Shown in pieces: positions 1-64,000 of a DNA stretch of 64,000 bases. Position numbers and translations under genes: made by a program. Origin of the DNA: Natronorubrum tibetense GA33 (lineage in GTDB: Archaea; Halobacteriota; Halobacteria; Halobacteriales; Natrialbaceae); NCBI RefSeq assembly GCF_000383975.1, contig NZ_KB913020.1, forward strand, positions 1 to 64,000, written 5' to 3'. Within the stretch, counting starts at the first letter, position 1, and the number at the start of each line of letters is the position of its first letter. The notes beneath the pieces were generated by a model. The model was not told the origin of the DNA. It saw only the letters and a program-made list of their open reading frames with translations, and ran no database searches.

Positions 1-140
1 CTCCGTCGTCGTCGCACCGCACCGTCATGGCGCTACCGAACACCACTGCACCACCGCACTACCGCACCACTGCATCACCGCACCACTGCACCACTGCACC
101 ACTGCATCACCGCACCACTGCATCACCGCACCACCGAACC
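1..140. repeat. short tandem repeats, about 9-bp period
   Basis: Positions 28-140 are nearly all made of two interchangeable 9-bp words, CACCACTGC and ATCACCGCA, repeated about a dozen times with small changes. The array ends just before the stop codon of the HerA-like ATPase gene at 145. It is open in a forward frame, but that product (His/Thr/Ala/Pro only) does not look like a haloarchaeal protein. The left edge of the window cuts it, so its full length is unknown. Units are too short and have no spacers, so it is not CRISPR. Confidence 0.75.
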
Positions 141-144
141 AGCG

Positions 145-1884
145 CTACTCAGCGCTCGCCATCGTGTTCAGTTTTGATCGCACGTCGTCGCTTAGCGTAT
201 ACGTCCGTTCGACGGGTCGATCGAGCACGCCTTCCGTCAGCAGTTCCGAACACAGCCCCTGCACCGCGACGGTCGACCGGCTGACGGCGTCGGCGATGGT
301 GGCCGACTCGAGCGGTCCGTCTCGAGCCAGAACGACGAGCGCCCGCCGAGCCGTCGGCACCGTACATTGGGACTGATCGGCCGCGCGCTGGAGGCGGTCG
401 TCGATCCACTCGCCTTCGAAGACTGATTCCGGGGGTTTCGGCTCCGTCGCGGTGGTGATCTCTTCGCTCTCGTCAGCATTGACCTCAGTCTCGCTCGGCC
501 AATCGACCGACGTAAACCCGAACTCGACGTCGTCGCCGCCAGCCTGGAGGATCTCGGTCTCGCTGGTTGAATCCGCGTTCGACCCTCCTGTTGCCTCCGA
601 CTCCGCCGTGTTCGCCGCTTCGAGCGCCTGCACCCGATCGCGTAACCGTTCGTTTTCCTCGCGAAGCCGGTCGACTGTCTCCGTTCTGGCGCCGAGTTGC
701 TCTTCGAGCGTCTCGATCCGCTCCGATCGCTCGTCGAGTTCCACCGTTAGCTCGTCGCGTTCGTCCGCGAGGTCGTCCCGCTCGGCCTCGAGGTCGACGA
801 TCTCGTCGTGGAGCCGACGTAGTTCCTCGTCGTCACTGCCGCCGAGTTTCGTCTGGAGGGTCTCCTTTCGCGTCAGCGCGTCGGCCATCTGCTTGGCCGC
901 GTTCGAGACGTCCCGCGCCGACTCGAGTTCGTCCTCTAAGGTCTCGATGCGCTTTTCTTTCTTTTCGAGTTCGTTCTCGAGTTCGAGGATGCGACTCTCT
1001 TCGCGATCCTTTCGTTCGGAGATATCCTGGAGGTCGCCGACGAGAGCGTCGGAGACGGATTTGAGTTCGGGTCGTTCGAAGTCGTCGAGACCGGGCGTTG
1101 CGCCCGCGTCGAACGTGCGCTTGCGTCGGAACTGCACCTTGCGGACATCGACATCCATCCAGTCGGTCTGGACGAACCCCTGGCCGTCGTTCAACTCCGA
1201 GACCAGCTCCGAGTACTCGGTGTCGATGATCCGCCCGACGACGTTCGTGTCGTTGTCCCAGGTCAGTCGGTGCCAGACGAGCCAGTTCGCCTGCGTGATG
1301 AAGTCTTTCTTGACGTCGGCGGGGCGCTGGCTGATGCCGAGAATTCCCAGCCCGTGTTTGCGCCCTCGCTTGCTGATCTTGATCAGCAACCGGCCCGTCT
1401 CGCCCATCCCGCCGCCCTCAGGAATGTACTCGTGGACCTCCTCGACGACCAGCAGGAACGGCTTCTTCAGCTTCTTTTCCTTGACGAACAGCTGTCGGGC
1501 GATCTTCCGAAGCAGTTCGTCGGCTACGTCTTCGTCGAGGTAGCCCGACACGTCGAGGATCACGGGGACGTTCTCCTCGAGTGCCAGCGACGCCATCTGT
1601 TCGGCGTGCTCCGGTCCGATCTGAATGTCACACTCTTCGTCGGCCCCGGCGTGGAGCATCTCGTACTCCTCTTTGAGCCCGTAGTACTCGCCGTCCGTGT
1701 CGACGATCAGGAGCGGGAATCCGGACTCGAGTAACTCCTCGGCGATCACCGACGCCGTGTTCGATTTCCCCGATCCCGATTTTCCGGTCACGAACCCGCG
1801 GCCGGTCAGCAGTTCGACGACGGGAAGATGCAGATCGGTCCCGTCGTCGCGTTCGCCGACGAGGATCTCGCGTTGATCGCTCAC
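145..1884 (-). CDS. HerA/DUF87-type ATPase with coiled coil and C-terminal winged helix
   Basis: A FtsK/HerA-superfamily ATPase, of the kind that moves along or pumps DNA. With the GTG start at 1884 (preceded by GAGGTGG) the protein has 579 residues. Walker A GKSGSGKS is at about 34-41. The Walker B-like strand LLVVEEVHEYIP and the GISQRPADVKKDF segment, typical of archaeal HerA-like ATPases, follow. A long charged coiled coil fills roughly residues 300-460. The C-terminal 75 residues look like a winged helix, which suggests sequence-specific DNA binding. An in-frame ATG at 2010 exists, but the TATA-like AATATT at 1949-1955 makes 1884 the better start. It diverges from parA across a palindrome array, so a role in DNA segregation or transfer is a fair inference. 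A truncated paralogue lies at 11.6-12.1 kb. Confidence 0.85.
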   Translation of the reverse strand: MSDQREILVGERDDGTDLHLPVVELLTGRGFVTGKSGSGKSNTASVIAEELLESGFPLLIVDTDGEYYGLKEEYEMLHAGADEECDIQIGPEHAEQMASLALEENVPVILDVSGYLDEDVADELLRKIARQLFVKEKKLKKPFLLVVEEVHEYIPEGGGMGETGRLLIKISKRGRKHGLGILGISQRPADVKKDFITQANWLVWHRLTWDNDTNVVGRIIDTEYSELVSELNDGQGFVQTDWMDVDVRKVQFRRKRTFDAGATPGLDDFERPELKSVSDALVGDLQDISERKDREESRILELENELEKKEKRIETLEDELESARDVSNAAKQMADALTRKETLQTKLGGSDDEELRRLHDEIVDLEAERDDLADERDELTVELDERSERIETLEEQLGARTETVDRLREENERLRDRVQALEAANTAESEATGGSNADSTSETEILQAGGDDVEFGFTSVDWPSETEVNADESEEITTATEPKPPESVFEGEWIDDRLQRAADQSQCTVPTARRALVVLARDGPLESATIADAVSRSTVAVQGLCSELLTEGVLDRPVERTYTLSDDVRSKLNTMASAE

Positions 1885-1926
1885 CGCCCCACCACCTCGT
1901 TCGCGCGCGACGTGTTCATACGTCGT

Positions 1927-1958
1927 ACAGTTCGAACACGACACCTTGAATATTGGCC
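1927..1958 (-). promoter_or_regulatory. probable promoter and operator of the HerA-like gene
   Basis: On the minus strand an AATATT TATA-like box (1949-1955) is followed by a TTCGAA-type palindrome copy at 1927-1940 (ACAGTTCGAACACG on the plus strand). This is the same motif class that fills 2017-2896. Its place between TATA and start codon suggests that the palindrome-binding protein also represses this gene. Confidence 0.5.
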
Positions 1959-2016
1959 TCGATTCGTGTCCCGGCTCTCGATACGTCGAGTGACGTTCCG
2001 CTTCTCTCATCCTCTA

Positions 2017-2030
2017 ACAGTGTACACTGT
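2017..2030. promoter_or_regulatory. perfect 14-bp palindrome, GTGTACAC core
   Basis: ACAGTGTACACTGT equals its own reverse complement. It is the copy of this class nearest the HerA-like gene. Confidence 0.7.
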
Positions 2031-2421
2031 GTGAACGGTGTAAAATGCACACACTGTTCTAACTGTCTTTGCACGTTGAATCGCCCGCGCGTCGTTCCCC
2101 TCGAATAACGACCGCCGATCGAATCGTCATTGTCCTAGAGGTGTCCTCGGGAAGGCGGTTCAGACGACTGTCGCTAGTGGACACGGTGTACACTTCTTAC
2201 ACTGTGTATTTAGGCCGGCTACGTTCCTCGGCCGGTGGCCGCCGACTGTCGTTGACTGTCTCCGAATTCTGTACTGTTGGAATTTCTCACACAGTGTAAG
2301 AGTTACACACATTGTACACTGTGTAAAATGTCCTTCTCTGAGCTGCTTACTCGGCATCCGACAGACATCCCGTACTCTCCCTCTCTCCTTCGATACTCCC
2401 TCTTCAGTAATTACTTTGTAG

Positions 2422-2435
2422 ACCGTGTACACGGT
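2422..2435. promoter_or_regulatory. perfect 14-bp palindrome, GTGTACAC core
   Basis: ACCGTGTACACGGT is fully palindromic. Its outer arms match those of the TTCGAA-core copies, so the two classes seem to be variants of one binding site. Confidence 0.7.
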
Positions 2436-2610
2436 GTCAGATTTGTGCCTCTGCTACACCGTTCAGACCGTTCGAACTGTGTAGACTGTTTCCGCTACTG
2501 TTAAGTCACGCTGGTCGGATGATTGATGTGATACTCGCCGTGTCAGATCGGACCAAACATCCTACAATGTCTACACCGTGGCCACGCTGTAAACGGCTCG
2601 CACCTCGAGC

Positions 2611-2624
2611 ACCGTTCGAACGGT
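2611..2624. promoter_or_regulatory. perfect 14-bp palindrome, TTCGAA core
   Basis: ACCGTTCGAACGGT is fully palindromic and represents the class found mostly on the ParA side. Confidence 0.7.
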
Positions 2625-2836
2625 CAGTCGCGCGATCGGCCGTTGGACGGGTTCGATTTGCACACTGTGCAGACATTCTACGCAGTTCACAACGTTCAGG
2701 CGGCTTGAACTGTGTCGGCTGTTCGTACCGTTCGACCGTTAGCGGCCGCTTGCCTCGCGCGATCGATCGTTCGGAGCGTGCGCCAACTCGGCCACTCAAC
2801 GGACCGTTCGAACGTCGAACACTGTGTTCGAATTCA

Positions 2837-2854
2837 ACACCGTGTGCACGGTGT
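2837..2854. promoter_or_regulatory. 18-bp near-palindrome just upstream of parA
   Basis: ACACCGTG and CACGGTGT are 8-bp inverted arms around a central TG. The site lies about 80 bp upstream of the parA start, beside another copy at 2817-2829 (GAACACTGTGTTC). The position fits autoregulation of parA. Confidence 0.65.
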
Positions 2855-2934
2855 GGACTGTTCGGGCCTCGAGGACGCTCTTCCCCGTTCGAACAGTCCG
2901 GACCGTCGACACGGCGACGGAGGTGTTTCCACGA

Positions 2935-3765
2935 ATGACGAAAACCCCACGCGCCGTTAGCGTCGCCCTCCAGAAAGGCGGCGTCGGCAAGACGACCCTC
3001 GCGATCAACCTCGCGGAACGACTCGCCAACCGAGACAACGACGTCCTGCTCGTCGATCTGGACCAGCAGGGCAACGCCACCGAAGGCGTCGGCCTGAGCG
3101 ACGCCTACTCGAGTGACGTGCACATCGGTGACGTCCTTGAGGAGGGAACCGACACGACGCTTGAGGACGTGATCCACTCGACCAGTTCGTTCGACGTGCT
3201 CCCCGCCCACGAGGATCTCGATAGCGTCGAGAACAGCATCCGCAGCGCGACCTTCGGCGAACTCTGGATCAGAAACGAGATCGTCGATCCCGTGCTCGGC
3301 GACGAGTACGACTACGTCGTCGTCGACTCGCCGCCGAACCTCGGGCCACTCGCCGACGCGTCGCTCATCTCGACGCAGAACGTTATCGTCCCGCTGCGGA
3401 TGAGCGAACCCAGCGTCAGCGGCTTCGAGCGCATGTACACCCAGCAGATCGGGCCGATCCGCAAGGAGATCGACCTCGACATTCTTGCGATCGTCCCCAA
3501 TTCGCTGGCCGGCGACAACGAGGAAAAGCGGATCATCGGCGACTTAGAGGAGTCCCAGTTCGGCGAGTACCTCCCGGCGTTCGCTCGTTCGGCCCATTTC
3601 GACGATACGGACTCCCCCGGGCCGGGAATTCGGGAACGGATCGCCTTCAAACGAGCGTGGCGCGAGGGCGTCCCGCTCGCGGAGTACGACCCCGATAACG
3701 ACATGCTGGACCGGCTGGATGAACTGGCTGCAGCCGTCGAGCGCGGAGGTGTCGCGGATGCCTGA
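2935..3765 (+). CDS. parA: ParA/SegA-family partition ATPase
   Basis: A deviant Walker A ATPase of the ParA/MinD group, which forms dynamic DNA-bound filaments or gradients that move a partition complex. The 276-residue protein carries KGGVGKTT at 14-21 with the signature Lys, then VDLDQQGNAT (Walker A') near 41-50 and YDYVVVDSPPNLG (Walker B region) near 124. The start at 2935 has GGAGGTG about ten bases upstream; the frame is open further up but has no homology there. The next gene overlaps it by 8 bp and encodes a small DNA-binding-like protein, the usual ParA-plus-site-binding-protein arrangement. Upstream lies the palindrome array. The absence of an N-terminal HTH makes it closer to type Ib ParA or archaeal SegA than to P1-type ParA. 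Confidence 0.92.
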   Translation: MTKTPRAVSVALQKGGVGKTTLAINLAERLANRDNDVLLVDLDQQGNATEGVGLSDAYSSDVHIGDVLEEGTDTTLEDVIHSTSSFDVLPAHEDLDSVENSIRSATFGELWIRNEIVDPVLGDEYDYVVVDSPPNLGPLADASLISTQNVIVPLRMSEPSVSGFERMYTQQIGPIRKEIDLDILAIVPNSLAGDNEEKRIIGDLEESQFGEYLPAFARSAHFDDTDSPGPGIRERIAFKRAWREGVPLAEYDPDNDMLDRLDELAAAVERGGVADA

Positions 3766-4228
3766 GGACAACCGGTTTGCCGGGCTGAGCGACGCCGTCG
3801 AGGACGACGAACTCGACGACGCGGACGAGGAATCGGCGTCGGACACCGGATCGTCGGTTCCCGACGACGATTCGAGTGCCAACGCGGACTCGTCGACGAC
3901 GGTCGAGTACGAGTCCACCGAAGCGGACGCGGAGGAAGGTGACGGCGAGCAGTTCGAAGACGAGTCGAGCGCCAACGACTCGGCCGACCGCGACGCCGAC
4001 GATCCGACCGCGTTCCCCTTCGACGCCACCAAGAAGAAGACGGTGTACGTCCGGCCCGAAACGCTCGACGGACTCGAGGACGCCCGCGCGCTCGTGGACG
4101 CACAGCTGCGTACCGAACACGACGTCCGCGACTTGACCGGCCGGGAGTTCTACGACGCCGCGTTTCGACTCGCGGCCGCCGATACGGACGGGTTGATCGA
4201 CGAGATTCTCGAGGCCCGCGAGGAGTAG
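3758..4228 (+). CDS. acidic protein with ribbon-helix-helix-like C-terminus, probable centromere-binding partner of ParA
   Basis: 156 residues. The first 85 or so are almost all Asp, Glu, Ser and Ala and surely disordered. The last 65 start with the basic strand-like KKKTVYVRPETLDGL and continue into two predicted helices (RALVDAQLRT... and TGREFYDAAFRLA), as in ribbon-helix-helix DNA-binding proteins. Start and stop overlap: the ATG is 8 bp inside the end of parA, so the two are translationally coupled. Disordered N-terminus plus RHH C-terminus matches SegB, ParG and omega proteins, which bind short palindromes and stimulate ParA; the array upstream of parA would be its target. The RHH assignment is by pattern only. 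Confidence 0.75.
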   Translation: MPEDNRFAGLSDAVEDDELDDADEESASDTGSSVPDDDSSANADSSTTVEYESTEADAEEGDGEQFEDESSANDSADRDADDPTAFPFDATKKKTVYVRPETLDGLEDARALVDAQLRTEHDVRDLTGREFYDAAFRLAAADTDGLIDEILEAREE

Positions 4229-4249
4229 TCAGCCGGCGTTCTTGTTTCC

Positions 4250-6190
4250 TTACTCGTCTGCGTCGGATCCATCGCTCTCACCGCTCGTTTCGACTGTTTG
4301 TTCGCGAATCGTCATCCCCTTACGGCCGAGATGTTGGAGCTGTTTGCGGGCGAAATCTTCCTCACGCGTGCCGCGAGTGGCGAGCACGTAGACGAGCGCC
4401 CCGCCGGCGGGACGCATCGTTCGGCCGGCGCGCTGGGTGCCCTGCCGACGAGAGCCACCGAGACCCGAGGCGACGATCGCGAGATCCGCAGTGGGGAGGT
4501 CGATCCCTTCGTCGCCGACGCGGGAGATGACCAGCAAGTCGCGTTCGTTCCGCCGGAACTCCTCGAGCAGCCGCCGTCGCTCGTGGTGGGGCGTCTCGCC
4601 GCTGAGGAAGGGAACGTCGAGTGCGGCCGCGAGGTCACGTCCCTGTTCTAGGTAGTCCACGAAGACGAGCGCCTTCGCGTCGGGGTGAGCCGAGAGTAGA
4701 TAGCGGACGTCGTCGACTTTTCCCCGGTTTTTCGCGGCGATTCGGTAGCGCTCCTGGCCGTCCGCGGAGGCGTAGGCATTTCGCTGTCCCTCGTCGCCCC
4801 ACGGGACGTAGCGAATCTCGAGTTCGGGTTCGGCGACGAAGCCGGCCTCGAACAGCGCTTCCCAGTCGGTGCCGATCGGCGGCCCGACGAGGGTGAAGAT
4901 CTCGGTCTGGCGGTCGTCCTCCCGGATGGGGCTGGCGCTTAGGCCCAGTCGATGACGGGACTGCAGGTGCGTACTCCGCCGGTAGACGTCCGACGGGACG
5001 TGCTGGCACTCGTCGAACACGACGAGTCCCCACTCGCGGTCGTCGAACAGCGAGCGGTGGCGGTCCATTCCCGCGATCTGGTAGGTCGCGATCGTCACCG
5101 GGCGGACTTGCTTTCGACCCCCGTGGTACTGCCCGATCTGGTGGGGCTCGAGCGAGGTGTACTCCTCGATCGCGTCGGCCCACTGTCTTGCCAGATCCCG
5201 ACTCGGGACGAGCACGAGTGTTTCGCCACCCACGTGGGCCATCGCGCCCATCGCGGCGATGGTCTTTCCGCTCCCCGGTGGACCGACGAAGACTCCCTCG
5301 CCGCCCTCCGCGAAGCGATCCACCCACGTCCGCTGGTAGTCGCGCAGCGAAATCTCGAGGTCGATCGGGAGGTCCTCGCCGGACTCGAGATCCCGGTGGT
5401 CTTGGACCGGGTAACCGGCCTCGTAGAGAAGCCGCTTGATGGCGGCTTCCGATCCCTCGCGAACCCAGTCTTCGGTGTCCGAGATCGGCGCGTGGACGTG
5501 TTCCTCGTCGAGTTTCTGGCGGGCGACGTTCCCCATGATTTCCGGGCTCTTGGCCTCGAGGACGGTGTAGCCCTCCTCGTGAGTCGTCAGTCTGAACTGG
5601 TGGGCGCGATCCCACTGGCTGTGGACCCAATCCTCGAGAGCCTCCGAGCGCTGGCCGAGCGCCTGTCGCATCGTTCGCGCGAGGGTGTCGAACGAGTCGT
5701 GGGGTGCCTGCCAAATATCCTCCGGCCTGACGACGTATCGATACCCCTGCTCGCCGTTGCCGTCTGCGAGGTGGGCGAACTGGGAGAGCTGTGCGCGGGT
5801 AAACTGATCCGGTCGATCGACAATAACCTCGCGACGCTTCGGGAAGACGACGACCCGTTCGCGGTCGGTGAGGTCCTCGAGTTCGCTCGGATACCAGACG
5901 ACGGGATCCGTCTCGACGGAGAGGCGTTCGACGTCGCCGCGGCCGGCCAGATCCGCGAGCGCGTCCCGTGCCTTTTCGGAGGGTATCTCGAGCGTCCGCG
6001 CGACGGCTGCAGCGGTAAGGACGGGCCGACCTGCTTCCTGCGATGCATCGTGAAAGTCCGCGAGTGTAAGCCGGTCGTCCTCTCGCTCGTCTTCGGTCTC
6101 TTCGGCAGTCTCGTCGTCCGCTTCGGCCGCTTGGTCGTCGGGTTGGTGGCTTTCGCCACCAGTCTCCCCCGAAGCACGTTCGTCGGTCAC
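4250..6190 (-). CDS. XPB/Rad25-like superfamily 2 DNA helicase
   Basis: A 646-residue superfamily 2 helicase resembling archaeal XPB (Rad25), a DNA-opening ATPase of repair and perhaps transcription. An acidic N-terminal tail is followed by a winged-helix-like region (residues about 45-100) and a damage-recognition-like region. The helicase core has GPPGSGKT (motif I), DECQ as the DEAH-type motif II, GLSASP (motif III), LLVISRVGDEGIDLP (motif V) and QRAGRTMRP (motif VI). The family is common in haloarchaea as the gene often called rad25. It converges with the partition operon, with 21 bp between the stops, so the two are not co-transcribed. Nothing looks broken. Confidence 0.88.
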   Translation of the reverse strand: MTDERASGETGGESHQPDDQAAEADDETAEETEDEREDDRLTLADFHDASQEAGRPVLTAAAVARTLEIPSEKARDALADLAGRGDVERLSVETDPVVWYPSELEDLTDRERVVVFPKRREVIVDRPDQFTRAQLSQFAHLADGNGEQGYRYVVRPEDIWQAPHDSFDTLARTMRQALGQRSEALEDWVHSQWDRAHQFRLTTHEEGYTVLEAKSPEIMGNVARQKLDEEHVHAPISDTEDWVREGSEAAIKRLLYEAGYPVQDHRDLESGEDLPIDLEISLRDYQRTWVDRFAEGGEGVFVGPPGSGKTIAAMGAMAHVGGETLVLVPSRDLARQWADAIEEYTSLEPHQIGQYHGGRKQVRPVTIATYQIAGMDRHRSLFDDREWGLVVFDECQHVPSDVYRRSTHLQSRHRLGLSASPIREDDRQTEIFTLVGPPIGTDWEALFEAGFVAEPELEIRYVPWGDEGQRNAYASADGQERYRIAAKNRGKVDDVRYLLSAHPDAKALVFVDYLEQGRDLAAALDVPFLSGETPHHERRRLLEEFRRNERDLLVISRVGDEGIDLPTADLAIVASGLGGSRRQGTQRAGRTMRPAGGALVYVLATRGTREEDFARKQLQHLGRKGMTIREQTVETSGESDGSDADE

Positions 6191-6297
6191 TGGCGGGTCG
6201 TAGCGGCGGTGCGGGTAAACCGATTTCGCTCGGCAGGCGCTTTCGGGTCCGTTTGCGTCTCATTAGCTCCGACGGGACTCGCTCGTCCTCAGCCGTT

Positions 6298-9200
6298 TCA
6301 TCCCCCAACCGGTAGCTCGAGATCGATCTCGTCCGAAATGCACTCGTCTGATTCGCCCTGCTCGTCCGGCTCGAAGCTCGCGCCCACGTCGTCCCACGCC
6401 GTCGAACACTCCTCGCGGGGGACGTCGAGGTTCGTCGACTGCCACATATCGCCGACGCCGGGCGTCCCCCGCGGGAGCAACTGCGGACTTGGGACGACGA
6501 CCGGGACGACGAGGCTGTTCTCGAATCCGATCGGCTCGACGGAACCGACCACGAGTTCGTCCTGATCCGCCCACGGGGGCGTCTCGAAGGAGACTCGCGT
6601 GTCCTGGCGAACGTATGTCGTCTCGTCGCTGGCCGCGGGATCGCCACTGTTCGCCCGAACCTCGAAGCGGGCGTACTCGCCCTGCACTTCGAGATAATAG
6701 ATATCGAGTTGCAGGAACGACAGCGATGGAACGGGCAAGAGCGGCAGTCCTGGGAAGCCGACAGCGTCGAAGTAGCCAGTCCCCATCGACGCGTGTTCGC
6801 TCGTCGAATGAGTCTCGAGCAGTGTTCCACCTTCCGGACGGACCGCAGGGACATCGGTTCGGTTGACCGTCTCGAGCGACAGATACGTCGGCGAGCCTTC
6901 GACCTGATAGCTGGTGTCTTCTAGTAGCTCCGAATCCGGGCCGGGTGCCCGTGCGTCTTCGGGTCGGCTCTCGGGGTCGAGCATCGACTCCACGAACTCG
7001 AGCGGTGCGCCGAGCAGGTCGTTGCCGGCGTCGAGTAGCCCACCGAGCAGGTCGTCGACCATCCCGGAACCGCCCTCGATCGTTTCCTCGTGATAGCTCT
7101 CGACCGTCTCGATGTGCTCGTAGATCGCCTTGAAGTACTGTTTCCGAACTTCGGCCCGAAGCAAATCGGCGGTGTTCTCGTAGCTTCCGGTCGTGTTCTC
7201 GTAGACGAGTTCGTCCTCGACGCTCCGGACGGTGTCTTCGACCTCGCCGAGCGGACTCGGTTGCTCCAGCATACTCCAGAGGTCGGTCTCGTGGGGTGGA
7301 ACCGACGCGACGACCGCTTCGTGAGTTCGGTTGAGTTCGCCGATCACCCAGTCGTAGAGCAAGGTTCTGTCCCGCGGTTCGACGTCGATGTCCGGATCGC
7401 TCGAGTACGGAATCGCGCGCTCGAAGTCGCTTTCCGTGACGATCGACCGGCTCGAACCTTCGATCTCGTCCTCGAGTTCACGTTCCTGTCCCCCCACTGA
7501 TCCCGCATCGAGATCGAACGTTTCGCCGACGGCATCCGCTTCGATGCCCTCGAAGTTGCCGACGAAACCGTACGACTCGTTCCACGAATCGGTACTGAAC
7601 GGCGACTCGAGCCCTCGGGATTCGCGTTCGACCTCGATGTCTTCCGCGAGATCCGCGTCGATTCCGTAACTCGCACTGTACGTCACCGGCCGTTTCCAGT
7701 TCGTTCGAACCTGTTCGAGGGGGATCGTCACGTTCGTTATCGGATCGAGGTCCGTCTCGTGGTCGTGTCGCCACGTTTCACTCACTCCGACGTCGGTCTC
7801 GTACTCGAGGTCGATCTCGGCGAGCTCTCGGTCGTCAAATCCGGTCCCGTCGTCGGAGGCGACGTCGATCGAGACGCTGGCGTCGCCGCCGCTGGTCGTA
7901 TAGCTGCGGTCGACTCGAGACCAGTTCTCGCCCGGTCGCTCCGTCCGAGGCAACTGATCGTGTTTGGTCGGTCCCGCTTCGCTCGTGTCGATATCCACGT
8001 CGTAGACGGTCTCCATGCTGTCGTCTGTTAGATCGCTTGCGGGTGCGGACTCGTCGATGAGTTTCTCGAGATCGGCCAGTTGCTCCTCGAGCCCGTCGAC
8101 GGCGTCCGCTGCGTCCTGATTCGCCGGCTCGTCGTCGTAGTACTCCTCGAGATAGACGTCGTTGAACCGCTCGTGCTTCTCGAGCGAGTCGTTGAATTCG
8201 GATTCGACGTCGTCCATCGTGAGCCCCGCGACCAGCTCCATGTACGCGATGTCGGCGAACGGGTGGGGCTGAATCTCGACATCCGTGTCGATGTTCTCCT
8301 CGAGGAGCGTGAGGACGATTTCCTGGATCGTCGGCGGCTCAGGATAATCGATCTCCCCTTCGGTGTCGACGAAATCGCTCTCACAGAATGTATCCGATCC
8401 GTTGATTTCGTCTCCGAGCTGCTCACCCAGGAGTTCGTCGAGATCGATATCGCCCGCCTCTGAGGTGAGGTCGTTCGCCATACAGACCGTGGGTAGGAAC
8501 CTTGCGTGATCCTCGTACGGATCTGCCGTCCCGAACGAGGCCTCCTGCAGCGCGAAGATGGCGTCGTTGGCCATCACCTCGGTGTGTTCGTTCGGCGTGA
8601 GGTTGTGAAACGTTCGGTCGCTGCTCACGAGGCGATCGTAGTAGGCCTTCCCCCAGACGTAGGGGTACATCCGTGCCGCGAAGTAGCGGCCGAACCCGTC
8701 GTAGAACTCGTCGGCCTCGAAGAAGCCGGTCTCGAGTTGCTCCTCGAACTCACTCGTCCGATCGTGTAACCCGAGGGCGTTCGTTCCCACTGATATCGTG
8801 ATATCACGCCGCTCGCTGACCGTCTCCGCTCCGTCGTGCTCGACGGTGAGGTCGACGTCTTCGACCGTGACGGTGAGCACGTCGTCGTCGGTTTGCTCGA
8901 GTTCGATCCGATCGATGGCGCTCTCGAGGTCGTCGCTGTCGTCCCAGTCGAGTCGGTCGACCGACGCGACAACGGTTCGGTCGTGGCCGATCTCCTGCTC
9001 GGTGCTGGCGAGCGATACCGCAACGTCGCGGTAGATACGGAGCGCGAGATACTGCTCGAACACGTCGTCGGAATCGATCGCATCGGCGAACGCCGCGTCG
9101 GCGCCGTCCGTCGAACTGACCGGTGCCTTGGCGGCGTCGTCCGTCGCACGGACGACCGCGTGACGAATTTCTCCGGTCGCGATCGATTCGGCTCTGTCGA

Positions 9201-9369
9201 CCGCGAGCCCCTGATCGACATCGACTTCCGGACGGTCTCTGGACTCGAGCACGGCGACGATCGAGATACTGCTGACGAGCAAGAGGACCGCGAGCAGCGC
9301 GAACGGGATCCGCGCCCGGTCGTCCGATGCGAGCGAGACGGTTCTTCGTCGCCCGCTCATGGTTGCCAC
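6298..9369 (-). CDS. large membrane-anchored extracellular protein, DUF7286-like
   Basis: 1023 residues, last gene of a three-gene operon. A basic N-terminus (SGRRRTVSLASDDRAR) precedes one membrane segment (about 20-42, IPFALLAVLLLVSSISIVAV). The rest is acidic and presumably outside the cell. From memory it matches a halophile-only family (DUF7286) encoded with pilus-like secretion genes; no enzymatic motif is visible. Its start lies 13 bp inside the preceding gene, so the operon is tightly coupled. The upstream partners also have a single N-terminal membrane helix. A role as a surface or pseudopilin-type component is inferred from context. Confidence 0.75.
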   Translation of the reverse strand: MATMSGRRRTVSLASDDRARIPFALLAVLLLVSSISIVAVLESRDRPEVDVDQGLAVDRAESIATGEIRHAVVRATDDAAKAPVSSTDGADAAFADAIDSDDVFEQYLALRIYRDVAVSLASTEQEIGHDRTVVASVDRLDWDDSDDLESAIDRIELEQTDDDVLTVTVEDVDLTVEHDGAETVSERRDITISVGTNALGLHDRTSEFEEQLETGFFEADEFYDGFGRYFAARMYPYVWGKAYYDRLVSSDRTFHNLTPNEHTEVMANDAIFALQEASFGTADPYEDHARFLPTVCMANDLTSEAGDIDLDELLGEQLGDEINGSDTFCESDFVDTEGEIDYPEPPTIQEIVLTLLEENIDTDVEIQPHPFADIAYMELVAGLTMDDVESEFNDSLEKHERFNDVYLEEYYDDEPANQDAADAVDGLEEQLADLEKLIDESAPASDLTDDSMETVYDVDIDTSEAGPTKHDQLPRTERPGENWSRVDRSYTTSGGDASVSIDVASDDGTGFDDRELAEIDLEYETDVGVSETWRHDHETDLDPITNVTIPLEQVRTNWKRPVTYSASYGIDADLAEDIEVERESRGLESPFSTDSWNESYGFVGNFEGIEADAVGETFDLDAGSVGGQERELEDEIEGSSRSIVTESDFERAIPYSSDPDIDVEPRDRTLLYDWVIGELNRTHEAVVASVPPHETDLWSMLEQPSPLGEVEDTVRSVEDELVYENTTGSYENTADLLRAEVRKQYFKAIYEHIETVESYHEETIEGGSGMVDDLLGGLLDAGNDLLGAPLEFVESMLDPESRPEDARAPGPDSELLEDTSYQVEGSPTYLSLETVNRTDVPAVRPEGGTLLETHSTSEHASMGTGYFDAVGFPGLPLLPVPSLSFLQLDIYYLEVQGEYARFEVRANSGDPAASDETTYVRQDTRVSFETPPWADQDELVVGSVEPIGFENSLVVPVVVPSPQLLPRGTPGVGDMWQSTNLDVPREECSTAWDDVGASFEPDEQGESDECISDEIDLELPVGG

Positions 9370-10418
9370 GTCTGGACGGTGATCGTCACGTCATCGGTCG
9401 ATACCTCGTCGGCGAGCAGCACCGTGATGGCTTCATCTCTCTCGCTGTCGTCGCCGTGGGTCTCGTCGATCGCCTCGAGTTCGTCCGCGAAGGCGGTTTC
9501 CAGATCGCTCGCGATCCAGTCTGCGAGGCCGCTCGCTCCGGAGTCGGATTCGCTTTGGCTGTCGGAGCCGTAGAGCACGTGGTCGTTCGCCTCGAGCGCG
9601 TCGGCCTCGCTTCGATTGAGTGGGCTCTCGTCGTCGGAATTCGTCTCCTCGTCGAACTCGTATTCTAGCGGGGCGACCAGTCGTTCGTAGTGGTAGACCG
9701 TGAGTTCCCGCGAGAGTCCCTGACTCTCGAGCGTTCGCTGGGTCGACTCGGGCGGAAAATAGCCCTCGATTATGGCCGCCCCGATGGCTTCTCCGGCGGT
9801 CTCGAGCACGTCGTCGGATTCGTCAGACTCGGTGGACAGATCGGCTTCCTCGACAGCCGGACGGTCACTTGAGGCGGAGAGCGTTCGACTCGAGATGTCC
9901 TCGTTCGGTGGCGGTCGCTCGCCGGCCGTCGCCGTGCCGTTGATCGCCGCGCCCTCGTAGGGTTCCCACTCTGCGACGACGTAGAACTCGCGGTTCGCCC
10001 CGAGGAGGGCACTCGCCGTAGAGGCGTCGACGGCGTCCTCGAAGTCGTTAGCATACGGCAGTATCTGCTCGCCGTCGATGTGGAGATTCGTGACGGCTGC
10101 GTCGGCGAGCAGCCCGGTTGCCGAGCCGTAGTCGGTTCGGGTGTAGTTGCCGTCGCGCTCGTCGACCGGGTCGACGCCCTCGAGATCGTACTCGACGCTG
10201 AGGGTCACTGCAGCCAGCGTCTCGACCGTTCTGTCGGGGCGGGTTTCGTCGCGCTCGTCGTCCGCCGCGTGGAGATAAGCCCCGAGCAGAAGCACGCTCG
10301 CACTGACGAGCAGCAGGGCCATCGCGACGTCTACGACCGTGCTGACACCCCGTTCGGTGTGTCGGTTACGCCGTATGCTCCGATCCCTACGCGGTGACGA
10401 GCGTGACACGGTACTCAC
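9357..10418 (-). CDS. pilin-like N-terminal membrane protein, DUF7284-like
   Basis: 353 residues. An Arg-rich leader ends in TERGVSTVVDVAMALLLV, which resembles archaeal type IV pilin signals (a charged stretch, then G and a long hydrophobic helix, about residues 24-48). An acidic ectodomain follows. From memory it fits DUF7284, a halophile family found beside DUF7283 and DUF7286. It overlaps the upstream gene by 32 bp and the downstream gene by 13 bp. Cleavage by a prepilin peptidase is possible but not certain, because the residues around the site are not a textbook match. No catalytic motif is seen. Confidence 0.75.
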   Translation of the reverse strand: MSTVSRSSPRRDRSIRRNRHTERGVSTVVDVAMALLLVSASVLLLGAYLHAADDERDETRPDRTVETLAAVTLSVEYDLEGVDPVDERDGNYTRTDYGSATGLLADAAVTNLHIDGEQILPYANDFEDAVDASTASALLGANREFYVVAEWEPYEGAAINGTATAGERPPPNEDISSRTLSASSDRPAVEEADLSTESDESDDVLETAGEAIGAAIIEGYFPPESTQRTLESQGLSRELTVYHYERLVAPLEYEFDEETNSDDESPLNRSEADALEANDHVLYGSDSQSESDSGASGLADWIASDLETAFADELEAIDETHGDDSERDEAITVLLADEVSTDDVTITVQTWQP

Positions 10419-11355
10419 CCGATTGGGCGTCCTGCGCTATCTCCGCGGCGTCGCTGGCGATGTCGGCCGTGATCGGTCCACCCTCGCAGATGTCCGCAAA
10501 CCCATGACTGCTCTCGAGCCGACCTTCGCACTCGAGCGAGCCGTCGGTGTAGACGCCGACGGCGATGGGGTAGACGAGTGCGTTTTGGCTTTCTCCGTGT
10601 TCCGTGAGCGGGACCTCGAAATCGATTTGCGAACCGTCCCCGATATCCGTCTCATTCTCGGTCTCCAGCAGTTCGTTGTCACCACCGTGTTCGACGTCGT
10701 CGAAATCTCGATTTCCGTGGCCAGCGAACTCGAATCCGGTGAGCACGACTTTGATCTCGGTTCCCGACGCGGCCGTGTAGCGAACCGTCGCTTCGGTGGC
10801 AGCTGTCGTCTCGAAACTGCTTGGGGCGTTTTCAGCCCGGTCGATGGAGCCGGCAGTCTCGACAGTCGTTCCTGCTTCCGCCTCGACCTCGAGCGTTCGA
10901 ACGGCCAGTTCGCCGTCCGCGTGTTTCCACTCGCCGTCGGTCTCGTCGTGTGCCTCGACGAGATCGGTGAGGAACTCGCCCTCAATATCTTGTCGATCGG
11001 TCCCGACGGCGTCACCGTAGGCTGACTCGAGCGATGCGCCGCGAGCGATCGCCTCGAGCCGTTCGTTCCCCATGACGGGGACCACGGTTCCGTACGCGAG
11101 AGTGGAGCGAGCGGTCCCGTGGTCGTTTCGCAGCGAGACGGTGGGCCCCTCGACTTTGACTTCCGCGGCGTCGTGGCCGTACGTCGCGCTGGCGTCGTGC
11201 GTGGTCCCGGCAACGCGGTCGATCGTGTTCGCGGCCTGATTCGCGTCCGGCGGCGGACCCGTCGGGAGTCCGAGTACGATACCGGCGAGCCCCACACTGA
11301 CGATGCTGACGGCCAGCCAGACGTACCATGCGTCGGCCGGTGTCTCCCAATCCAT
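10387..11355 (-). CDS. membrane-anchored protein, DUF7283-like, first gene of the operon
   Basis: 322 residues with one N-terminal membrane helix (about 11-30, WYVWLAVSIVSVGLAGIVLG) and an acidic exterior domain. It opens the operon with the DUF7284-like and DUF7286-like genes. A TATA box (11377-11386) sits 22-31 bp upstream of the ATG, so the transcript should be nearly leaderless. In related genomes such genes sit beside a secretion ATPase and a TadC-like membrane protein; neither is here. The sequence beyond the promoter is the accessory island. Either the rest of the system is elsewhere or the island separated them. Confidence 0.75.
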   Translation of the reverse strand: MDWETPADAWYVWLAVSIVSVGLAGIVLGLPTGPPPDANQAANTIDRVAGTTHDASATYGHDAAEVKVEGPTVSLRNDHGTARSTLAYGTVVPVMGNERLEAIARGASLESAYGDAVGTDRQDIEGEFLTDLVEAHDETDGEWKHADGELAVRTLEVEAEAGTTVETAGSIDRAENAPSSFETTAATEATVRYTAASGTEIKVVLTGFEFAGHGNRDFDDVEHGGDNELLETENETDIGDGSQIDFEVPLTEHGESQNALVYPIAVGVYTDGSLECEGRLESSHGFADICEGGPITADIASDAAEIAQDAQSGEYRVTLVTA

Positions 11356-11376
11356 GCGGCCACTGGCCGACTATTC

Positions 11377-11386
11377 GTATTTAAAC
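11377..11386 (-). promoter_or_regulatory. TATA box of the pilin-like operon
   Basis: GTTTAAATAC on the minus strand, 22-31 bp upstream of the ATG at 11355. This is the spacing of leaderless haloarchaeal transcripts. Confidence 0.65.
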
Positions 11387-11476
11387 CTCAGTAGCGATGG
11401 AGTAGCGCGTGAGTTCTCTGCTGTGCTCTCTTGTGAATTTTCGTCTCTCGAGGGCGGCCACTCGAGGTTTAAGCCT

Positions 11477-11580
11477 CCCACTCCACGGCTTCCGGAGCTT
11501 CCAATAAAAGAATGTTTGCGGACCCTCCCACCCCGCTCAACGGAGTCGATACCCTGTGCTAACAGCGGAAGCAGTGGTGT
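11477..11580. repeat. inverted pair of origin-box-like elements, copy A (left island border)
   Basis: The forward element at 11477-11502 includes CCACGGCTTCCGGAGCTTCC. The reverse element at 11559-11580 includes AACAGCGGAAGCAGTGG. Between them GGACCCTCCCACCCC at 11520-11534 parallels copy B. The same layout recurs at 16336-16498 in the same orientation, so the pair brackets the 5-kb island. Each element has a C-rich string followed by TTCC and a short dyad, the general shape of haloarchaeal origin recognition boxes, though the sequence differs from the boxes at 51-53 kb. Function is not established. Confidence 0.55.
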
Positions 11581-11608
11581 AGATTCAGGTTGCCATCCAG
11601 GGTGTTCG

Positions 11609-12080
11609 TCAATTCTGGCGCTGTTCCAGTTCCTCGATTCGCTCGTCTTTGGCGTCGACCGTCCGCTCGAGTTGGGCACCCCGATCCTGTCGGCGCTGTT
11701 CGTGAGTGTTGATTTCCTCGAGATCGTCCACGAGGTCCTCCGAGACGGATTTGAGATCCGGTCGTTCGAACTCCTCGAGTCCCGGCGTCGCACCCGCGTC
11801 AAACGTGCGCTTGCGCGTGAACTGGACCCGGTCGATCGACGCGTTCCAATCGGCCTGGACGAATGCCTCTCCGTCTCGGAGATCGGCCACGCGGTCGCGA
11901 TACTCGGTGTCGGCGACCCGACCGACGACTTTGGTGTCGTTCTCCCACGTGAGTCGGGGCCAGACAAGCCAATTGGCCTGTGTGATGAAGTCCTTCTTAA
12001 CATCGGCCGGTCGCTGGGAGATCCCGACGATTCCGAGTCCGTGCTGACGGCCGCGCTTTCCGATGTTGAAACCGAACTGC
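11609..12080 (-). pseudogene. truncated HerA-like ATPase (C-terminal part only)
   Basis: An open frame of about 155 codons closely matches the middle of the ATPase at 145-1884: HGLGIVGISQRPADVKKDF, ITQANWLVWPRLTW, KRTFDAGATPGLEEFERPDLKS and the start of the coiled coil. It then stops at 11609 after EELEQRQN. The first 200 or so residues, with Walker A and Walker B, are missing. Similarity ends abruptly near 12080, where AT-rich sequence begins. The C-terminal winged helix is also missing. This is a broken paralogue, not a recent copy, since many residues differ. It may mark where the island joined the chromosome. Confidence 0.8.
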
Positions 12081-12084
12081 CCGA

Positions 12085-12367
12085 TTATAGAGTCTGGTCT
12101 TGCGTTTTATGCAATAGAACATTTTAGAGACGGCACGCCCTTCTGCTTCAACCTTATCTGAATACCGCCAAACGTGTGCACCAAATTCTATAGTTGGGTT
12201 TATTGTAACAAATAAATGGTCTATACTCACACTCAAACAATACTAACTACTGAAATATTTTGAGATGTAATAAAATATGTCTAACCAGACGCTCAAAAAT
12301 TGGAAACAATAACTATATTATATAGTACGTTAACTATATAGGTATATATGTCTATTTTTAATATGTA
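12085..12367. other. AT-rich gap, left part of the foreign insert
   Basis: No gene is visible. The base composition drops sharply from the GC-rich flank, with runs such as ATATTATATAGTACG near 12313. A promoter for the exported protein at 12368 probably lies in 12290-12360, but several TATA-like words compete. The junction CCGATTATAGA at 12078-12088 is the exact inverse of the sequence at the left end of the IS630 element (15193-15203). Confidence 0.55.
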
Positions 12368-13234
12368 ATGATTGGAAATAGAGATAATTCAACCAGGAGA
12401 AATGTGCTGAAAACAGTAACCGCATTTGGTGCAGTTGGAGCTGTCCCTACAATTAGTACAGCCTCGGAGGGTGGTAGAAATGTTGGTGGTATCCTAGAAC
12501 AGGCGCGTAAGATAGGAGATAATGCGGGACAAGATGCACGCCAAAATTATCTTGAGGCGCATGACATGGAATCCACGTACGTTCAGCATCAATATTTCGC
12601 GGAAGAGGAGCCAGATGACATAAGTGCACAGGCACCTAGTGGCTATTGCATACAACCAACTTCATGTGATGATCCATTTATTGATGCAACTCTTTCGCTT
12701 GTTGCCCCAATGTGGTCAGACTATTATATCGCAGATTTAAGTGTGAGGTACAAATATATGAAAAATGCTAACGTATATCAGGGGCCAGAACCCCCAGATG
12801 ATCTAGCCGCACTTATTTGGCAACAAAATCGATGGGAACTAAGAGATCAACAAGACATTCCAGATTCGACGAATACAGGTGAATATACTGAATGGGATGA
12901 AGGGAGTTGGAATGAAGAGGGGCTCGCATTCCATGTGGACTCATATAAGCGAGCTGCAGATAGTGGAAATACTACTACTACTGGTCCACCAGATGAATAT
13001 GAATGGAGTATGAGTCTGGGTGTAGCGGCGTATGTTGTACCTGGAAGCGAATTTGAGGAAAGTGATAATATAAACGCAAAATATTATTACACTTGGGACA
13101 CGTTTAATATTTATGATGTTGGTGTCGCTTTCCCATGGGCTGTGGATATCACTGCAACAGGTTCCTCAAATAAAGAGGATCTACAAACTGAAGTTGATGA
13201 AACAACATTGAGTGTGAGTTTAGACGATGTATAG
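12368..13234 (+). CDS. Tat-exported protein of unknown function, AT-rich gene
   Basis: 288 residues. The N-terminus STRRNVLKTVTAFGAVGAVP is a twin-arginine signal, with probable cleavage near TASEG, so the folded protein is exported. The mature part is acidic, rich in Trp and Tyr, and has two Cys (CIQPTSCDD) that could form a disulfide. No lipobox or catalytic motif is seen. The gene uses many A/T-ending codons, unlike the rest of the window, which points to recent transfer. The convergent neighbour encodes a Tat lipoprotein of the same composition. The signal type and the end pattern (FNIYDVGVAFPW) recall halocin-type precursors, but that is a weak impression and I assign no function. Confidence 0.75.
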   Translation: MIGNRDNSTRRNVLKTVTAFGAVGAVPTISTASEGGRNVGGILEQARKIGDNAGQDARQNYLEAHDMESTYVQHQYFAEEEPDDISAQAPSGYCIQPTSCDDPFIDATLSLVAPMWSDYYIADLSVRYKYMKNANVYQGPEPPDDLAALIWQQNRWELRDQQDIPDSTNTGEYTEWDEGSWNEEGLAFHVDSYKRAADSGNTTTTGPPDEYEWSMSLGVAAYVVPGSEFEESDNINAKYYYTWDTFNIYDVGVAFPWAVDITATGSSNKEDLQTEVDETTLSVSLDDV

Positions 13235-13264
13235 ACATTGACTGTTTAAGACTTTATTCTATTC

Positions 13265-13699
13265 TCAACAATCGTACCACTGGTCAACCGTTCCATCTTG
13301 ATTTAAGGTCATTCCGATATCCCCCATATCGCAGTCGCTACCTCGTGGATGATTGGGCGTGTATTCCCAAGATTTAGAGTGGCCATTTGAAGTAAATATG
13401 TTGACTTCTAGTGGTTCCTGAGTAATATCCCCCGCTCTGCCAAATTGATCGGTGTCAAGTGAAAATACGTGACTAAACAAGTGTTCGTCTTCATCATCAG
13501 TTAAGAGAACTGCTACCTCTACCGGTTGTCCAGAAGCGTTATCAACGAGAACTTCAATTTCATCTTCGCTAGCCCCAATTTCAGACGGAAAATAGGTACA
13601 ACCTGCGACTGTTGTGCAAGTAATGACACTAACGCCGCCTAGTAAGCCTCTTCGAGATAAAACCGGTCTTGATTGTTTTGTTGATCTAATACCGTCCAT
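13265..13699 (-). CDS. small Tat lipoprotein, AT-rich gene
   Basis: 144 residues from the ATG at 13699. The leader SRRGLLGGVSVITCTTVAGC joins a twin-arginine motif to a lipobox ending in Cys, so the protein should be exported folded and lipid-anchored outside. The mature part has an Ig-like feel (EIEVLVDNASGQPVEVAVLL) and a C-terminal Cys pair. An upstream extension to 13804 is open but lacks haloarchaeal character. It converges with the Tat-exported protein, 30 bp between stops, and shares its low GC. A partner role, for example self-protection from the exported protein, is a guess from context only. Confidence 0.75.
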   Translation of the reverse strand: MDGIRSTKQSRPVLSRRGLLGGVSVITCTTVAGCTYFPSEIGASEDEIEVLVDNASGQPVEVAVLLTDDEDEHLFSHVFSLDTDQFGRAGDITQEPLEVNIFTSNGHSKSWEYTPNHPRGSDCDMGDIGMTLNQDGTVDQWYDC

Positions 13700-13970
13700 A
13701 ACTAATGCTGTATTTAGTGGGATAAAACCCTTGGGCTGATTCTGTCTCACTCCTCGTATCGGCCAGTTCAGCTTGAATTTTGTCGAACAAGAACTACACC
13801 GCAACTGTTGATGAAACTTTGTACTTAACTCCCCCTTGCCGGACTCTCGCTTTTAAAAACTCTACAAAACTTTAATATCTTGGTGCTGAACGTGTATTGC
13901 GAGAGGTGGAATGTAGAGACCCCTCGTTCTCAAATTGCTTTAGCAATGCTCAAGCAGAAACTGCTGATCA

Positions 13971-14474
13971 ATGGGGGAGTACGGATGTGAACGTCCGAAG
14001 CTTCTTGAGTTAGTACTAAGTACTAAGGATGTGGCGAACCAGATCAAGTCTTCCGGCGCTGCGGGGCTCGCGTTGCAGGTCACCGAACCCGCACGGGCGG
14101 CCGGACTCGTTGAGGAAGACGCTGACGGCGACGCAACCGAGCTCGCCGACGTACGCGTATTCGCGTTCGACCACCTCTTGCTCGTGATCGATATCGATGC
14201 AGTCTCGACGCCGGACGTGGCGGAGGTAGTCGTTGCAGCGGCGACCGACACCGACAGCGTGTATCGAGCGGTCGACGCGACCGTCCAGATCGCCGGCCAC
14301 GGGTATCAGGTCCAGTTGCCGCCTGCGTCCGATGCAGGATTCACTGAAGGGGATCGGGCTCCGTGCCACCCAGCGCCTGGTAATGTCGCGATCTCGAGAG
14401 ACGACGGTACGTCTGCTGTGGCCGATGCCGGTCGACTGGCTGGTGACCTGGTGGCGATTCGAAAAGAGCTGTAG
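13971..14474 (+). CDS. hypothetical protein, GC-rich
   Basis: Up to 167 residues. Codon use returns here to the GC-rich host style, and the sequence (VEEDADGDATELADVRVFAF, VDATVQIAGHGYQVQLPP) looks like a genuine alpha/beta protein, but I do not recognise it. The start is uncertain: the ATG at 13971 gives an N-terminus rich in Cys and basic residues, and a GTG at 14031 is an alternative. The reverse gene at 14476 ends just after its stop. Upstream 13700-13970 is AT-rich and holds no clear gene. It may be a fragment of a larger protein whose 5' part was lost when the insert arrived. Confidence 0.45.
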   Translation: MGEYGCERPKLLELVLSTKDVANQIKSSGAAGLALQVTEPARAAGLVEEDADGDATELADVRVFAFDHLLLVIDIDAVSTPDVAEVVVAAATDTDSVYRAVDATVQIAGHGYQVQLPPASDAGFTEGDRAPCHPAPGNVAISRDDGTSAVADAGRLAGDLVAIRKEL

Positions 14475-14475
14475 T

Positions 14476-14829
14476 TCACTCGCCAGTAGAAGGCCGCTCG
14501 AGGTCTCGCTCCGCAATCTCTACCCGTTCAAAGATATTCGCGCTACGGGTCGGATCTCGGCTCCCGTAAGCCAGTTCGACGTTCTCCCGGCCTTCGAACT
14601 CAACCAGTGACCCGATATCTTCGCCTTCCCGCGCTTCGACAAGCAGTCGGTCCCCATCGCGAGCGACCAGAGAGACCAGGGATGCTCGTCGAACGGCGGG
14701 TATCGAGTCGTCCATATCGTCGGGCGTGAGCCAGAGAAAGACCGTCGACTCGAGGTCGTCGGCCGGGTTCTTGAGAACGTCCTCGAGCGTTCGTTCGCGT
14801 TTTCGGTCGTCGTTTTCACTACTGGGCAT
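14476..14829 (-). CDS. hypothetical protein
   Basis: 117 residues, basic and acidic N-terminus (MPSSENDDRKRERTLEDVLK) followed by what looks like a small beta-rich domain (SLVSLVARDGDRLLVEAREG, GSLVEFEGRENVELAYG). Not recognised. Its ATG lies 11 bp inside the end of the broken gene upstream, so both belonged to one operon, probably of a provirus or plasmid. The GC-rich codon use matches halophile genes. Confidence 0.55.
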   Translation of the reverse strand: MPSSENDDRKRERTLEDVLKNPADDLESTVFLWLTPDDMDDSIPAVRRASLVSLVARDGDRLLVEAREGEDIGSLVEFEGRENVELAYGSRDPTRSANIFERVEIAERDLERPSTGE

Positions 14830-15198
14830 GTTCAGTTACCTCCGGTTCTGACTCTCTGTCTTGTCGATCGAACCGATTCAGCGTCGTGTTCGTGACGTGG
14901 TGGGCGTACTGCAGTTGGTTCGCGTCGTGCTCAAGCGGCTGGCCGTCCTCATCGAAGCCGACGTAGATCGGGTACTGTCCGTCTGCCCCGCCTCGAGCGC
15001 CTCGACCTGCCGGTAGTCCTCGCCGTACCAGGACATACTCGAGACCGACACGTTGTCGAGATGGTTCATCAGCATGTAGCGGTAGGCCGCCTCGGTCGCG
15101 AACGACCGTGTTTCGTACAGCAGCGTCCAGCCGACGTGTTCCCACTCGTCGCCGGTCTTGTCGGTGATCCGGGCACGCCAGAGTGCGTCAATTCTATA
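14819..15198 (-). pseudogene. gene broken by the IS630 element and a frameshift
   Basis: From the IS border a frame reads DALWRARITDKTGDEWEHVG, then YETRSFATEAAYRYMLMNHL and SMSWYGEDYRQVEALEAG. Near 14996 the sensible reading shifts to another frame, DGQYPIYVGFDEDGQPLE, and ends at 14819. Both parts look like one halophile protein, so the gene has lost its 5' end to the IS and also has a frameshift. No matching 5' part is visible on the other side of the IS. Function unknown; such proteins are typical of plasmid or provirus regions. Confidence 0.7.
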
Positions 15199-15211
15199 AT
15201 CGGACTAATAC

Positions 15212-15745
15212 TCAAGGACATAAGTACGTAAAGACGCTCGGCGGTTCAATGGTGTCAAGCGCGGTCAGTGCAGCCCCTTGAAGTTTATCCAGTGTGTCGA
15301 ACAGGCGGTTGCCCAGTGCTTGGTTGAGACGTCGCCAGCACTCTTCCACGGGGTTCAGCTCCGGTGAACCCCGTGGAAGGTAGCACAGTTCGATCGGGGT
15401 TCTTTCGGCGTATTCCTGCACCTTGTTCGCCGTGAAATAGGAAGCGTTGTCCAAGACGACGCAGATCTTGTCGCCGAACTCGGTTTGGAGAGCATCGAGA
15501 AACCGAATTGTGGTGTCGCTGTTGAAATTTTCCTCACACGGCAAAAAGAACGTCTCGCCGCTGTCGCTGACCGCCCCAAGGAGTTTGATACTGTCCCACG
15601 CGCCCGTCACCGGGAGTGACGGGCGCTCTCCTTCTGGAAACCACGCGTAGATCAGCGTTGAGAGCACCTGACGCGTCTGATCAATGGTCAGGAGCGTGTA
15701 TTCGTCGTCCAAGTTGTCGAGCTTTTTTTGAACCCGTCTTTCCAC
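15212..15745 (-). CDS. IS630 transposase, catalytic DDE frame (OrfB)
   Basis: About 170 residues. It carries the three catalytic acids of the IS630/Tc1 superfamily: Asp in LLTIDQT, Asp in CVVLDNASYF and Glu in SPELNPVEECWRRLN. The open frame begins upstream of the OrfA slip site, so it has no need of its own start. The two frames overlap by 58 bp around a run of seven A residues (minus strand), which fits programmed frameshifting and makes an intact element likely. A simple inactivating mutation is the alternative. Confidence 0.8.
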   Translation of the reverse strand: MERRVQKKLDNLDDEYTLLTIDQTRQVLSTLIYAWFPEGERPSLPVTGAWDSIKLLGAVSDSGETFFLPCEENFNSDTTIRFLDALQTEFGDKICVVLDNASYFTANKVQEYAERTPIELCYLPRGSPELNPVEECWRRLNQALGNRLFDTLDKLQGAALTALDTIEPPSVFTYLCP

Positions 15746-16233
15746 GCTTCCTGAGCTCGTTCGTCGGACTTGTGGAACTCCGGCCGGGCTGTCTTCCAGG
15801 ACAGCCCGGCCTCAGACATCAGTCGTCGGATGTGTCGTTCGCAGTACTCGACACCGAACTCCTCAACGAGATAATGACGAGCGAGTGGAACAGACCACGC
15901 AGGCGCGTCAAGCCCAATTTCCTCTGGTGATTTGTGGAGCACTTCAACGAACTGCTCGTACTCTTCGTCGGAGAGCTCTGAGGGTCTTCCCGACCGGTGT
16001 TCGTCGTAGACGACCTCCTCGAACGGCTCGTCGGCGAGCCGTTCGAGTCGGTCAAGCCACTGCGAGAGCCAGGCAGCAGTATATCCATACCGTTCAGCGA
16101 CCTCTTCTAACGTCGCACCGTCTTCTTCGAGATAATTGATTGCCGCCATTAGCCGCTGTGTCGGCTTCTTCCCCTCGACCTCCGCCAAGACCTGGCGGAG
16201 GTCTTCAATAGAGACGTTGTCGAGAGAGTTCAT
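15688..16233 (-). CDS. IS630 transposase, N-terminal frame (OrfA)
   Basis: 181 residues. Two helix-turn-helix regions: GATLEEVAERYGYTAAWLSQ (about 39-58) and the winged-helix-like second part typical of IS630/Tc1 enzymes, with the linker HRSGRPSELSDEEYEQF. It binds the element ends. The frame runs past the A7 run near 15722-15728 and ends at 15688. At that run the ribosome could move into OrfB, which continues the same protein (KKLDNLDDEY...). Without the shift OrfA would be a DNA-binding protein that may regulate transposition. Confidence 0.8.
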   Translation of the reverse strand: MNSLDNVSIEDLRQVLAEVEGKKPTQRLMAAINYLEEDGATLEEVAERYGYTAAWLSQWLDRLERLADEPFEEVVYDEHRSGRPSELSDEEYEQFVEVLHKSPEEIGLDAPAWSVPLARHYLVEEFGVEYCERHIRRLMSEAGLSWKTARPEFHKSDERAQEAWKDGFKKSSTTWTTNTRS

Positions 16234-16335
16234 AATCGATCAATGTTGTTCCTCGTTTAAAATACTTTTAGCCGGTAGTATAAGACCGCGTGCTCCTGAA
16301 GTTAAGAATAACAGTTCTCGAGCGGTATCTCTGTG

Positions 16336-16498
16336 CACACCACTGTTTCCGGAACTTCCGCAGAGAGTATATTTAGGACCCACTCACCCCACCAGTTCCG
16401 TTGTTAATACTGACTGATTGTTCCCCCATCGCGGAATGAAGCGTTGTCGATGACCCATCCCCTCTCGCAAACTAACAGCGGAAGCAGTGGGGTGGGTC
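16336..16498. repeat. origin-box-like elements, copy B (right island border)
   Basis: Three related elements: forward at 16336-16360 (CACACCACTGTTTCCGGAAC), forward at 16383-16408 (ACCCCACCAGTTCCGTTGTT) and reverse at 16470-16498 (AACAGCGGAAGCAGTGGGG). Each has a C-rich string, then TTCC and a partial dyad. The order and orientation match copy A at 11477-11580, and AACAGCGGAAGCAGTGG is identical in both. No gene lies in 16276-16583. Pairs of inverted boxes around AT-richer DNA are the layout of haloarchaeal replication origins; an orphan plasmid- or virus-type origin is possible. Confidence 0.55.
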
Positions 16499-16583
16499 AG
16501 GGTGTCGTCTGAAGAAGTTCCTCTAATCCCGATTTCACATCCAAAAACGCCCGCCTAAACTCCAAACTACCCAAAACCCATTT

Positions 16584-18839
16584 TCACCGCGTCGGCTTCC
16601 CGTTCTCCCGCGCTGCCTCGAGATGCCGTCGTTCAATCACAACCTCATCGGCCTTCTCGTTCGCTTCGTCCGGATCGTACTTGCTGGCGACCTCCCGGAT
16701 CGCTTTCATCGAGGCCGTTCGGACGAGCGCCTCGAGGTCCGCTCCCGTATACCCCTCCAACTCGGCGGCCAGCGCCGAAATGTCGATTTCGTCGTCGAGC
16801 GGCTTTCCGCGGGTGTGGACCTCGAGGATCTTTTCTCGGGCCTCCCGGTCCGGTTCACCGACCAGAACGTGCGTATCCAGCCGTCCCGGACGGAGCAGCG
16901 CGGGATCGATCTGATCTTTCCGATTCGTCGCCGCGAGCACCACCAGATTCGGGTTCTCCCGCATCCCGTCGAGTTCGGTTAGAAGCTGTGAGACGACGCG
17001 TTCGGTCACCTCGTGGCCCTCGCCGCGGGCGGCTGTGATCGCGTCGATTTCGTCGAAGAAGACGATCGAGGGCGCGGACTGTCGGGCGCGCTCGAACACC
17101 TCGCGGATCGCCTTCTCGCTCTCGCCGACGTAGCGGTCGATGATCTCCGGGCCGTCCACGCGGACGAAATTGACGTCGGTTTCACCCGCGAGTGCGCGTG
17201 CGAGCAGTGTTTTTCCGGTTCCGGGTGGGCCGTAGAGCAAGACGCCGGAGGGTGGGTCGGTGTTCGTCTCTTCGAACAGCCGATCGTAGGTCAGCGGCCA
17301 CTCGACGGACTCTCGGAGGATCTGCTTGGCGTCCTCGAGCCCGCCGACGTTCGAGAAGTCCGTGTTCGGCGATTCGGCGACGTACTCGCGCATCGCGGAG
17401 GGCTCGACGGCGGCGAGCGCGTTGTCGAAGTGCGATTTCGTCACCGTCGGACTTTCGTTCCACTCGTCTCGCTCGTCGGATTCGGTTGGTCGGTCCCGGA
17501 TCGCAGCCATCGCGGCCTCGCTCGCGACGGCGTCGAGGTCGGCCCCGACGAACCCGTGCGTGCGCCGAGCGATAGCGTCGACGCTTACGTCGTCGTCGAG
17601 CGGCATTCCGCGGGTGTGGACCTCGAGGATCTCCTTTCGGCCCTCTATGTCAGGGACGCCGACCTGAATCTCGCGATCGAAGCGTCCGCCGCGACGGAGC
17701 GCCGGATCGATCACGTCGACCCGATTCGTCGCGCCGATGACGATCACCTCGCCGCGGGCGTCGAGACCGTCCATCAGCGTCAGAAGTTGGCCGACGATCC
17801 TGTTTTCGGCGTCGCCGTCGTCGTCGCGGGTGCCGGCGATGGAGTCGATCTCGTCGAAGAAGATGATCGTCGGCGCGTTCGCCTCGGCCGCTTCGAACAC
17901 CTCGCGGAGTCGTTCCTCGGACTCGCCTTTGTACTTCGACATGATCTCCGGGCCGGAGATCGTCTCGAAGTTGGCGTCGACCTCGTTCGCGACCGCGCGA
18001 GCGATCAGCGTCTTCCCGGTTCCCGGCGGCCCGTACAGTAGAACCCCGGAGGGTGGCTCGACGCCGAGCCGTCGGAACAGCTCCGGCTCCGAGAGCGGGA
18101 GTTCGATCATCTCGCGGACGAGTTCGAGCTCCTCGTCCAGCCCGCCAATATCTTCGTACGTGACCCCGGAGGTGGGTTCCGCCTCGGCCGTCCCGGACGG
18201 AGGACCATCTGCCGTTCCGCCGGTTCCCACCGTCCCACCGCTACTGCCGCTTCCGCCGCCACCCTCGGCACTCCCGTCGGCGCCTCGGCTGGCGCTCGAA
18301 GAGCCCTGCTGAGCCGTCTTCGCGCTTGCCCCGGCGATCCGAACCGTGGTCGTGCTCGTGATCCGAACGTCGCCGCCGGGATCGGTGTCAGTTACTCTGA
18401 ACGGCTCCTGTCCGAGACCCTCGACTCGGATCTGTTCACCTGCCCGAACCGGTCGATTCCGGAGCGTCTTGGCCGCCGCTCGCTCCGCGCTGCCCCGCTG
18501 GGTGTCGGTGAACGACGACGGTGCGGCGAGTGTGACTCGATTCGCTTCGGCGATCGTCGACGTGTCCTTCGTCCGGACGGCCACCGTATCGCCGACGTGT
18601 GCGCCGGCGTTCGCGCGGGTGTCGCCGTCGATCTGAATGACGTTCTCCGGAACCGACGAGTCTGCCGGCCACATCTTCGCGACGGTCGTTTTTTTGCCTT
18701 CGATGACGACGGTGTCGCCGCTCAACACGCCGAGTTGCCGGCGTGCGATCTCCGGGATCCGTGCGACCCCTCGCCCCGCGTCTCGCTTCTCGGCGGCCCG
18801 GACCGTCAGCGAAACGCCGTCCGAATCCGACTGGCTCAT
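16584..18839 (-). CDS. cdc48: Cdc48/VCP (p97)-type AAA+ ATPase
   Basis: 751 residues, the usual length of archaeal Cdc48. It is a hexameric unfoldase that extracts and unfolds proteins, probably feeding the proteasome. The N-terminal double-psi barrel and second N-domain occupy about 1-150. A Gly/Ser-rich linker of about 35 residues (GSAEGGGGSGSSGGTVGTGG) is long for the family. D1 has GPPGTGKT, FFDEIDSI and an Arg-finger region; D2 has a second GPPGTGKT and FFDEIDAI. No C-terminal HbYX tail is seen: it ends AARENGKPTR. The gene stands alone, with the IS605-type hairpin upstream of it. Confidence 0.95.
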   Translation of the reverse strand: MSQSDSDGVSLTVRAAEKRDAGRGVARIPEIARRQLGVLSGDTVVIEGKKTTVAKMWPADSSVPENVIQIDGDTRANAGAHVGDTVAVRTKDTSTIAEANRVTLAAPSSFTDTQRGSAERAAAKTLRNRPVRAGEQIRVEGLGQEPFRVTDTDPGGDVRITSTTTVRIAGASAKTAQQGSSSASRGADGSAEGGGGSGSSGGTVGTGGTADGPPSGTAEAEPTSGVTYEDIGGLDEELELVREMIELPLSEPELFRRLGVEPPSGVLLYGPPGTGKTLIARAVANEVDANFETISGPEIMSKYKGESEERLREVFEAAEANAPTIIFFDEIDSIAGTRDDDGDAENRIVGQLLTLMDGLDARGEVIVIGATNRVDVIDPALRRGGRFDREIQVGVPDIEGRKEILEVHTRGMPLDDDVSVDAIARRTHGFVGADLDAVASEAAMAAIRDRPTESDERDEWNESPTVTKSHFDNALAAVEPSAMREYVAESPNTDFSNVGGLEDAKQILRESVEWPLTYDRLFEETNTDPPSGVLLYGPPGTGKTLLARALAGETDVNFVRVDGPEIIDRYVGESEKAIREVFERARQSAPSIVFFDEIDAITAARGEGHEVTERVVSQLLTELDGMRENPNLVVLAATNRKDQIDPALLRPGRLDTHVLVGEPDREAREKILEVHTRGKPLDDEIDISALAAELEGYTGADLEALVRTASMKAIREVASKYDPDEANEKADEVVIERRHLEAARENGKPTR

Positions 18840-18920
18840 GACTGTTCCTTTCGCGCGGGCCGTCTTGAGAATTGTCCTGTCAGTCGGTTCCGAAATCGAG
18901 TCACTGACGTAGAATCAAAA

Positions 18921-18955
18921 AGAATGCCCACGACTTTAGTCGTGGGTGGATGTCA
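18921..18955 (+). other. solitary IS200/IS605-type right-end hairpin
   Basis: CCCACGACT (18927-18935) and AGTCGTGGG (18938-18946) form a perfect 9-bp stem, followed by TGGATGTCAA. Haloarchaeal IS200/IS605 and TnpB-bearing elements end in just this way, and the TnpB guide RNA ends in this hairpin. No tnpA or tnpB gene is near. It is therefore a relic or a minimal non-autonomous element. Its last bases overlap the stop codon of the regulator gene at 18953. It may now serve as a transcription terminator or stabiliser for that gene's mRNA. Confidence 0.65.
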
Positions 18956-19588
18956 AAGCCCGTTCTCGAGCACCCGATCGATCCCTCGTCGAATCCGTTC
19001 GGACGCTGACGGCCCCGAAATCCCCAGTTCGTCTCCGACCTCCGCGGTCGACGCCTCTCGCGGGACCGCAAAGTAGCCCGCGTCGCGGGCCGCGGTCAGC
19101 GCCTCGTACTGCTCGTCTGTGAGTCCGAACGGCGGATCGTCGGCCGTCGATTCTCGAGTCAGTCGCTCGAGTTGGAACGTGGCTCCGCGCTCGACACAGA
19201 ACTCGCGGTACTCCGCGAGCGCTTCTCGGTCCGGAAATCGGGACCGGCTCCACCAGCCATCGACGGTCACGATACTGCCGAGCGGCGTGGTGCCCAACTC
19301 GATGAATTTCCGGTATATCGGTACCGGCGGATCGCGGAGTTCGATCCGATACAGCGCGTTCCCGTCGTACTCGTCCAGCGTCACGGCCCCTGCGACCGTG
19401 GCGTCGTCCGCCAGTGCGTCGCGAAATTCGTTGCCGGGCTCGTCGACGACTCGACAGAGCGCGACGGGACGGTCGGGGTCGATGACGAGGATCCGTTCGA
19501 TATAGACCGTGACCGCCGGAACGGCCGCTACTGCGTTCGTCAACGGAAGGTCGAGTGACGTCACCCGAAACTCTGCGATGAGTCCCAT
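18953..19588 (-). CDS. Bat-type HTH-10 transcriptional regulator
   Basis: 211 residues. The N-terminal 140 form the ligand- or partner-sensing part seen in Bat-like halophile regulators (AEFRVTSLDLPLTNAVAAVP). The C-terminal 55 are the HTH-10 (bacterio-opsin activator type) domain: FGLTDEQYEALTAARDAGYF, then EVGDELGISGPSASERIRRG. It diverges from the R2-like gene, 86 bp apart, which makes that gene a candidate target. A TATA box lies 23-32 bp upstream. The last codon and stop overlap the end of the IS605-type hairpin, so its C-terminus may have been changed by that insertion. Confidence 0.85.
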   Translation of the reverse strand: MGLIAEFRVTSLDLPLTNAVAAVPAVTVYIERILVIDPDRPVALCRVVDEPGNEFRDALADDATVAGAVTLDEYDGNALYRIELRDPPVPIYRKFIELGTTPLGSIVTVDGWWSRSRFPDREALAEYREFCVERGATFQLERLTRESTADDPPFGLTDEQYEALTAARDAGYFAVPREASTAEVGDELGISGPSASERIRRGIDRVLENGL

Positions 19589-19610
19589 GACCCCAGATCC
19601 AGCCTCGCTT

Positions 19611-19620
19611 ACTTAAATGC
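19611..19620 (-). promoter_or_regulatory. TATA box of the HTH-10 regulator
   Basis: GCATTTAAGT on the minus strand, 23-32 bp upstream of the ATG at 19588. This spacing predicts a leaderless transcript. Confidence 0.55.
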
Positions 19621-19674
19621 CCTACTCTGTGAGATACAAATTCATGTGGATTCTGCCGCTACGTCTGTTCAACG

Positions 19675-20583
19675 ATGGCAACCGATAGCCAGCCACAACC
19701 CGAAACGCAACTCGACACGACGGTGCGTTCGCACAACTACTACCGAAACGCCGTCAAGAAACACTGGGATCCCCACGAGATCGACCTCGAGGCCGACCTC
19801 GAGGGCGCTGCCGAACTTCCGGAACCGGCGTTCGAGGGGCTCAAACAGTCGCTCGCGTTGTTCGGTGCCGGCGAGGAGTCGGTGACGGAGGATCTCGCAC
19901 CGTTGGCGGTCGTCCTGGACGACATCGGCGACCAGATGTTCCTCACCACCCAGCTCTACGAGGAGTCGAAACACACGGACTTCTTCGACCGCTACTGGCG
20001 AGAAGTCGTACACACGGAGGAAGAGCGCCGCGGCCAGGAGCTCTCTTCACCGACTGACGAGAAGTGGTTCAACGACCCCTACGACGAACTGTTCGAGCGC
20101 AACGAGCGGGCGATGGATCGCCTCCTCGAGGATGACTCACCCGAAAACCGCGCGAAGGCCCACTGCCACTACCACCTGACGATCGAGGGGATTCTGGCCC
20201 AAACGGGCTATTACGGACTCACGCTCGCCTACGGCGAAAACGAGCCCGAACTCCCGGATCTGCCGGGACTGGTCGAGGGTCTCAAACTGATCCGCAGCGA
20301 CGAGGGACGCCACGTCGGTTTCGGGATGGCACAACTCAAGTCGCTCGTGATCGACGGCGAGGTCGAGGCCGACCTCCTCCGCGAGACGGTCGGCGAACTG
20401 GTGCCGCTCGTCCAAAAGAGTCTGACCAGCGACGACGGCGCCAGCTCCGAAGGCGGCCCTGGTCCGAGCCCGTCCGATCTCTCCGAGTACGCGTACAACA
20501 AACACGAACAGCGAATGCGACAGATCACCACCGCTAGCGAGAAGATCCCGGAGGTTGAGGAACTCACGGAACTCGAGGCCTGA
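19675..20583 (+). CDS. ribonucleotide reductase R2-like diiron/Mn-Fe protein (R2lox-like)
   Basis: 302 residues, ferritin-like four-helix metalloprotein. The metal-binding motifs are visible: YEESKHTDFF (ExxH), the Glu of LTIEGILAQTGYYG and SDEGRHVGFG (ExxH). Haloarchaeal proteins of this type are often annotated as ribonucleotide reductase beta subunit, but no alpha-subunit gene is adjacent and the length and EGRH motif fit R2-like ligand-binding oxidases as well. Substrate unknown. A low-complexity Gly/Ser/Pro stretch (near 262-275) breaks the C-terminal part. It diverges from the HTH-10 regulator. Confidence 0.8.
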   Translation: MATDSQPQPETQLDTTVRSHNYYRNAVKKHWDPHEIDLEADLEGAAELPEPAFEGLKQSLALFGAGEESVTEDLAPLAVVLDDIGDQMFLTTQLYEESKHTDFFDRYWREVVHTEEERRGQELSSPTDEKWFNDPYDELFERNERAMDRLLEDDSPENRAKAHCHYHLTIEGILAQTGYYGLTLAYGENEPELPDLPGLVEGLKLIRSDEGRHVGFGMAQLKSLVIDGEVEADLLRETVGELVPLVQKSLTSDDGASSEGGPGPSPSDLSEYAYNKHEQRMRQITTASEKIPEVEELTELEA

Positions 20584-20652
20584 ACGGCCCTCGCTGAATC
20601 GCGATCCGTTCCGGATTCGCAACCCCTCCTCGCTCGTCGTAAACTGTCGGGT

Positions 20653-20778
20653 ATGGTAGTCCAGACCGAGCGGGATGACGCCACGTGGCGGGAGTGTGAG
20701 ACCTGCGGGCTACTGTTCGACGAGGAGGCGGACGCCTCGGAGCACGAAGGGCGGTGTGACGACAGCGAACCGTCGTAG
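20653..20778 (+). CDS. small C2HC zinc-finger protein, DUF7128-like
   Basis: 41 residues: CETCGLLFDEEADASEHEGRC supplies Cys, Cys, His and Cys in a C2H2-like spacing, enough to bind one zinc. Acidic ends. From memory this fits the halophile family DUF7128. Such micro-zinc-fingers are common in haloarchaea and their targets are mostly unknown. It follows the R2-like gene by 69 bp and could be in the same transcript. Confidence 0.7.
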   Translation: MVVQTERDDATWRECETCGLLFDEEADASEHEGRCDDSEPS

Positions 20779-20828
20779 ATCCAGTAACTCGAATCACACA
20801 CCGTGTCGTTCGGCGGATCGACCGCCGA

Positions 20829-21074
20829 TCACTCGAGTCGCTCGCGATGATCGGCAGCCAGTTCCTGGGCCTGCTCGAGCGTATGTGTCTCCGTCCAGCG
20901 CACACGGTCGCCGTCGCCGTAGGCGAGCGCCGTCTTGAGTTCGTCCCGGAGGACACCGTGTCCGACGGATTGAACCGTCCCCGACGAATCGGCGAGTTCG
21001 TATGCGCCCGGTCGGTCGGGTGCGCTGGCAACCGTCCCACGGTCGAGGTCGCGCCAGGGTTTCTGTAGTGGCAT
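20829..21074 (-). CDS. small conserved halophile protein, DUF7508-like
   Basis: 81 residues from the ATG at 21074 (MPLQKPWRDLDRG). The core GAYELADSSGTVQSVGHGVL looks like a reduced GIY-YIG fold: a YEL strand and then a strand with the spacing of YIG, but the catalytic residues of a nuclease are not obvious. From memory it corresponds to DUF7508. The upstream DUF5796-like gene ends 4 bp before its start, so the two form an operon. Confidence 0.6.
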   Translation of the reverse strand: MPLQKPWRDLDRGTVASAPDRPGAYELADSSGTVQSVGHGVLRDELKTALAYGDGDRVRWTETHTLEQAQELAADHRERLE

Positions 21075-21078
21075 CGTG

Positions 21079-21630
21079 TTATCCCCAGTCGGTGCTTCCG
21101 GTCTCGGTGTTCCCGTCGGCGTCGTTGGAGCCGTCAGCCTCGTTCTGCTCGCCGTTTGCGCCTGTCGTGTCGGCTTCGGCAGTGGAGCTGTCATCCTCGC
21201 GTTCGACGTGCTCGACGAGTTCGTAGGCGTGTTCGCTCAACTCGTCCTCGGCGAAGACGAACACGCGGCCGTCGACCAGCGACAGGTCGGCATCGACGCG
21301 GATCGAGTACGCTTCCGTCGAGACGGTTACGCCCGGGAACAGGACCTCCTCGTCGTCGCCCTCGAGCATCACGCGGCCGACGCCGGTCGATTCGAGGATG
21401 TCGTCGTGAGTATTGTGGTCGTTAACGTAGGTCATGACGCCCTCAATCCCGTCGGGGTCGGTAACGAGGACGTGGACCTCCTTCCCCGGCGGGGTCTTGA
21501 TCGACTCTTCGACGGGTTTCGGCGGGCCGTGATAGAAGACGTCCCGGCCGTCGAGATACTCGACGACGACGCCACCCTCGACGAAGTCGACCCCGATCGT
21601 ACTGGGTGCAACGTTGCTGCGAACGCTCAT
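21079..21630 (-). CDS. conserved halophile protein, DUF5796-like
   Basis: 183 residues from the ATG at 21630. The first 135 form a beta-rich domain (STIGVDFVEGGVVVEYLDG, GKEVHVLVTDP). The last 45 are acidic and Asn/Thr-rich, probably disordered. It matches, from memory, DUF5796, a family confined to haloarchaea with no known role. It is transcribed with the 81-residue DUF7508-like gene. Confidence 0.75.
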   Translation of the reverse strand: MSVRSNVAPSTIGVDFVEGGVVVEYLDGRDVFYHGPPKPVEESIKTPPGKEVHVLVTDPDGIEGVMTYVNDHNTHDDILESTGVGRVMLEGDDEEVLFPGVTVSTEAYSIRVDADLSLVDGRVFVFAEDELSEHAYELVEHVEREDDSSTAEADTTGANGEQNEADGSNDADGNTETGSTDWG

Positions 21631-21786
21631 TACTCGTCTATTGGGTCGGTTCCCGGAAAAACGGTCCGTTCTGGCGCTCGCTTTATCATCGACCCGTCTC
21701 TCGCGCCCACTTCTCATCGGCCGAGGGCCGCGGAGAGAATCGTCGAGACCGTCAGCCGTAAATACGCGCTCTGAGTCGGTTGTCGT

Positions 21787-22659
21787 ATGGACGGCCGCGC
21801 CGTCGCTCCAGCAGCCGGAACGGTTCTCAACGCGCTCGCAACCGGGACCGGTGCTGCGTTCGCGATCGACCTCGAGACGACAGCCACCGTCGAACTCACG
21901 ACCGACGGGAGTATCGACGCCGAAATCGCCGGCCAGCCCGACGCCGATACGGCGCTCGTCGAGCGCTGTGCCGAACTGACGATCGACGAGTACGCCGAGA
22001 CCGCGGGACTGGACGTTTCGGCCGTCGGCGCTCGCGTCCGAACCGAGAGCGAGGTGCCGATGGCGTCGGGGCTGAAGAGTTCGAGCGCGGCGGCGAACGC
22101 GACCGTGCTCGCGACGCTCGACGCCCTCGAGATCGCCGGTGCGGTCGAACGAATCGATGCCTGTCGGCTGGGCGTTCGCGCGGCCCGGGACGCCGGCGTC
22201 ACGGTCACCGGCGCGTTCGACGACGCTAGCGCGAGCATGCTTGGCGGCGTGACGGTTACCGACAACCTGGGCGATGAGTTGCTCACCCGCGATGAGATCG
22301 ACTGGTGGGCGTTAGTGTACACCCCGCCTGAACAGTCGTTCAGCGCCGACGCCGACGTCTCGGCCTGCGAGCGGATCGCCCCGATGGCGGATCTCGTCGC
22401 GGAACTCGCCCTCGACGGGCGTTACGGTGAGGCCATGACCGTCAACGGCTTCGCCTTCTGTGGCGCCCTCGAGTTCTCGACCGGCCCGATGATCGACGTC
22501 CTGCCCGATGTCACAGGCGTCTCGCTGTCAGGGACGGGGCCGAGTTACGTCGCCGTCGGGGATCGGGCGACGCTCGAGACGGTCCAGGAGCGGTGGCACG
22601 AACGCGACGGAACGACACGATTACTGCGAACGCGAACCGACGGGACACAAGTGATATGA
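21787..22659 (+). CDS. aroK: archaeal shikimate kinase (GHMP kinase family)
   Basis: 290 residues. It phosphorylates shikimate in the aromatic amino acid pathway. Archaea use a GHMP-family enzyme unrelated to bacterial AroK; the ATP-binding motif is PMASGLKSSSAAANA (about 95-109) and the third motif SLSGTGPSYVAVG is near the C-terminus. The stop overlaps the start of the chorismate mutase gene (ATGA), so the two pathway enzymes are translationally coupled. Confidence 0.92.
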   Translation: MDGRAVAPAAGTVLNALATGTGAAFAIDLETTATVELTTDGSIDAEIAGQPDADTALVERCAELTIDEYAETAGLDVSAVGARVRTESEVPMASGLKSSSAAANATVLATLDALEIAGAVERIDACRLGVRAARDAGVTVTGAFDDASASMLGGVTVTDNLGDELLTRDEIDWWALVYTPPEQSFSADADVSACERIAPMADLVAELALDGRYGEAMTVNGFAFCGALEFSTGPMIDVLPDVTGVSLSGTGPSYVAVGDRATLETVQERWHERDGTTRLLRTRTDGTQVI

Positions 22660-22982
22660 CTCGCAAATCCGATACAGCCACGGACGGCGGCGAAGAGCAG
22701 CGAACACCGGACGAGATGAGCCTCGACGAACTGCGCGAGGAGATCCAGACGATCGATCGCGAGATCGTCGAGCTGATCGCGCAGCGAACGTACGTCGCGG
22801 ACACGATCGCACAGGTCAAAGACGAGCATGGGCTGCCGACGACCGACGAGAAGCAAGAACAGCAGGTGATGGATCGGGCAGGGACTAACGCAAAACAGTT
22901 CGATGTCGACGACAATCTGGTGAAGGCAATTTTTCGTCTGTTGATCGAACTGAACAAGGTCGAGCAGCGTGAGAATCGGTAG
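22656..22982 (+). CDS. aroQ: chorismate mutase, AroQ type
   Basis: 108 residues. It converts chorismate to prephenate for Phe and Tyr synthesis. The all-helical AroQ fold is clear: DELREEIQTIDREIVELIAQ, then RTYVADTIAQVKDEHGLP with the active-site Arg and Lys, and the third helix LVKAIFRLLIELNKVEQREN. The ATG overlaps the shikimate kinase stop. The last 32 bases of the gene recur twice downstream, after each toxin-antitoxin operon. Confidence 0.92.
   Translation: MTRKSDTATDGGEEQRTPDEMSLDELREEIQTIDREIVELIAQRTYVADTIAQVKDEHGLPTTDEKQEQQVMDRAGTNAKQFDVDDNLVKAIFRLLIELNKVEQRENR
22951..22982 (+). repeat. aroQ 3'-end repeat, copy 1 (within the gene)
   Basis: The first copy encodes the true end of chorismate mutase, LNKVEQRENR and stop. 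Copies 2 and 3 share TGAACAAGGT at the left and GAGAATCGGT near the right. Confidence 0.8.
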
Positions 22983-23085
22983 CAAATAGCACTAATTTCA
23001 CGTATCTACTACTGTTTCTCCTCGCCACTAGCATCTGCGTTCGGACGCCGAAACACCTACAGTAACACACGAGTAATACGGGCGT

Positions 23086-23370
23086 ATGTCCAAAGCATCC
23101 ACAAGCAACGGCGACGACGAGATCGTCACGGTAAACTTCAAAGTCACACGGTCGTTTCTCAACGAGATTGAAGACACATGGCAAGGACGCGGATTCAACA
23201 GCCGGAGCGAATTTATTCGGTATACCTTACGCGATGCTGTCGAACATCCCACGTTCGACCGCGATGAACTCGTCGCACTCCTCCAAGCTGAAGAGGACGT
23301 CCGTGAAGAACAGACGATGAGTGCCGAAGAAGCGCGCGAACGATTCGGTACTGGCGATACGAATGAGTGA
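23086..23370 (+). CDS. ribbon-helix-helix antitoxin
   Basis: 94 residues. The N-terminal RHH DNA-binding domain reads IVTVNFKVTRSFLNEIED, then GFNSRSEFIRYTLRDAVEHP. The C-terminal part (LLQAEEDVREEQTMSAEEAR) should bind and neutralise the toxin. It overlaps the RelE/ParE-like gene by 8 bp, as antitoxin genes usually do, and probably represses its own operon. It begins 104 bp after aroQ. Confidence 0.85.
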   Translation: MSKASTSNGDDEIVTVNFKVTRSFLNEIEDTWQGRGFNSRSEFIRYTLRDAVEHPTFDRDELVALLQAEEDVREEQTMSAEEARERFGTGDTNE

Positions 23371-23647
23371 CGGCGGGTGGGCGTGGGAACTCGCATCGAA
23401 CGCACAGGACGACCTCGATGCGCTGAATCCGGACGAGCAACAGCGTATCATCGACAAACTCGACGAAATCGTCGATTCTCCGTGGCGCGACCCACCAGAC
23501 TATGGTGAACCGCTCCAGAACAGTCCACGCCGTAAGGTACGTGTTGGTGAGTTTCGTCTTGCGGTCACTTTTCACAAAGATGACCATCGAATGGTCGTTG
23601 CTCGAATCAAACGTCGTGGTGGCGCGTATACCGCTGACGACGACTGA
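23363..23647 (+). CDS. RelE/ParE-family toxin
   Basis: 94 residues from the ATG at 23363 (MSDGGWAWELASNAQDDLDA). The fold signature of RelE/ParE is visible: an early helix pair (NPDEQQRIIDKLDEIVDSPW), then the strands NSPRRKVRVGEFRLAVTF and HRMVVARIKRRG. RelE members cut mRNA at the ribosome and ParE members poison gyrase; sequence alone does not decide. The basic C-terminus and Arg in RKVRVGEFR favour RelE. It is coupled to the RHH antitoxin. Confidence 0.85.
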   Translation: MSDGGWAWELASNAQDDLDALNPDEQQRIIDKLDEIVDSPWRDPPDYGEPLQNSPRRKVRVGEFRLAVTFHKDDHRMVVARIKRRGGAYTADDD

Positions 23648-23702
23648 GTAGACATCCCAGAACCGGCAAAATAGACGAACTCTGTAACATCAGTCTGAGA
23701 CT

Positions 23703-23734
23703 TGAACAAGGTAGAACAAAGAGAGAATCGGTAG
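23703..23734 (+). repeat. aroQ 3'-end repeat, copy 2
   Basis: It reads in frame as LNKVEQRENR and stop, the same ten residues as the end of aroQ, but with synonymous changes (GAA for GAG, CAA for CAG, AGA for CGT). The rest of 23648-23869 holds no gene. This looks like the aroQ end of another strain or species, carried in and left behind at an insertion site. Confidence 0.75.
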
Positions 23735-23869
23735 TCGAAATCAGCGTTTTCAGATATCGTTTCCGGTGATTGGCCACTGGAAATCTTCTGGTTGCTGTTC
23801 AGTTGGTTTGTCGCTGATTTAGACGCCCGGTCGGAAGCGACCGATTTCTCTGGAAACAGTATGCACGAA

Positions 23870-24223
23870 TCAGTCTAGTCCGAGACTCAGTTTCAACGCT
23901 TCATCCACCGTCTCCATCGTCTCGGCGTCGAGACTTCCGACTACCGAGTGAATCCGCTTTTCGATGGACACGGCGCGAACTTGGTCGAGACGAACGGACG
24001 AATCTTTCTCGAACGGCGACTCCGCCGCTTCAGCGAGTACCTCGAAGGGATAGTCTCGATACGTTCCCGTTGCGGGCGCGACGATGGTCGTACTAGAGTT
24101 TTCGTTTCCGATATCGTTCTGTAAGACCACCGCTGGTCGAGTTTTCTTCATCTCGTGGCCCTCGGCGGGGTCCAGTCGGACAATAACGACGTCTCCGCGC
24201 CGAACTTCCGGTCGCTCGCTCAT
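23870..24223 (-). CDS. mazF: MazF/PemK-family toxin
   Basis: 117 residues. The fold signature is clear: RRGDVVIVRLDPAEGHEMKK, TRPAVVLQNDIGN, and SSTTIVAPATGT with the Thr/Ser typical of these endoribonucleases. It should cut RNA when its antitoxin is lost. It overlaps the antitoxin gene by 4 bp. It faces the RelE-like operon across copy 2 of the aroQ repeat. Confidence 0.9.
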   Translation of the reverse strand: MSERPEVRRGDVVIVRLDPAEGHEMKKTRPAVVLQNDIGNENSSTTIVAPATGTYRDYPFEVLAEAAESPFEKDSSVRLDQVRAVSIEKRIHSVVGSLDAETMETVDEALKLSLGLD

Positions 24224-24459
24224 TCATTCAGCCCGTCCCATGCCTCATCCGACACTTCGTTCCACTCTTCGGCCAGTTCCTCTGCGCCCTCTGAAGCCTC
24301 ACGGTACGCGGTGGCCAGTTCGCCCTCGTCAGGTCGGTCGGATTCCACGTCGACGACGGCGACGGTTACACGCTTGTTCGCGTACTCCGTTCCGAGATAG
24401 ATTCGACCTCGGTCATCGGTCTCGTTAGTTCGTAGGTCCCGAGCATCTACTTTCGTCAT
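24220..24459 (-). CDS. antitoxin of the MazF-like toxin
   Basis: 79 residues. The N-terminal half (TDDRGRIYLGTEYANKRVTV) resembles an AbrB/MazE-like beta DNA-binding domain (D-x-x-GRI-x-L). The acidic C-terminal helix EASEGAEELAEEWNEVSDEA should block the toxin. It overlaps mazF by 4 bp and is the first gene of the operon. Confidence 0.8.
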   Translation of the reverse strand: MTKVDARDLRTNETDDRGRIYLGTEYANKRVTVAVVDVESDRPDEGELATAYREASEGAEELAEEWNEVSDEAWDGLNE

Positions 24460-24551
24460 GTTACCGACTTGGACCCACTGCTGAATAAGTGTTGCCCACT
24501 ATTACCCACGGCGGATATTTTCTGTGACTCGTACCATGAATTTCATCTACC

Positions 24552-24584
24552 TGAACAAGGTAGCGCAGCACGAGAATCGGTTAG
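24552..24584 (+). repeat. aroQ 3'-end repeat, copy 3
   Basis: TGAACAAGGT and GAGAATCGGT are conserved, and the reading LNKVAQHENR differs by two residues from the aroQ end. Unlike copies 1 and 2 it lacks an in-frame stop (GGTTAG in place of GGTAG), so the frame runs on. It lies just beyond the MazEF-like operon. The spacing between the three copies is 752 and 849 bp. Confidence 0.7.
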
Positions 24585-24844
24585 GCTCAAGTACCGAATG
24601 GAGCACATCCGGAGATCACTGGAGCGAGGTTACCCGCCAGGCTATCCGAGAGAAGATCGAGGCACTCGACGTGATGGACGAACTCACGCCTGGAATCGAA
24701 CTCTTTGACGCCGGAACGCCGGCGGTTCCAGGTGGCGGAGACGTGTCAGTCCGGAACCCCGATGCTGAATCGTGTGCCACGTCGTTCCGTAACGCGTACG
24801 ACGGGCCCGACGAACTGGATGAGAGTCCACTCGAGCGTTCCTGA
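24585..24844 (+). pseudogene. remnant of a VapB-like antitoxin gene
   Basis: After the third aroQ repeat an open frame includes HWSEVTRQAIREKIEALDVM, the pattern of the C-terminal half of haloarchaeal VapB-type RHH antitoxins. The N-terminal strand is missing and no VapC gene follows; 24845-24922 is empty. It may be a third, decayed module of the series. Identification rests on one short motif. Confidence 0.35.
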
Positions 24845-24922
24845 TCGGGTTCGAAGGAGGAAATCGCTTGCACGGGCTGTCGGCGTCGAGAGTGTTCGAT
24901 TACGCAATCTGGCAGTTCGGAA

Positions 24923-26392
24923 CTACACCTCTTTCGACGAGAGCGTCTCATGCGTTTGCTCGCGTGAGATCGGATCTGAACAGTCGAGGATAGCGGCCGC
25001 GTTCTCGTAGCTCGGCGCCTGTTCGAGCGTCTCGTAGTTGTTGTATCTGGTCGCCGTATACTCGGTGTACGCGTTGGATTTGAACTGTTCTTTCAACTCG
25101 AGACAGTGGTCGCGAACCGTCCGTTCGGGTTCGAATCCCAGTTCCTCCCGGATCCTTTCGAACTCCACACGATAGCTCCGCTCGTCGGTTAGCTCGTCGT
25201 GGTACTCGATCGAAGCGTCGGGGAAGCAGTCGGCGACGATGGTCGCGAGTTCATCGATTCGGTAGTTCTGCTGGTTCGACCCGACGTTGAACACGGTGCC
25301 AGCAACGTCGTCGACCGGCGCGGTGAGACAGTCGACGTACGCTCGAGCGGCGTCGGCGACGTGGACGTTCGGTCGGTACTGGTCGCCACCGAACACCGGG
25401 ATCGTTCTCTCGGTATGGGCCTTGGCCGGCAGGATGTTTCCGACGAGATCGAACCGCATCCGCGGCGACTGCCCGTAGATCGTCGCCATCCGGAGGATCG
25501 TCGGGGAGAAGTGGTCGTCGGCGAGGTCGTGGAGTACGCGTTCGGACTGAATCTTCAGCCGAGCGTACAGCGAGACGGGGTTTCGTGGCGATTCCTCGGA
25601 AAGCCGCTCGGCTTCGGTCTCGGAGCGCCCGTAAACGCTGCAGGTCGAGGCGAAAACGAAGCGGTTGATACCGTGGTACTTACAGATCGACGCCAGCAGC
25701 TGTGTCGAGTGGAGGTTGTACTCGAGGGTCTTCTCCGGGTCGATCTCGGAGGCCGGATCGCCGACGATGCCGCCCAGGTGGACGACCGCGTCGACCCCGT
25801 CGATCGCCTCGAGAACGGTATCGACCGAGCGCGCATCGCCTCGATAGAAGGTGAACCGGCCGTCGTCGCGGAGCGCACTGATGCCCGCGTCGCCGTACAT
25901 CAGCGGATCGAGCACCCGAACGTCGAACCCGTCCTCGAGGAGTTGCCGACAGAGTACCGAGCCGAGATACCCTGCCCCCCCAACGACGAGAACCGTGTCG
26001 ACGGCGTTCGAATTCGGCTCGAGTTCTCGGGTCGCGTTGTCGATTAACTCGATCGTCGTGACGTCGATGACCTGTTCGCCGCCGTCGACCACGGGCGCGA
26101 TGGTCGTCTGCTGTGCTCGGTCGTTGCTTCCAACGACATCCGACGCTCCTTCCACTGTTCGGATACTCCCGCTCGTATCGACGACGATGGGATCCTCGTC
26201 CACCACGTCTGACACCGGCGTATCTGGTGTAACACCGTCGAACAGTTTCTGTCTAAGCCGCTCGTCGGTGGCGGTCCCAACGAGTTGGTTCCCGTCGTCG
26301 ACGACAACGATACCCCCTGCTTCGGATCGATCGATCCGTGAAAGTGCGGTCCGGATCGACATCCGCGAATCGGCTGTAACTGGCCATCTCAT
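24923..26392 (-). CDS. CBS-domain / NAD-dependent sugar epimerase-dehydratase fusion
   Basis: 489 residues from the ATG at 26392. Residues 1-125 look like a CBS pair (MSIRTALSRIDRSEAGGIVV, PVSDVVDEDPIVVDTSGSIR), a module that usually senses adenosyl nucleotides. The rest is an extended SDR: GGAGYLG for NAD binding (about 135), ASTCSVYG (Ser) and YARLK (Tyr and Lys). It likely remakes a nucleotide sugar for surface glycan. The aminotransferase upstream on the same strand supports this, with 184 bp between them. The fusion suggests that energy state or nucleotides gate the enzyme. Confidence 0.85.
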   Translation of the reverse strand: MRWPVTADSRMSIRTALSRIDRSEAGGIVVVDDGNQLVGTATDERLRQKLFDGVTPDTPVSDVVDEDPIVVDTSGSIRTVEGASDVVGSNDRAQQTTIAPVVDGGEQVIDVTTIELIDNATRELEPNSNAVDTVLVVGGAGYLGSVLCRQLLEDGFDVRVLDPLMYGDAGISALRDDGRFTFYRGDARSVDTVLEAIDGVDAVVHLGGIVGDPASEIDPEKTLEYNLHSTQLLASICKYHGINRFVFASTCSVYGRSETEAERLSEESPRNPVSLYARLKIQSERVLHDLADDHFSPTILRMATIYGQSPRMRFDLVGNILPAKAHTERTIPVFGGDQYRPNVHVADAARAYVDCLTAPVDDVAGTVFNVGSNQQNYRIDELATIVADCFPDASIEYHDELTDERSYRVEFERIREELGFEPERTVRDHCLELKEQFKSNAYTEYTATRYNNYETLEQAPSYENAAAILDCSDPISREQTHETLSSKEV

Positions 26393-26576
26393 GATTACGT
26401 ATCTACTCCAATTGCCGCTGATGTCGGTTCGACACCGACGCTGACGCGGCCTATTCACTCAATCCGAACCGTTCCCCCTTTGTTATGGATCGGTTGGATT
26501 GACAGTCCACTAACTCTTGATAGAGCGCTGTCGTGACGTTCGATAGATTTTACCGACTTCTCCAGGTCCGAAAATA

Positions 26577-27752
26577 TCAGTTTTGTATTGTGTTCGACTG
26601 GCCTGCACCCGTAGCCCTGTCACCCTCGACACCGGCTCTAACGCCAGCCGTGATCCGTTCGACCTCATCGTCGCGTAGTCCTGGGTGGATCGGAAGGGAG
26701 AGTACGCGACCCGCGATTTCCTCGGTGACGGGAAGCACACTCGGTTCGTAGCCGTACTCGTCACGGTACGCTTGCGTCAGGTGAACACCCGGATCCCAGT
26801 ACACCTTCGACGCAATTCCTCGTCTGGTTAGGGCGTCGATAACGGCGTCTCTGTCGACTGTATCGTCGAGCGTGACCGTATACAGCTGATAGACGTGCCG
26901 TCCGCGGCCGCCAGCAGTGTGGGGTTCGACGCCCTCGATAGCAGCCAGTCCGTCGGTCAAGCGTGACGCCACGCGTCGGCGATTCGCGATGTGTTCGTCG
27001 ACTTTCTCGAGTTGCGCACAGCCGATACTCGCCACGAGGTCCGACATTCGAACGTTCGTTCCGACGCCCGTGTACTCGCCACTGCCGGGCGAGTCGAAGT
27101 ACTCCGACGACGCGCGACCGTGCGAACGGTAGCGCTCGAGGCGGCGCGCGAGGTCGTCGTCGTCGGTAACGATGGCCCCACCCTCTCCCGTCGGCAGGAT
27201 CTTGTTCTGGCAGAAACTGAGGATCGCCGAGTCGCCGATCGTTCCCAGCGTGCGGCCGTAATAATCGGCACCGAACGATTCTGCGACATCCTCGATCAAT
27301 GGGACGCCCGCCTCCGCGGCGATCGTTTCGAGGGCACCGATATCACAGGCGGCACCGTAAGGATGGATCGGGAGAATCGCCGCGGTGTCGTCGGTTACCC
27401 GCGCCTCGACGCGTTCGGGATCGAGACCGTACGTCTCCCGCTCGATGTCAGCGAACACCGGCGTGGCACCGACGAGTCGAACGGCGTTCGCGGTCGCGAT
27501 GAAGGTAAACGAGGGGACGATCACCTCGTCTCCCTCGCCGATACCGTATGCCGCCAGCGCGGCGACCAGAGCGGATGTTCCCGAGTTGACGGTCACCGCG
27601 TGTTCGACTCCCAGATACCCCTCGAGTCCGTCCTCGAACTCCTCGATGTACGGCCCGTTTGCCCAGTAGGAACCCCGCGTGATCGAGTCGACGGCGTTCG
27701 CGACATCGTCTTGGTCCCACGGGATTTCGAACAACGGAATCTCGTCACTCAT
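26577..27752 (-). CDS. DegT/DnrJ/EryC1/StrS sugar aminotransferase
   Basis: 391 residues, full length for the family. This PLP enzyme transfers an amino group onto a keto-sugar nucleotide. Motifs: NSGTSALVAAL (PLP phosphate), DVAESFGADY (Asp for the pyridine N), SFCQNKILPTGEGG with the Schiff-base Lys, and the C-terminal HVYQLYTV. With the CBS-epimerase downstream it forms a two-gene set for an aminosugar of the cell surface. Confidence 0.92.
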   Translation of the reverse strand: MSDEIPLFEIPWDQDDVANAVDSITRGSYWANGPYIEEFEDGLEGYLGVEHAVTVNSGTSALVAALAAYGIGEGDEVIVPSFTFIATANAVRLVGATPVFADIERETYGLDPERVEARVTDDTAAILPIHPYGAACDIGALETIAAEAGVPLIEDVAESFGADYYGRTLGTIGDSAILSFCQNKILPTGEGGAIVTDDDDLARRLERYRSHGRASSEYFDSPGSGEYTGVGTNVRMSDLVASIGCAQLEKVDEHIANRRRVASRLTDGLAAIEGVEPHTAGGRGRHVYQLYTVTLDDTVDRDAVIDALTRRGIASKVYWDPGVHLTQAYRDEYGYEPSVLPVTEEIAGRVLSLPIHPGLRDDEVERITAGVRAGVEGDRATGAGQSNTIQN

Positions 27753-27911
27753 CGAGCGGCGATTCGCGGGACTCCCGATTAAGTAGCCGTCCGCTACCGA
27801 CGGGGAATGCGGCCGTTTTGACGCTTGCAGTTTCCTGCACAGTCGTTATCAGTGCGGTCGTCTCGAATCGTCTCGAAGTTCGAGAGAGATTCCAGCGATT
27901 CGCGATCCCCG

Positions 27912-28298
27912 TTACGCGTCCGGGACTGGCACGACGACGACCGGGAGCGACGCCGTCTCGAGCAGTTTTCTCACGGTCGATCCGACCGACGACGACTCGG
28001 CGGTGAGTCCGTCGTGAGCGGCGATCAGTATCTCGTCCGCACCGACGGCGGACGCGGTCTCGAGGAGCGATCGCGCTGGCTCGTCATGGGTCCGTAGCTC
28101 CGTCTGGACGTCACCGAGTGCAGCTAATCTGACGGGAGCGACATTCAACGCCTCCTGTGCGTCCCGCCGTGCCGTCGCGTCGTCCGCCGGTGTGGTGGCG
28201 ACGACCGTGACGCCGTCGTCGCTCGTCGCGCGCTCGTCGAGGTAGTCACAGATCGCCGCCGTCGTGTGTACGGATGTCGTGAAGACGAGATAATGCAT
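27912..28298 (-). CDS. universal stress protein, UspA family
   Basis: 128 residues from the ATG at 28298 (MHYLVFTTSVHTT). It has the Usp fold ending in SSVGSTVRKLLETASLPVVV, which matches the ATP-binding G-x2-G-x9-G(S/T) pattern only in part (GSTVRKLLETAS), so nucleotide binding is uncertain. DEILIAAHDG is the conserved fourth strand. Single domain. It is not in an operon with a transporter. Confidence 0.8.
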   Translation of the reverse strand: MHYLVFTTSVHTTAAICDYLDERATSDDGVTVVATTPADDATARRDAQEALNVAPVRLAALGDVQTELRTHDEPARSLLETASAVGADEILIAAHDGLTAESSSVGSTVRKLLETASLPVVVVPVPDA

Positions 28299-28707
28299 AT
28301 CGAACGCTTCGGTGGTGGCATCAAGAAGGTATGGTACCTGCTCCTCGAGCGTGATCGGCTGGATATTGACCGGTTCGACCCGCCGGATCCGGGGCACCGC
28401 CGAGGATTTTCCGACCCAGAAAACACGCTCGTACCACTATTATATCGTACTCGAAAGGGGAGGGTGGGAGAACCCCTCCTCCGAACGGCGTGTGTCCAAA
28501 ACCGACCACTCCCGCGGTATCTCTCCGCTGACGAACTGTCGCTCCGACGGACGGCCGCTTTCGACCCCGCGGCCGTCCCCACGGTATCGCCGACGAGGCT
28601 GTCCCCGCCTCCGCTTCGGCCCGATGAACACGATGCTGTCTCGTGTTGCAGCCAGTGCCTTTTGTCGCCAGTAGAACCCGTGTCCGAACGCCCGTATGCG
28701 TCGCCGA
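28299..28707. other. 409-bp gap without recognised gene
   Basis: Both strands are open in places, but the translations lack the acidic bias of real genes here. A G-rich stretch (AAGGGGAGGGTGGGAG near 28455) is the only marked feature. Part of the right end may act as terminator for the membrane-protein operon at 28708. Confidence 0.5.
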
Positions 28708-29019
28708 CTAGTGGTGACCGTACAGCGAGTACATGATCGCGACCAGTCCGAGAAGTCGACTCACGTTCTCGAGAAATACCGTGACGACCTGTCCCGGGCT
28801 GGCAACCGTCGTGACCGTGACGTTGATCAGGAACGGACAGAGCGTCAGGAGGAGCAATCCAGCGGCGAGATAGAGCATCGACCCCGCGTCGTTGCGACGA
28901 TACCCTCGGTAGGCCTGGTAGGCGATAACCGTCCCAAACAGCGCGACGAGAAAGAGACTCGCCACGGTCAGGAGTTCGAACAGGGGTGCTTCGTCAATCC
29001 GGACGACGTCCTGGCTCAT
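28708..29019 (-). CDS. small membrane protein, DUF7521-like
   Basis: 103 residues from the ATG at 29019. Three membrane helices: LFELLTVASLFLVALFGTVI, AGSMLYLAAGLLLLTLCPFL and VFLENVSRLLGLVAIMYSLY. It overlaps the stop of the winged-helix gene by 4 bp. This HTH-plus-membrane pair is common in haloarchaea (DUF7521, from memory), where the membrane partner is thought to tune the regulator. No transport motif. Confidence 0.75.
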   Translation of the reverse strand: MSQDVVRIDEAPLFELLTVASLFLVALFGTVIAYQAYRGYRRNDAGSMLYLAAGLLLLTLCPFLINVTVTTVASPGQVVTVFLENVSRLLGLVAIMYSLYGHH

Positions 29020-29363
29020 CGCATCCCCTCCCATAGACGGGTGAACTTGTCGGCGACATCTTCCTCGCGATACGTTACCTCGAGTTCGAACGAGCCGTCC
29101 TCGAGAGAGAGCTCGAGGTGTTCGAGGTTCGCGCTGTAGACGCTGTAGTGGTTTCCGTCGGGTGCGAGCTCCGTCTCTTCAGTAACGAGCTGGCACTCCT
29201 CGAGGCGGTCGAGTCGACGATAGATCGTCGGTAGGGACGCATCACACCGGTCACTCAGGGTACTGGCAGACATGGGTTCGATGCTCGTATGGGTGAGGAT
29301 CTTGCGTGCGTACTCGTCGTCGAGCACCGCGAGCACTGTCGATAGATCGGTGTCCTCACTCAC
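29016..29363 (-). CDS. winged-helix transcriptional regulator (ArsR-like)
   Basis: 115 residues with a GTG start at 29363. Core winged helix: DEYARKILTHTSIEPMSAST, LSDRCDASLPTIYRRLDRLE, then the wing LVTEETELAPDGNHYSVY. The C-terminal part (SFELEVTYREEDVADKFTRL) is shared with other halophile HTH proteins that pair with a small membrane protein. No metal-binding Cys are present. It is coupled to the DUF7521-like gene. Confidence 0.85.
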   Translation of the reverse strand: MSEDTDLSTVLAVLDDEYARKILTHTSIEPMSASTLSDRCDASLPTIYRRLDRLEECQLVTEETELAPDGNHYSVYSANLEHLELSLEDGSFELEVTYREEDVADKFTRLWEGMR

Positions 29364-29534
29364 TGCTAACTGTTCGTTCTGGCATTGCTATGAAAAACGG
29401 TCCGGTTTTTCTGACCGAGAGAATCCGCCCTCGGGGCCAATCGATGGTGATTCGGGACTGATGTCGATACTGAAAAATCGGCTCGAGCGTGCGAGGAAAA
29501 TGGTATACCGGTATATGGTTTACTGTGGGGGCGA

Positions 29535-30245
29535 TCACTGCGTCTCGAGCCAGTGAAACGTCCGCTCGAGCAGCCGTTCTTCTGCTTCGGACGAAAACAG
29601 GTGCCCCTCCGTCGCGAACGTCTCGAGGAGGACATCGGTCTCGAGTTGCGCAGCCGCCTCGAAGCTGTGAGCCACGTCGACGGAATCGTCCTGCGAACCG
29701 TGAAAGATCGCGACCGGAACGTCGAGCGTGGGTTCGACGGTGTCGAAGCCATACTGTGCGAAATCCTCGAAAAAGCGACGATCGATACTGTCCCCGGTCT
29801 CGAATCGGCACTCGCCGTCGCGATCGACCGCCGTCCGGTACTCGTCGAAGACGCGGTTGTACGTCACGGGCGCTCGGGTGACGACTGCCTCGACTCGGTC
29901 GTCACGCACGGCGGCGTGGAACGCAACCTTGCCGCCGAAACTCGAGCCGAAGAGCGCGTAGGACGGTGGATCGAACCGATCGACGACGGCAGCCAGGTCC
30001 GCAAGCTTCGAACTGAGCGTCTGCTCGACGAACGCGCCGTCGGACTCGCCACAGCCGCGAAAGTCGAACCGGACGGCGTTGTACCCCCGTTTGACCGCTC
30101 GACGACAGCGTCGCTCGTAGCTCCCTGATTTGTCGCTCAGAAAGCCGTGGCAGAAGATCAGCCAGTCGTTTCCGGGTGCCTCGTGGTGGACGGCAGCGAC
30201 GGACTCGCCGTCGTCGACTGGGATCCGATGGTCCGTTTCGGCCAT
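29535..30245 (-). CDS. alpha/beta hydrolase
   Basis: 236 residues from the ATG at 30245. Fold and triad: IFCHGFLSDKSG (oxyanion region), FGSSFGGK with the nucleophile Ser, FHGSQDDSVD with the Asp and EGHLFSS with the His. It resembles the serine aminopeptidase/acyl-peptide-type esterases; substrate unknown. Single gene with the zinc-ribbon gene diverging from it. Confidence 0.88.
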   Translation of the reverse strand: MAETDHRIPVDDGESVAAVHHEAPGNDWLIFCHGFLSDKSGSYERRCRRAVKRGYNAVRFDFRGCGESDGAFVEQTLSSKLADLAAVVDRFDPPSYALFGSSFGGKVAFHAAVRDDRVEAVVTRAPVTYNRVFDEYRTAVDRDGECRFETGDSIDRRFFEDFAQYGFDTVEPTLDVPVAIFHGSQDDSVDVAHSFEAAAQLETDVLLETFATEGHLFSSEAEERLLERTFHWLETQ

Positions 30246-30363
30246 TGTGCGTCCCCATGAGACTCGCGACCGTAGGCGTTGTCGTTTGTGGCCGATCACG
30301 AACCCGACTGCGGCTTCCATCGCTGGCACAGCGTTTACGCACCGGCGCGGAGATTTCCCCGGT

Positions 30364-30528
30364 ATGACCCGCACGACCTACCGATGTACCTGCGGCGCGC
30401 TGTTGAAATTCGCGCAGGATCTCGAGAAAGAGTCCAGAATCGCGACGCGGAGCTGGAAATGCACGGACTGCGGGACGCCCGTACCGGGACAGATCGCCGA
30501 GAAGGTCCGCCACCAGCATCCGTCCTGA
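30364..30528 (+). CDS. small zinc-ribbon protein
   Basis: 54 residues: CTCG near residue 8-11 and CTDCG near 33-37 supply two Cys pairs for one zinc ribbon. A helix (LKFAQDLEKESRIATRSW) lies between. Not recognised as a named family. The ATG follows the hydrolase start by 118 bp on the other strand. Confidence 0.65.
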   Translation: MTRTTYRCTCGALLKFAQDLEKESRIATRSWKCTDCGTPVPGQIAEKVRHQHPS

Positions 30529-30638
30529 CTACCAACGACGCTCCGGACGGCGAACTATGGGGGCACAAGTTCGATGCGTCACCCTACGGCATCGCAAGCA
30601 TCGGGAATATATCTCGGAGGGGACATCCAGCGCACACG

Positions 30639-30950
30639 ATGGATCGTAACCGCAGGCGCACGCTCGAACTGACGGGACTCGCCGCAGTCGGCTCGATAAC
30701 CCTGCTCGCCGGGTGTAGCGACGAGGGTCCAGGTGACGAGGAGTCGGACGGCGGTGAACCGGATGAGAACGGCGGCGACACGGAGAACGGTGACGACGCG
30801 GAGAACGGTGACGATGCTGCAAACGGTGAAAACGGCGACGACGAGCAGGCCGAGCATCCCGACGAAGTCGGTAACGAGGGCGATGCCGGTGCCGATGACG
30901 CGGCGGAGCCAACGGGCGGCGCTCCCGACGAGGACGACGACGATACCTGA
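30639..30950 (+). CDS. acidic low-complexity lipoprotein
   Basis: 103 residues. The leader RNRRRTLELTGLAAVGSITL runs to a lipobox (LLAGC, Cys near 24), so it is exported and lipid-anchored; RNRRR is close to a twin-arginine signal. All that follows is Asp, Glu, Gly and Asn in loose repeats of NGDDAENGDD, with no folded domain. It lies in a run of small membrane genes. The role may be a surface charge layer; that is a guess. Confidence 0.7.
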   Translation: MDRNRRRTLELTGLAAVGSITLLAGCSDEGPGDEESDGGEPDENGGDTENGDDAENGDDAANGENGDDEQAEHPDEVGNEGDAGADDAAEPTGGAPDEDDDDT

Positions 30951-30965
30951 GTGCGTCGGCGGCCG

Positions 30966-31172
30966 TTACTGACGGTCGCACTCGAGTTCGAGCCGTCGGT
31001 ATCGGGCGTATCGCCACTGCACGTATCCGTAGTACACCAGCGAGAGACCGGTGAGCACGCCCAGTGCAATGGTCGAGACCAGTAACGCGACCAGCGGTTC
31101 GGTCGTCGCCTCGAGCGGACGGTGTGCGAATTGCTCGAGCGCCCGCTGTTGGCTCCTCGAAAGACCCACCAC
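30966..31172 (-). CDS. small membrane protein, 5' end uncertain
   Basis: 68 residues from the GTG at 31172. One clear helix, LVALLVSTIALGVLTGLSLV, and a basic end (YVQWRYARYRRLE). The frame stays open upstream to about 31312 and there encodes RGGLRVGDTPLQRRGWLVSA and a second hydrophobic helix (TLWAASTLSFAWYVFV), clearly part of the protein, but contains no ATG, GTG or TTG before the stop. An ATG at 31320 lies out of frame. A frameshift or damage near the 5' end is likely. Nothing else was seen in 31173-31523. Confidence 0.5.
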   Translation of the reverse strand: MVGLSRSQQRALEQFAHRPLEATTEPLVALLVSTIALGVLTGLSLVYYGYVQWRYARYRRLELECDRQ

Positions 31173-31523
31173 GAAGACGTACCAGGCGAACGAGAGCGTG
31201 CTCGCGGCCCAGAGCGTGAGACAGGTCGCGGAAACGAGCCACCCTCGTCGCTGGAGCGGCGTGTCACCTACTCGGAGACCACCTCGATCGAACGGCGATA
31301 GTCGGCTTCTGAATGTTCATCAGCGGCGGGGCTCCTGACCGCCTTTGCGTGAACACGAACGACCGAATCGGTATCCCTCGTAGCCTGTATTTGGCCGCGA
31401 GTTATACCGGCAGCCGGTCGACTCGCGGCGTGGAATCTGTCGACTCCGGCGAAGAGGGGAGAGGCGAACTCGAGGGCAGACCCGTGAACAGGTAGTTGTA
31501 CCGGCAAGTCGTATCGCGCAGGT

Positions 31524-31757
31524 ATGACCGACGAGCAACGTCAGAGCGACGGCGGTCCGGATCGGTCGGAAACTGCTGAGCGGGATCGACTGGCACCGCC
31601 CGGTTCGCCAGGCGGAGCCGCGGCCGCGTCTTCCGTACTGTGGGGTGTCGTCGCGTTCCTTCACTTGGAATCAATCGCTATTGGTTTGTTAGTGTTCCTG
31701 GCAGTTCTCACGTCACTCGAAGCGATAGCTGGGTTCGTGAGCGAACGTACCGACTGA
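31524..31757 (+). CDS. small membrane protein
   Basis: 77 residues: a hydrophilic N-terminal tail of about 33 residues, then two helices (AAASSVLWGVVAFLHLESIA and LLVFLAVLTSLEAIAGFV). Not recognised. Base composition and codon use fit the genome. It ends 40 bp before the 3' end of the reverse recombinase gene. Confidence 0.55.
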   Translation: MTDEQRQSDGGPDRSETAERDRLAPPGSPGGAAAASSVLWGVVAFLHLESIAIGLLVFLAVLTSLEAIAGFVSERTD

Positions 31758-31797
31758 AAACGGACCGTATCCGAGCGGGGAACACCCGAACGGACAA

Positions 31798-32892
31798 TCA
31801 CTCGCTGTCGAACACTTCGGTATTGTCCGCACCCAACTCGCTGGCTTCGATGTGGGAGTACATCGTCGACGTCGTCTTCGGATCGGCGTGGCGAAGCGTT
31901 CGCTGGGCTCGCTGAGCCCCGTGTTCCCTGTACAGCGTTTCACCGACCCCCCGTCGAGCGCCGTGGAGGGTCAGGTACTCGCCGTCCTCGAGTCCGGGTA
32001 CGTTGGCTTCGTCCGACAGTCGTTTCAACAGCGTTCGCGTCCCTGAGGTGCTCATCGACGGCGGTTCGATCGCGTTCTCGAGAACGAACGCCCATGGGTC
32101 GGCGTCGGGGACATCGTGGCCTGCGTCCCGGATACGTTCGTACAACGACGGCGGGTGTCTCGAGGGGAACACCGGCCACGATTCGGCGGGCGGATCGACG
32201 AGCGAGCGAAGCCGGCGAAGCGGATCGATCGTCTGGCCCGTCAGTCCGACCTCCTCCCGGTCCTGACTCTTGCCGAAGACCTGGATCACCCCGTTCTCGA
32301 GATCAACGTCGGACCACCGCAGGCCGTTTCGGCGGTCGTGACGCGAATCGGCCACCACTTCCGAGCCGCGGACGCCCGTGTACGCGAGGACGGTGATCAG
32401 TGCGCGGTCACGAACCGCTTCGAAAGCGTCGGCACCGCGTTCATCGATCGCCGCTCGAGCGCGTTCATCGACGTACTCGACGAGAACCGCTCGCTGTTCG
32501 GGGTGCCAGAACTGCTGGTCCCCGCTGTTGGTCGTCGCTGCCGGAAGCGGTTTCCTCGCCTCGCGTTTTTCGGCAGGGTTCTCCCCGAGGACGCCAACTT
32601 CGACGGATCTGGCCAACAGCGCCGACACGTAGTTGTAGTACGTTTGCGCAGTCGAGGCGCTAATCGCATCGGCGTGCACCCGACGCTTGAGGTGTGACGC
32701 GTAGTTCCGCATCGTCAATGGTGACACCTCCTCGAGCGTGTCGACATCCCGGTCGCCACACCAGTCGATCCAGTTCTCGAGGCTATACTCGAGGTTCTGT
32801 GCGTAGTTGCCGTCGCGTTCGGCGACGAACTCGGCTGTCGCGTTCTCGAGGGACGTTTCATCGGATGACCCCCCGGATTCGGTATCTGCCAT
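31798..32892 (-). CDS. tyrosine recombinase / phage-type integrase (Int1)
   Basis: 364 residues from the ATG at 32892. N-terminal SAM-like core-binding domain (ENATAEFVAERDGNYAQNLE) and a C-terminal catalytic domain with Arg in YTGVRGSEV, His-Gly-Ala-Arg in LTLHGARRGVGE, LRHADPKTTSTMYSHI with the second His and the nucleophile Tyr. All catalytic residues are present, so it should be active. The ancestor could be an element integrase or a housekeeping Xer-like enzyme. A second, degenerate relative is at 37123. Confidence 0.9.
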   Translation of the reverse strand: MADTESGGSSDETSLENATAEFVAERDGNYAQNLEYSLENWIDWCGDRDVDTLEEVSPLTMRNYASHLKRRVHADAISASTAQTYYNYVSALLARSVEVGVLGENPAEKREARKPLPAATTNSGDQQFWHPEQRAVLVEYVDERARAAIDERGADAFEAVRDRALITVLAYTGVRGSEVVADSRHDRRNGLRWSDVDLENGVIQVFGKSQDREEVGLTGQTIDPLRRLRSLVDPPAESWPVFPSRHPPSLYERIRDAGHDVPDADPWAFVLENAIEPPSMSTSGTRTLLKRLSDEANVPGLEDGEYLTLHGARRGVGETLYREHGAQRAQRTLRHADPKTTSTMYSHIEASELGADNTEVFDSE

Positions 32893-33301
32893 CGACTCGG
32901 CTTCGTGGACGGCGGCGACCCTCCTAAATCCACCGTACATTATTGGGCTAATGTACTGTGTACTCGCAAACCAAGTCGAATGACGGTATCAGTGCCTGAA
33001 TGGGCAATATACGAAGATATTGGCCTGATTGTCGAAGTACGTAAATTCTATAGTGGTATATCAATTCACCATCGTTTTGGAAGTCGGAGCCGTGGAATCT
33101 CCTCGGTGATTTTCATCGGGGAACTATCTAGTCGAGCGTTTGAGATGCGATAGATTACAGTGAGTAGCGGTCATGGCACTCACAAACCTGCTCAAAGGGT
33201 TCACAGAATTTTTGGCTAGTTGCTCGAGGTGAAGTTATCTGTCTGCGGTAAATCCCACAGTTCTGGTAACCGAACGCCGAGAGTACTGGCAGCCCGACGA
33301 G
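32893..33301. other. 409-bp gap, AT-richer, no certain gene
   Basis: Less GC-rich than its flanks. It holds only short frames: one of 57 codons from ATG 32980 (TVSVPEWAIYEDIGLIVEV) and one of 19 codons from 33173. Neither resembles a known family. The promoter of Int1 should lie near 32900-32960. Could be remnant mobile DNA. Confidence 0.4.
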
Positions 33302-34105
33302 TCACTCGGACTCCGGGTCCGTCGTTACGTCGAGAAACACTGCTTCGAGCGTCGATTCGTCACCGGATTCCATCCGATCGACGAGCACGTCGGGCGCACC
33401 TTCTTCGACGAGTCGTCCCTCGTAGAGAATCCCTACCTCGGTTGCGATTCGTTCGACCACTGGCAGGATGTGTGTCGACAGAAAAACGGTCGTTCCGTTT
33501 GCCGCGAGCTCGCTCAGCACCTCACGAACGGTTCGTCTGGCGTGCGGATCGAGCCCACCCGTCGGCTCGTCCAAGAAAACGACGTCCGGTTCGTGCAGAA
33601 TGGCCTGAATCAGGCCGGTCTTCTTGCGCATCCCCTTCGAGTAAGTCACGATCCGATCGTCGGCATCGTCGGCGAGTTCGAAGCGGTCGAGCAACGTTTC
33701 GATGCGGACGTCGAGTTCGTCCGGGCTCATATCTCGTAGTCCGCCGTGGTACTCGAGTTGTTCGCGAGCCGTGAACTCCTCGTGTATCGGCGGTGATTCG
33801 GGCAGGTATCCGATGTGGTCGACGACCGCTTCCCGGTCGGTGATCGGCGCTCCGGCGACGTGACCGGTTCCGGTGGTCGGTGGCAGCAACGACGTCAGCA
33901 TCCGGATCGTCGTCGTTTTGCCCGCGCCGTTGGGTCCGAGGAAGCCGTACACCGTGCCGGACTCGATCTCGAGAGTCAGGTCGTCGACGGCCGTCTTCGC
34001 GCCGTACTGTTTCGTCAATCCGTCCGTGGCGACAGCGAGTTGACCGCGCCGCTCGGGATCGATCGACCGTGCCTTTGCGTTCGTGTCGTTCGTGCTGTCT
34101 GTCAT
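33302..34105 (-). CDS. ABC transporter ATP-binding protein
   Basis: 267 residues. GPNGAGKTTTIRML (Walker A, near 54-67), the degenerate signature YSKGMRKKTGL, VVFLDEPTGGLDP (Walker B) and the switch His in FLSTHILP. The type fits exporters or membrane-remodelling systems with separate permease genes. Its start lies 3 bp after the permease stop, so they form one transporter. Confidence 0.93.
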   Translation of the reverse strand: MTDSTNDTNAKARSIDPERRGQLAVATDGLTKQYGAKTAVDDLTLEIESGTVYGFLGPNGAGKTTTIRMLTSLLPPTTGTGHVAGAPITDREAVVDHIGYLPESPPIHEEFTAREQLEYHGGLRDMSPDELDVRIETLLDRFELADDADDRIVTYSKGMRKKTGLIQAILHEPDVVFLDEPTGGLDPHARRTVREVLSELAANGTTVFLSTHILPVVERIATEVGILYEGRLVEEGAPDVLVDRMESGDESTLEAVFLDVTTDPESE

Positions 34106-34108
34106 GGA

Positions 34109-35755
34109 TTAGCCTCGTCTGATTCGGTACCGACGATATCGCTCGATAGCGATTCGGGACGCCGCTTTCGAGACGCCAGCAGCGACGAGTATCGTGGCGA
34201 AGAGCGCACCGAGTCGAACGGCGCCGGTCGACAGACCGAGTACTGCGAGCCGTTCGTACACTGGCGGAGAGTTCCCCAGAAAGGCTGGCAGTCCCACGAT
34301 CGACACGATCGCGAAGACCCCCCCCCCGAGCCTGAGGAACGGAACCAGCCCCATTTCGGTATACACCGGAACGTCGGTGAAGAAAAACGGAGCGGGAACG
34401 AACTCGTTGCGCTCAACACCGGTTCCGATCGCAACGCCGACCGAGGCGGTAGCCGCGCAGATGGCGATACCGACGAGGACGAGCAGGATCGTCTCCGCGA
34501 TACCGACGGGAGCCACGAGTCCGAGCGGGAAGACGACTGCCGTGACGACGACGACCCCGACAGAAAGCGCAGCCAGGAGGTAGCCGCCGACGAACTGTCG
34601 TCCACCGACGGTGGTCAACAGCATCGGCAGGCTGCGGTACTCGATCCCGAACGGATCGGTCCCGAAGGCGATGCCAGCCGCGAGTCCAAGTGATATCGTC
34701 AGGAACAACAGCAGCCCGTTCGGCCCCCCGGCGATACTGAACGTCGGGAGGAGGACCAGCGCTGCAAACAGGAGTACGTACCCCGTCGACAGCAGCCCTC
34801 GTGGAACGCGTCGTTCCATGAGCCAGCGCTCTCGAGCGATGGTACGGACGGGCCGCGAGACGTAGTCTCCGAGAAGGCGATCGAGCCAGCCGTCCGCAGT
34901 AAGTGTGCGTGAGCCGTGAGAGCCGCTCGAACTGGCCGGTTCGGACTCCCAGATCCGACGGGCGACCGCGACGGTTACGGCTACGGCGGGCGGCACCGCG
35001 AGGACGACGAGTCCGAGTGCACCCAGCCCACGATGGGTCTCGATAGCCGGCAGGTCACCTGCACCGAGGAGCGCGAGGTCGACGAACCACGCGAGCGGTT
35101 GTGACTCGAGAGCGGAGCGCAGCGGAGCGACCGACAGCGACGCCTCCTGAAGCAACAACCATCCGGCGAGTAGCGGCACCCAGCCGAACACGACGAGCAA
35201 GTCCCTGTACAACCCTCCCCGGGTTAGCCGCGTTCCAACGAGATAGACGGCGAGCCTGGCCGCAACGCCGACGGCGACGGCGAGAGCCGTGACGCCGACG
35301 GTCGCCGCTACGATCGTCACCGCGACCGCCGGCGACCGGAGCCCGAACGCGGCCCCGACTCCGACGCCGACCGTTGGCAGGGCGATCACCGCGACTACTC
35401 GGGCATAGACGAACAGGAGTACTCCCGTGGCGGCGGCTCGGGTCGGAACGGTAGTGAGAAGCATGTCGGGGGCCAGGCGCTCGAATCGCATGTGCGTCAG
35501 TGTCGCACTCCGCCACACCAACCAGCCGAACACCACGACGACGAGAATCCAGAGGGCCTCGAGCGGCATCGCCCGCTCGGAAGCGAGGTCCCGGCCGGCC
35601 GAGTAGGCCAGCATTCCCGAGACCACCGTAACGATCAGTAACACGCCGCGAACGATTCCCGGTCCGATTCCCTGCCGACCGAACTCACGGCGGTAGCGCC
35701 GCCGTTCGGCACGGGCAATCGCGAGACTCTGCTGGAGCCACCGTGGTGTCATCAT
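34109..35755 (-). CDS. ABC transporter permease
   Basis: 548 residues from the ATG at 35755 (a second ATG follows directly). About a dozen hydrophobic helices spread across the length, first at about 30-50 and 60-80. It pairs with the ATPase immediately downstream. Substrate not predictable. A gene upstream at 36004 is on the same strand, 248 bp away; the gap includes an AT-rich patch (35900-35942) that could hold a promoter with a long leader. Confidence 0.85.
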   Translation of the reverse strand: MMTPRWLQQSLAIARAERRRYRREFGRQGIGPGIVRGVLLIVTVVSGMLAYSAGRDLASERAMPLEALWILVVVVFGWLVWRSATLTHMRFERLAPDMLLTTVPTRAAATGVLLFVYARVVAVIALPTVGVGVGAAFGLRSPAVAVTIVAATVGVTALAVAVGVAARLAVYLVGTRLTRGGLYRDLLVVFGWVPLLAGWLLLQEASLSVAPLRSALESQPLAWFVDLALLGAGDLPAIETHRGLGALGLVVLAVPPAVAVTVAVARRIWESEPASSSGSHGSRTLTADGWLDRLLGDYVSRPVRTIARERWLMERRVPRGLLSTGYVLLFAALVLLPTFSIAGGPNGLLLFLTISLGLAAGIAFGTDPFGIEYRSLPMLLTTVGGRQFVGGYLLAALSVGVVVVTAVVFPLGLVAPVGIAETILLVLVGIAICAATASVGVAIGTGVERNEFVPAPFFFTDVPVYTEMGLVPFLRLGGGVFAIVSIVGLPAFLGNSPPVYERLAVLGLSTGAVRLGALFATILVAAGVSKAASRIAIERYRRYRIRRG

Positions 35756-36003
35756 GACTCGGTAAACGCACTCGATTGCTCGTCGTTCCCCCGACGTGAA
35801 CGGTTCGGCCAAACGAGTAACTGACCGCGTCTTGGCCGAGTCGTCCCTTCAGGAGTCCGCCGCCGTCGTTTCATCTTCGAGCGAGCGTGCAATGTAGTAG
35901 TTACAGTCAAAAAATCAATCTATATTACTAAATATATTTTGATTTGCACACTCAATCGACAGCTATCGACCGTGAACGGCCCCGGTACCCACCGGGACGA
36001 TCA

Positions 36004-36834
36004 CTATTCCCGGCCCGTCACCGTCACGTCTCCCGTTTCCGTCGAAACCTCGAGTCGCGTCGCTCCGTCACCGACGACGGCTTCGATCAACGAATCGCCG
36101 GCCATCTCCGGGAGGTCTTCCACGTCGGTGACTGTAATCTCGCCCGTCTCGGTCGTGATCTCGAGCGTCAGATCGAGTTCGTCGGGAACGCGCAGATCGA
36201 TCGAACCCGTCGACGACTCGATGGTCGCGTCGTCGTCGATCCCGGATAGAGCGACGTCCACGTCGCCGGTGTCAGTCACGAGTCGGTCGATCGACGCGGG
36301 ATCTTCGACGACGAGATCGCCGGTCTCCGTCGCGGCCGAAACGATCCCCTCGACGGCCGTTGCACTCACAGCTCCCGTTTCGGAGGTTACCTGGAGGTTC
36401 CCCACGACGTCGTTCACGTCGAGATCTCCCGCCCGCGATTCGATCCGTCGCACCTCGAGTCGGTCGGGAACGGCGACCGAGAGGTCGAGCACCGGATCGG
36501 GTCGGAGCCCGAAGACGGTCCGCGCGTCGTCTCGGTCGACCGAAATATCGAGAACACCGTCATCGATCGTCGTCGACAGCCCGATCGACTCGAGATCGTC
36601 GCGGCTGACGGCCGCTTTCTGGCCCTCGATGTCGATCGCGTCCGTCGGTGCCGAGTGAACGTCGATATCGCTGAGCGTCGTCGAGATCGTTACCGCCCGC
36701 AGTTCCTCCGTGGTGTGCGTCTTCGTCACCGTCCGCTCGACGTCTCGGCTCCTCGAGAGACAGCCGGCAACGCCACAGAGGACCCCACCGGCGGCGCCGG
36801 CCAGCACGGAGCGCCGTGACGCCTGGCGTGTCAT
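36004..36834 (-). CDS. DUF4097-like beta-helix lipoprotein
   Basis: 276 residues from the ATG at 36834. The leader SRRSVLAGAAGGVLCGVAGC joins a twin-arginine motif and a lipobox. The body is a series of beta-repeats (TETGDLVVEDPASIDRLVTD, SSTGSIDLRVPDELDLTLEI, TETGEITVTDVED) typical of DUF4097 adhesin-like proteins. Exported folded and anchored to the membrane. The ABC transporter downstream might move a partner or precursor, but nothing proves it. Confidence 0.88.
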   Translation of the reverse strand: MTRQASRRSVLAGAAGGVLCGVAGCLSRSRDVERTVTKTHTTEELRAVTISTTLSDIDVHSAPTDAIDIEGQKAAVSRDDLESIGLSTTIDDGVLDISVDRDDARTVFGLRPDPVLDLSVAVPDRLEVRRIESRAGDLDVNDVVGNLQVTSETGAVSATAVEGIVSAATETGDLVVEDPASIDRLVTDTGDVDVALSGIDDDATIESSTGSIDLRVPDELDLTLEITTETGEITVTDVEDLPEMAGDSLIEAVVGDGATRLEVSTETGDVTVTGRE

Positions 36835-37122
36835 ATGGTGACGTACGTCGCCAGCGGCCATAATGGCGACCGTCACGACGAGCGAGAGTCCGTTCGAAAC
36901 GACAGTTCGTTCGATTGCTCTCGTTTCTTTCCGGGGGCGTGAGACCGAAACACAGATTTAGGATGGTGGACCAGTACCGTACGAACAGATGATTCGCGGC
37001 GTCGATTCCACCGGCTGCGCTCGCCGTGTCCTCGGCAACCGCGAGCGAACGGCGTCCCGAAACGGTATGAAGCAGGTACAAACCTCGTATATCGAGCCGT
37101 CCGTCGAACGGGTGATCGAACC

Positions 37123-38268
37123 GTGAGCAACGCCGACGGCGTCACCGTCGTCGACGCGGTCGACGCCTACCTCCAACGGAAGGCCGTCGGCGACCCCGAC
37201 GGTTCCGGTGCCGGAACCTACGCGTCGAACGCCGAGTCGATCCTGCGGCGCTGGGCCGACTGGCTCGAGACCGAACACGGCGTTGTTTCGCTATTTTCCC
37301 TCGAGACCGAACAGATGCGGGCCTACGCCGTCGAGTTGCGATCCCGAGCCGACCGCGGCGAGTACGCGGCGTCGACCGCCGGTACCTACTACGCGGTCGT
37401 CCGAGCGTTTCTCTCGTGGTGCGTCCACGGCGGTATTCTGGAATCGAATCCGGGCGCGGCCGACGCCGCCGAGTCCGCCCTTCCCTCCGGAGACGATCGA
37501 TCCACCGACGAGTTCTGGACGGCCGCACAGCGCCGACGCCTCCGGACGCACGTCCGAGAACGCGCACTCGAGGCCTCGGCGGACGAACTCGATCGGGACG
37601 AACGGCGCAGCCGACTGCGGGAGTACGCGATGGTTGCCCTCCTGGCCCACTCCGGGGTACGCGGCTCCGAACTGTTTCGCGTCCCCGACGACGAACGTCG
37701 CACGGGAGCGACCTGGGACGACGTCGACTTCTATACGGGAACGATCCGCGTGCTCGGGAAATCGCAGCGGCTCGAGGACGTGCCGCTGCCGGCACCCGCC
37801 CGGACGCCGCTGCGACGCTACCGGGTCGTTCTCGATCCCCCGTCGAACGACTGGCCGCTGTTTCCGACGCGCCACGCGCCCTCGATCGCTCGCCGCGTCA
37901 GGGACGTACTGGAGGATCGAGGCCACACCGAGTCCGAAACCGACGCGTTGCTCGCGGGGACGACGGCGACCCGACTCGCTCGCGAGCGCTCGATCGCGCC
38001 GCCGACGATCACCACCGAAGGTGCCCGATCGGTCCTGAAACGGCTCTGTGAGGATGCGAACGTCGATATCGACGGCGACTACCTGACCCCACGGGGAGTC
38101 CGGGAGACATGCGACAACGACAGCGACCAGTACAGACGCGAAGCGACGACATCGAAGCCCGCACTCCGTGTGTCAGTCCTCGAGCGAACGATCGCCGTCC
38201 CGGAATCACCGCCCTCGATCATCGACGTCGGCTCGAGCGACCGTGATGAACAGCCAGAACAGGACTGA
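37123..38268 (+). CDS. tyrosine recombinase homologue with lost catalytic residues (Int2)
   Basis: 381 residues, related along its length to Int1 (for example HSGVRGSELFRV, RVLGKSQRLEDV, VLKRLCEDANVDIDGDYLTP). The first catalytic Arg is kept, but box II reads TPRGVRE where Int1 has LHGARRG (His lost). The region that should hold LRH and the nucleophile Tyr reads LRVSVLERTIAVPESPPS. The C-terminus SSDRDEQPEQD is acidic. It should bind DNA but not recombine it. Start: GTG 37123, after GAACGGGTGATCGAACC. Confidence 0.8.
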   Translation: MSNADGVTVVDAVDAYLQRKAVGDPDGSGAGTYASNAESILRRWADWLETEHGVVSLFSLETEQMRAYAVELRSRADRGEYAASTAGTYYAVVRAFLSWCVHGGILESNPGAADAAESALPSGDDRSTDEFWTAAQRRRLRTHVRERALEASADELDRDERRSRLREYAMVALLAHSGVRGSELFRVPDDERRTGATWDDVDFYTGTIRVLGKSQRLEDVPLPAPARTPLRRYRVVLDPPSNDWPLFPTRHAPSIARRVRDVLEDRGHTESETDALLAGTTATRLARERSIAPPTITTEGARSVLKRLCEDANVDIDGDYLTPRGVRETCDNDSDQYRREATTSKPALRVSVLERTIAVPESPPSIIDVGSSDRDEQPEQD

Positions 38269-38440
38269 AGCGATATCGAAACTCAGGTTGGTTCAGTTTT
38301 CCGGAAAAACAACCGTTCGACGAGGTATTTGAGACGTGTGTGATCTCTCGAGCGTCGGCCGTCGACCGTTGACTGACGGTTCTCGAGGGGTCGGATCGAT
38401 TCGGACGCAGACGAAAACAGGAACTCGATCGAGGCAGACC

Positions 38441-40297
38441 TCAGCTGATGAGCAGCCAGAGGACGACCGTGAGCACGATCGTGAGCAACAGGACGGTGGT
38501 GCCGATGCTGGTCCGCAGGTGGATCGTCGACGGACGACCGCCGTCCGCCGGACGCCGCTCCTCGGCCTCGACCATCGGTAGCCGCCGGGCGGCCGCATCG
38601 ACCGCCAGCACGGGATTGTTGCCGACCCAGTAGCAGCGCTTGACGAAGCCGACGACCGCGTTGTCGACCGCAGCGTACGTTCCCGTTGTCGCTCGCATCG
38701 TTCCGCGACCGACGTGATAGGAGACGGGGTTGACGATCAGCGCCGGGTCGGAGTAGTCGATCTTCGAGAGGGGCTTACGGATGAGTTTGAAGCCGACGGC
38801 CGAAATGGCGATCAGGATGGCTGCGTCCATCAGGTGGCCCGTACTGTATGGGGTCAGCGTCTGGCCCTCGCCGCCGGGGCCGAGGAACTCCGTCCCGTCG
38901 ATCAGCGGGAGCAGGTCGGTGAAGACCGGCCAGCCGACCGCCGGCAACCCGAGGACGACACACGCGCCGCCGACGGAGAGCATCGCCGTGATCTGACCCG
39001 GCTTGGCGTCTCTGACCTGTCGGTCGCTTTCGCCGTGGAAGAAGACGTAGAAGCCGAGCTTGATAAAGGAGAGGAAGGTCCCGATCGCCCCGATAAAGAG
39101 CAGCCAGTACAGCGCCTGATACTCGGATCCGCCGTAGTAGCCCGGATCGGCGGCGTCGAGCACCATCCCCTTGCTGATGAAGCCGCTGAAGCCGGGGACG
39201 GCGGTAATCGAGAGCGCACCGATGAAAAAGGCGATGGCGGTCAACGGCATCTCCCGCCAGAGCCCACCGAGCTTGTAGAGGTCGTTCTCCCGCGTGCGGT
39301 AGATGACGACCCCGACGGCCATGAACAGCAGGCTCTTGTAGAGCACGTTGTTAAACAGGTGCCCCATCGCGCCGGCGGCGCCGATCGTGGTCCCGATACC
39401 GATCCCGGCCACCATGTAGCCCAGCTGGGCCTGGATGTGGTAGGACAGCAGCGCACGCATGTCGTGTTGAAGCAGCGCGAAGACGACGCCGTAGACGGCC
39501 ATCAGCCCGCCCATGTAGGCGAGGTAGATGTTGCCCTCCGGAACCGCACGCAGGAGGACGTACGCGCTCGTTTTCGTGGTAAAGGCCGCGAGGAACACCG
39601 ACGCGGCGAAGTGCGGACGCGGGTAGGTGTCCGGCAGCCAGGTGTGGAAGCCGACGAACGCGACGTTGACGCCGATCCCGAGGATCGCGAGCAACATCGG
39701 TAGCCCCTCGGCGAATCCGCCGGCGAGCAAGGCGTTCGGGTAGTCCACGCCCTCGCCGAAGACGAAGGTTCCGACCTGGGCGTAGTGGGCGATCACCGCG
39801 AACAGCACGAGGCTGCCGCCGATACCGTGGGCAAGTGCGTACCGATAGCCCGCGCGGACGGCGTCGCCGCCGTAGTGCCAGACCAAGACGGTGCTCGTCA
39901 GCGCCATGATCTCCCACATGAAGACGAGGACGAGCCAGTCGCCCGCGAAGGCGGCACCGAGCGCGCTCGCGACGTACGCCAGCGCGAACGCGGCCATCGT
40001 TTTGGTGGCTTCACTCGAGTACGCGTAGATCACGGCGAACGTACCGAGGAAGCCCAGCGCGATCCCCATCATTCGGGTGAACTCGTCGATGTAGAACGGC
40101 CGGATATCGGAAAATCCGAGGAAGGTTCCGGTCAGATGAGCTCCGTCTGGAGCGAATGCGGCGATAGCCACCACGGCCGCGAGGCTGAGCGCGCCGATCG
40201 CGAAGCCGAGGATTCGCGGCAGGACGAGCACGAGCAGGGCCGCCGCGAAGACGATCAGCGGCGGGTACGCCATCGTTAGCAGGTCTGCTTCGATCAT
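38441..40297 (-). CDS. Mrp-type antiporter large subunit (NuoL/M/N-like), third copy
   Basis: 618 residues, about 14 helices. Proton-pumping NuoL/M/N fold: conserved Glu in VFMWEIMALTSTVLV (helix 5), Lys in FTTKTSAYVLL and the Lys/His region near helix 8. Last gene of the nine-gene antiporter operon; its ATG overlaps the previous stop (ATGA). It should take part in sodium- or potassium-proton exchange. A hydrophilic tail of 60 residues ends in one more helix (IGTTVLLLTIVLTVVLWLLI). Confidence 0.85.
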   Translation of the reverse strand: MIEADLLTMAYPPLIVFAAALLVLVLPRILGFAIGALSLAAVVAIAAFAPDGAHLTGTFLGFSDIRPFYIDEFTRMMGIALGFLGTFAVIYAYSSEATKTMAAFALAYVASALGAAFAGDWLVLVFMWEIMALTSTVLVWHYGGDAVRAGYRYALAHGIGGSLVLFAVIAHYAQVGTFVFGEGVDYPNALLAGGFAEGLPMLLAILGIGVNVAFVGFHTWLPDTYPRPHFAASVFLAAFTTKTSAYVLLRAVPEGNIYLAYMGGLMAVYGVVFALLQHDMRALLSYHIQAQLGYMVAGIGIGTTIGAAGAMGHLFNNVLYKSLLFMAVGVVIYRTRENDLYKLGGLWREMPLTAIAFFIGALSITAVPGFSGFISKGMVLDAADPGYYGGSEYQALYWLLFIGAIGTFLSFIKLGFYVFFHGESDRQVRDAKPGQITAMLSVGGACVVLGLPAVGWPVFTDLLPLIDGTEFLGPGGEGQTLTPYSTGHLMDAAILIAISAVGFKLIRKPLSKIDYSDPALIVNPVSYHVGRGTMRATTGTYAAVDNAVVGFVKRCYWVGNNPVLAVDAAARRLPMVEAEERRPADGGRPSTIHLRTSIGTTVLLLTIVLTVVLWLLIS

Positions 40298-42258
40298 TCG
40301 TCGATCACCTCCATGGCCTCCTCAAGGGAAAGGCCGTGCAGTTCGTCGAAGGAGTCGACGCCGAAGACGCCCTCGACGATGTACATCGCGAGGTCGAGGA
40401 AGACGGCGTAGTCGGGGATCACGCCGAGCGTGACCGCGCCGACCGCGATGACGCTGATCGGGAAGATCATGAGCCACGTGCTCTCGGTGAACGGCGAGTG
40501 GCGTTCCCAACCGCCGGCCGGCGGCCCACCGTGGTGATGGTCACCGTGGTCGTGATGGTCCTCAGCGTGGTCGTCGTGGGTCTCTGCATCCTCTGGAACG
40601 GTGTGGTCGCTCGGGTACTTGTCGACAGCATATTCGGGCTCTTCTTCGTCGTCAACCGTCTCCGGCGTGCCAGCGCCTTTGGCTTCGGTTTCGTCGTCCC
40701 GCTCGTCCGCGGGCTGTGGCTGGCCGCTTTCGGGTTTCTCGTCGGACCGGTCGCCGCCATCGGTCGCGACCGCCGCGTCGTCGTCGAAGTACGACTCGCG
40801 TTTGCCACCCGGTGGGAACTCGAGCAGCGGTTTCGCGTCGTGGCGATCCTCGCTCTCGAAGAAGGCCGTGTAGACGACCGGCCAGAGGTAGGCGATGTTG
40901 AGAATACCGGAGACGATCAGCGCGGTGGCGAAGAGCCAGTAGCCCCCGCCGACCGAACCGGAGCCGATCAGCATGTAGAACTTGCTGACGAAGCCGGCGA
41001 TCAGCGGCATGCCGGCCATCCCAGCTGCGCCGATGGCGAACGCAGACATCGTCAGCGGCATTCGCTTTCCGATGCCGGCCATCTCGCTGACGTAGTCGGT
41101 GTGGGTCTCGACGTGGACCGCCCCTGCACAGAAGAACAGGGTGAGCTTCCCGAACGCGTGGGCGGGGATGTGGAACAGTGCCCCGAGGATCGCGAGGGGA
41201 TGGAGCATCGAGAGCCCCAGTACGATGTAAGACAGCTGTGCCGTCGTCGAGAACGCAAGCCGACGTTTCAGGTGGTCCTTTCGCAGCGCGATGATACTCG
41301 CCGCAGTAAGCGTGAACGCGGCCAGTATCGCGACCGGGATATTCAGCCCCACTTCCCCGACCCCGGGGACGTTCAACGGGAGGTCGTGGATGAGTCCCGG
41401 ACCGAAGACCTCGAGGATGACCCGTGCTACCCCGAACGCGCCGGATTTGACGACAGCCACCGCGTGGAGCAGTCCCGAAACCGGCGTCGGCGCGACCATC
41501 GCGTCGGCCAGCCAGGAGTGAAGCGGCATCACCGCGGCCTTGACGCCGAAGCCGGCGATCAGCAGGTAAAAGGCGGCCTGCGCGAAGACGGGATCGACCT
41601 GTGCGGCCTCAGCGAGCGCCGCCATCCCACCCGCTTCGAACGCGAGCGGGTCCTCGGCACCGACGCCCGTATTGAGCCAGTAGACCAGCACGGTCCCGGC
41701 GAGCAGGAAGACCCCGCCGCCGAAGAACGTGTACGCGAGGTACTTCCGCCCCGCGATTCGGGCCTCGTTGTCCTCGTTATGAGCGACCAGCGGGTAGGTG
41801 ACGAGGCTCAGCAGCTCGTAGAAGAGGAAGATCGTCACCAGATTGCCGGAGAAGGCGATGCCGATCGCCGTCGAGAGACTGGCTGCGAAGGAAGCGAAGA
41901 AACGCGTCTGTGCGTGCTCGTCGAGCCCGCGCATGTAGCCCGCTGCGTAAAAGGAGGTGAAGATCCAGAGGAAACTCGCGAGCAAGGCGAACAGCAGTCC
42001 CAGCGGATCGGCGCGCAACACGAAGTCGATTCCCGCGAGGAACTCGACGCCGAGCGAGTCCGCGAGACTCCACTCGTAGACGGTGCCGTCCATCACACCG
42101 GGGAGCATACTGAGGATAATTCCGAACTTCGCCAGTGCGGCGACGACCGACCAGCTCTCGCGGACGTTCGGGTAGCGATACGACGCGATGATCAGACACA
42201 TCGCGAGCGCCGAAACGAGGACGGCGGCTAACGGACGTGGGTCTGCAACTTCAGTCAT
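40294..42258 (-). CDS. Mrp-type antiporter large subunit with acidic/His-rich loop, second copy
   Basis: 654 residues. Standard NuoL/M/N-like core with the Glu in FLFYELLSLVTYPLV, Lys in GFGVKAAVMPLHSWL and KDHLKRRLAFST. Between the last core helices and the C-terminal helix (IFPISVIAVGAVTLGVIP) lies an insert of about 110 residues, acidic and then His/Asp-rich (HDDHAEDHHDHGDHHHGG). This part could bind metal ions or water-exposed cations. Overlaps both neighbours by 4 bp. Confidence 0.87.
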   Translation of the reverse strand: MTEVADPRPLAAVLVSALAMCLIIASYRYPNVRESWSVVAALAKFGIILSMLPGVMDGTVYEWSLADSLGVEFLAGIDFVLRADPLGLLFALLASFLWIFTSFYAAGYMRGLDEHAQTRFFASFAASLSTAIGIAFSGNLVTIFLFYELLSLVTYPLVAHNEDNEARIAGRKYLAYTFFGGGVFLLAGTVLVYWLNTGVGAEDPLAFEAGGMAALAEAAQVDPVFAQAAFYLLIAGFGVKAAVMPLHSWLADAMVAPTPVSGLLHAVAVVKSGAFGVARVILEVFGPGLIHDLPLNVPGVGEVGLNIPVAILAAFTLTAASIIALRKDHLKRRLAFSTTAQLSYIVLGLSMLHPLAILGALFHIPAHAFGKLTLFFCAGAVHVETHTDYVSEMAGIGKRMPLTMSAFAIGAAGMAGMPLIAGFVSKFYMLIGSGSVGGGYWLFATALIVSGILNIAYLWPVVYTAFFESEDRHDAKPLLEFPPGGKRESYFDDDAAVATDGGDRSDEKPESGQPQPADERDDETEAKGAGTPETVDDEEEPEYAVDKYPSDHTVPEDAETHDDHAEDHHDHGDHHHGGPPAGGWERHSPFTESTWLMIFPISVIAVGAVTLGVIPDYAVFLDLAMYIVEGVFGVDSFDELHGLSLEEAMEVIDE

Positions 42259-43868
42259 TCAGTAAACACCTCCGATGTAAACGGCTCGAGCCACTCGAAA
42301 AAGGCACCACCGGCAAAGCCGAGCAAGACGGCGGAAACGGCGATGACGACGAGGATTCCGAGCATGCCGACCGAGACCGCGTCGGGGGATCCTCGGCGGA
42401 TCGAATCGCGATCGAGGGCCGTGGCGCCGTCGTGTTCGGTGTCGGCACCGGTATCAGTTCCGCCGTCCGCAGCGACCCGGCCCGGCGGATGGGGCGATTC
42501 GACCGGTGTCGCCGGGGTAAAGTACATCTTCTCGAGCAACCGGGCCGAGTAGGCCAGCGTGAGCATGGTGCTGAGGAAGATGACGACGGCGACGGGCCAG
42601 ACCTCGGCTTCGACCGCGCCGACGGCGATATACCACTTGCCGATGAAGCCGGCCGACGGCGGAATACCGATCAGCGCGATCAACAGGATTGCGATCGAAC
42701 CGGCGGTGAACGGTCTGTGTTCGGCGAGACCGGCGTACTCGTCGACGGTACGGGCGCCGTAGCCGAGGGCGACGATGCCGGCGGCGACGAACAGCCCGGC
42801 CTTGATGACGCCGTGACCGATCAGGTGGATCACCGCGCCGACGAACGCCGTCTGCGTGACGAGGCCGTAGGCCGCGACGATGAGACCGAACTGCGCGACC
42901 GAAGAGTAGGCGAACATGCGCTTGACATCACGCTGAATCACGGCGAGCGTACTCCCGGCGAGGACGCTCACGCAGCCGACCGTGACGACAATCTCGGTCA
43001 GATACGGCGTCGCGGTGAGGAATTCGGGCCCGAACACGTTGTACATGATGCGCCCGAGCGCGTACGCCGAAACCGTCGAGACGAGCGCTGCGATTACCGG
43101 GGTCACGCCGTCGGGAGCGTGCTGGTAGGCGTCAGGCTGCCAGGTGTGGAGGGGCCACTGGGCCACCTTCAGCGCGAAGCCGATGAAGATGAAGGCGAAG
43201 GCCGCACGGAGCAACGTCAGATCACTGCCGCCCTCCTCCGCGACCAGCGGAATCGCCTCGCCCAGAACTTGCATGTTCAGGGCACCGGTCGCCATGAAGA
43301 GGAAGCCGACGCCGATGAGGTACAGCGACGCCCCCATCGTGCCGAGGATGAGGTATTTCAGGGCCGCAACCGCGGACTCAGGACCGTCGCCAGCGGCGAT
43401 CATGGCGTAGGTCGCCAGGCCGACGATCTCGAGGAAGACGAACATGTTGAAGACGTCGCCGGTCAGCGAGAGTCCGAGCAGGCCGCCGATGAGCAGCAGG
43501 TAGCCGGTGTAGAACGTGTTCCCGCGCGGCCCGCCTACGCGCGTGTACGCGAGGACGCCTGCGGCGGTGACGGTGACGAGCAGGGCGATCAACACGGAGA
43601 ACTCGTCGGCGACGAGTTCGATGCCGACGCCTTGCGGGCGGTCTTCCGTTTCGCCCCAGCCGCCGAGGACGTGGACGACGCGGCCGGTCTCGTAGACGGC
43701 GGCCGCGAGGTAGACCGTAGCCGCGGTCAGCGCGGTGGTCGTCAGCGCGGCGACGGACCAGCCCGTGCGCTCGAACCGGAGTCCGAGGACGATCGGTACG
43801 GCCGCCAGCAGGATCGGGACCGCGACCAGCAGGGCCGGCAACATCTCGACGAGGCTACTCATCGGCAC
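42255..43868 (-). CDS. mrpD: MrpD-like antiporter subunit, first copy
   Basis: 537 residues, 14 helices, MrpD/NuoN-like. Glu in FVFLEIVGLATYAMI, Lys in FALKVAQWPLHTWQPDAYQ and KRMFAYSSVAQFG. Best candidate for the true MrpD as it follows MrpC directly. Start overlaps mrpC by 14 bp. Its tail has about 45 hydrophilic residues and a final helix. Confidence 0.87.
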   Translation of the reverse strand: MPMSSLVEMLPALLVAVPILLAAVPIVLGLRFERTGWSVAALTTTALTAATVYLAAAVYETGRVVHVLGGWGETEDRPQGVGIELVADEFSVLIALLVTVTAAGVLAYTRVGGPRGNTFYTGYLLLIGGLLGLSLTGDVFNMFVFLEIVGLATYAMIAAGDGPESAVAALKYLILGTMGASLYLIGVGFLFMATGALNMQVLGEAIPLVAEEGGSDLTLLRAAFAFIFIGFALKVAQWPLHTWQPDAYQHAPDGVTPVIAALVSTVSAYALGRIMYNVFGPEFLTATPYLTEIVVTVGCVSVLAGSTLAVIQRDVKRMFAYSSVAQFGLIVAAYGLVTQTAFVGAVIHLIGHGVIKAGLFVAAGIVALGYGARTVDEYAGLAEHRPFTAGSIAILLIALIGIPPSAGFIGKWYIAVGAVEAEVWPVAVVIFLSTMLTLAYSARLLEKMYFTPATPVESPHPPGRVAADGGTDTGADTEHDGATALDRDSIRRGSPDAVSVGMLGILVVIAVSAVLLGFAGGAFFEWLEPFTSEVFTE

Positions 43869-44235
43869 GCACCTCCCGAAGGGTATCCTCGCGGAGGGTC
43901 CCGTACTCCGCGTAGATGCGGACGATCAGCGCCAACCCGACGGCCGTCAGTGCGATGCCGACGACAATCGCGGTCAGCACGATGACGTGTGGAAGCGGAC
44001 TCGCCATGAGGCCGGGATCGCTTCCGTCCGACGGAACGATCGGCGCCTTCCCGCCCTCGACGTAGGCGACCGCGACAAAAAACAGGAAGATCGCGGTCTG
44101 GAAGAGGTTGACGCCGATCAGCTTCTTTACGAGATTCTCGTTGGCGATGATCATGTAGATCCCGATGCCCATCAGAACGAACATCAGCGCGTAGGCGTAG
44201 CGCGTCGTGAGGACGTCGAGTGCACCCTCAATCAT
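43855..44235 (-). CDS. mrpC: MrpC-like antiporter subunit
   Basis: 126 residues, NuoK-like with three helices (YALMFVLMGIGIYMIIANEN, GVNLFQTAIFLFFVAVAYVE, VIVLTAIVVGIALTAVGLAL). Conserved pattern NLVKKLIGVNLFQTAIFLFF. Overlaps mrpB by 8 bp and mrpD by 14 bp. Confidence 0.87.
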   Translation of the reverse strand: MIEGALDVLTTRYAYALMFVLMGIGIYMIIANENLVKKLIGVNLFQTAIFLFFVAVAYVEGGKAPIVPSDGSDPGLMASPLPHVIVLTAIVVGIALTAVGLALIVRIYAEYGTLREDTLREVRADE

Positions 44236-44731
44236 CGTCGCTTACCCCCTCGAGCGGCTCGTCTTCGCGTCTGTTGCGTTCGGGCGTAAAGCCCGCGGCC
44301 GTCGCGAAGAACAGCGTGATGACGACGCCGGCGACGATCAGCGCGACGCCGCCGACCTCGATGGCTTCCATCCCCCAGTAGTGAGCGATACCGAACGTCT
44401 CGCTGAAGGCGTCGTACTCGAGGAAGCTCCCCCCGAGAGCCATCGTTGCGAGACCGGTCGCGATGAAGATGGTGACGCCGCCGGTGACGAGACCGACGAC
44501 GAAGGAGTTCTTCAGCCACTGGCGGGTGGGTTCGATCCCGAAGGCGAAGGCGAGCATGAGCACGGTGACGCCAATAATCGCGCCGCCCTGGAAGCTGCCG
44601 CCGGGCGTGTCGGCCCCGTGGAGACTCATGAACATGCCGTAGGTGAGCGTAAACGGTGCGATGATCTTGACCGTCGTCATGATCACCTGACTCTCGGTGT
44701 ACGTATCGTCGTAGGAGTCGGTCTGAGACAT
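44228..44731 (-). CDS. mrpB: MrpB-like antiporter subunit
   Basis: 167 residues, four helices. Signature HGADTPGGSFQGGAIIGVTV is diagnostic of MrpB/MnhB. Start overlaps the stop of the gene before it by 1 bp. Confidence 0.87.
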   Translation of the reverse strand: MSQTDSYDDTYTESQVIMTTVKIIAPFTLTYGMFMSLHGADTPGGSFQGGAIIGVTVLMLAFAFGIEPTRQWLKNSFVVGLVTGGVTIFIATGLATMALGGSFLEYDAFSETFGIAHYWGMEAIEVGGVALIVAGVVITLFFATAAGFTPERNRREDEPLEGVSDDD

Positions 44732-45279
44732 TAGGTGAACACCTCCCGTTTGAGAACGAGGAGAACGGCGACACCGGCGGCGAAGACGACGACCGCCTCG
44801 CCGAAGGTGTCGAACCCACGGTAGGAGGCCAACACCGCGCTAACCGCGTTCTGTGCGCCGGTGTCGGCGTACGTTTCCTGCAGGTAGTACAGCGAGGGCG
44901 TCTGCTCGAGCACGCCACCGCCCCAGATCGGCGCGTCTTCGGTGCCAACCGCGTACATATCCGGGAGCAGCGTCAGCGTCACGAGGACGAACGCGCCCAC
45001 GGCGACGACGGCGGGCACGCTCACTCGTTCGAACAGCTGATCGGTCGGCGGACGACTCGTCCGCGCGATAGTCAGGAGGAGCAGAATTGTCGTCACGCCG
45101 GCGCCGATCGCGGCCTCGGTCATCGCGACGTCGGGCGCGAGCAAGTACGTGTAGAGAATCGCCATGCCAAGGCTGTAAGCCCCGAAGACGACGATCGCCG
45201 AGAGAACGTCACGGAACAGGGCCGTAGCGATTGCGGTCAACAGGATGAACACGGCGAGGGTGAGGGCGAACGGGCTCAT
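44731..45279 (-). CDS. MrpA C-terminal-type subunit (DUF4040/MbhD-E)
   Basis: 182 residues. It matches the separate C-terminal portion of MrpA: AYSLGMAILYTYLLAPDVAM with TEAAIGAG (DUF4040 core) and the end SYRGFDTFGEAVVVFAAGVA (MbeE-like). In bacteria this is fused to the large NuoL-like part of MrpA. Here the large part must be supplied by one of the three big subunits downstream. Confidence 0.83.
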   Translation of the reverse strand: MSPFALTLAVFILLTAIATALFRDVLSAIVVFGAYSLGMAILYTYLLAPDVAMTEAAIGAGVTTILLLLTIARTSRPPTDQLFERVSVPAVVAVGAFVLVTLTLLPDMYAVGTEDAPIWGGGVLEQTPSLYYLQETYADTGAQNAVSAVLASYRGFDTFGEAVVVFAAGVAVLLVLKREVFT

Positions 45280-45605
45280 TTGGACTCACCCTCCTCCTCC
45301 GATTCTTTCGTCCACGGTTCGATGCCAGTTTCGGCAGCCGAACGGGCGATCGCGTGGGCCGCGGTCGGGTTCGTGATGAAGACAAAAAACAGCAGTAAGA
45401 CGGTGTACACCGTCGCGTGCTGCCAGCCGAGCGCGAGCGCGACGGCCGCAAGCGCGAGCCCCGCACCGAGCGTGTCGGCCTGAGATGCGGTGTGTGCGCG
45501 CGCGTAGACGTCGGGCAGTCGAAGCACGCCCATCGCCGAGACGAACGTAAAGAACAGTCCGAAGGCGATGAGAACGATAATCGCCCAGAACCGGATCGAT
45601 TCCAT
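45276..45605 (-). CDS. mrpG: MrpG-like antiporter subunit
   Basis: 109 residues from the ATG at 45605. Three helices; pattern GVLRLPDVYARAHTASQADT with LGAGLAL is typical of MrpG/MnhG. Acidic tail. Overlaps mrpF by 1 bp and the next gene by 4 bp. Confidence 0.87.
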   Translation of the reverse strand: MESIRFWAIIVLIAFGLFFTFVSAMGVLRLPDVYARAHTASQADTLGAGLALAAVALALGWQHATVYTVLLLFFVFITNPTAAHAIARSAAETGIEPWTKESEEEGESK

Positions 45606-45892
45606 CACAGCACACCACCTCGCTCGACGGTGAACTTCGAGATAGCGACCGCCATCAGGAAGTTGAGCAGGGCGTAGATCAACGCGATATCGAGGAACCA
45701 CGGCTCGTCGAGCCCTGCTGCGAGCAGGGCCAGGATGACGACCGTGTTCGTCCCGAGAACGTTGACGGCGAGCAGTCGATCCTGCGTGGTCGGCCCCGCA
45801 ACGGCGCGGTAGAACATCATGATTGCGAGAACGACGAACAGCGCCGCCGCGCCGAGGAAGATCTCCTCGATCGTCACGCCGCTCGGAATCAC
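45605..45892 (-). CDS. mrpF: MrpF-like antiporter subunit
   Basis: 95 residues, three helices. The pattern YRAVAGPTTQDRLLAVNVLG is diagnostic of MrpF/MnhF. Overlaps its neighbours by 1 and 4 bp. Confidence 0.87.
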   Translation of the reverse strand: MIPSGVTIEEIFLGAAALFVVLAIMMFYRAVAGPTTQDRLLAVNVLGTNTVVILALLAAGLDEPWFLDIALIYALLNFLMAVAISKFTVERGGVL

Positions 45893-46926
45893 TGCTCGTC
45901 ACCTCCGAGGACCTCGGTATCCCCGCGCTCGCGGGGCGTCGCGATTGCGGCCGCCTCTCGGCCGTGGAAAACGAACCTGACGGCGCGCTCGAGCGAGCCG
46001 TCGAAGAGGTCCTCACGGGCCGACGGGATCAGCGTGTGGACGATCAGCCGTTGATCGTCGCCACGGACCACGAGCGTCCCCGGCGTAAGCGTGATGCTGT
46101 TCGCGAGCGCGAGCAGCGGAAGTCCACCCCTGACGCGGGCGTTGAGACGGGCCATCGTGGGATCGATCGGCAGGGACGGCCGCAAGATCACGATCGAAAT
46201 CGCGAGATTGGCCTTGACAATCTCCCAGATGAGATAGGGAACGTAGAACGCGAATCGAACGGTTCGGATCGGCGACTGGAGCCGATCGAGCGGGAACGTG
46301 AACGTGATGTGAGCCAGCGAGACAGAGACGATCCCGGCGACGGCCGCGCCCGTCACGAGGTCGAACCAGTAGGTCGGATCCCCGAGGATCAGATAGAAGC
46401 CATAAGAGATCCAGAACAGCGCGAACAGTCGATCGAAGCGTTCGGTACCGTCGCCGACCAGTCGCTCGTGGCGCGCCGGTCGTTCGACCGGTGCCTCGTC
46501 GTACGCCAACCCGACCGCATCGAGTTCGCGTTCGATCGACTGGAGCAACTGGGCCGTCGCTCCCGGCTGATACTCCGGGTCGAGCACGACCAGATCGAGA
46601 TCGTGTTCGCGCGCGTAGTCGTCGAACACACTGGCAAAGTCTCGAGGACCGAAAAGATACTCGTCGGTACCGAGCAGCGTCGTCTCGACCGTGACCGACG
46701 CACTGCCGGCGTCCTCTCGAACCCAGTTGGCCGCTTTCGAGAGGAGTTCTTCGGCTGCCTCGGTCTCCTGTTGGCCCTCGATCAGGTCCGCTTCGTGGGG
46801 TAACGCAACCACCAGATGGATCTCGAGTTCGTCGGCCCGTTCGAGACCGGACTGAACCGTATAGGCGACCGTTTGCCGGACGGTCACCGTGTCCGACAGC
46901 GGTACGAGTACTCGTTCAACCGCCAC
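45889..46926 (-). CDS. mrpE: Usp domain-MrpE fusion, first gene of the antiporter operon
   Basis: 345 residues with a GTG start and GAGGAGGG upstream. Residues 1-145 form a universal-stress-protein-like domain (MAVERVLVPLSDTVTVRQTV, YAREHDLDLVVLDPEYQPGA). The MrpE domain follows from about 165: two helices and RPSLPIDPTMARLNARVRGG, then LALANSITLTPGTLVV, which is diagnostic of MrpE. Fusion suggests that nucleotide or stress signals act on the antiporter. The antiporter expels Na+ in exchange for protons, a central need in salt. Confidence 0.88.
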   Translation of the reverse strand: MAVERVLVPLSDTVTVRQTVAYTVQSGLERADELEIHLVVALPHEADLIEGQQETEAAEELLSKAANWVREDAGSASVTVETTLLGTDEYLFGPRDFASVFDDYAREHDLDLVVLDPEYQPGATAQLLQSIERELDAVGLAYDEAPVERPARHERLVGDGTERFDRLFALFWISYGFYLILGDPTYWFDLVTGAAVAGIVSVSLAHITFTFPLDRLQSPIRTVRFAFYVPYLIWEIVKANLAISIVILRPSLPIDPTMARLNARVRGGLPLLALANSITLTPGTLVVRGDDQRLIVHTLIPSAREDLFDGSLERAVRFVFHGREAAAIATPRERGDTEVLGGDEQ

Positions 46927-47173
46927 GGCACGTCCCTCCTCGTGACCGTCGATAGATATTCATGTCACTCGTTGTTAGTCGAGTCAAGCGGTAGCCGTAG
47001 GAAAACGATTTCGTTATCCGCCAGACGAACTGACGGTTCAGCGAATTGTATCCGGCGAATCGTGACAACACGATTTGTTTTTTGCCGTATCGACATCGTC
47101 GCTCGAGAGCGGACCGGCCGTCCGACCGATACTTTTACAATCATATTTGCTCTACTCCAATCTGACTTTCACC

Positions 47174-47359
47174 ATGGAGACGAACGATACCGTCCACAGT
47201 CGATTCGAAACCGCCCGCACAGAACTAACGGCGCTGCAGGTTGAGACCGGGCTTCTGTTCGCCGCGGCAATCGCCTTTACGCTGATCTTTCTGCAGGAAC
47301 CGCTCGCTCACGACGCGATGCACAACTTCCGACACGGCGCAGGGATCGTCTGTCACTGA
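47174..47359 (+). CDS. cbtB: CbtB, cobalt transporter small subunit
   Basis: 61 residues, one membrane helix (TGLLFAAAIAFTLIFLQEPL) and the CbtB metal motif HDAMHNFRHGAGIVCH with three His and a Cys. It ends 3 bp before cbtA. A TATA-like TTTTACAAT lies about 30-40 bp upstream of the ATG. Confidence 0.88.
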   Translation: METNDTVHSRFETARTELTALQVETGLLFAAAIAFTLIFLQEPLAHDAMHNFRHGAGIVCH

Positions 47360-47362
47360 TCG

Positions 47363-48130
47363 ATGATCTACGACTATCTTCAGCGCGGCGTCCTCGCAGG
47401 CGTCGTCGCCGGGCTCGCGTACGGGCTGTACGTGGCTGTCGTTGCGAACCCGCTCAGCGAATATCTTCACGACGCCGGTCACGGACACGGCGACCACGGG
47501 CACGACGATCACAGCCACGAGCACGGCCACGCACACGAGCACGCAGAACACGCCGTCTCCGAAACGACGACCGCGCTCGTGAGTATCGGCAGCGGTGTCC
47601 TCTGGGCGATTTTCCTCGGCGGACTGTTCGCCATCGCGTTGTACTTCCTCGAGCCGGCACTCCCCGGCCCCGACGGCGTGAAAGCATACGTTCTCGCCGG
47701 AGCCGGCTTCGTAACTGTCTCGGCAACGCCATGGCTCGTGCTCCCGCCCGCAGCTCCGGGGGCCGAACAGCTGTACACCATTGACATGCGGCTGGCCATC
47801 TACGTGGGTCTCGTCGCCCTCGGCGCGATCGTCTCCGCTACAGCGATTCTCGCGTATAGGCGTACAGCACCACGACAGCCAGCACTCAGGGTTGTGGCCG
47901 CTGCAGTACCGATTGTCGCTGTCGCCGCCGTTCTGCCGCTGGCCACGCCGACGATCGTTACCCACCCCGAGCTGTCCGGCGATCTCGTTTCGGCGTACCA
48001 GGCGCTGGCCGTCCTGAGCCAGGCCGCGGTCTGGGCGCTGCTCGCTGGGTCGTTCAACGCCCTTCGACGGCGTGCCGAACCGTCTGCAGATGCTAGCGAC
48101 TCGCACGAAGCCCTGACGGCCAGCCCATAA
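47363..48130 (+). CDS. cbtA: CbtA, cobalt transporter subunit
   Basis: 255 residues, about six helices. A His-rich loop after the first helix (HDAGHGHGDHGHDDHSHEHG) should collect metal ions. CbtA/CbtB genes serve cobalt supply for cobalamin; the ferredoxin downstream is often linked to the same pathway in haloarchaea. No cobalamin genes are in the window. Confidence 0.85.
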   Translation: MIYDYLQRGVLAGVVAGLAYGLYVAVVANPLSEYLHDAGHGHGDHGHDDHSHEHGHAHEHAEHAVSETTTALVSIGSGVLWAIFLGGLFAIALYFLEPALPGPDGVKAYVLAGAGFVTVSATPWLVLPPAAPGAEQLYTIDMRLAIYVGLVALGAIVSATAILAYRRTAPRQPALRVVAAAVPIVAVAAVLPLATPTIVTHPELSGDLVSAYQALAVLSQAAVWALLAGSFNALRRRAEPSADASDSHEALTASP

Positions 48131-48133
48131 CCA

Positions 48134-48505
48134 ATGCAGAACCGAACCGAAAAACAACGCGACCGACTCGCCGCACAGGTATTCGTCTGTACGAACGATC
48201 GCGACTCGGAGTACGCCTGCTGTGCAGACGTCGGCGGTCAGAAGACCCTCGAGGCCATCAAATCGTGGCTCCGCGAGCGCAACGCGTTCTGGAGTCCGAT
48301 TTCGGTGACCGAAACCGGCTGTCTGGGCCTCTGCAGTGAGGAGGGAACGGCGATCGCGATCCAGCCGCGAAACAGGTGGTACTCCGATATTCAACCCGAA
48401 GACGTCCCCGAACTCCTCGAGCGCGAGTTCGGCCCGAACGGAGACCGTGTCGGCGACGAGTTCAGCGAGGATGCCGGCGACGGCGAGCACGCAGCCGACG
48501 AGTGA
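48134..48505 (+). CDS. thioredoxin-like [2Fe-2S] ferredoxin
   Basis: 123 residues. Cys pattern FVCTNDRDSEYACCADVGG and TGCLGLCSEEGTAI fits the thioredoxin-like ferredoxins (Cys, then Cys, and two Cys later), as used in cobalamin and other redox pathways. It starts 4 bp after cbtA, hence one operon. Acidic tail of 30 residues. Confidence 0.85.
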   Translation: MQNRTEKQRDRLAAQVFVCTNDRDSEYACCADVGGQKTLEAIKSWLRERNAFWSPISVTETGCLGLCSEEGTAIAIQPRNRWYSDIQPEDVPELLEREFGPNGDRVGDEFSEDAGDGEHAADE

Positions 48506-48563
48506 GAAACGGTCACACGACACAACGATTTTGTCTTCCGGTTCCGACTGGTTGCGTACGAGA

Positions 48564-50231
48564 ATGCTCGCCTGGCCGGACGAAACCCTCTACGAAGGCG
48601 TGGCGTCGGTCGCGACGGACCGGCCGGACCGGGCGGCCGTGGTCTTTCGAGGAACTACCTGGAGCTACGCGAATTTGGTCGCGGAGAGCCGCGCGCTCGC
48701 CCACGGGCTCGCCGATTTGGGCGTCTCGTCGGGCGACGTCGTCGCCGTCTGGCTCGGGAACCGACCCGAGTGGACCGTCTGTCAGCTCGCGACATCGTTC
48801 CTCGGCGCGGCGATGGTCGCCGTCAACACCCGCTATCGGACCCACGAACTCGAGTACATGCTCTCCGATTCGGCAGCGAGCGTACTTCTCACCGAAGCGT
48901 CGCTGCTCGGCCGAAACTACCATGGGATGCTCGAGACCGCCGTTCCCGAAATTGCGACGCAATCGCCCGACTCGTTCGCTCCCGACTCGATTCCCTCTCT
49001 CGAAGCGGTCGTCAGCCTCGACTCCGATACCGAATTGCCAGCACTGCGCGGCTACGAGAGCGTACTCGAGACGGGACGTGATCGGCTGGAAGATGAGCAA
49101 CGGGACGACGGACGAAACTCGCTCGAGCCGGTGTCCGATCCGACCGCGCCGGCGGCGGTCTTCTACACCAGCGGCACGACGAGCGATCCGAAGGGCTGTC
49201 TGCAGTCGAGTCGATCGCTGCTGAACCACTCCGCACACGTCGCGGAGCATCTGGGCATCACCGACGAGGATGTCGGCGTCACGACGCTCCCGTTCTGCGG
49301 TATCTGGGGGTACAACACCCTGTTCAGCCACCTCGCGTCCGGCGCGACGCTCGTCACGCAGACCCACTTCGATCCCGAGACGACCCTCGAACTGGTCGAC
49401 GAGTACGACGCGACCTCGCTCACCGGACTCGGCGTGATGTTCGAACGGCTGCTCGAGTACGAGTCCTTCGCGCGGTCGCGCGTGGAGACGATCGAACGCG
49501 GGGTAGTCGGCTTTATCAGCAAGGGATACGACGAGACGCTGTTCGAACGGATCGAAGAGGCGTTCGGGTTTCCGGTCGTCCAGCCCTACGGGCTCTCGGA
49601 GGCCAACAGCCAGATCTTCGTCGGCGATCCAGCCGACGCGATGGAGCGACGAAAGCGCGTCGGCGGGCCGCCGATCCATCCGGCGATCGACGCGACGATC
49701 GTCGACCCCGAAACTCGGGCGGAGCTACCGACCGGTGAGGAAGGCGAACTCGCCCTCCGGGGCTACCTGCTCGCGGACGGTTATTTGGGGAAACCCGAGG
49801 CGACTGCAGCGGCGTTCGACGAGTCAGGATGGTTCTACACCGGCGATCTCGCGACCGTGGACGACGACGGCTACGTTTACTACCGCTCGAGACTCGACGA
49901 CGCGCTTCGAACGCGGGGCTTTCTCGTCGCGCCTCGAGAGATCGGGGCCGCCGTCGAGGACCACCCCGGCGTTCGGTCCTGCGAAGTCGTCGGCGCGCCC
50001 CACCCTCGTCACGGAGACGTGCCGGTTGCGTTCGTTATCGCAGCCGATGACAAAGGTAACAACGTGTCCGCAGCGGCTCTCGAGTCGTTCCTCGACGACA
50101 GAGTGGCCGACTACAAGGTCCCCGCGGCGTTCGAGTTCGTCGACGAGTTCCCGACGACTGAAGGGCCAAACGGCGAGAAGGTACAGAAAGCGCTATTGCG
50201 CGGTCAGGTGCAGGATCGATTCACCGAGTGA
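48564..50231 (+). CDS. class I adenylate-forming enzyme, probable acyl-CoA synthetase
   Basis: 555 residues from the ATG at 48564. AMP-binding core: VFYTSGTTSDPKGCLQSS (P-loop, near 200), YGLSEANSQIF (motif A5), WFYTGDLATVDDDGYVYYRS (A7), and the Lys in GPNGEKVQKALL (A10). It activates a carboxylic acid with ATP and CoA; which acid is not visible. The MaoC-like gene follows at 6 bp, so both likely serve the same acyl-CoA route. Confidence 0.88.
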   Translation: MLAWPDETLYEGVASVATDRPDRAAVVFRGTTWSYANLVAESRALAHGLADLGVSSGDVVAVWLGNRPEWTVCQLATSFLGAAMVAVNTRYRTHELEYMLSDSAASVLLTEASLLGRNYHGMLETAVPEIATQSPDSFAPDSIPSLEAVVSLDSDTELPALRGYESVLETGRDRLEDEQRDDGRNSLEPVSDPTAPAAVFYTSGTTSDPKGCLQSSRSLLNHSAHVAEHLGITDEDVGVTTLPFCGIWGYNTLFSHLASGATLVTQTHFDPETTLELVDEYDATSLTGLGVMFERLLEYESFARSRVETIERGVVGFISKGYDETLFERIEEAFGFPVVQPYGLSEANSQIFVGDPADAMERRKRVGGPPIHPAIDATIVDPETRAELPTGEEGELALRGYLLADGYLGKPEATAAAFDESGWFYTGDLATVDDDGYVYYRSRLDDALRTRGFLVAPREIGAAVEDHPGVRSCEVVGAPHPRHGDVPVAFVIAADDKGNNVSAAALESFLDDRVADYKVPAAFEFVDEFPTTEGPNGEKVQKALLRGQVQDRFTE

Positions 50232-50236
50232 GACAG

Positions 50237-50854
50237 ATGACCGAGACTCCAGATACGGACGAGACAGACGACATGGACGACACGGACGAAACACAAAACG
50301 CAGACGACGGGGCGAGCGACAAACGCCTCGTATCGGGCTGGCACGGCCGCTACTACGAGGACTTCGAGGTCGGCGACATCTACAAACACCCCTTTGGACG
50401 CACCGTCACCGAGACGGACAACGTCTGGCTGACGAACGTCACGATGAACCTCAACCCGATGCACTTCAACGAGGCCTACGCCGCCGAGACGGAGTTCGGC
50501 GAACGCCTCGTCGACGGCACCTTCGTCATCGCGCTCGCGGTCGGGATGAGCGTCATCGACATCTCCGTGAACGCAACCGCGAACCTCGGCTACGACAATA
50601 TTCGACATCACGCACCCGTCTTCCACGGCGATACCATCTACGCCGAGAGCGAGGTGCTGAGCAAACGGGAACTCGAGTCCCGCGACCACGTCGGCATCGT
50701 CGAGACCGAACTCCGGGCGTACAACCAGGACGGCGAGCACGTGTTGAGCTTAGAGCGCACGCCGATGGTGTTGAAACGCGAGCACGCCGAGCCGTCGGCC
50801 GCGACGCCGCCGGGGTGGCTCGAGGGGGTCGGGACGCAGCCGGAGGACTGTTAA
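50237..50854 (+). CDS. MaoC-family enoyl-CoA hydratase/dehydratase
   Basis: 205 residues from the ATG at 50237. Acidic N-terminal tail of 30 residues, then a hot-dog domain: GRTVTETDNVWLTNVTMNLN, PMHFNEAYAAETEFGERLVD and a C-terminal strand set. The Asp-His pair of MaoC hydratases is replaced here by N-P-M-H (Asn in place of Asp) in NLNPMHFNEAY, as in several mesaconyl-CoA hydratase-like proteins of haloarchaea; substrate unproven. Just downstream lies the first origin box. Confidence 0.82.
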   Translation: MTETPDTDETDDMDDTDETQNADDGASDKRLVSGWHGRYYEDFEVGDIYKHPFGRTVTETDNVWLTNVTMNLNPMHFNEAYAAETEFGERLVDGTFVIALAVGMSVIDISVNATANLGYDNIRHHAPVFHGDTIYAESEVLSKRELESRDHVGIVETELRAYNQDGEHVLSLERTPMVLKREHAEPSAATPPGWLEGVGTQPEDC

Positions 50855-50906
50855 TACGCATTATTAGTAGTGATTTCAGTCACCTCGCGTTCGAGAGAGA
50901 AAACGG

Positions 50907-50931
50907 CACACCCCTCATTTTCAGTGAAAAC
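50907..50931 (+). promoter_or_regulatory. origin recognition box 1
   Basis: CACACCCCTCATTTTCAGTG and AAAAC follow: a C-rich string plus a TTTTCAGTGAAAA dyad. It is one of five near-identical boxes around orc1. Confidence 0.85.
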
Positions 50932-51097
50932 AAACGACCATCGACGACTCAGGGCAACACAATAGTGACGGATGTGTGAAACTGATCGAGGATAATCTAT
51001 ACCATCTTTTCTAGTCGAAACATATTCGAGAACAGCTGTTCTCCGATAATCGGAGAATCCTTGATTAGATGCTCGTCTCCCTATAGAAACGAATCGG

Positions 51098-51121
51098 CAC
51101 ACCCCTCGTTTTCAGTGAAAG
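51098..51121 (+). promoter_or_regulatory. origin recognition box 2
   Basis: CACACCCCTCGTTTTCAGTG followed by AAAG, in the same orientation as box 1 and 37 bp from the 3' end of orc1. Confidence 0.85.
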
Positions 51122-51157
51122 AGTAGTCGGAATCCCTTTGGTGTCGATGAAGAGTAC

Positions 51158-52462
51158 CTACGACACTGACTCGGACAGTTTGTTTAAAACATCGCGCTGG
51201 GTTTCCGAGGAGTTGACACAGGCAGACATGACGATGTCCGGGTCGTGAAGGAGACGATGAATTCGATAACTCCCTTCACTTTTTCCACCACCTGTATGCC
51301 TGCTCTCCGTAATTTCGGGAAGAGTCCACTTTTTCATCAGATCGAGAATGCGCTGATGAGTAAGAGATTCGCCGGTGGCGATTTCAGCGACGATGCAGTA
51401 CACATCATACAGTTCACCAGTCGAGAAGGAATCCGTCGAGCGCGTCTTAGTTAGATATGCTAATGCGTAGAGTGCGTATCTGGAATGGGGCGTCCCGTTC
51501 TTAATAATCTGGACCGATCGGTTCAGATCGCTGTACTCGTCAGCTTCACGCACATGCTCTTCGGTGACCCGTTTGCGGTCGTCTTTCTCTGCGAGTTTCC
51601 CGGCAGATCGAAGAATATCGAGCGCGCGACGGGCATCACCGTGATCGCGGGCAGCGAGCGCGGCGGTTAGTTCGATTACGCCATCTTCGAGAACACCGTC
51701 TCTGAACGCATCGATCCGACGCTCGAGGATCGCCTGCAGTTGATTCGCATCGTACGGAGGAAAAATGATCGGATCATCCTGAAAGCTTGAAGCAACGCGT
51801 TCATCGGGCGCATCGGAATAGTCTGTCTTGTTGCTGATTGCGATGACTGAAATGTAACATCCCGTCTTCCCCGCTTCCTCCGATCGAGAGAGTTTCGAGA
51901 GAATTTCGTCGGTATCGTCGCCGAGTTTGTCGATTTCGTCGAGGATCACGATCAAAGAATCGGACTTGTGAAGCAGTCCGTCACCGCCCCAGAGCGCGTC
52001 GTAGTACCGACTCGTCCCAACACCTTCTTTCGGAATGTACCTATCTGGATCGATTACGTTACGGACTTCGAACGCCATCTTTCGCGCTGCTCGTGTCTCG
52101 GTATTGTACTGGTCACAGTCGACATAGGCCGCCGTCAGAGTCGTTCCCTGCATTTGTGCAATGCCTCGAGCACGGCCAGTGACGTGTTTCGCAACGAGCG
52201 ATTTTCCAGTTCCGGTCTTCCCAAAAAGAAAGCCGCTCTCCGGAGGGTTGCCGAATGCAGCCGGTTTCAACAACGTTTCCACGGTTTCGATCTCCCGGTC
52301 GCGACCAACGATCCGGTCTTTTTGTGGAACATGTTGTGGTCGAAGCAGTTCTCGGCGGCGAAAAATAGACGTAGTTTCGTCCGTCATCGGATCATCTTGA
52401 AGATCCTCGATAGACGGAGTCGGAATCGGATCGTTACCCATTACCAGAATGATTTCAACCAT
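51158..52462 (-). CDS. orc1: Orc1/Cdc6 replication initiator
   Basis: 434 residues. AAA+ core with GKTGTGKSLVAKHV (Walker A, near 80), VILDEIDKLGDD (Walker B), and sensor 2 in DHGDARRALDILRSAG (Arg). The C-terminal 85 residues form a winged helix. The start is either the ATG at 52462 or one at 52438. It should bind the boxes flanking the gene and load MCM. Its position between two groups of boxes is the usual layout of haloarchaeal origins. Chromosomes here carry several such genes, so it need not be the main initiator. Confidence 0.95.
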   Translation of the reverse strand: MVEIILVMGNDPIPTPSIEDLQDDPMTDETTSIFRRRELLRPQHVPQKDRIVGRDREIETVETLLKPAAFGNPPESGFLFGKTGTGKSLVAKHVTGRARGIAQMQGTTLTAAYVDCDQYNTETRAARKMAFEVRNVIDPDRYIPKEGVGTSRYYDALWGGDGLLHKSDSLIVILDEIDKLGDDTDEILSKLSRSEEAGKTGCYISVIAISNKTDYSDAPDERVASSFQDDPIIFPPYDANQLQAILERRIDAFRDGVLEDGVIELTAALAARDHGDARRALDILRSAGKLAEKDDRKRVTEEHVREADEYSDLNRSVQIIKNGTPHSRYALYALAYLTKTRSTDSFSTGELYDVYCIVAEIATGESLTHQRILDLMKKWTLPEITESRHTGGGKSEGSYRIHRLLHDPDIVMSACVNSSETQRDVLNKLSESVS

Positions 52463-52480
52463 CTATAATAAATGTGTCGG

Positions 52481-52499
52481 ACCACATTTTCAGTGAAAG
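52481..52499 (+). promoter_or_regulatory. origin recognition box 3, degenerate
   Basis: ACCACATTTTCAGTGAAAG keeps the dyad but lacks the full C-string. It lies 19 bp upstream of the orc1 start and may serve for autoregulation. Confidence 0.65.
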
Positions 52500-52559
52500 T
52501 TGGGAAAGTTTGTGCCATGGACACTATACAGAGACTACAGATGATCGATAACCGATTAC

Positions 52560-52583
52560 CCCACCCCTCATTTTCAGTGAAAC
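52560..52583 (+). promoter_or_regulatory. origin recognition box 4
   Basis: CCACCCCTCATTTTCAGTGA followed by AAC. Same orientation as boxes 1-3. It bounds the AT-rich segment on its left. Confidence 0.85.
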
Positions 52584-52740
52584 AAGATCGCATTCGATTC
52601 AAATACGGAATGAGTATTGGGTGATATGTGATATTGAAAGTTATCTAACATAAACCGACCTACTCACTTCCGCTCTCTCCGTCGATCCTTCGTTACACGT
52701 GATAGCAACCAAACGAGCCTTCGCACTATACGTTCGAGAG

Positions 52741-52764
52741 CTTTCACTGAAAACGAGGGGTGCG
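52741..52764 (-). promoter_or_regulatory. origin recognition box 5, inverted
   Basis: CTTTCACTGAAAACGAGGGG followed by TGCG is the reverse complement of the other boxes. With box 4 it encloses 52584-52740, as in known haloarchaeal origins. Confidence 0.85.
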
Positions 52765-52917
52765 TCCGTCGAACCAACTCTCCACTCGTGCGCCCCCACG
52801 ATCAATATTCATCCCTTCTACCAACACTGCTCGCACTGTAGAAAGCAGACCCCTATCGCTCCCGAACACTTGTGGCCTCACGCCAACATTAATTCGAACC
52901 CACGTGGTCGACCCACT

Positions 52918-54105
52918 ATGCCCAGTACTGACTCCGACACCGACATCGTCCTCGTCGACGGCACGCGAACACCACACGGAACGCTGCTCGGATCGCTCGC
53001 GGACGTCGAACCAGTCGAGTTGGGCCGCATAGCGCTGGACGGCCTCCTCGATCGAGTCTCCATCGACGACACAGACGTCGACTGGGTGGCCCTCGGCAAC
53101 GCCATCCAGGCCGGAATCGGGCAAGTTCCGGGTCGACAGGTCGTCGTGAAGTCCGCGCTCCCGAACGAGACGCGCGCGACAACGATCAACGAGGCCTCGG
53201 GATCCGGGGTGAGCGCCATCTCGCTCGCCGCGGACCGAATTGCGGCGGGCCGAGCCGAGTTCGCGATTGCTGGCGGCTTCGAGTCCATGTCGAACGCCCC
53301 GTGGATCCTCCCGGGCTACCGGAAGGGCCGTCGCCACGGCAACGTCGAACTCGAGGACTCGATGCTGCTCGACTCGCTGTGGGACGTGAACCTCGACGTC
53401 CACATGGGCGAGATCACCGAAGGGCTGGTCGAGCGCGAAGCGGTTTCGCGTGAGGCACAGGACGAGTACGCCCTCGAGAGTCACCAGCGCGCCGCCGAAG
53501 CGATCGAATTCGGCGCGTTCGACGACGAAATCGTCCCCGTCGAGACGAACGGCGAGACGGTCGACACTGATCAGGGCCCGCGACCCGATTCGACGCTGGA
53601 GGATCTGGCCGAACTGCCGACACCGTTCGCGGAGAACGGCACGATCACCCCCGGAAACGCCTCAAAGCTCAGCGACGGGGCGGGCGCGGTTCTGCTGGCC
53701 GACGGGGCGGCGGCCGCGGACCGCGGTCTCGAGCCGATGGCGCGCGTCGTCGACTACGCGACCGCCTATCGAGACCCCGACCGGTTCAACGAGGCCGTCG
53801 GCGATGTCGTCGAGAACCTGCTCGAGCGAAACGACCTCGTCGCCGAGGATGTCGACGCCTACTGGATCAACGAAGCCTTCGCCGCCCAGGCGGTCTACGT
53901 CATGGACCGGGTCGGCATTCCGAGGGAGAAGATGAACCCGAACGGCGGGGCGGTCGCCTTCGGCCATCCGATCGGTGCCTCCGGCGGGATGCTCGCGGCC
54001 AGCCTCGCCTACCAGTTCCAGAACGATCCGAACGTCTCCCGGGGCTTCCTCGGCATGAGCATCGGCGGCGGCGGGGCAATTATGGCGCTGCTCGAGGAGT
54101 GGTGA
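52918..54105 (+). CDS. thiolase-family protein with Ser in place of both catalytic Cys (haloarchaeal-type)
   Basis: 395 residues from the ATG at 52918. Thiolase fold with INEASGSGVSAISLA where most thiolases have a nucleophilic Cys (x-C-G-S-G), NPNGGAVAFGHPIGASG with the conserved His, and GMSIGGGGAIMA where a second Cys is expected. So both Cys positions are Ser. As I recall, haloarchaeal beta-ketothiolases of the PHBV pathway use a Ser-His-His triad and a second (OB-fold) subunit; no such partner is next door. It may make or cleave 3-ketoacyl-CoA. Upstream boxes of the origin lie within 160 bp. Confidence 0.82.
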   Translation: MPSTDSDTDIVLVDGTRTPHGTLLGSLADVEPVELGRIALDGLLDRVSIDDTDVDWVALGNAIQAGIGQVPGRQVVVKSALPNETRATTINEASGSGVSAISLAADRIAAGRAEFAIAGGFESMSNAPWILPGYRKGRRHGNVELEDSMLLDSLWDVNLDVHMGEITEGLVEREAVSREAQDEYALESHQRAAEAIEFGAFDDEIVPVETNGETVDTDQGPRPDSTLEDLAELPTPFAENGTITPGNASKLSDGAGAVLLADGAAAADRGLEPMARVVDYATAYRDPDRFNEAVGDVVENLLERNDLVAEDVDAYWINEAFAAQAVYVMDRVGIPREKMNPNGGAVAFGHPIGASGGMLAASLAYQFQNDPNVSRGFLGMSIGGGGAIMALLEEW

Positions 54106-54166
54106 GCGCAGCCGACGATCAGTATCAGCGAGAAAAGCTATACCGCTCACTCCGCACGGTACGGGC

Positions 54167-55537
54167 ATGACGAGTACGAGCACGAGTCGAGTAGCGGGTC
54201 GAGCGGCCGCGGACCTCGCTGCATTCGTCGCAACACTTTCGAGCGAAGACGTCCCCGAAGAAGCCCTCAGATTGGCCGAACGGGCGGTTCTCGACACGGT
54301 CGGCGTGACGCTGGCCGGCGCGGGCACCGAAGCCGGCACGATCGCGTCGGCCGCACTGGACGACGGTGGCGGCGAGACGACCGTTCTCGGTCGCGACGAG
54401 AGCCGTCCGCTCTCGGACGCGGTCTTCGCGAACGCGACCGCCGGGCACGCGCTCGATTTCGACGATGTCGCGCTCGCCGCGATGGACGGCCATCCGAGCG
54501 TTACGATGGTCGCGCCACTGCTGGCCGTCGGCGAGCGCGAGGGTACGAGCGGAAGCGAACTACTGACGGCCTTCGTTGCGGGATTCGAAACCCAAAACTA
54601 TCTCTCGCGACCGATCAGCCCCGGACACTACGAGGATGGCTGGCACGCGACGTCCACTATCGGCGTCTTCGGCGCGGCCGCGGCAGTCAGCAGACTGCTC
54701 GAGCTATCCCCCGAACGCATCGAACACGCGCTCGCGATCGCCGCCTCGATGCCGGCCGGACTCAAGCGGAACTTCGGCTCGACGACCAAGCCGATCCACG
54801 CCGGACAGGCGGCCCGGTCGGGGACGACCGCGGCACTGCTTGCGGCAGAAGGCGCGACGGCGAACCCGGGCGCGATCGACGGCGAGGACGGCTTCTTCGA
54901 CCTGTACTGCGGCGACGAACGGCCGACCCTCGACAAACTGCCCAAGCTGGGAACGCGGTGGTCGATCCTCGAGGACGGTATCGATGTCAAAAAGTACCCC
55001 TGCTGTTACTACACCCACGCCGCGATCTACGCCGCGAGCGAACTGGCGGACAGACACGAACTCGAGGCCGGAACGATCGACGAGGTCGCCGTGACGGCCT
55101 CGCAAGGAGCAGCCGACGCGCTCGAGTACGACGATCCCGATACCGGACTCGAGGCGAAGTTTTCGATGCCGTATCTCGTCGCGAGCGCCATCGCCCGGGA
55201 ACGAGTCGATCTGGCCGCGTTCGACGCGGAGCGACTCGACGAGTCGGCTGTCCAGTTCGTCCGCGACCGAGTTCAGCTGACGATCGACGACGAGTTACCG
55301 TACGATTCGAACGCAGTACGCATCGAAATTACGACGCGCGACGGGGAGACGTACGAGCGCACCCAGCAACGACCGCCGGGGACCCACGACGATCCGCTCT
55401 CGAACGAGGAACTCCGCGAGAAGTTCTGCATGTGCGCCGAGCGCGCACCGGCGGCCGTCGATATCGACGACGCCTTACACGCGCTGGGCTCGCTTCGGAC
55501 GGTTCCAGACGTCGGAGATGTCCTCGAGACGCTCTGA
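54167..55537 (+). CDS. MmgE/PrpD-family protein
   Basis: 456 residues, typical length. The family includes 2-methylcitrate dehydratase, cis-aconitate decarboxylase and iminodisuccinate epimerase. Family patterns: TVGVTLAGAGTEAGTIASAA, NATAGHALDFDDV and NFGSTTKPIHAGQAARSG. The last is the substrate-binding Lys/His region. It follows the thiolase by 61 bp, so one acyl-CoA or organic-acid route is plausible; the substrate is not evident. Confidence 0.85.
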   Translation: MTSTSTSRVAGRAAADLAAFVATLSSEDVPEEALRLAERAVLDTVGVTLAGAGTEAGTIASAALDDGGGETTVLGRDESRPLSDAVFANATAGHALDFDDVALAAMDGHPSVTMVAPLLAVGEREGTSGSELLTAFVAGFETQNYLSRPISPGHYEDGWHATSTIGVFGAAAAVSRLLELSPERIEHALAIAASMPAGLKRNFGSTTKPIHAGQAARSGTTAALLAAEGATANPGAIDGEDGFFDLYCGDERPTLDKLPKLGTRWSILEDGIDVKKYPCCYYTHAAIYAASELADRHELEAGTIDEVAVTASQGAADALEYDDPDTGLEAKFSMPYLVASAIARERVDLAAFDAERLDESAVQFVRDRVQLTIDDELPYDSNAVRIEITTRDGETYERTQQRPPGTHDDPLSNEELREKFCMCAERAPAAVDIDDALHALGSLRTVPDVGDVLETL

Positions 55538-55687
55538 TACAACCGTGAACCGACGATCGAGGCCAAAACGAAGCCGTGTCGAATATCGCCGTAACTCCAC
55601 CGAGGGCCTGTCGCACTGTCGCCCGGACCGACCAGCCCCTCGAGCCCTTCGGGACGTTTAGGTAACAGCCGTCCCGAACGTTCGCTA

Positions 55688-56758
55688 ATGACGCTATATT
55701 CGCGGGTTCGCCCCCTCGCGTTCAAGTTACCAGCCGAGACCGCCCACGACCTCGGCAAGCGGACGCTCCGGACGGCCCAGTCGACGTGGCCAACGCGAAC
55801 GGCTCTCTCAGCTGTGTACCAGTACGAGCATCCGGCCCTCGAGGTCGATCTGTTCGACACCACGTTTCCGAACCCCGTCGGCGTCGCCGCTGGGTTCGAC
55901 AAGAACGCCGAAGTGACCCACGCCCTCGAGGCGCTCGGCTTCGGCTTCGTCGAAATCGGTACCGTGACGCCATACCCCCAGTCGGGGAACGATCGACCGC
56001 GCCTGTTCCGTCTGCAAGAAGACGAGGCGATGGTCAACCGGATGGGATTCAACGGCCAGGGGATGGAACGCGTGAAATCACGACTCGAGACCGACGGGAC
56101 GCCCGGCTTCCCGCTCGGCGTGAACATCGGCAAGATGAACTCCTCGAACGAACGGGAGGCGATCGAGGACTACCGGCGCGTCTTCGATCGGCTCTCGCCC
56201 TTTGCCGACTACGTCGTCGTCAACGTCTCCTGTCCGAACACGCCCGACGAGTTCGACGAGGCCTCGCCTGACCACCTACGAGAGATCTTCGAGACGCTCG
56301 AGGCCGAAAACGACGCGGACGTCCCGATGCTAGTCAAGATCGGCCCCGACGAACCCGAGGAGTCGGTACTCGACCTCGTCGACATCATCCAGGAGTTCGA
56401 TCTCGACGGAATCGTCGCGACAAATACCTCCACGAGCCGCGAGGGGCTCGAGTCACCGAACCGAGAGGAGTGGGGCGGCCTCAGTGGCAATCCGCTCCAG
56501 GACCGGTCGACGGACGTGATTCGAACGATCGCCGAGTACACGGACGGCAATCTCCCGATCGTTGGCGTCGGCGGCGTCGACTCGCCTGGTAGCGCCTACG
56601 AGAAGATTCTGGCCGGTGCCTCGCTCGTCCAGCTGTACACCGGATTCGTCTACGAGGGACCAGCCACGGCAAAACGGATCAATCAAGGATTGGTACAGCT
56701 ACTCGAGCGGGACGGGTTCGCGTCAGTCGAGGACGCCGTGGGTGCGGGCCTCGATTGA
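55688..56758 (+). CDS. pyrD: dihydroorotate dehydrogenase (quinone), class 2
   Basis: 356 residues. FMN enzyme of pyrimidine synthesis that passes electrons to quinone at the membrane. Class 2 features: N-terminal helix (LYSRVRPLAFKLPAETAHDL), AAGFDKNAEV, NRMGFNGQG, VNVSCPNTP with the catalytic Ser, NTSTSR and GVGGVDSPGSAYEKI. A TATA-like GTTTAGGTAA lies about 35 bp upstream. pyrC is nearby on the opposite strand. Confidence 0.94.
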   Translation: MTLYSRVRPLAFKLPAETAHDLGKRTLRTAQSTWPTRTALSAVYQYEHPALEVDLFDTTFPNPVGVAAGFDKNAEVTHALEALGFGFVEIGTVTPYPQSGNDRPRLFRLQEDEAMVNRMGFNGQGMERVKSRLETDGTPGFPLGVNIGKMNSSNEREAIEDYRRVFDRLSPFADYVVVNVSCPNTPDEFDEASPDHLREIFETLEAENDADVPMLVKIGPDEPEESVLDLVDIIQEFDLDGIVATNTSTSREGLESPNREEWGGLSGNPLQDRSTDVIRTIAEYTDGNLPIVGVGGVDSPGSAYEKILAGASLVQLYTGFVYEGPATAKRINQGLVQLLERDGFASVEDAVGAGLD

Positions 56759-56810
56759 GAGCTGCAAGTACGGATCTCGATTACGAATTGCGTCTGCGTT
56801 GCGACATCGA

Positions 56811-57041
56811 TCAGTCCGCGGGTTCGGGGTCGTCGATCGCATCGCCGAGCCCGTGCATCTCTGCGGGACCAACGGTCTCGTTGATGCGTTTCTCGCGAAT
56901 TTCACGGCTCCCGGACTCCCCCTTCTGGGATTCGACTACGGGTTCCGCGTCGCCGTCGGTTACGGAGAGGTAGACCGACCGGAGTTGTTCCGTCCTATCC
57001 ACCTCACGGGACTCGTCCGCCTCGGATTCGAAATTTGTCAT
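56811..57041 (-). CDS. small acidic hypothetical protein
   Basis: 76 residues, Glu/Asp-rich, no hydrophobic helix and no Cys. Middle part SGSREIREKRINETVGPAEM may form a helix. Not recognised. A strong TATA box and a perfect inverted repeat stand just upstream, so it looks like a regulated gene. It converges with pyrD at 52 bp. Confidence 0.6.
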   Translation of the reverse strand: MTNFESEADESREVDRTEQLRSVYLSVTDGDAEPVVESQKGESGSREIREKRINETVGPAEMHGLGDAIDDPEPAD

Positions 57042-57064
57042 CGTTTGTGATACTCATTGATCCC

Positions 57065-57087
57065 AGTTGATCGTCAACTAATATAAA
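57065..57087 (-). promoter_or_regulatory. promoter with operator-like inverted repeat
   Basis: TTTATATT (57080-57087 on the minus strand) is a good TATA box 39-46 bp from the ATG. Directly after it lies AGTTGA-CGA-TCAACT (57065-57079), a perfect 6-bp inverted repeat between TATA and the expected start of transcription. A repressor bound there would block the promoter. Confidence 0.65.
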
Positions 57088-57186
57088 TTCATCGCCACAT
57101 TCAGTTGATGAGAATCGCCACGGCGAACGAGATCGAATAGCTGTCCGATCAGAAAAATCGAGTAAGTGGGAGCGAAGTCGTAGTTC

Positions 57187-58554
57187 TCAGTCGACGTCGA
57201 CACGCGTTCCGTAACCCGATTCGCCGACCACGTCGCCATCCTCGTAGACGACCTCGCCGCGGACGACCGTCGACACCACGTTTCCGGTGAACGACTCACC
57301 CACGAACGGCGTGACGCAGTTCTTCGAGTGGAGTTCGTCGCTCTCCTCGAGCGACCACTCTCGGTCGGGATCGACGACCGTGAAGTCGGCGTCCGTACCC
57401 ACCTGCAGCGAGCCCTTCTGGGGGTACATGCCCCAGATCTGGGCCGGTCGGGTCGAATGGCGGCGGACCCACTCCTCGAGCGTGAGTCGGCCCTGGTCCA
57501 CGAAGGAAAGCATCACCGGGACTTCGGTCTCGAGACCAACAAACCCTGAAATGGCCTCCCAGGTGTTGCCGAACGGGTCGTCAACTTTCTTCTCTTCGGG
57601 GGTGTGGGGAGCATGATCGGTCGCGATACAGTCGATCGCACCGTCGTCGATCCCGACCTCCCAGAGCTTCTCGCGCTCCTCCGCGTTCCGAATGGGGGGC
57701 TGGATCCGCGCCGGATTCCCCTTCTCACGCATGACCTCCTCGGTGAACCAGAGGTAATGAGGTGTCGTCTCGGCAGTCACGTCCACGCCGCGATCTTTCC
57801 CGCGGGCGACGGCCTCGGCGGCCGATCCCGAGGAGACGTGGTACATGTGGATTTTCGCGCCGGTCTCCTCGGCGAAGGTGATCATCCGTTCGACGGCCTC
57901 GCGCTCGGCGATCACGGGGCGGGAGTGGGAGTGATCGATCGGATCGTTCCGCCCTTCGGCCTGGAACTGCTCCGTGTAGTGATCGATGATCTCCCCGTTT
58001 TCCTCGTGGAATCCGAGACGTTTGCCCGTCTCCCGAATCTTCTCCATCGCCTCGAGGATCTCTCCGTCGTTCGGCGGCGGGACATCCCCCACCGTCGATC
58101 CGAGGAAGATCTTGTAGCCGAGCGCGCCGGCCTCGTCAATAGCCGGGATCAAGTCGAGGTTCTCGCTCGTGACGACGACGTAGCTTTGAAAGTCGACGTG
58201 AGCCGACGCCTCACCGCGCTCGAATTTTAACTCGAGATGCTCGGGACGGTCGATGACGGGATCAGTGTTCGGCATCCCGACGACGGTCGTCACGCCACCG
58301 GCCGCGGCCGCTCGCGTCGCAGACTCCCAGTCTTCCTTGTACTCGAGGCCGGGTTCGCGGTTATGAATGTGGCAATCGACGATTCCCGGCACGAGGACGT
58401 TTCCGTCGCCGTCGACGATGCGATCCGCGTCGGGCAGGCGGTCGCTCCGACCGACGGCGACGATCTCACCGTCCTCGACGGCGACACCCGAGTTCGGCGT
58501 CCGCCCGGCGGGCGTCACCACGGTACAGTTGCGCACGACGAGGTCCACAGTCAT
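57187..58554 (-). CDS. pyrC: dihydroorotase
   Basis: 455 residues from the ATG at 58554. Amidohydrolase fold with two metals: DCHIHNREPGLEYKEDW (HxH), GYKIFLGST with the likely carboxylated Lys, GFHEENGE and MYHVSSGSAAE (two His), and CIATDHAPHTPEEK (Asp). Closes the ring in pyrimidine synthesis; its product is the substrate of PyrD at 55688. The two genes face each other across the 76-residue gene. Class I type (long). Confidence 0.92.
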   Translation of the reverse strand: MTVDLVVRNCTVVTPAGRTPNSGVAVEDGEIVAVGRSDRLPDADRIVDGDGNVLVPGIVDCHIHNREPGLEYKEDWESATRAAAAGGVTTVVGMPNTDPVIDRPEHLELKFERGEASAHVDFQSYVVVTSENLDLIPAIDEAGALGYKIFLGSTVGDVPPPNDGEILEAMEKIRETGKRLGFHEENGEIIDHYTEQFQAEGRNDPIDHSHSRPVIAEREAVERMITFAEETGAKIHMYHVSSGSAAEAVARGKDRGVDVTAETTPHYLWFTEEVMREKGNPARIQPPIRNAEEREKLWEVGIDDGAIDCIATDHAPHTPEEKKVDDPFGNTWEAISGFVGLETEVPVMLSFVDQGRLTLEEWVRRHSTRPAQIWGMYPQKGSLQVGTDADFTVVDPDREWSLEESDELHSKNCVTPFVGESFTGNVVSTVVRGEVVYEDGDVVGESGYGTRVDVD

Positions 58555-58829
58555 TGCCGGGAGTTGCCGAGCGCGGCGCATATAGCTTCTGTTGGGCGGT
58601 GGGCGCAGAGGCCGCGTTCCCGCACGACAGTTGCCTCGAATCCCACGGGCGCTCGAACGTGTCGACTCGGCCTCTCGATTCCCCGCGGGCCGTCGAACCC
58701 GAAGCGTCTCGATGAGGAAGCCAACCCGGTGATGAGGCCGGCTCGGTAGCGAATGACTAGCGCGTAGGGACCGAATACGGTGGGGTACGGGTGCTATACT
58801 AAACGGCGGGGAGGTGGGACGGAGAGTAG

Positions 58830-59810
58830 ATGGATTCGCCAGCGATTCGTGACAAGACGGTGCTCGTGACCGGTGGAGCGGGCTTCATCGGCAGTCACCT
58901 CGTTGAGGCCCTGGCCCCGCACAACGAGGTCCGGATACTCGACAACTTCTCGTCGGGCGACCGGACGAACCTCCCCGAGAACGTGACGATCGTCGAGGGA
59001 GATATCCGCGATCCGATCGCCCTGCAGCAGGCAGCACGCGGCGTGGACATCATCTTCCACCACGCCGCCGTCGTCAGCGTCTCCCGCAGCGTCGACGCCC
59101 CCCGCCAAAGCAACGAGACGAATCTCGACGCGAGTTTGCTCGTCTTAGAGCAGGCCCGCCAGGAGGACGCACGGGTCGTCGTCGCCTCGAGCGCGGCGGT
59201 CTACGGCCATCCGGACGAGCTCCCGGTCTCGGAGACGGCGTCGACCGAGCCGTCGTCTCCGTACGGCATTCAAAAGCTCGCGCTCGATCAGTACACCCGA
59301 CTCTACGAGGATCTGTACGGTCTCGAGACGGTGGCCCTGCGGTACTTCAACGCCTACGGGCCGCGCCAGCAGGGCCCCTACAGCGGCGTCATCTCGACGT
59401 TTCTCGAGCAGGCGCAAGCGGACGAGCCGATTACGATCGAAGGCGACGGCGAGCAGACTCGCGATTTCGTCCACGTGAGCGACATCGTCTGGGCGAACCT
59501 GTACGCGGCCACCACCGACGATGTCGGTGAAGCGTACAACATCGGGACAGGGACCCGGACGCCGATCGAGGAGTTAGCCGAGACGATCCGAGACGCGACC
59601 GACTCGTTGTCGTCGATCGTTCATCGCGACCCCCGTCCCGGAGACATCAGACACAGCGGGGCGGATATCACCAGAGCAAAACGTACGCTCGGGTTCGAGC
59701 CGCGAGTGAGCCTCGAGTGTGGGATTCAGTCACTCGTCGACGGAACGCCGCTCACACCGGTCGACGGGGACACCGAGTCCGTTCTGGGGTCGACGACGAG
59801 CGGTCGCTAA
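58830..59810 (+). CDS. NAD-dependent epimerase/dehydratase (UDP-glucose 4-epimerase-like)
   Basis: 326 residues. Extended SDR: GGAGFIGSHL at about 13-22, ASSAAVYG (Ser), YGIQKLALDQY with the Tyr-x3-Lys pair, and RYFNAYGPRQ. It likely converts a nucleotide sugar for surface glycan. Stand-alone gene; preceding 275 bp hold no gene. Unlike the enzyme at 24.9 kb it has no CBS domain. Confidence 0.9.
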   Translation: MDSPAIRDKTVLVTGGAGFIGSHLVEALAPHNEVRILDNFSSGDRTNLPENVTIVEGDIRDPIALQQAARGVDIIFHHAAVVSVSRSVDAPRQSNETNLDASLLVLEQARQEDARVVVASSAAVYGHPDELPVSETASTEPSSPYGIQKLALDQYTRLYEDLYGLETVALRYFNAYGPRQQGPYSGVISTFLEQAQADEPITIEGDGEQTRDFVHVSDIVWANLYAATTDDVGEAYNIGTGTRTPIEELAETIRDATDSLSSIVHRDPRPGDIRHSGADITRAKRTLGFEPRVSLECGIQSLVDGTPLTPVDGDTESVLGSTTSGR

Positions 59811-60054
59811 CACCCGCACGATCGTTCGTCCGATCGTATGACGGCTGTATGAGCAGTATAACACTCGTTTTGGAGCGTCGGAGAGAATGAGGGCCATCGA
59901 GAGCCGATCCGGGACGGCAGAGCCACAGTCGATATCGCACAGGGATAAAATAACCGAAGAGTGTCTCGAAAACCGACTTCTGAAGCCGTATAACGCGGTT
60001 TTGATGAGTGTAGGTGAAAGATAACTAACGGTATCCACGGCCTCAAGGAGACGT

Positions 60055-60408
60055 ATGATCGAAAGCCTCGTCGTATTCGCAGTGAGCCTACTCATCGGCG
60101 CTATCGGCATCTACGCCGGTGCAAAGGTGATCGTCGACTCCGAAGATTATACGTACGCACTCGTCACAGCCCTGTTAGGGGCGATCATCTGGGGCGTCGT
60201 CGGGTTCTTCTTCGGTTGGATCCCGCTGCTCGGACCGCTCCTAGTCTTCGTCGCCTACCTCGCGATCATCAACGCCCGGTATCCGGGCGGTTGGGTCGAC
60301 GCGGCCGCGATCACGATCGTCGCCTGGCTCTCCGTCCTGATCGTGCTCTACGTCCTCGCCCTCGTCGGTGTGACCGGATTCGACGCCGTCGGCGTGCCGG
60401 GCGTCTGA
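60055..60408 (+). CDS. small integral membrane protein
   Basis: 117 residues with four helices (ESLVVFAVSLLIGAIGIYAG, LVTALLGAIIWGVVGFFFGW, LLGPLLVFVAYLAIINARYP, AAITIVAWLSVLIVLYVLAL). The family is common in haloarchaea but I cannot name it. Gene stands alone. Confidence 0.7.
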   Translation: MIESLVVFAVSLLIGAIGIYAGAKVIVDSEDYTYALVTALLGAIIWGVVGFFFGWIPLLGPLLVFVAYLAIINARYPGGWVDAAAITIVAWLSVLIVLYVLALVGVTGFDAVGVPGV

Positions 60409-61417
60409 CGTGAGCGACGGCCAGACACGCCGCTGACGAGTCGAACGCTCGACAAAACCATTCTTACGGCCTCCGTGACGAGAGCAACGCGTGAGTACTC
60501 GCGACCGAAAAGCAGCTTCGACCCCGGTCTCGGTCCGCGTGTGACTTTCTACTCGAGTCGAGCAGGACCGTCATCATATTCTGGGCTGCACGCAGATACA
60601 ACGCATCGATAGCAGCCATCACTCGGACTTGATAGCCCTCGAATTCGCCGAGCAGTTCGCTCGTTCGCGAGGGATCGATTGGACTACTGCTGTCTCCGAA
60701 CCCGCCCGCAGTCGGATGGGACCGGCTCCAGAGATGGCGAACCGTCTCGCTGTCCTCCACTCGGGTTATCCGGCGGACTGCCACTCAATGACCGCCGACG
60801 ACAGTCACGACTGGCGGTGCCACAACAGAGTTGATCCACAACAGCAACGACAGCCGCGACCCACACACCACTGACAGAATCGCTCTCGGCCGCCACGACC
60901 GCCCCGTTGACGGCGACAAAGTGAACGGATTTCGAGAGACTCACGAAAGTATTTACTTACCGACTAAATCGAGTGGAATTCGAGCTAGTCATTGCGAACG
61001 TCCGACCGAGTTTATTCGAACCCTCGGTCTACGTATCGTCGAAGCAACACCGAGTGATCGCCGTCGCGGCCACCAATGTCCGCGGTGAATGCGACGGTTT
61101 CGGTGGTGGAGAAGCACCAGTGAACACACCCGACGCAATCGGCAGAGGATTTCGAGCGAGTGGGTCATACGGGGCGAGAACTCTATGGCACTGCTGTGTA
61201 CGAACCCGAACTGTACGCGATGCAACTGTCGTATGTCCACGACATCGCGACAGGACGCGAGCGCACGCATCGCCGATAGTGAGCTCGCTCGAGCACACGA
61301 CCTATCACCTGCCATGAGATACGATATCGTACGAATAAATGATTGATAAAAAACATTTTGAGGAGCGGTCACGACGGTATAGAGAAACGTGAGTGAAAAC
61401 AGCCACATCCATCCCAC
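60409..61417. other. about 1 kb without a convincing gene
   Basis: Frames exist on both strands, but their products are basic or lack the acidic bias of the window. The best is a minus-strand frame at 60464-60784 (ELLGEFEGYQVRVMAAIDAL, AAQNMMTVLLDSSRKS) that may be a decayed gene. The right part (61320-61370) is AT-rich and probably holds the promoter of the regulator at 61418. Confidence 0.45.
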
Positions 61418-61924
61418 ATGAGCATTCAGTTCCGAGCCTCCGTCGCGGTGATCGCCGCTTTCAGTACGGTCAGCACCGAATCAGCCCCCACCGGCACGAG
61501 CGTCGAGACACTCATTCCACTTATCATCTCCAGTCACAGCCAGCCGGCCCAGATCGGGTGGAGTCCACACCTCGCAGCCCTGGTCGGCATCCTGGCACTC
61601 GCGCTCCTCGGTGGCGTCCTCGCCGCCCGCAACCGATTTGACGAGCAAGACACGCTCGTCGCCGAGTCGGAGCCACGGAGCGAGGAGTTCCTGACCGACC
61701 GAGAGAGAGTTCAGCAACTGGTCCGCGAGAACGGCGGGCGGATGAAGCAGTCGAGAATCGTCGACTCCGTCGACTGGTCGAAGGCCAAGGTCAGTCGACT
61801 GCTCGCCGAACTCGAGGAGGAGGGCCGAGTCACGAAACTCCGTCTCGGTCGGGAGAACCTGGTCTGTCTCCCGGGTCACGAGCCGACGGCCTCCCAGTCA
61901 CCCGAGAAACCGAAAAGCGAGTGA
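61418..61924 (+). CDS. membrane-bound HTH regulator
   Basis: 168 residues: a signal-like hydrophobic N-terminus (1-22), a short exterior loop, one membrane helix (HLAALVGILALALLGGVLAA), a linker, then a winged helix (RVQQLVRENGGRMKQSRIVD, SVDWSKAKVSRLLAELEEEG). The DNA-binding part is inside the cell. Such one-piece membrane regulators are frequent in haloarchaea (DUF7343-like, from memory). The exported acidic protein follows after 170 bp and may be its target. Confidence 0.82.
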   Translation: MSIQFRASVAVIAAFSTVSTESAPTGTSVETLIPLIISSHSQPAQIGWSPHLAALVGILALALLGGVLAARNRFDEQDTLVAESEPRSEEFLTDRERVQQLVRENGGRMKQSRIVDSVDWSKAKVSRLLAELEEEGRVTKLRLGRENLVCLPGHEPTASQSPEKPKSE

Positions 61925-62094
61925 CGAACACCGGTCACAGCCACAGCAATCCGTATCAGCAACTATTGCTTTCACGGAGCGAAGCACTGCCTGAAGCAGA
62001 CCCTACCGGCCGTAGGCTGCGATTTCCGGCCGCAATGGTTGTGGCGGTTTATGCGGGGAACCAGCCATTAGCCGGTGCCTTACGGCAGATAGAC

Positions 62095-63624
62095 ATGACT
62101 ACACGCAATCAGCTACTCGTGGTACTCACCGCCTTGATGATGGTGTGCTCGAGCGGGGCGATGGTCGCGGGTGCGGCACCGGCCGCGACCCTCGACGAGC
62201 ACGACGAGGACGAGTACGACGATACAGACGCGGGCGAGGACACAAACGCGGACGGAGATGACGCGGATCCAAATGACGTACCGGACGAGGAGGTGGATCC
62301 GCCTGAGAACGGCGACATGGACGCCGAAGCGACCGTGACGTTCACCGACCAGGAACTCGAGAACGACACGGTCGTCGTCGACGAGGTCACGGTCGAAGAC
62401 GGCGGCTTCGTCGTGATTCACGACAGTAGCCTGCTCGCCGGAAACGTCGTTGAGAGCGTCATCGGCGCCTCCGAGTATCTCGACGAAGGGACACACGAGA
62501 ACGTCGAAGTGACCCTCGACGAGCCACTCGAGGAGGACGAGACGCTAATCGCAATGGCGCACTTCGACACGAACGACAACGAGGAGTACGACTTCGTGGA
62601 GACCGACGGCGCGGAAGATGGACCGTACCTCACTGCTGACGACGAACCGGTGACCGACGAAGCCATCGTCACCGTCGACGCAGCATCGGAGGAAACGCCC
62701 GATGAAACCCCTGAAGCGGCCGAAGAAGAGCCAGTATCGGAAGAACCGGTTGACGAAGAGGTTGCAGATGCCGACGAGGAACCGGTTGAGGAAGAGCCAG
62801 CCGACGTGGACCCTGACGATGCTGACGACGAACCACCCGAAGAAGAGCCTGACGCAGTCGAAGAAGAACCAGTAGCGGAGGAGCCAGCTGACGAAGAGGC
62901 TACAGATGCCGACGAGGAACCGGTTGACGAAGAAGTCGAAGATGCCGATGAAGAGCCTGTAGAGACGGAACCAGTGGAGGAAGAACCAGTTGAAGAAGAA
63001 CCCGAAGCGGTCGATGACGATACGATCGACGTTCTCATCGAAGAGGTGACGATCTTCGTGTTCTTCGATGAACTCCCGCACGGCGAGCCAGCCGACGGTG
63101 ACCACGTCAACATCGACGCGAACGATGTCGAGGGTGACGACGGTCTCGAGGGCGCTGCAATCGACGGCGACGCAGCCGAAACCGATGCGACTACCGGTGA
63201 CGATGCGGCTCACGACGATGCGAGCGAGACGTACGATCTCGACGAACTCGGCTACACGTTCACCGATATCGAGCTCAACGTCACTATCGAGACGGTGACG
63301 GTCGTGCCGATCTACGATCACCACGGTGACGGCCACCACCACGACGCCGACAGCGGTCACCACCACGCTAACGGCGAACACCACCACGACGCCAACAACG
63401 GAACGAACGGCGTCGAAACGGATTCAGTTGACGACGCACACGATGCAGCCGATCACGACGAGTACGACATCGTGATCGAACACGCGTCCGTCTTCGTGTT
63501 CGTCGGTGACCTCGGTGAGCTACCCCACCACCCAATCGACGACGAATCGGCCGAACACAACGACGATGCTGTCGACGACGCCGACGATGCAGACACCCAG
63601 CCGGCCATCGCGAGCGCGCTCTAG
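62095..63624 (+). CDS. secreted acidic, His-rich protein with DUF7282-like domain
   Basis: 509 residues from the ATG at 62095. Sec signal TRNQLLVVLTALMMVCSSGA with likely cleavage near AAPA. Residues 75-215 resemble DUF7282 (TVTFTDQELENDTVVVDEVT, GGFVVIHDSSLLAGNVVESV). A stretch of about 130 residues follows, made of Glu-Glu-Pro-Val/Ala repeats. The C-terminal part has two beta segments (IDVLIEEVTIFVFFDELPHG, YDIVIEHASVFVFVGDLGEL) around a His cluster (HHHDADSGHHHANGEHHHD) able to bind metal. No membrane anchor at the end, so it is secreted or held by the surface. Confidence 0.8.
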   Translation: MTTRNQLLVVLTALMMVCSSGAMVAGAAPAATLDEHDEDEYDDTDAGEDTNADGDDADPNDVPDEEVDPPENGDMDAEATVTFTDQELENDTVVVDEVTVEDGGFVVIHDSSLLAGNVVESVIGASEYLDEGTHENVEVTLDEPLEEDETLIAMAHFDTNDNEEYDFVETDGAEDGPYLTADDEPVTDEAIVTVDAASEETPDETPEAAEEEPVSEEPVDEEVADADEEPVEEEPADVDPDDADDEPPEEEPDAVEEEPVAEEPADEEATDADEEPVDEEVEDADEEPVETEPVEEEPVEEEPEAVDDDTIDVLIEEVTIFVFFDELPHGEPADGDHVNIDANDVEGDDGLEGAAIDGDAAETDATTGDDAAHDDASETYDLDELGYTFTDIELNVTIETVTVVPIYDHHGDGHHHDADSGHHHANGEHHHDANNGTNGVETDSVDDAHDAADHDEYDIVIEHASVFVFVGDLGELPHHPIDDESAEHNDDAVDDADDADTQPAIASAL

Positions 63625-63729
63625 GCACGGCCCGTCGAACCATCCCATCGAATTGCCGCTTTTCTCGGCGCTACTGAACCCCGAACTGTGGGCCGAAACG
63701 TCGACAGAATCACCTGGCCGATAGTGGCG

Positions 63730-64000
63730 TCACGCGAGCAGCCGATACAGGCTGCTCGCAGCAACCGCCAACAGCGCGACGACGCTCGAGAGAACGGGAT
63801 CAATGCTCGAGAGTAGCGGAATCCCGAGCCCGGCGAACGCGATCACGGCGAGTCCGAGGACACAGACAACGAAGTGAAACTGGAGCGCCATCGACTCGGT
63901 CTCCCCGTGACCGTTGATGTACTGCAGGACGTCGTCGAAGTTGGGACCTCGCTGGATCGTCTTCGCGTCGGAGTCGTACTCGATGACCGCGTCTTCCTGG
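63730..64000 (-). CDS. membrane protein, 5' end beyond the window
   Basis: The visible 89 residues are the C-terminus, read from the right edge to the TGA at 63730-63732. They include the hydrophilic VIEYDSDAKTIQRGPNFDDV, LQYINGHGETESMA, and two helices (LQFHFVVCVLGLAVIAFAGL, SSVVALLAVAASSLYRLL). Not recognised. Intergenic space to the His-rich protein gene is 105 bp, convergent. Confidence 0.7.
   Translation of the reverse strand, partial: QEDAVIEYDSDAKTIQRGPNFDDVLQYINGHGETESMALQFHFVVCVLGLAVIAFAGLGIPLLSSIDPVLSSVVALLAVAASSLYRLLA

Follow-up and report, generated by a model that had tools for sequence, protein, structure and literature searches.

The region at positions 50907-52764 of the window (the whole 64,000-nt stretch analysed here, which forms the first 64 kb of C4, a contig of 214,970 bp and one of five in the genome) can with high confidence be regarded as an orc-ORB origin unit of the haloarchaeal type. 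In our interpretation it serves a plasmid-like replicon as a secondary, accessory origin, and the core origin would be located at 138.0-140.8 kb of C4; we place the probability of this interpretation at about 0.7. The criteria for haloarchaeal origins adjacent to orc/cdc6 were taken from the literature (PMC3528665), and every sequence feature on which they are based is found in the module. It possesses an intact Orc1/Cdc6 that exceeds 300 aa and comprises AAA+ and winged-helix domains, intergenic regions on both sides of the gene that carry repeated ORBs with a G-string (four full boxes), an inverted ORB pair (boxes 4 and 5) around an AT-rich element, in which the sequence motif of the relatives is absent, and an ORB sequence linked in its specificity to the Orc family. 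The anatomy of the module, the linked inheritance of Orc and boxes, a fixed promoter geometry, purifying selection on Orc and the dispensability of the module in sister plasmids are direct observations, and the original prediction that the locus has the known form of a haloarchaeal orc-ORB origin is borne out by its layout and by the conservation of the boxes together with their own Orc in relatives. For firing of the predicted origin during normal growth the chances appear roughly balanced.

The core TTTTCAGTGAAA occurs in five exact copies in the 64-kb window, where none is expected, and every copy lies between 50918 and 52753. The full CACACCCCTC half is present in four of these five boxes around orc1/cdc6. 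Boxes 1, 2, 4 and 5 fit CACACCCCTCNTTTTCAGTGAAA with 0-1 mismatches (no matches in 100 shuffles), and their G-string reads ACCCCTC/GAGGGGT. Two of these full ORBs are located downstream of orc on the plus strand, namely box 1 at 50907-50929 (CACACCCCTCATTTTCAGTGAAA; no mismatches, with none expected by chance) and box 2 at 51098-51120 (likewise without mismatches). The other two constitute the inverted pair, with box 4 (52560-52582, plus strand) as left arm, for which an equivalent is present in the intact relatives, and box 5 (52742-52764, minus strand) as right arm, which matches the pattern and is likewise found in relatives. Box 3 (52476-52498, plus strand) is a half box, in which the core half is intact and the C/G-rich half with the G-string is degenerate (6 of 23 positions mismatched). 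The prediction of five boxes with a common two-part pattern consequently holds for the core (5/5), but for the pattern as a whole only four of the five boxes conform. A scan of the 4.93-Mb genome at up to three mismatches recovered no other near-exact copies of the full boxes (control: 0), and two relatives with three mismatches (ACCCCTCGTTCAGAGTGAAA) are located on the chromosome, on either side of another orc. No haloarchaeal paper naming the box was found in a literature search for its sequence.

The orc1/cdc6 initiator gene (51158-52462, minus strand) is an intact open reading frame of 434 aa. It matches TIGR02928 (E=4e-109), possesses the Cdc6_lid and Cdc6_C (winged-helix) domains, and is similar to the solved archaeal Cdc6 homolog 1 (2QBY_A, E=5e-48). 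Orthologues with 87-89% identity start at a methionine corresponding to the ATG at 52441, the eighth codon of the reading frame. This ATG is probably the true start, because the spacing of box 3 and of TTTAT to the start codon is fixed in the orthologues. For Orc, dN/dS is estimated at about 0.03 at a nearly saturated dS, which indicates strong purifying selection, and the protein encoded in the window is therefore very probably functional. The window Orc at the same time has the greatest branch length within its close clade (0.12 vs at most 0.058 in the other members) and displays 10 private substitutions at sites invariant in the other members.

Boxes and Orc are inherited together. We surveyed 125 Natrialbaceae genomes for the box pattern at up to one mismatch, with the reversed pattern as a control, and found it in 21 genomes (control: 0/125). 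Boxes are present in every one of the 14 genomes that encode an orthologous Orc (81-100% identity) and in 7 of the 111 that do not. This agrees with the published finding that Orc families are linked to ORBs of their own (PMC3528665). Of the seven genomes with boxes but no intact orthologue, two (G020 and G073) retain a broken one, and in the remainder the boxes are either orphaned or adjacent to an orc that is not related. The surviving boxes beside broken or missing orc genes in other Natrialbaceae resemble a graveyard of the origin module. Relatives with 81-89% Orc identity display the same order and orientation of the boxes, with the full inverted pair of boxes 5 and 4 upstream and the half box 3 next to the gene, and most close relatives have two to four boxes of the same orientation downstream of orc. 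Even the Haladaptatus relatives (54% Orc identity) keep the order and orientation of the boxes upstream of orc, and the boxes form islands of conservation within otherwise diverged intergenic DNA. In a Halovenus MAG and in G039, whose Orc is 81% identical, some boxes read CAGTGTA instead of CAGTGAA, possibly a case of co-divergence of Orc and box.

The position of the module within its replicon provides insight into its rank. Contig C4 is most likely a plasmid, given its synteny with complete plasmids from Haloterrigena, Natronorubrum and related genera, which range in size from about 160 to 400 kb. It carries four orc genes, at 51-52, 87-88, 115-116 and 138-139 kb, each with its own box sequence. 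The orc at 138 kb, in an origin region (138.0-140.8 kb) with ten boxes of the TTCACCGGAAACGTGGTGTG type, has an orthologue in 11 of 11 syntenic plasmids at 83-88% DNA identity, as would be expected for the core origin of the plasmid family, and its boxes are also found in pHTUR04 and the N. bangense plasmid, the two that were checked. The 52-kb module is present in only one of the same 11 plasmids, that of N. bangense, and among 72,556 plasmid records only four contain orthologues of the window Orc with more than 60% identity. The module was not found on the sister plasmid pHTUR04, and in H. turkmenica it resides on the chromosome (contig C1, 2.50 Mb); the plasmid backbone thus replicates without it. 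The H. turkmenica genome in question, G028, was recognised by its 100% match to the orc of pHTUR04 at identical coordinates. We base its accessory status on this distribution, in which only the N. bangense plasmid shares the module and pHTUR04 lacks it.

A recent horizontal transfer into C4 alone is disfavoured, because the N. bangense module occupies the same syntenic site and its DNA identity of 77% resembles that of the backbone. An older transfer is conceivable in view of the Orc branch length of 0.12. Further sequences related to origins are scattered over the contig. A single near-perfect box of the 138-kb origin (GACACCACGTTTCCGGTGAA) lies at 57272-57291, in the 3' end of a dihydroorotase/allantoinase-like gene and far from that origin. 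At C4:86926-88155 and 88173-88490 an orc with nested inverted ACCCCANCGTTCGAGTG-type boxes around very AT-rich DNA (88252-88311) forms a candidate for another origin on C4, and two directly repeated TACACTGGAAC..GGGG boxes flank the fourth orc (C4:115123-116472).

Boxes 4 and 5 enclose an AT-rich gap of 159 nt (52583-52741), the candidate unwinding element. Its least stable part (52596-52655) ranks within the top 0.27% of the least stable 60-mers of the contig, in accordance with the predicted inversion of the two boxes around an AT-rich stretch. The gap is shorter than in the relatives, where it mostly measures 189-228 nt. A conserved AT-rich motif between boxes 5 and 4 (CTTTACCNATACNATAAATAATATAATAA) is common to 12 of the 13 orthologous genome loci, and the Halovenus MAG has a close version of it, but it was not found in the gap of the window. 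The loss of this motif in the window copy makes dormancy of the origin plausible. We reject the loss as proof of a dead origin and consider it suggestive rather than conclusive, because the motif is missing from relative G039 as well and the Haladaptatus relatives have an unrelated AT sequence between the boxes.

We give the interpretation as a dormant or decaying origin somewhat less than an even chance. On this view the module, despite its intact Orc and boxes, would be silent during normal growth owing to a degenerated unwinding element, and replication would be left to the 138-kb origin. Such an origin would perhaps fire only upon loss of the core origin, so that this interpretation overlaps with that of an accessory origin and differs from it in the activity assumed. 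It draws on the missing motif and the long Orc branch, which also count against the accessory-origin interpretation, as do the shortened gap, the private Orc substitutions and the lack of a skew turning point near 52 kb. It has a precedent in pHM500 of Haloferax mediterranei, where one orc-ORB origin is active and another dormant but activatable (PMC4595724); C4 likewise possesses a second complete orc-ORB unit. It is also in line with the skew profile of C4, in which the AT and keto skew extremes are situated at 133 and 34 kb, near the core origin and its antipode, and no turning point is observed near 52 kb. This signal, however, does not recur in pHTUR04 or in the plasmid of N. bangense, and the GC skew of C4, the profile suggested in the original prediction as a check for the origin, is not significant (p=0.32) and likewise shows no turning point there. 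Skew is therefore weak evidence for the origin position. The dormant interpretation also has to account for the low stability that the gap has retained, for the use of unrelated AT sequences in Haladaptatus and for the strong purifying selection on Orc.

The alternative that the plasmid replicates mainly from this module, as its active origin, appears improbable. The complete anatomy and the intact Orc would be compatible with it, and five of seven predicted orc-adjacent origins of H. hispanica display autonomous replication activity (PMC3528665), but 10 of the 11 sister plasmids replicate without the module and all share the 138-kb orc. That the boxes are nothing but transcriptional operators of orc, or of the MaoC/thiolase neighbours, and constitute no origin is highly improbable. 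Box 3 does have a geometry fitting an operator, but four full boxes lie outside the promoter and an inverted pair around AT-rich DNA is the known origin arrangement (PMC3528665, PMC3936714).

Box 3 stands out among the boxes. It sits just upstream of the TATA-like TTTATTATA of the orc promoter (52464-52475, minus strand), 31 nt upstream of the ATG at 52441, from which we infer a leaderless orc transcript. The spacing is exceptionally regular. In all 13 of the closest orthologues TTTAT begins 31 nt ahead of the ATG, and the box 3 core ends exactly 45 nt ahead of it; for two orthologues of greater distance the latter spacing is 44 nt. The G-string half of the box is degenerate in all of these loci, the 13 close and the two more distant. 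We interpret this geometry as that of an operator abutting BRE/TATA, and its fixed spacing suggests autoregulation of orc. Box 3 is an unlikely firing site, because the G-strings of the ORBs are essential at oriC1 of H. hispanica (PMC3936714).

Taken as an accessory origin, the module may operate as follows, with binding of Orc, autorepression, titration and firing as the inferred steps. Orc would bind the inverted full boxes 4 and 5, unwind the AT-rich DNA between them and load MCM. Orc bound to the half-box 3 beside the TATA element would repress its own promoter, and surplus Orc might be soaked up by boxes 1 and 2, the proposed initiator-titrating pair. A further-reaching and rather doubtful extension is that C4 harbours up to four mutually orthogonal orc-ORB systems, of which the present one is a roving backup origin with an initiator gating itself via a half-ORB devoid of the G-string at a fixed distance from TATA. 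If this were true, the firing of the spare origin would be tied to the level of the initiator and not to the host cycle.

The original prediction also noted that the border elements at 11-16 kb differ from the boxes and that two Orc specificities may coexist. The border element TAACAGCGGAAGCAGTGGGGT is found at 16473 (exact), at 11560 (one mismatch) and, inverted, at 16386 (three mismatches), and matches the published ORB-like TAACAGCGGAAACAGTGGGGTGGGGGGGT (PMC3528665). It occurs in 24 of 125 genomes of the family, where two inverted copies are often separated by about 160-175 nt. Of 12 loci inspected, 10 have an orc within about 1.5 kb, which is closest to the family of the 87-kb orc. No orc is present near the copies in the window (11560-11580, 16386-16406 and 16473-16493), and they therefore appear orphaned; the elements at 11560-16493 flank a stretch of low GC content without orc. 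Probably they are orphan ORBs of another Orc family, left by a lost or decayed origin. The association with an orc of another family in the 10 loci supports a second Orc specificity, and the four orc genes with box sets of their own on C4 alone support the coexistence of several, so that the earlier reading was, if anything, an understatement.

The module adds one more orc-ORB unit to those known, as replicons with multiple origins and Orc-specific boxes have already been described from haloarchaea. Its presence on the chromosome in one species and on a plasmid in another, combined with its absence from sister plasmids, provides a well-controlled natural comparison, to whose value the exceptionally regular promoter half-box contributes. 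Within one family, the locus allows direct tests of how the origins rank, whether Orc regulates itself and whether unwinding requires a particular sequence.

Among characterised systems, oriC2-cdc6E of H. hispanica resembles the module in having the origin upstream of orc and additional ORBs downstream, and oriC2 depends on its own Cdc6 (PMC3936714). Firing of oriC2 is dampened by these downstream ORBs, which probably titrate Cdc6E (PMC3936714). It differs in being chromosomal and in possessing 11 downstream ORBs, in contrast to two here; the comparison is based on layout. More than one orc-ORB origin on a haloarchaeal plasmid is likewise known from oriP1-cdc6L and oriP2-cdc6M of pHM500 (PMC4595724), with which C4, carrying four orc genes, was compared by arrangement, and pHTUR04 is predicted to have three orc origins (PMC3528665). 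The orthologous modules of Haloterrigena turkmenica and its genus mates have the same boxes and the same layout with an Orc about 87-88% identical, but are located on the main contig and have kept the conserved AT-rich motif. The module of the N. bangense plasmid unnamed2 (NZ_CP031307), with an 88% identical Orc annotated only as 'AAA family ATPase', shares both the plasmid family and the syntenic site with that of the window, from which it differs in having retained the AT motif (with three mismatches).
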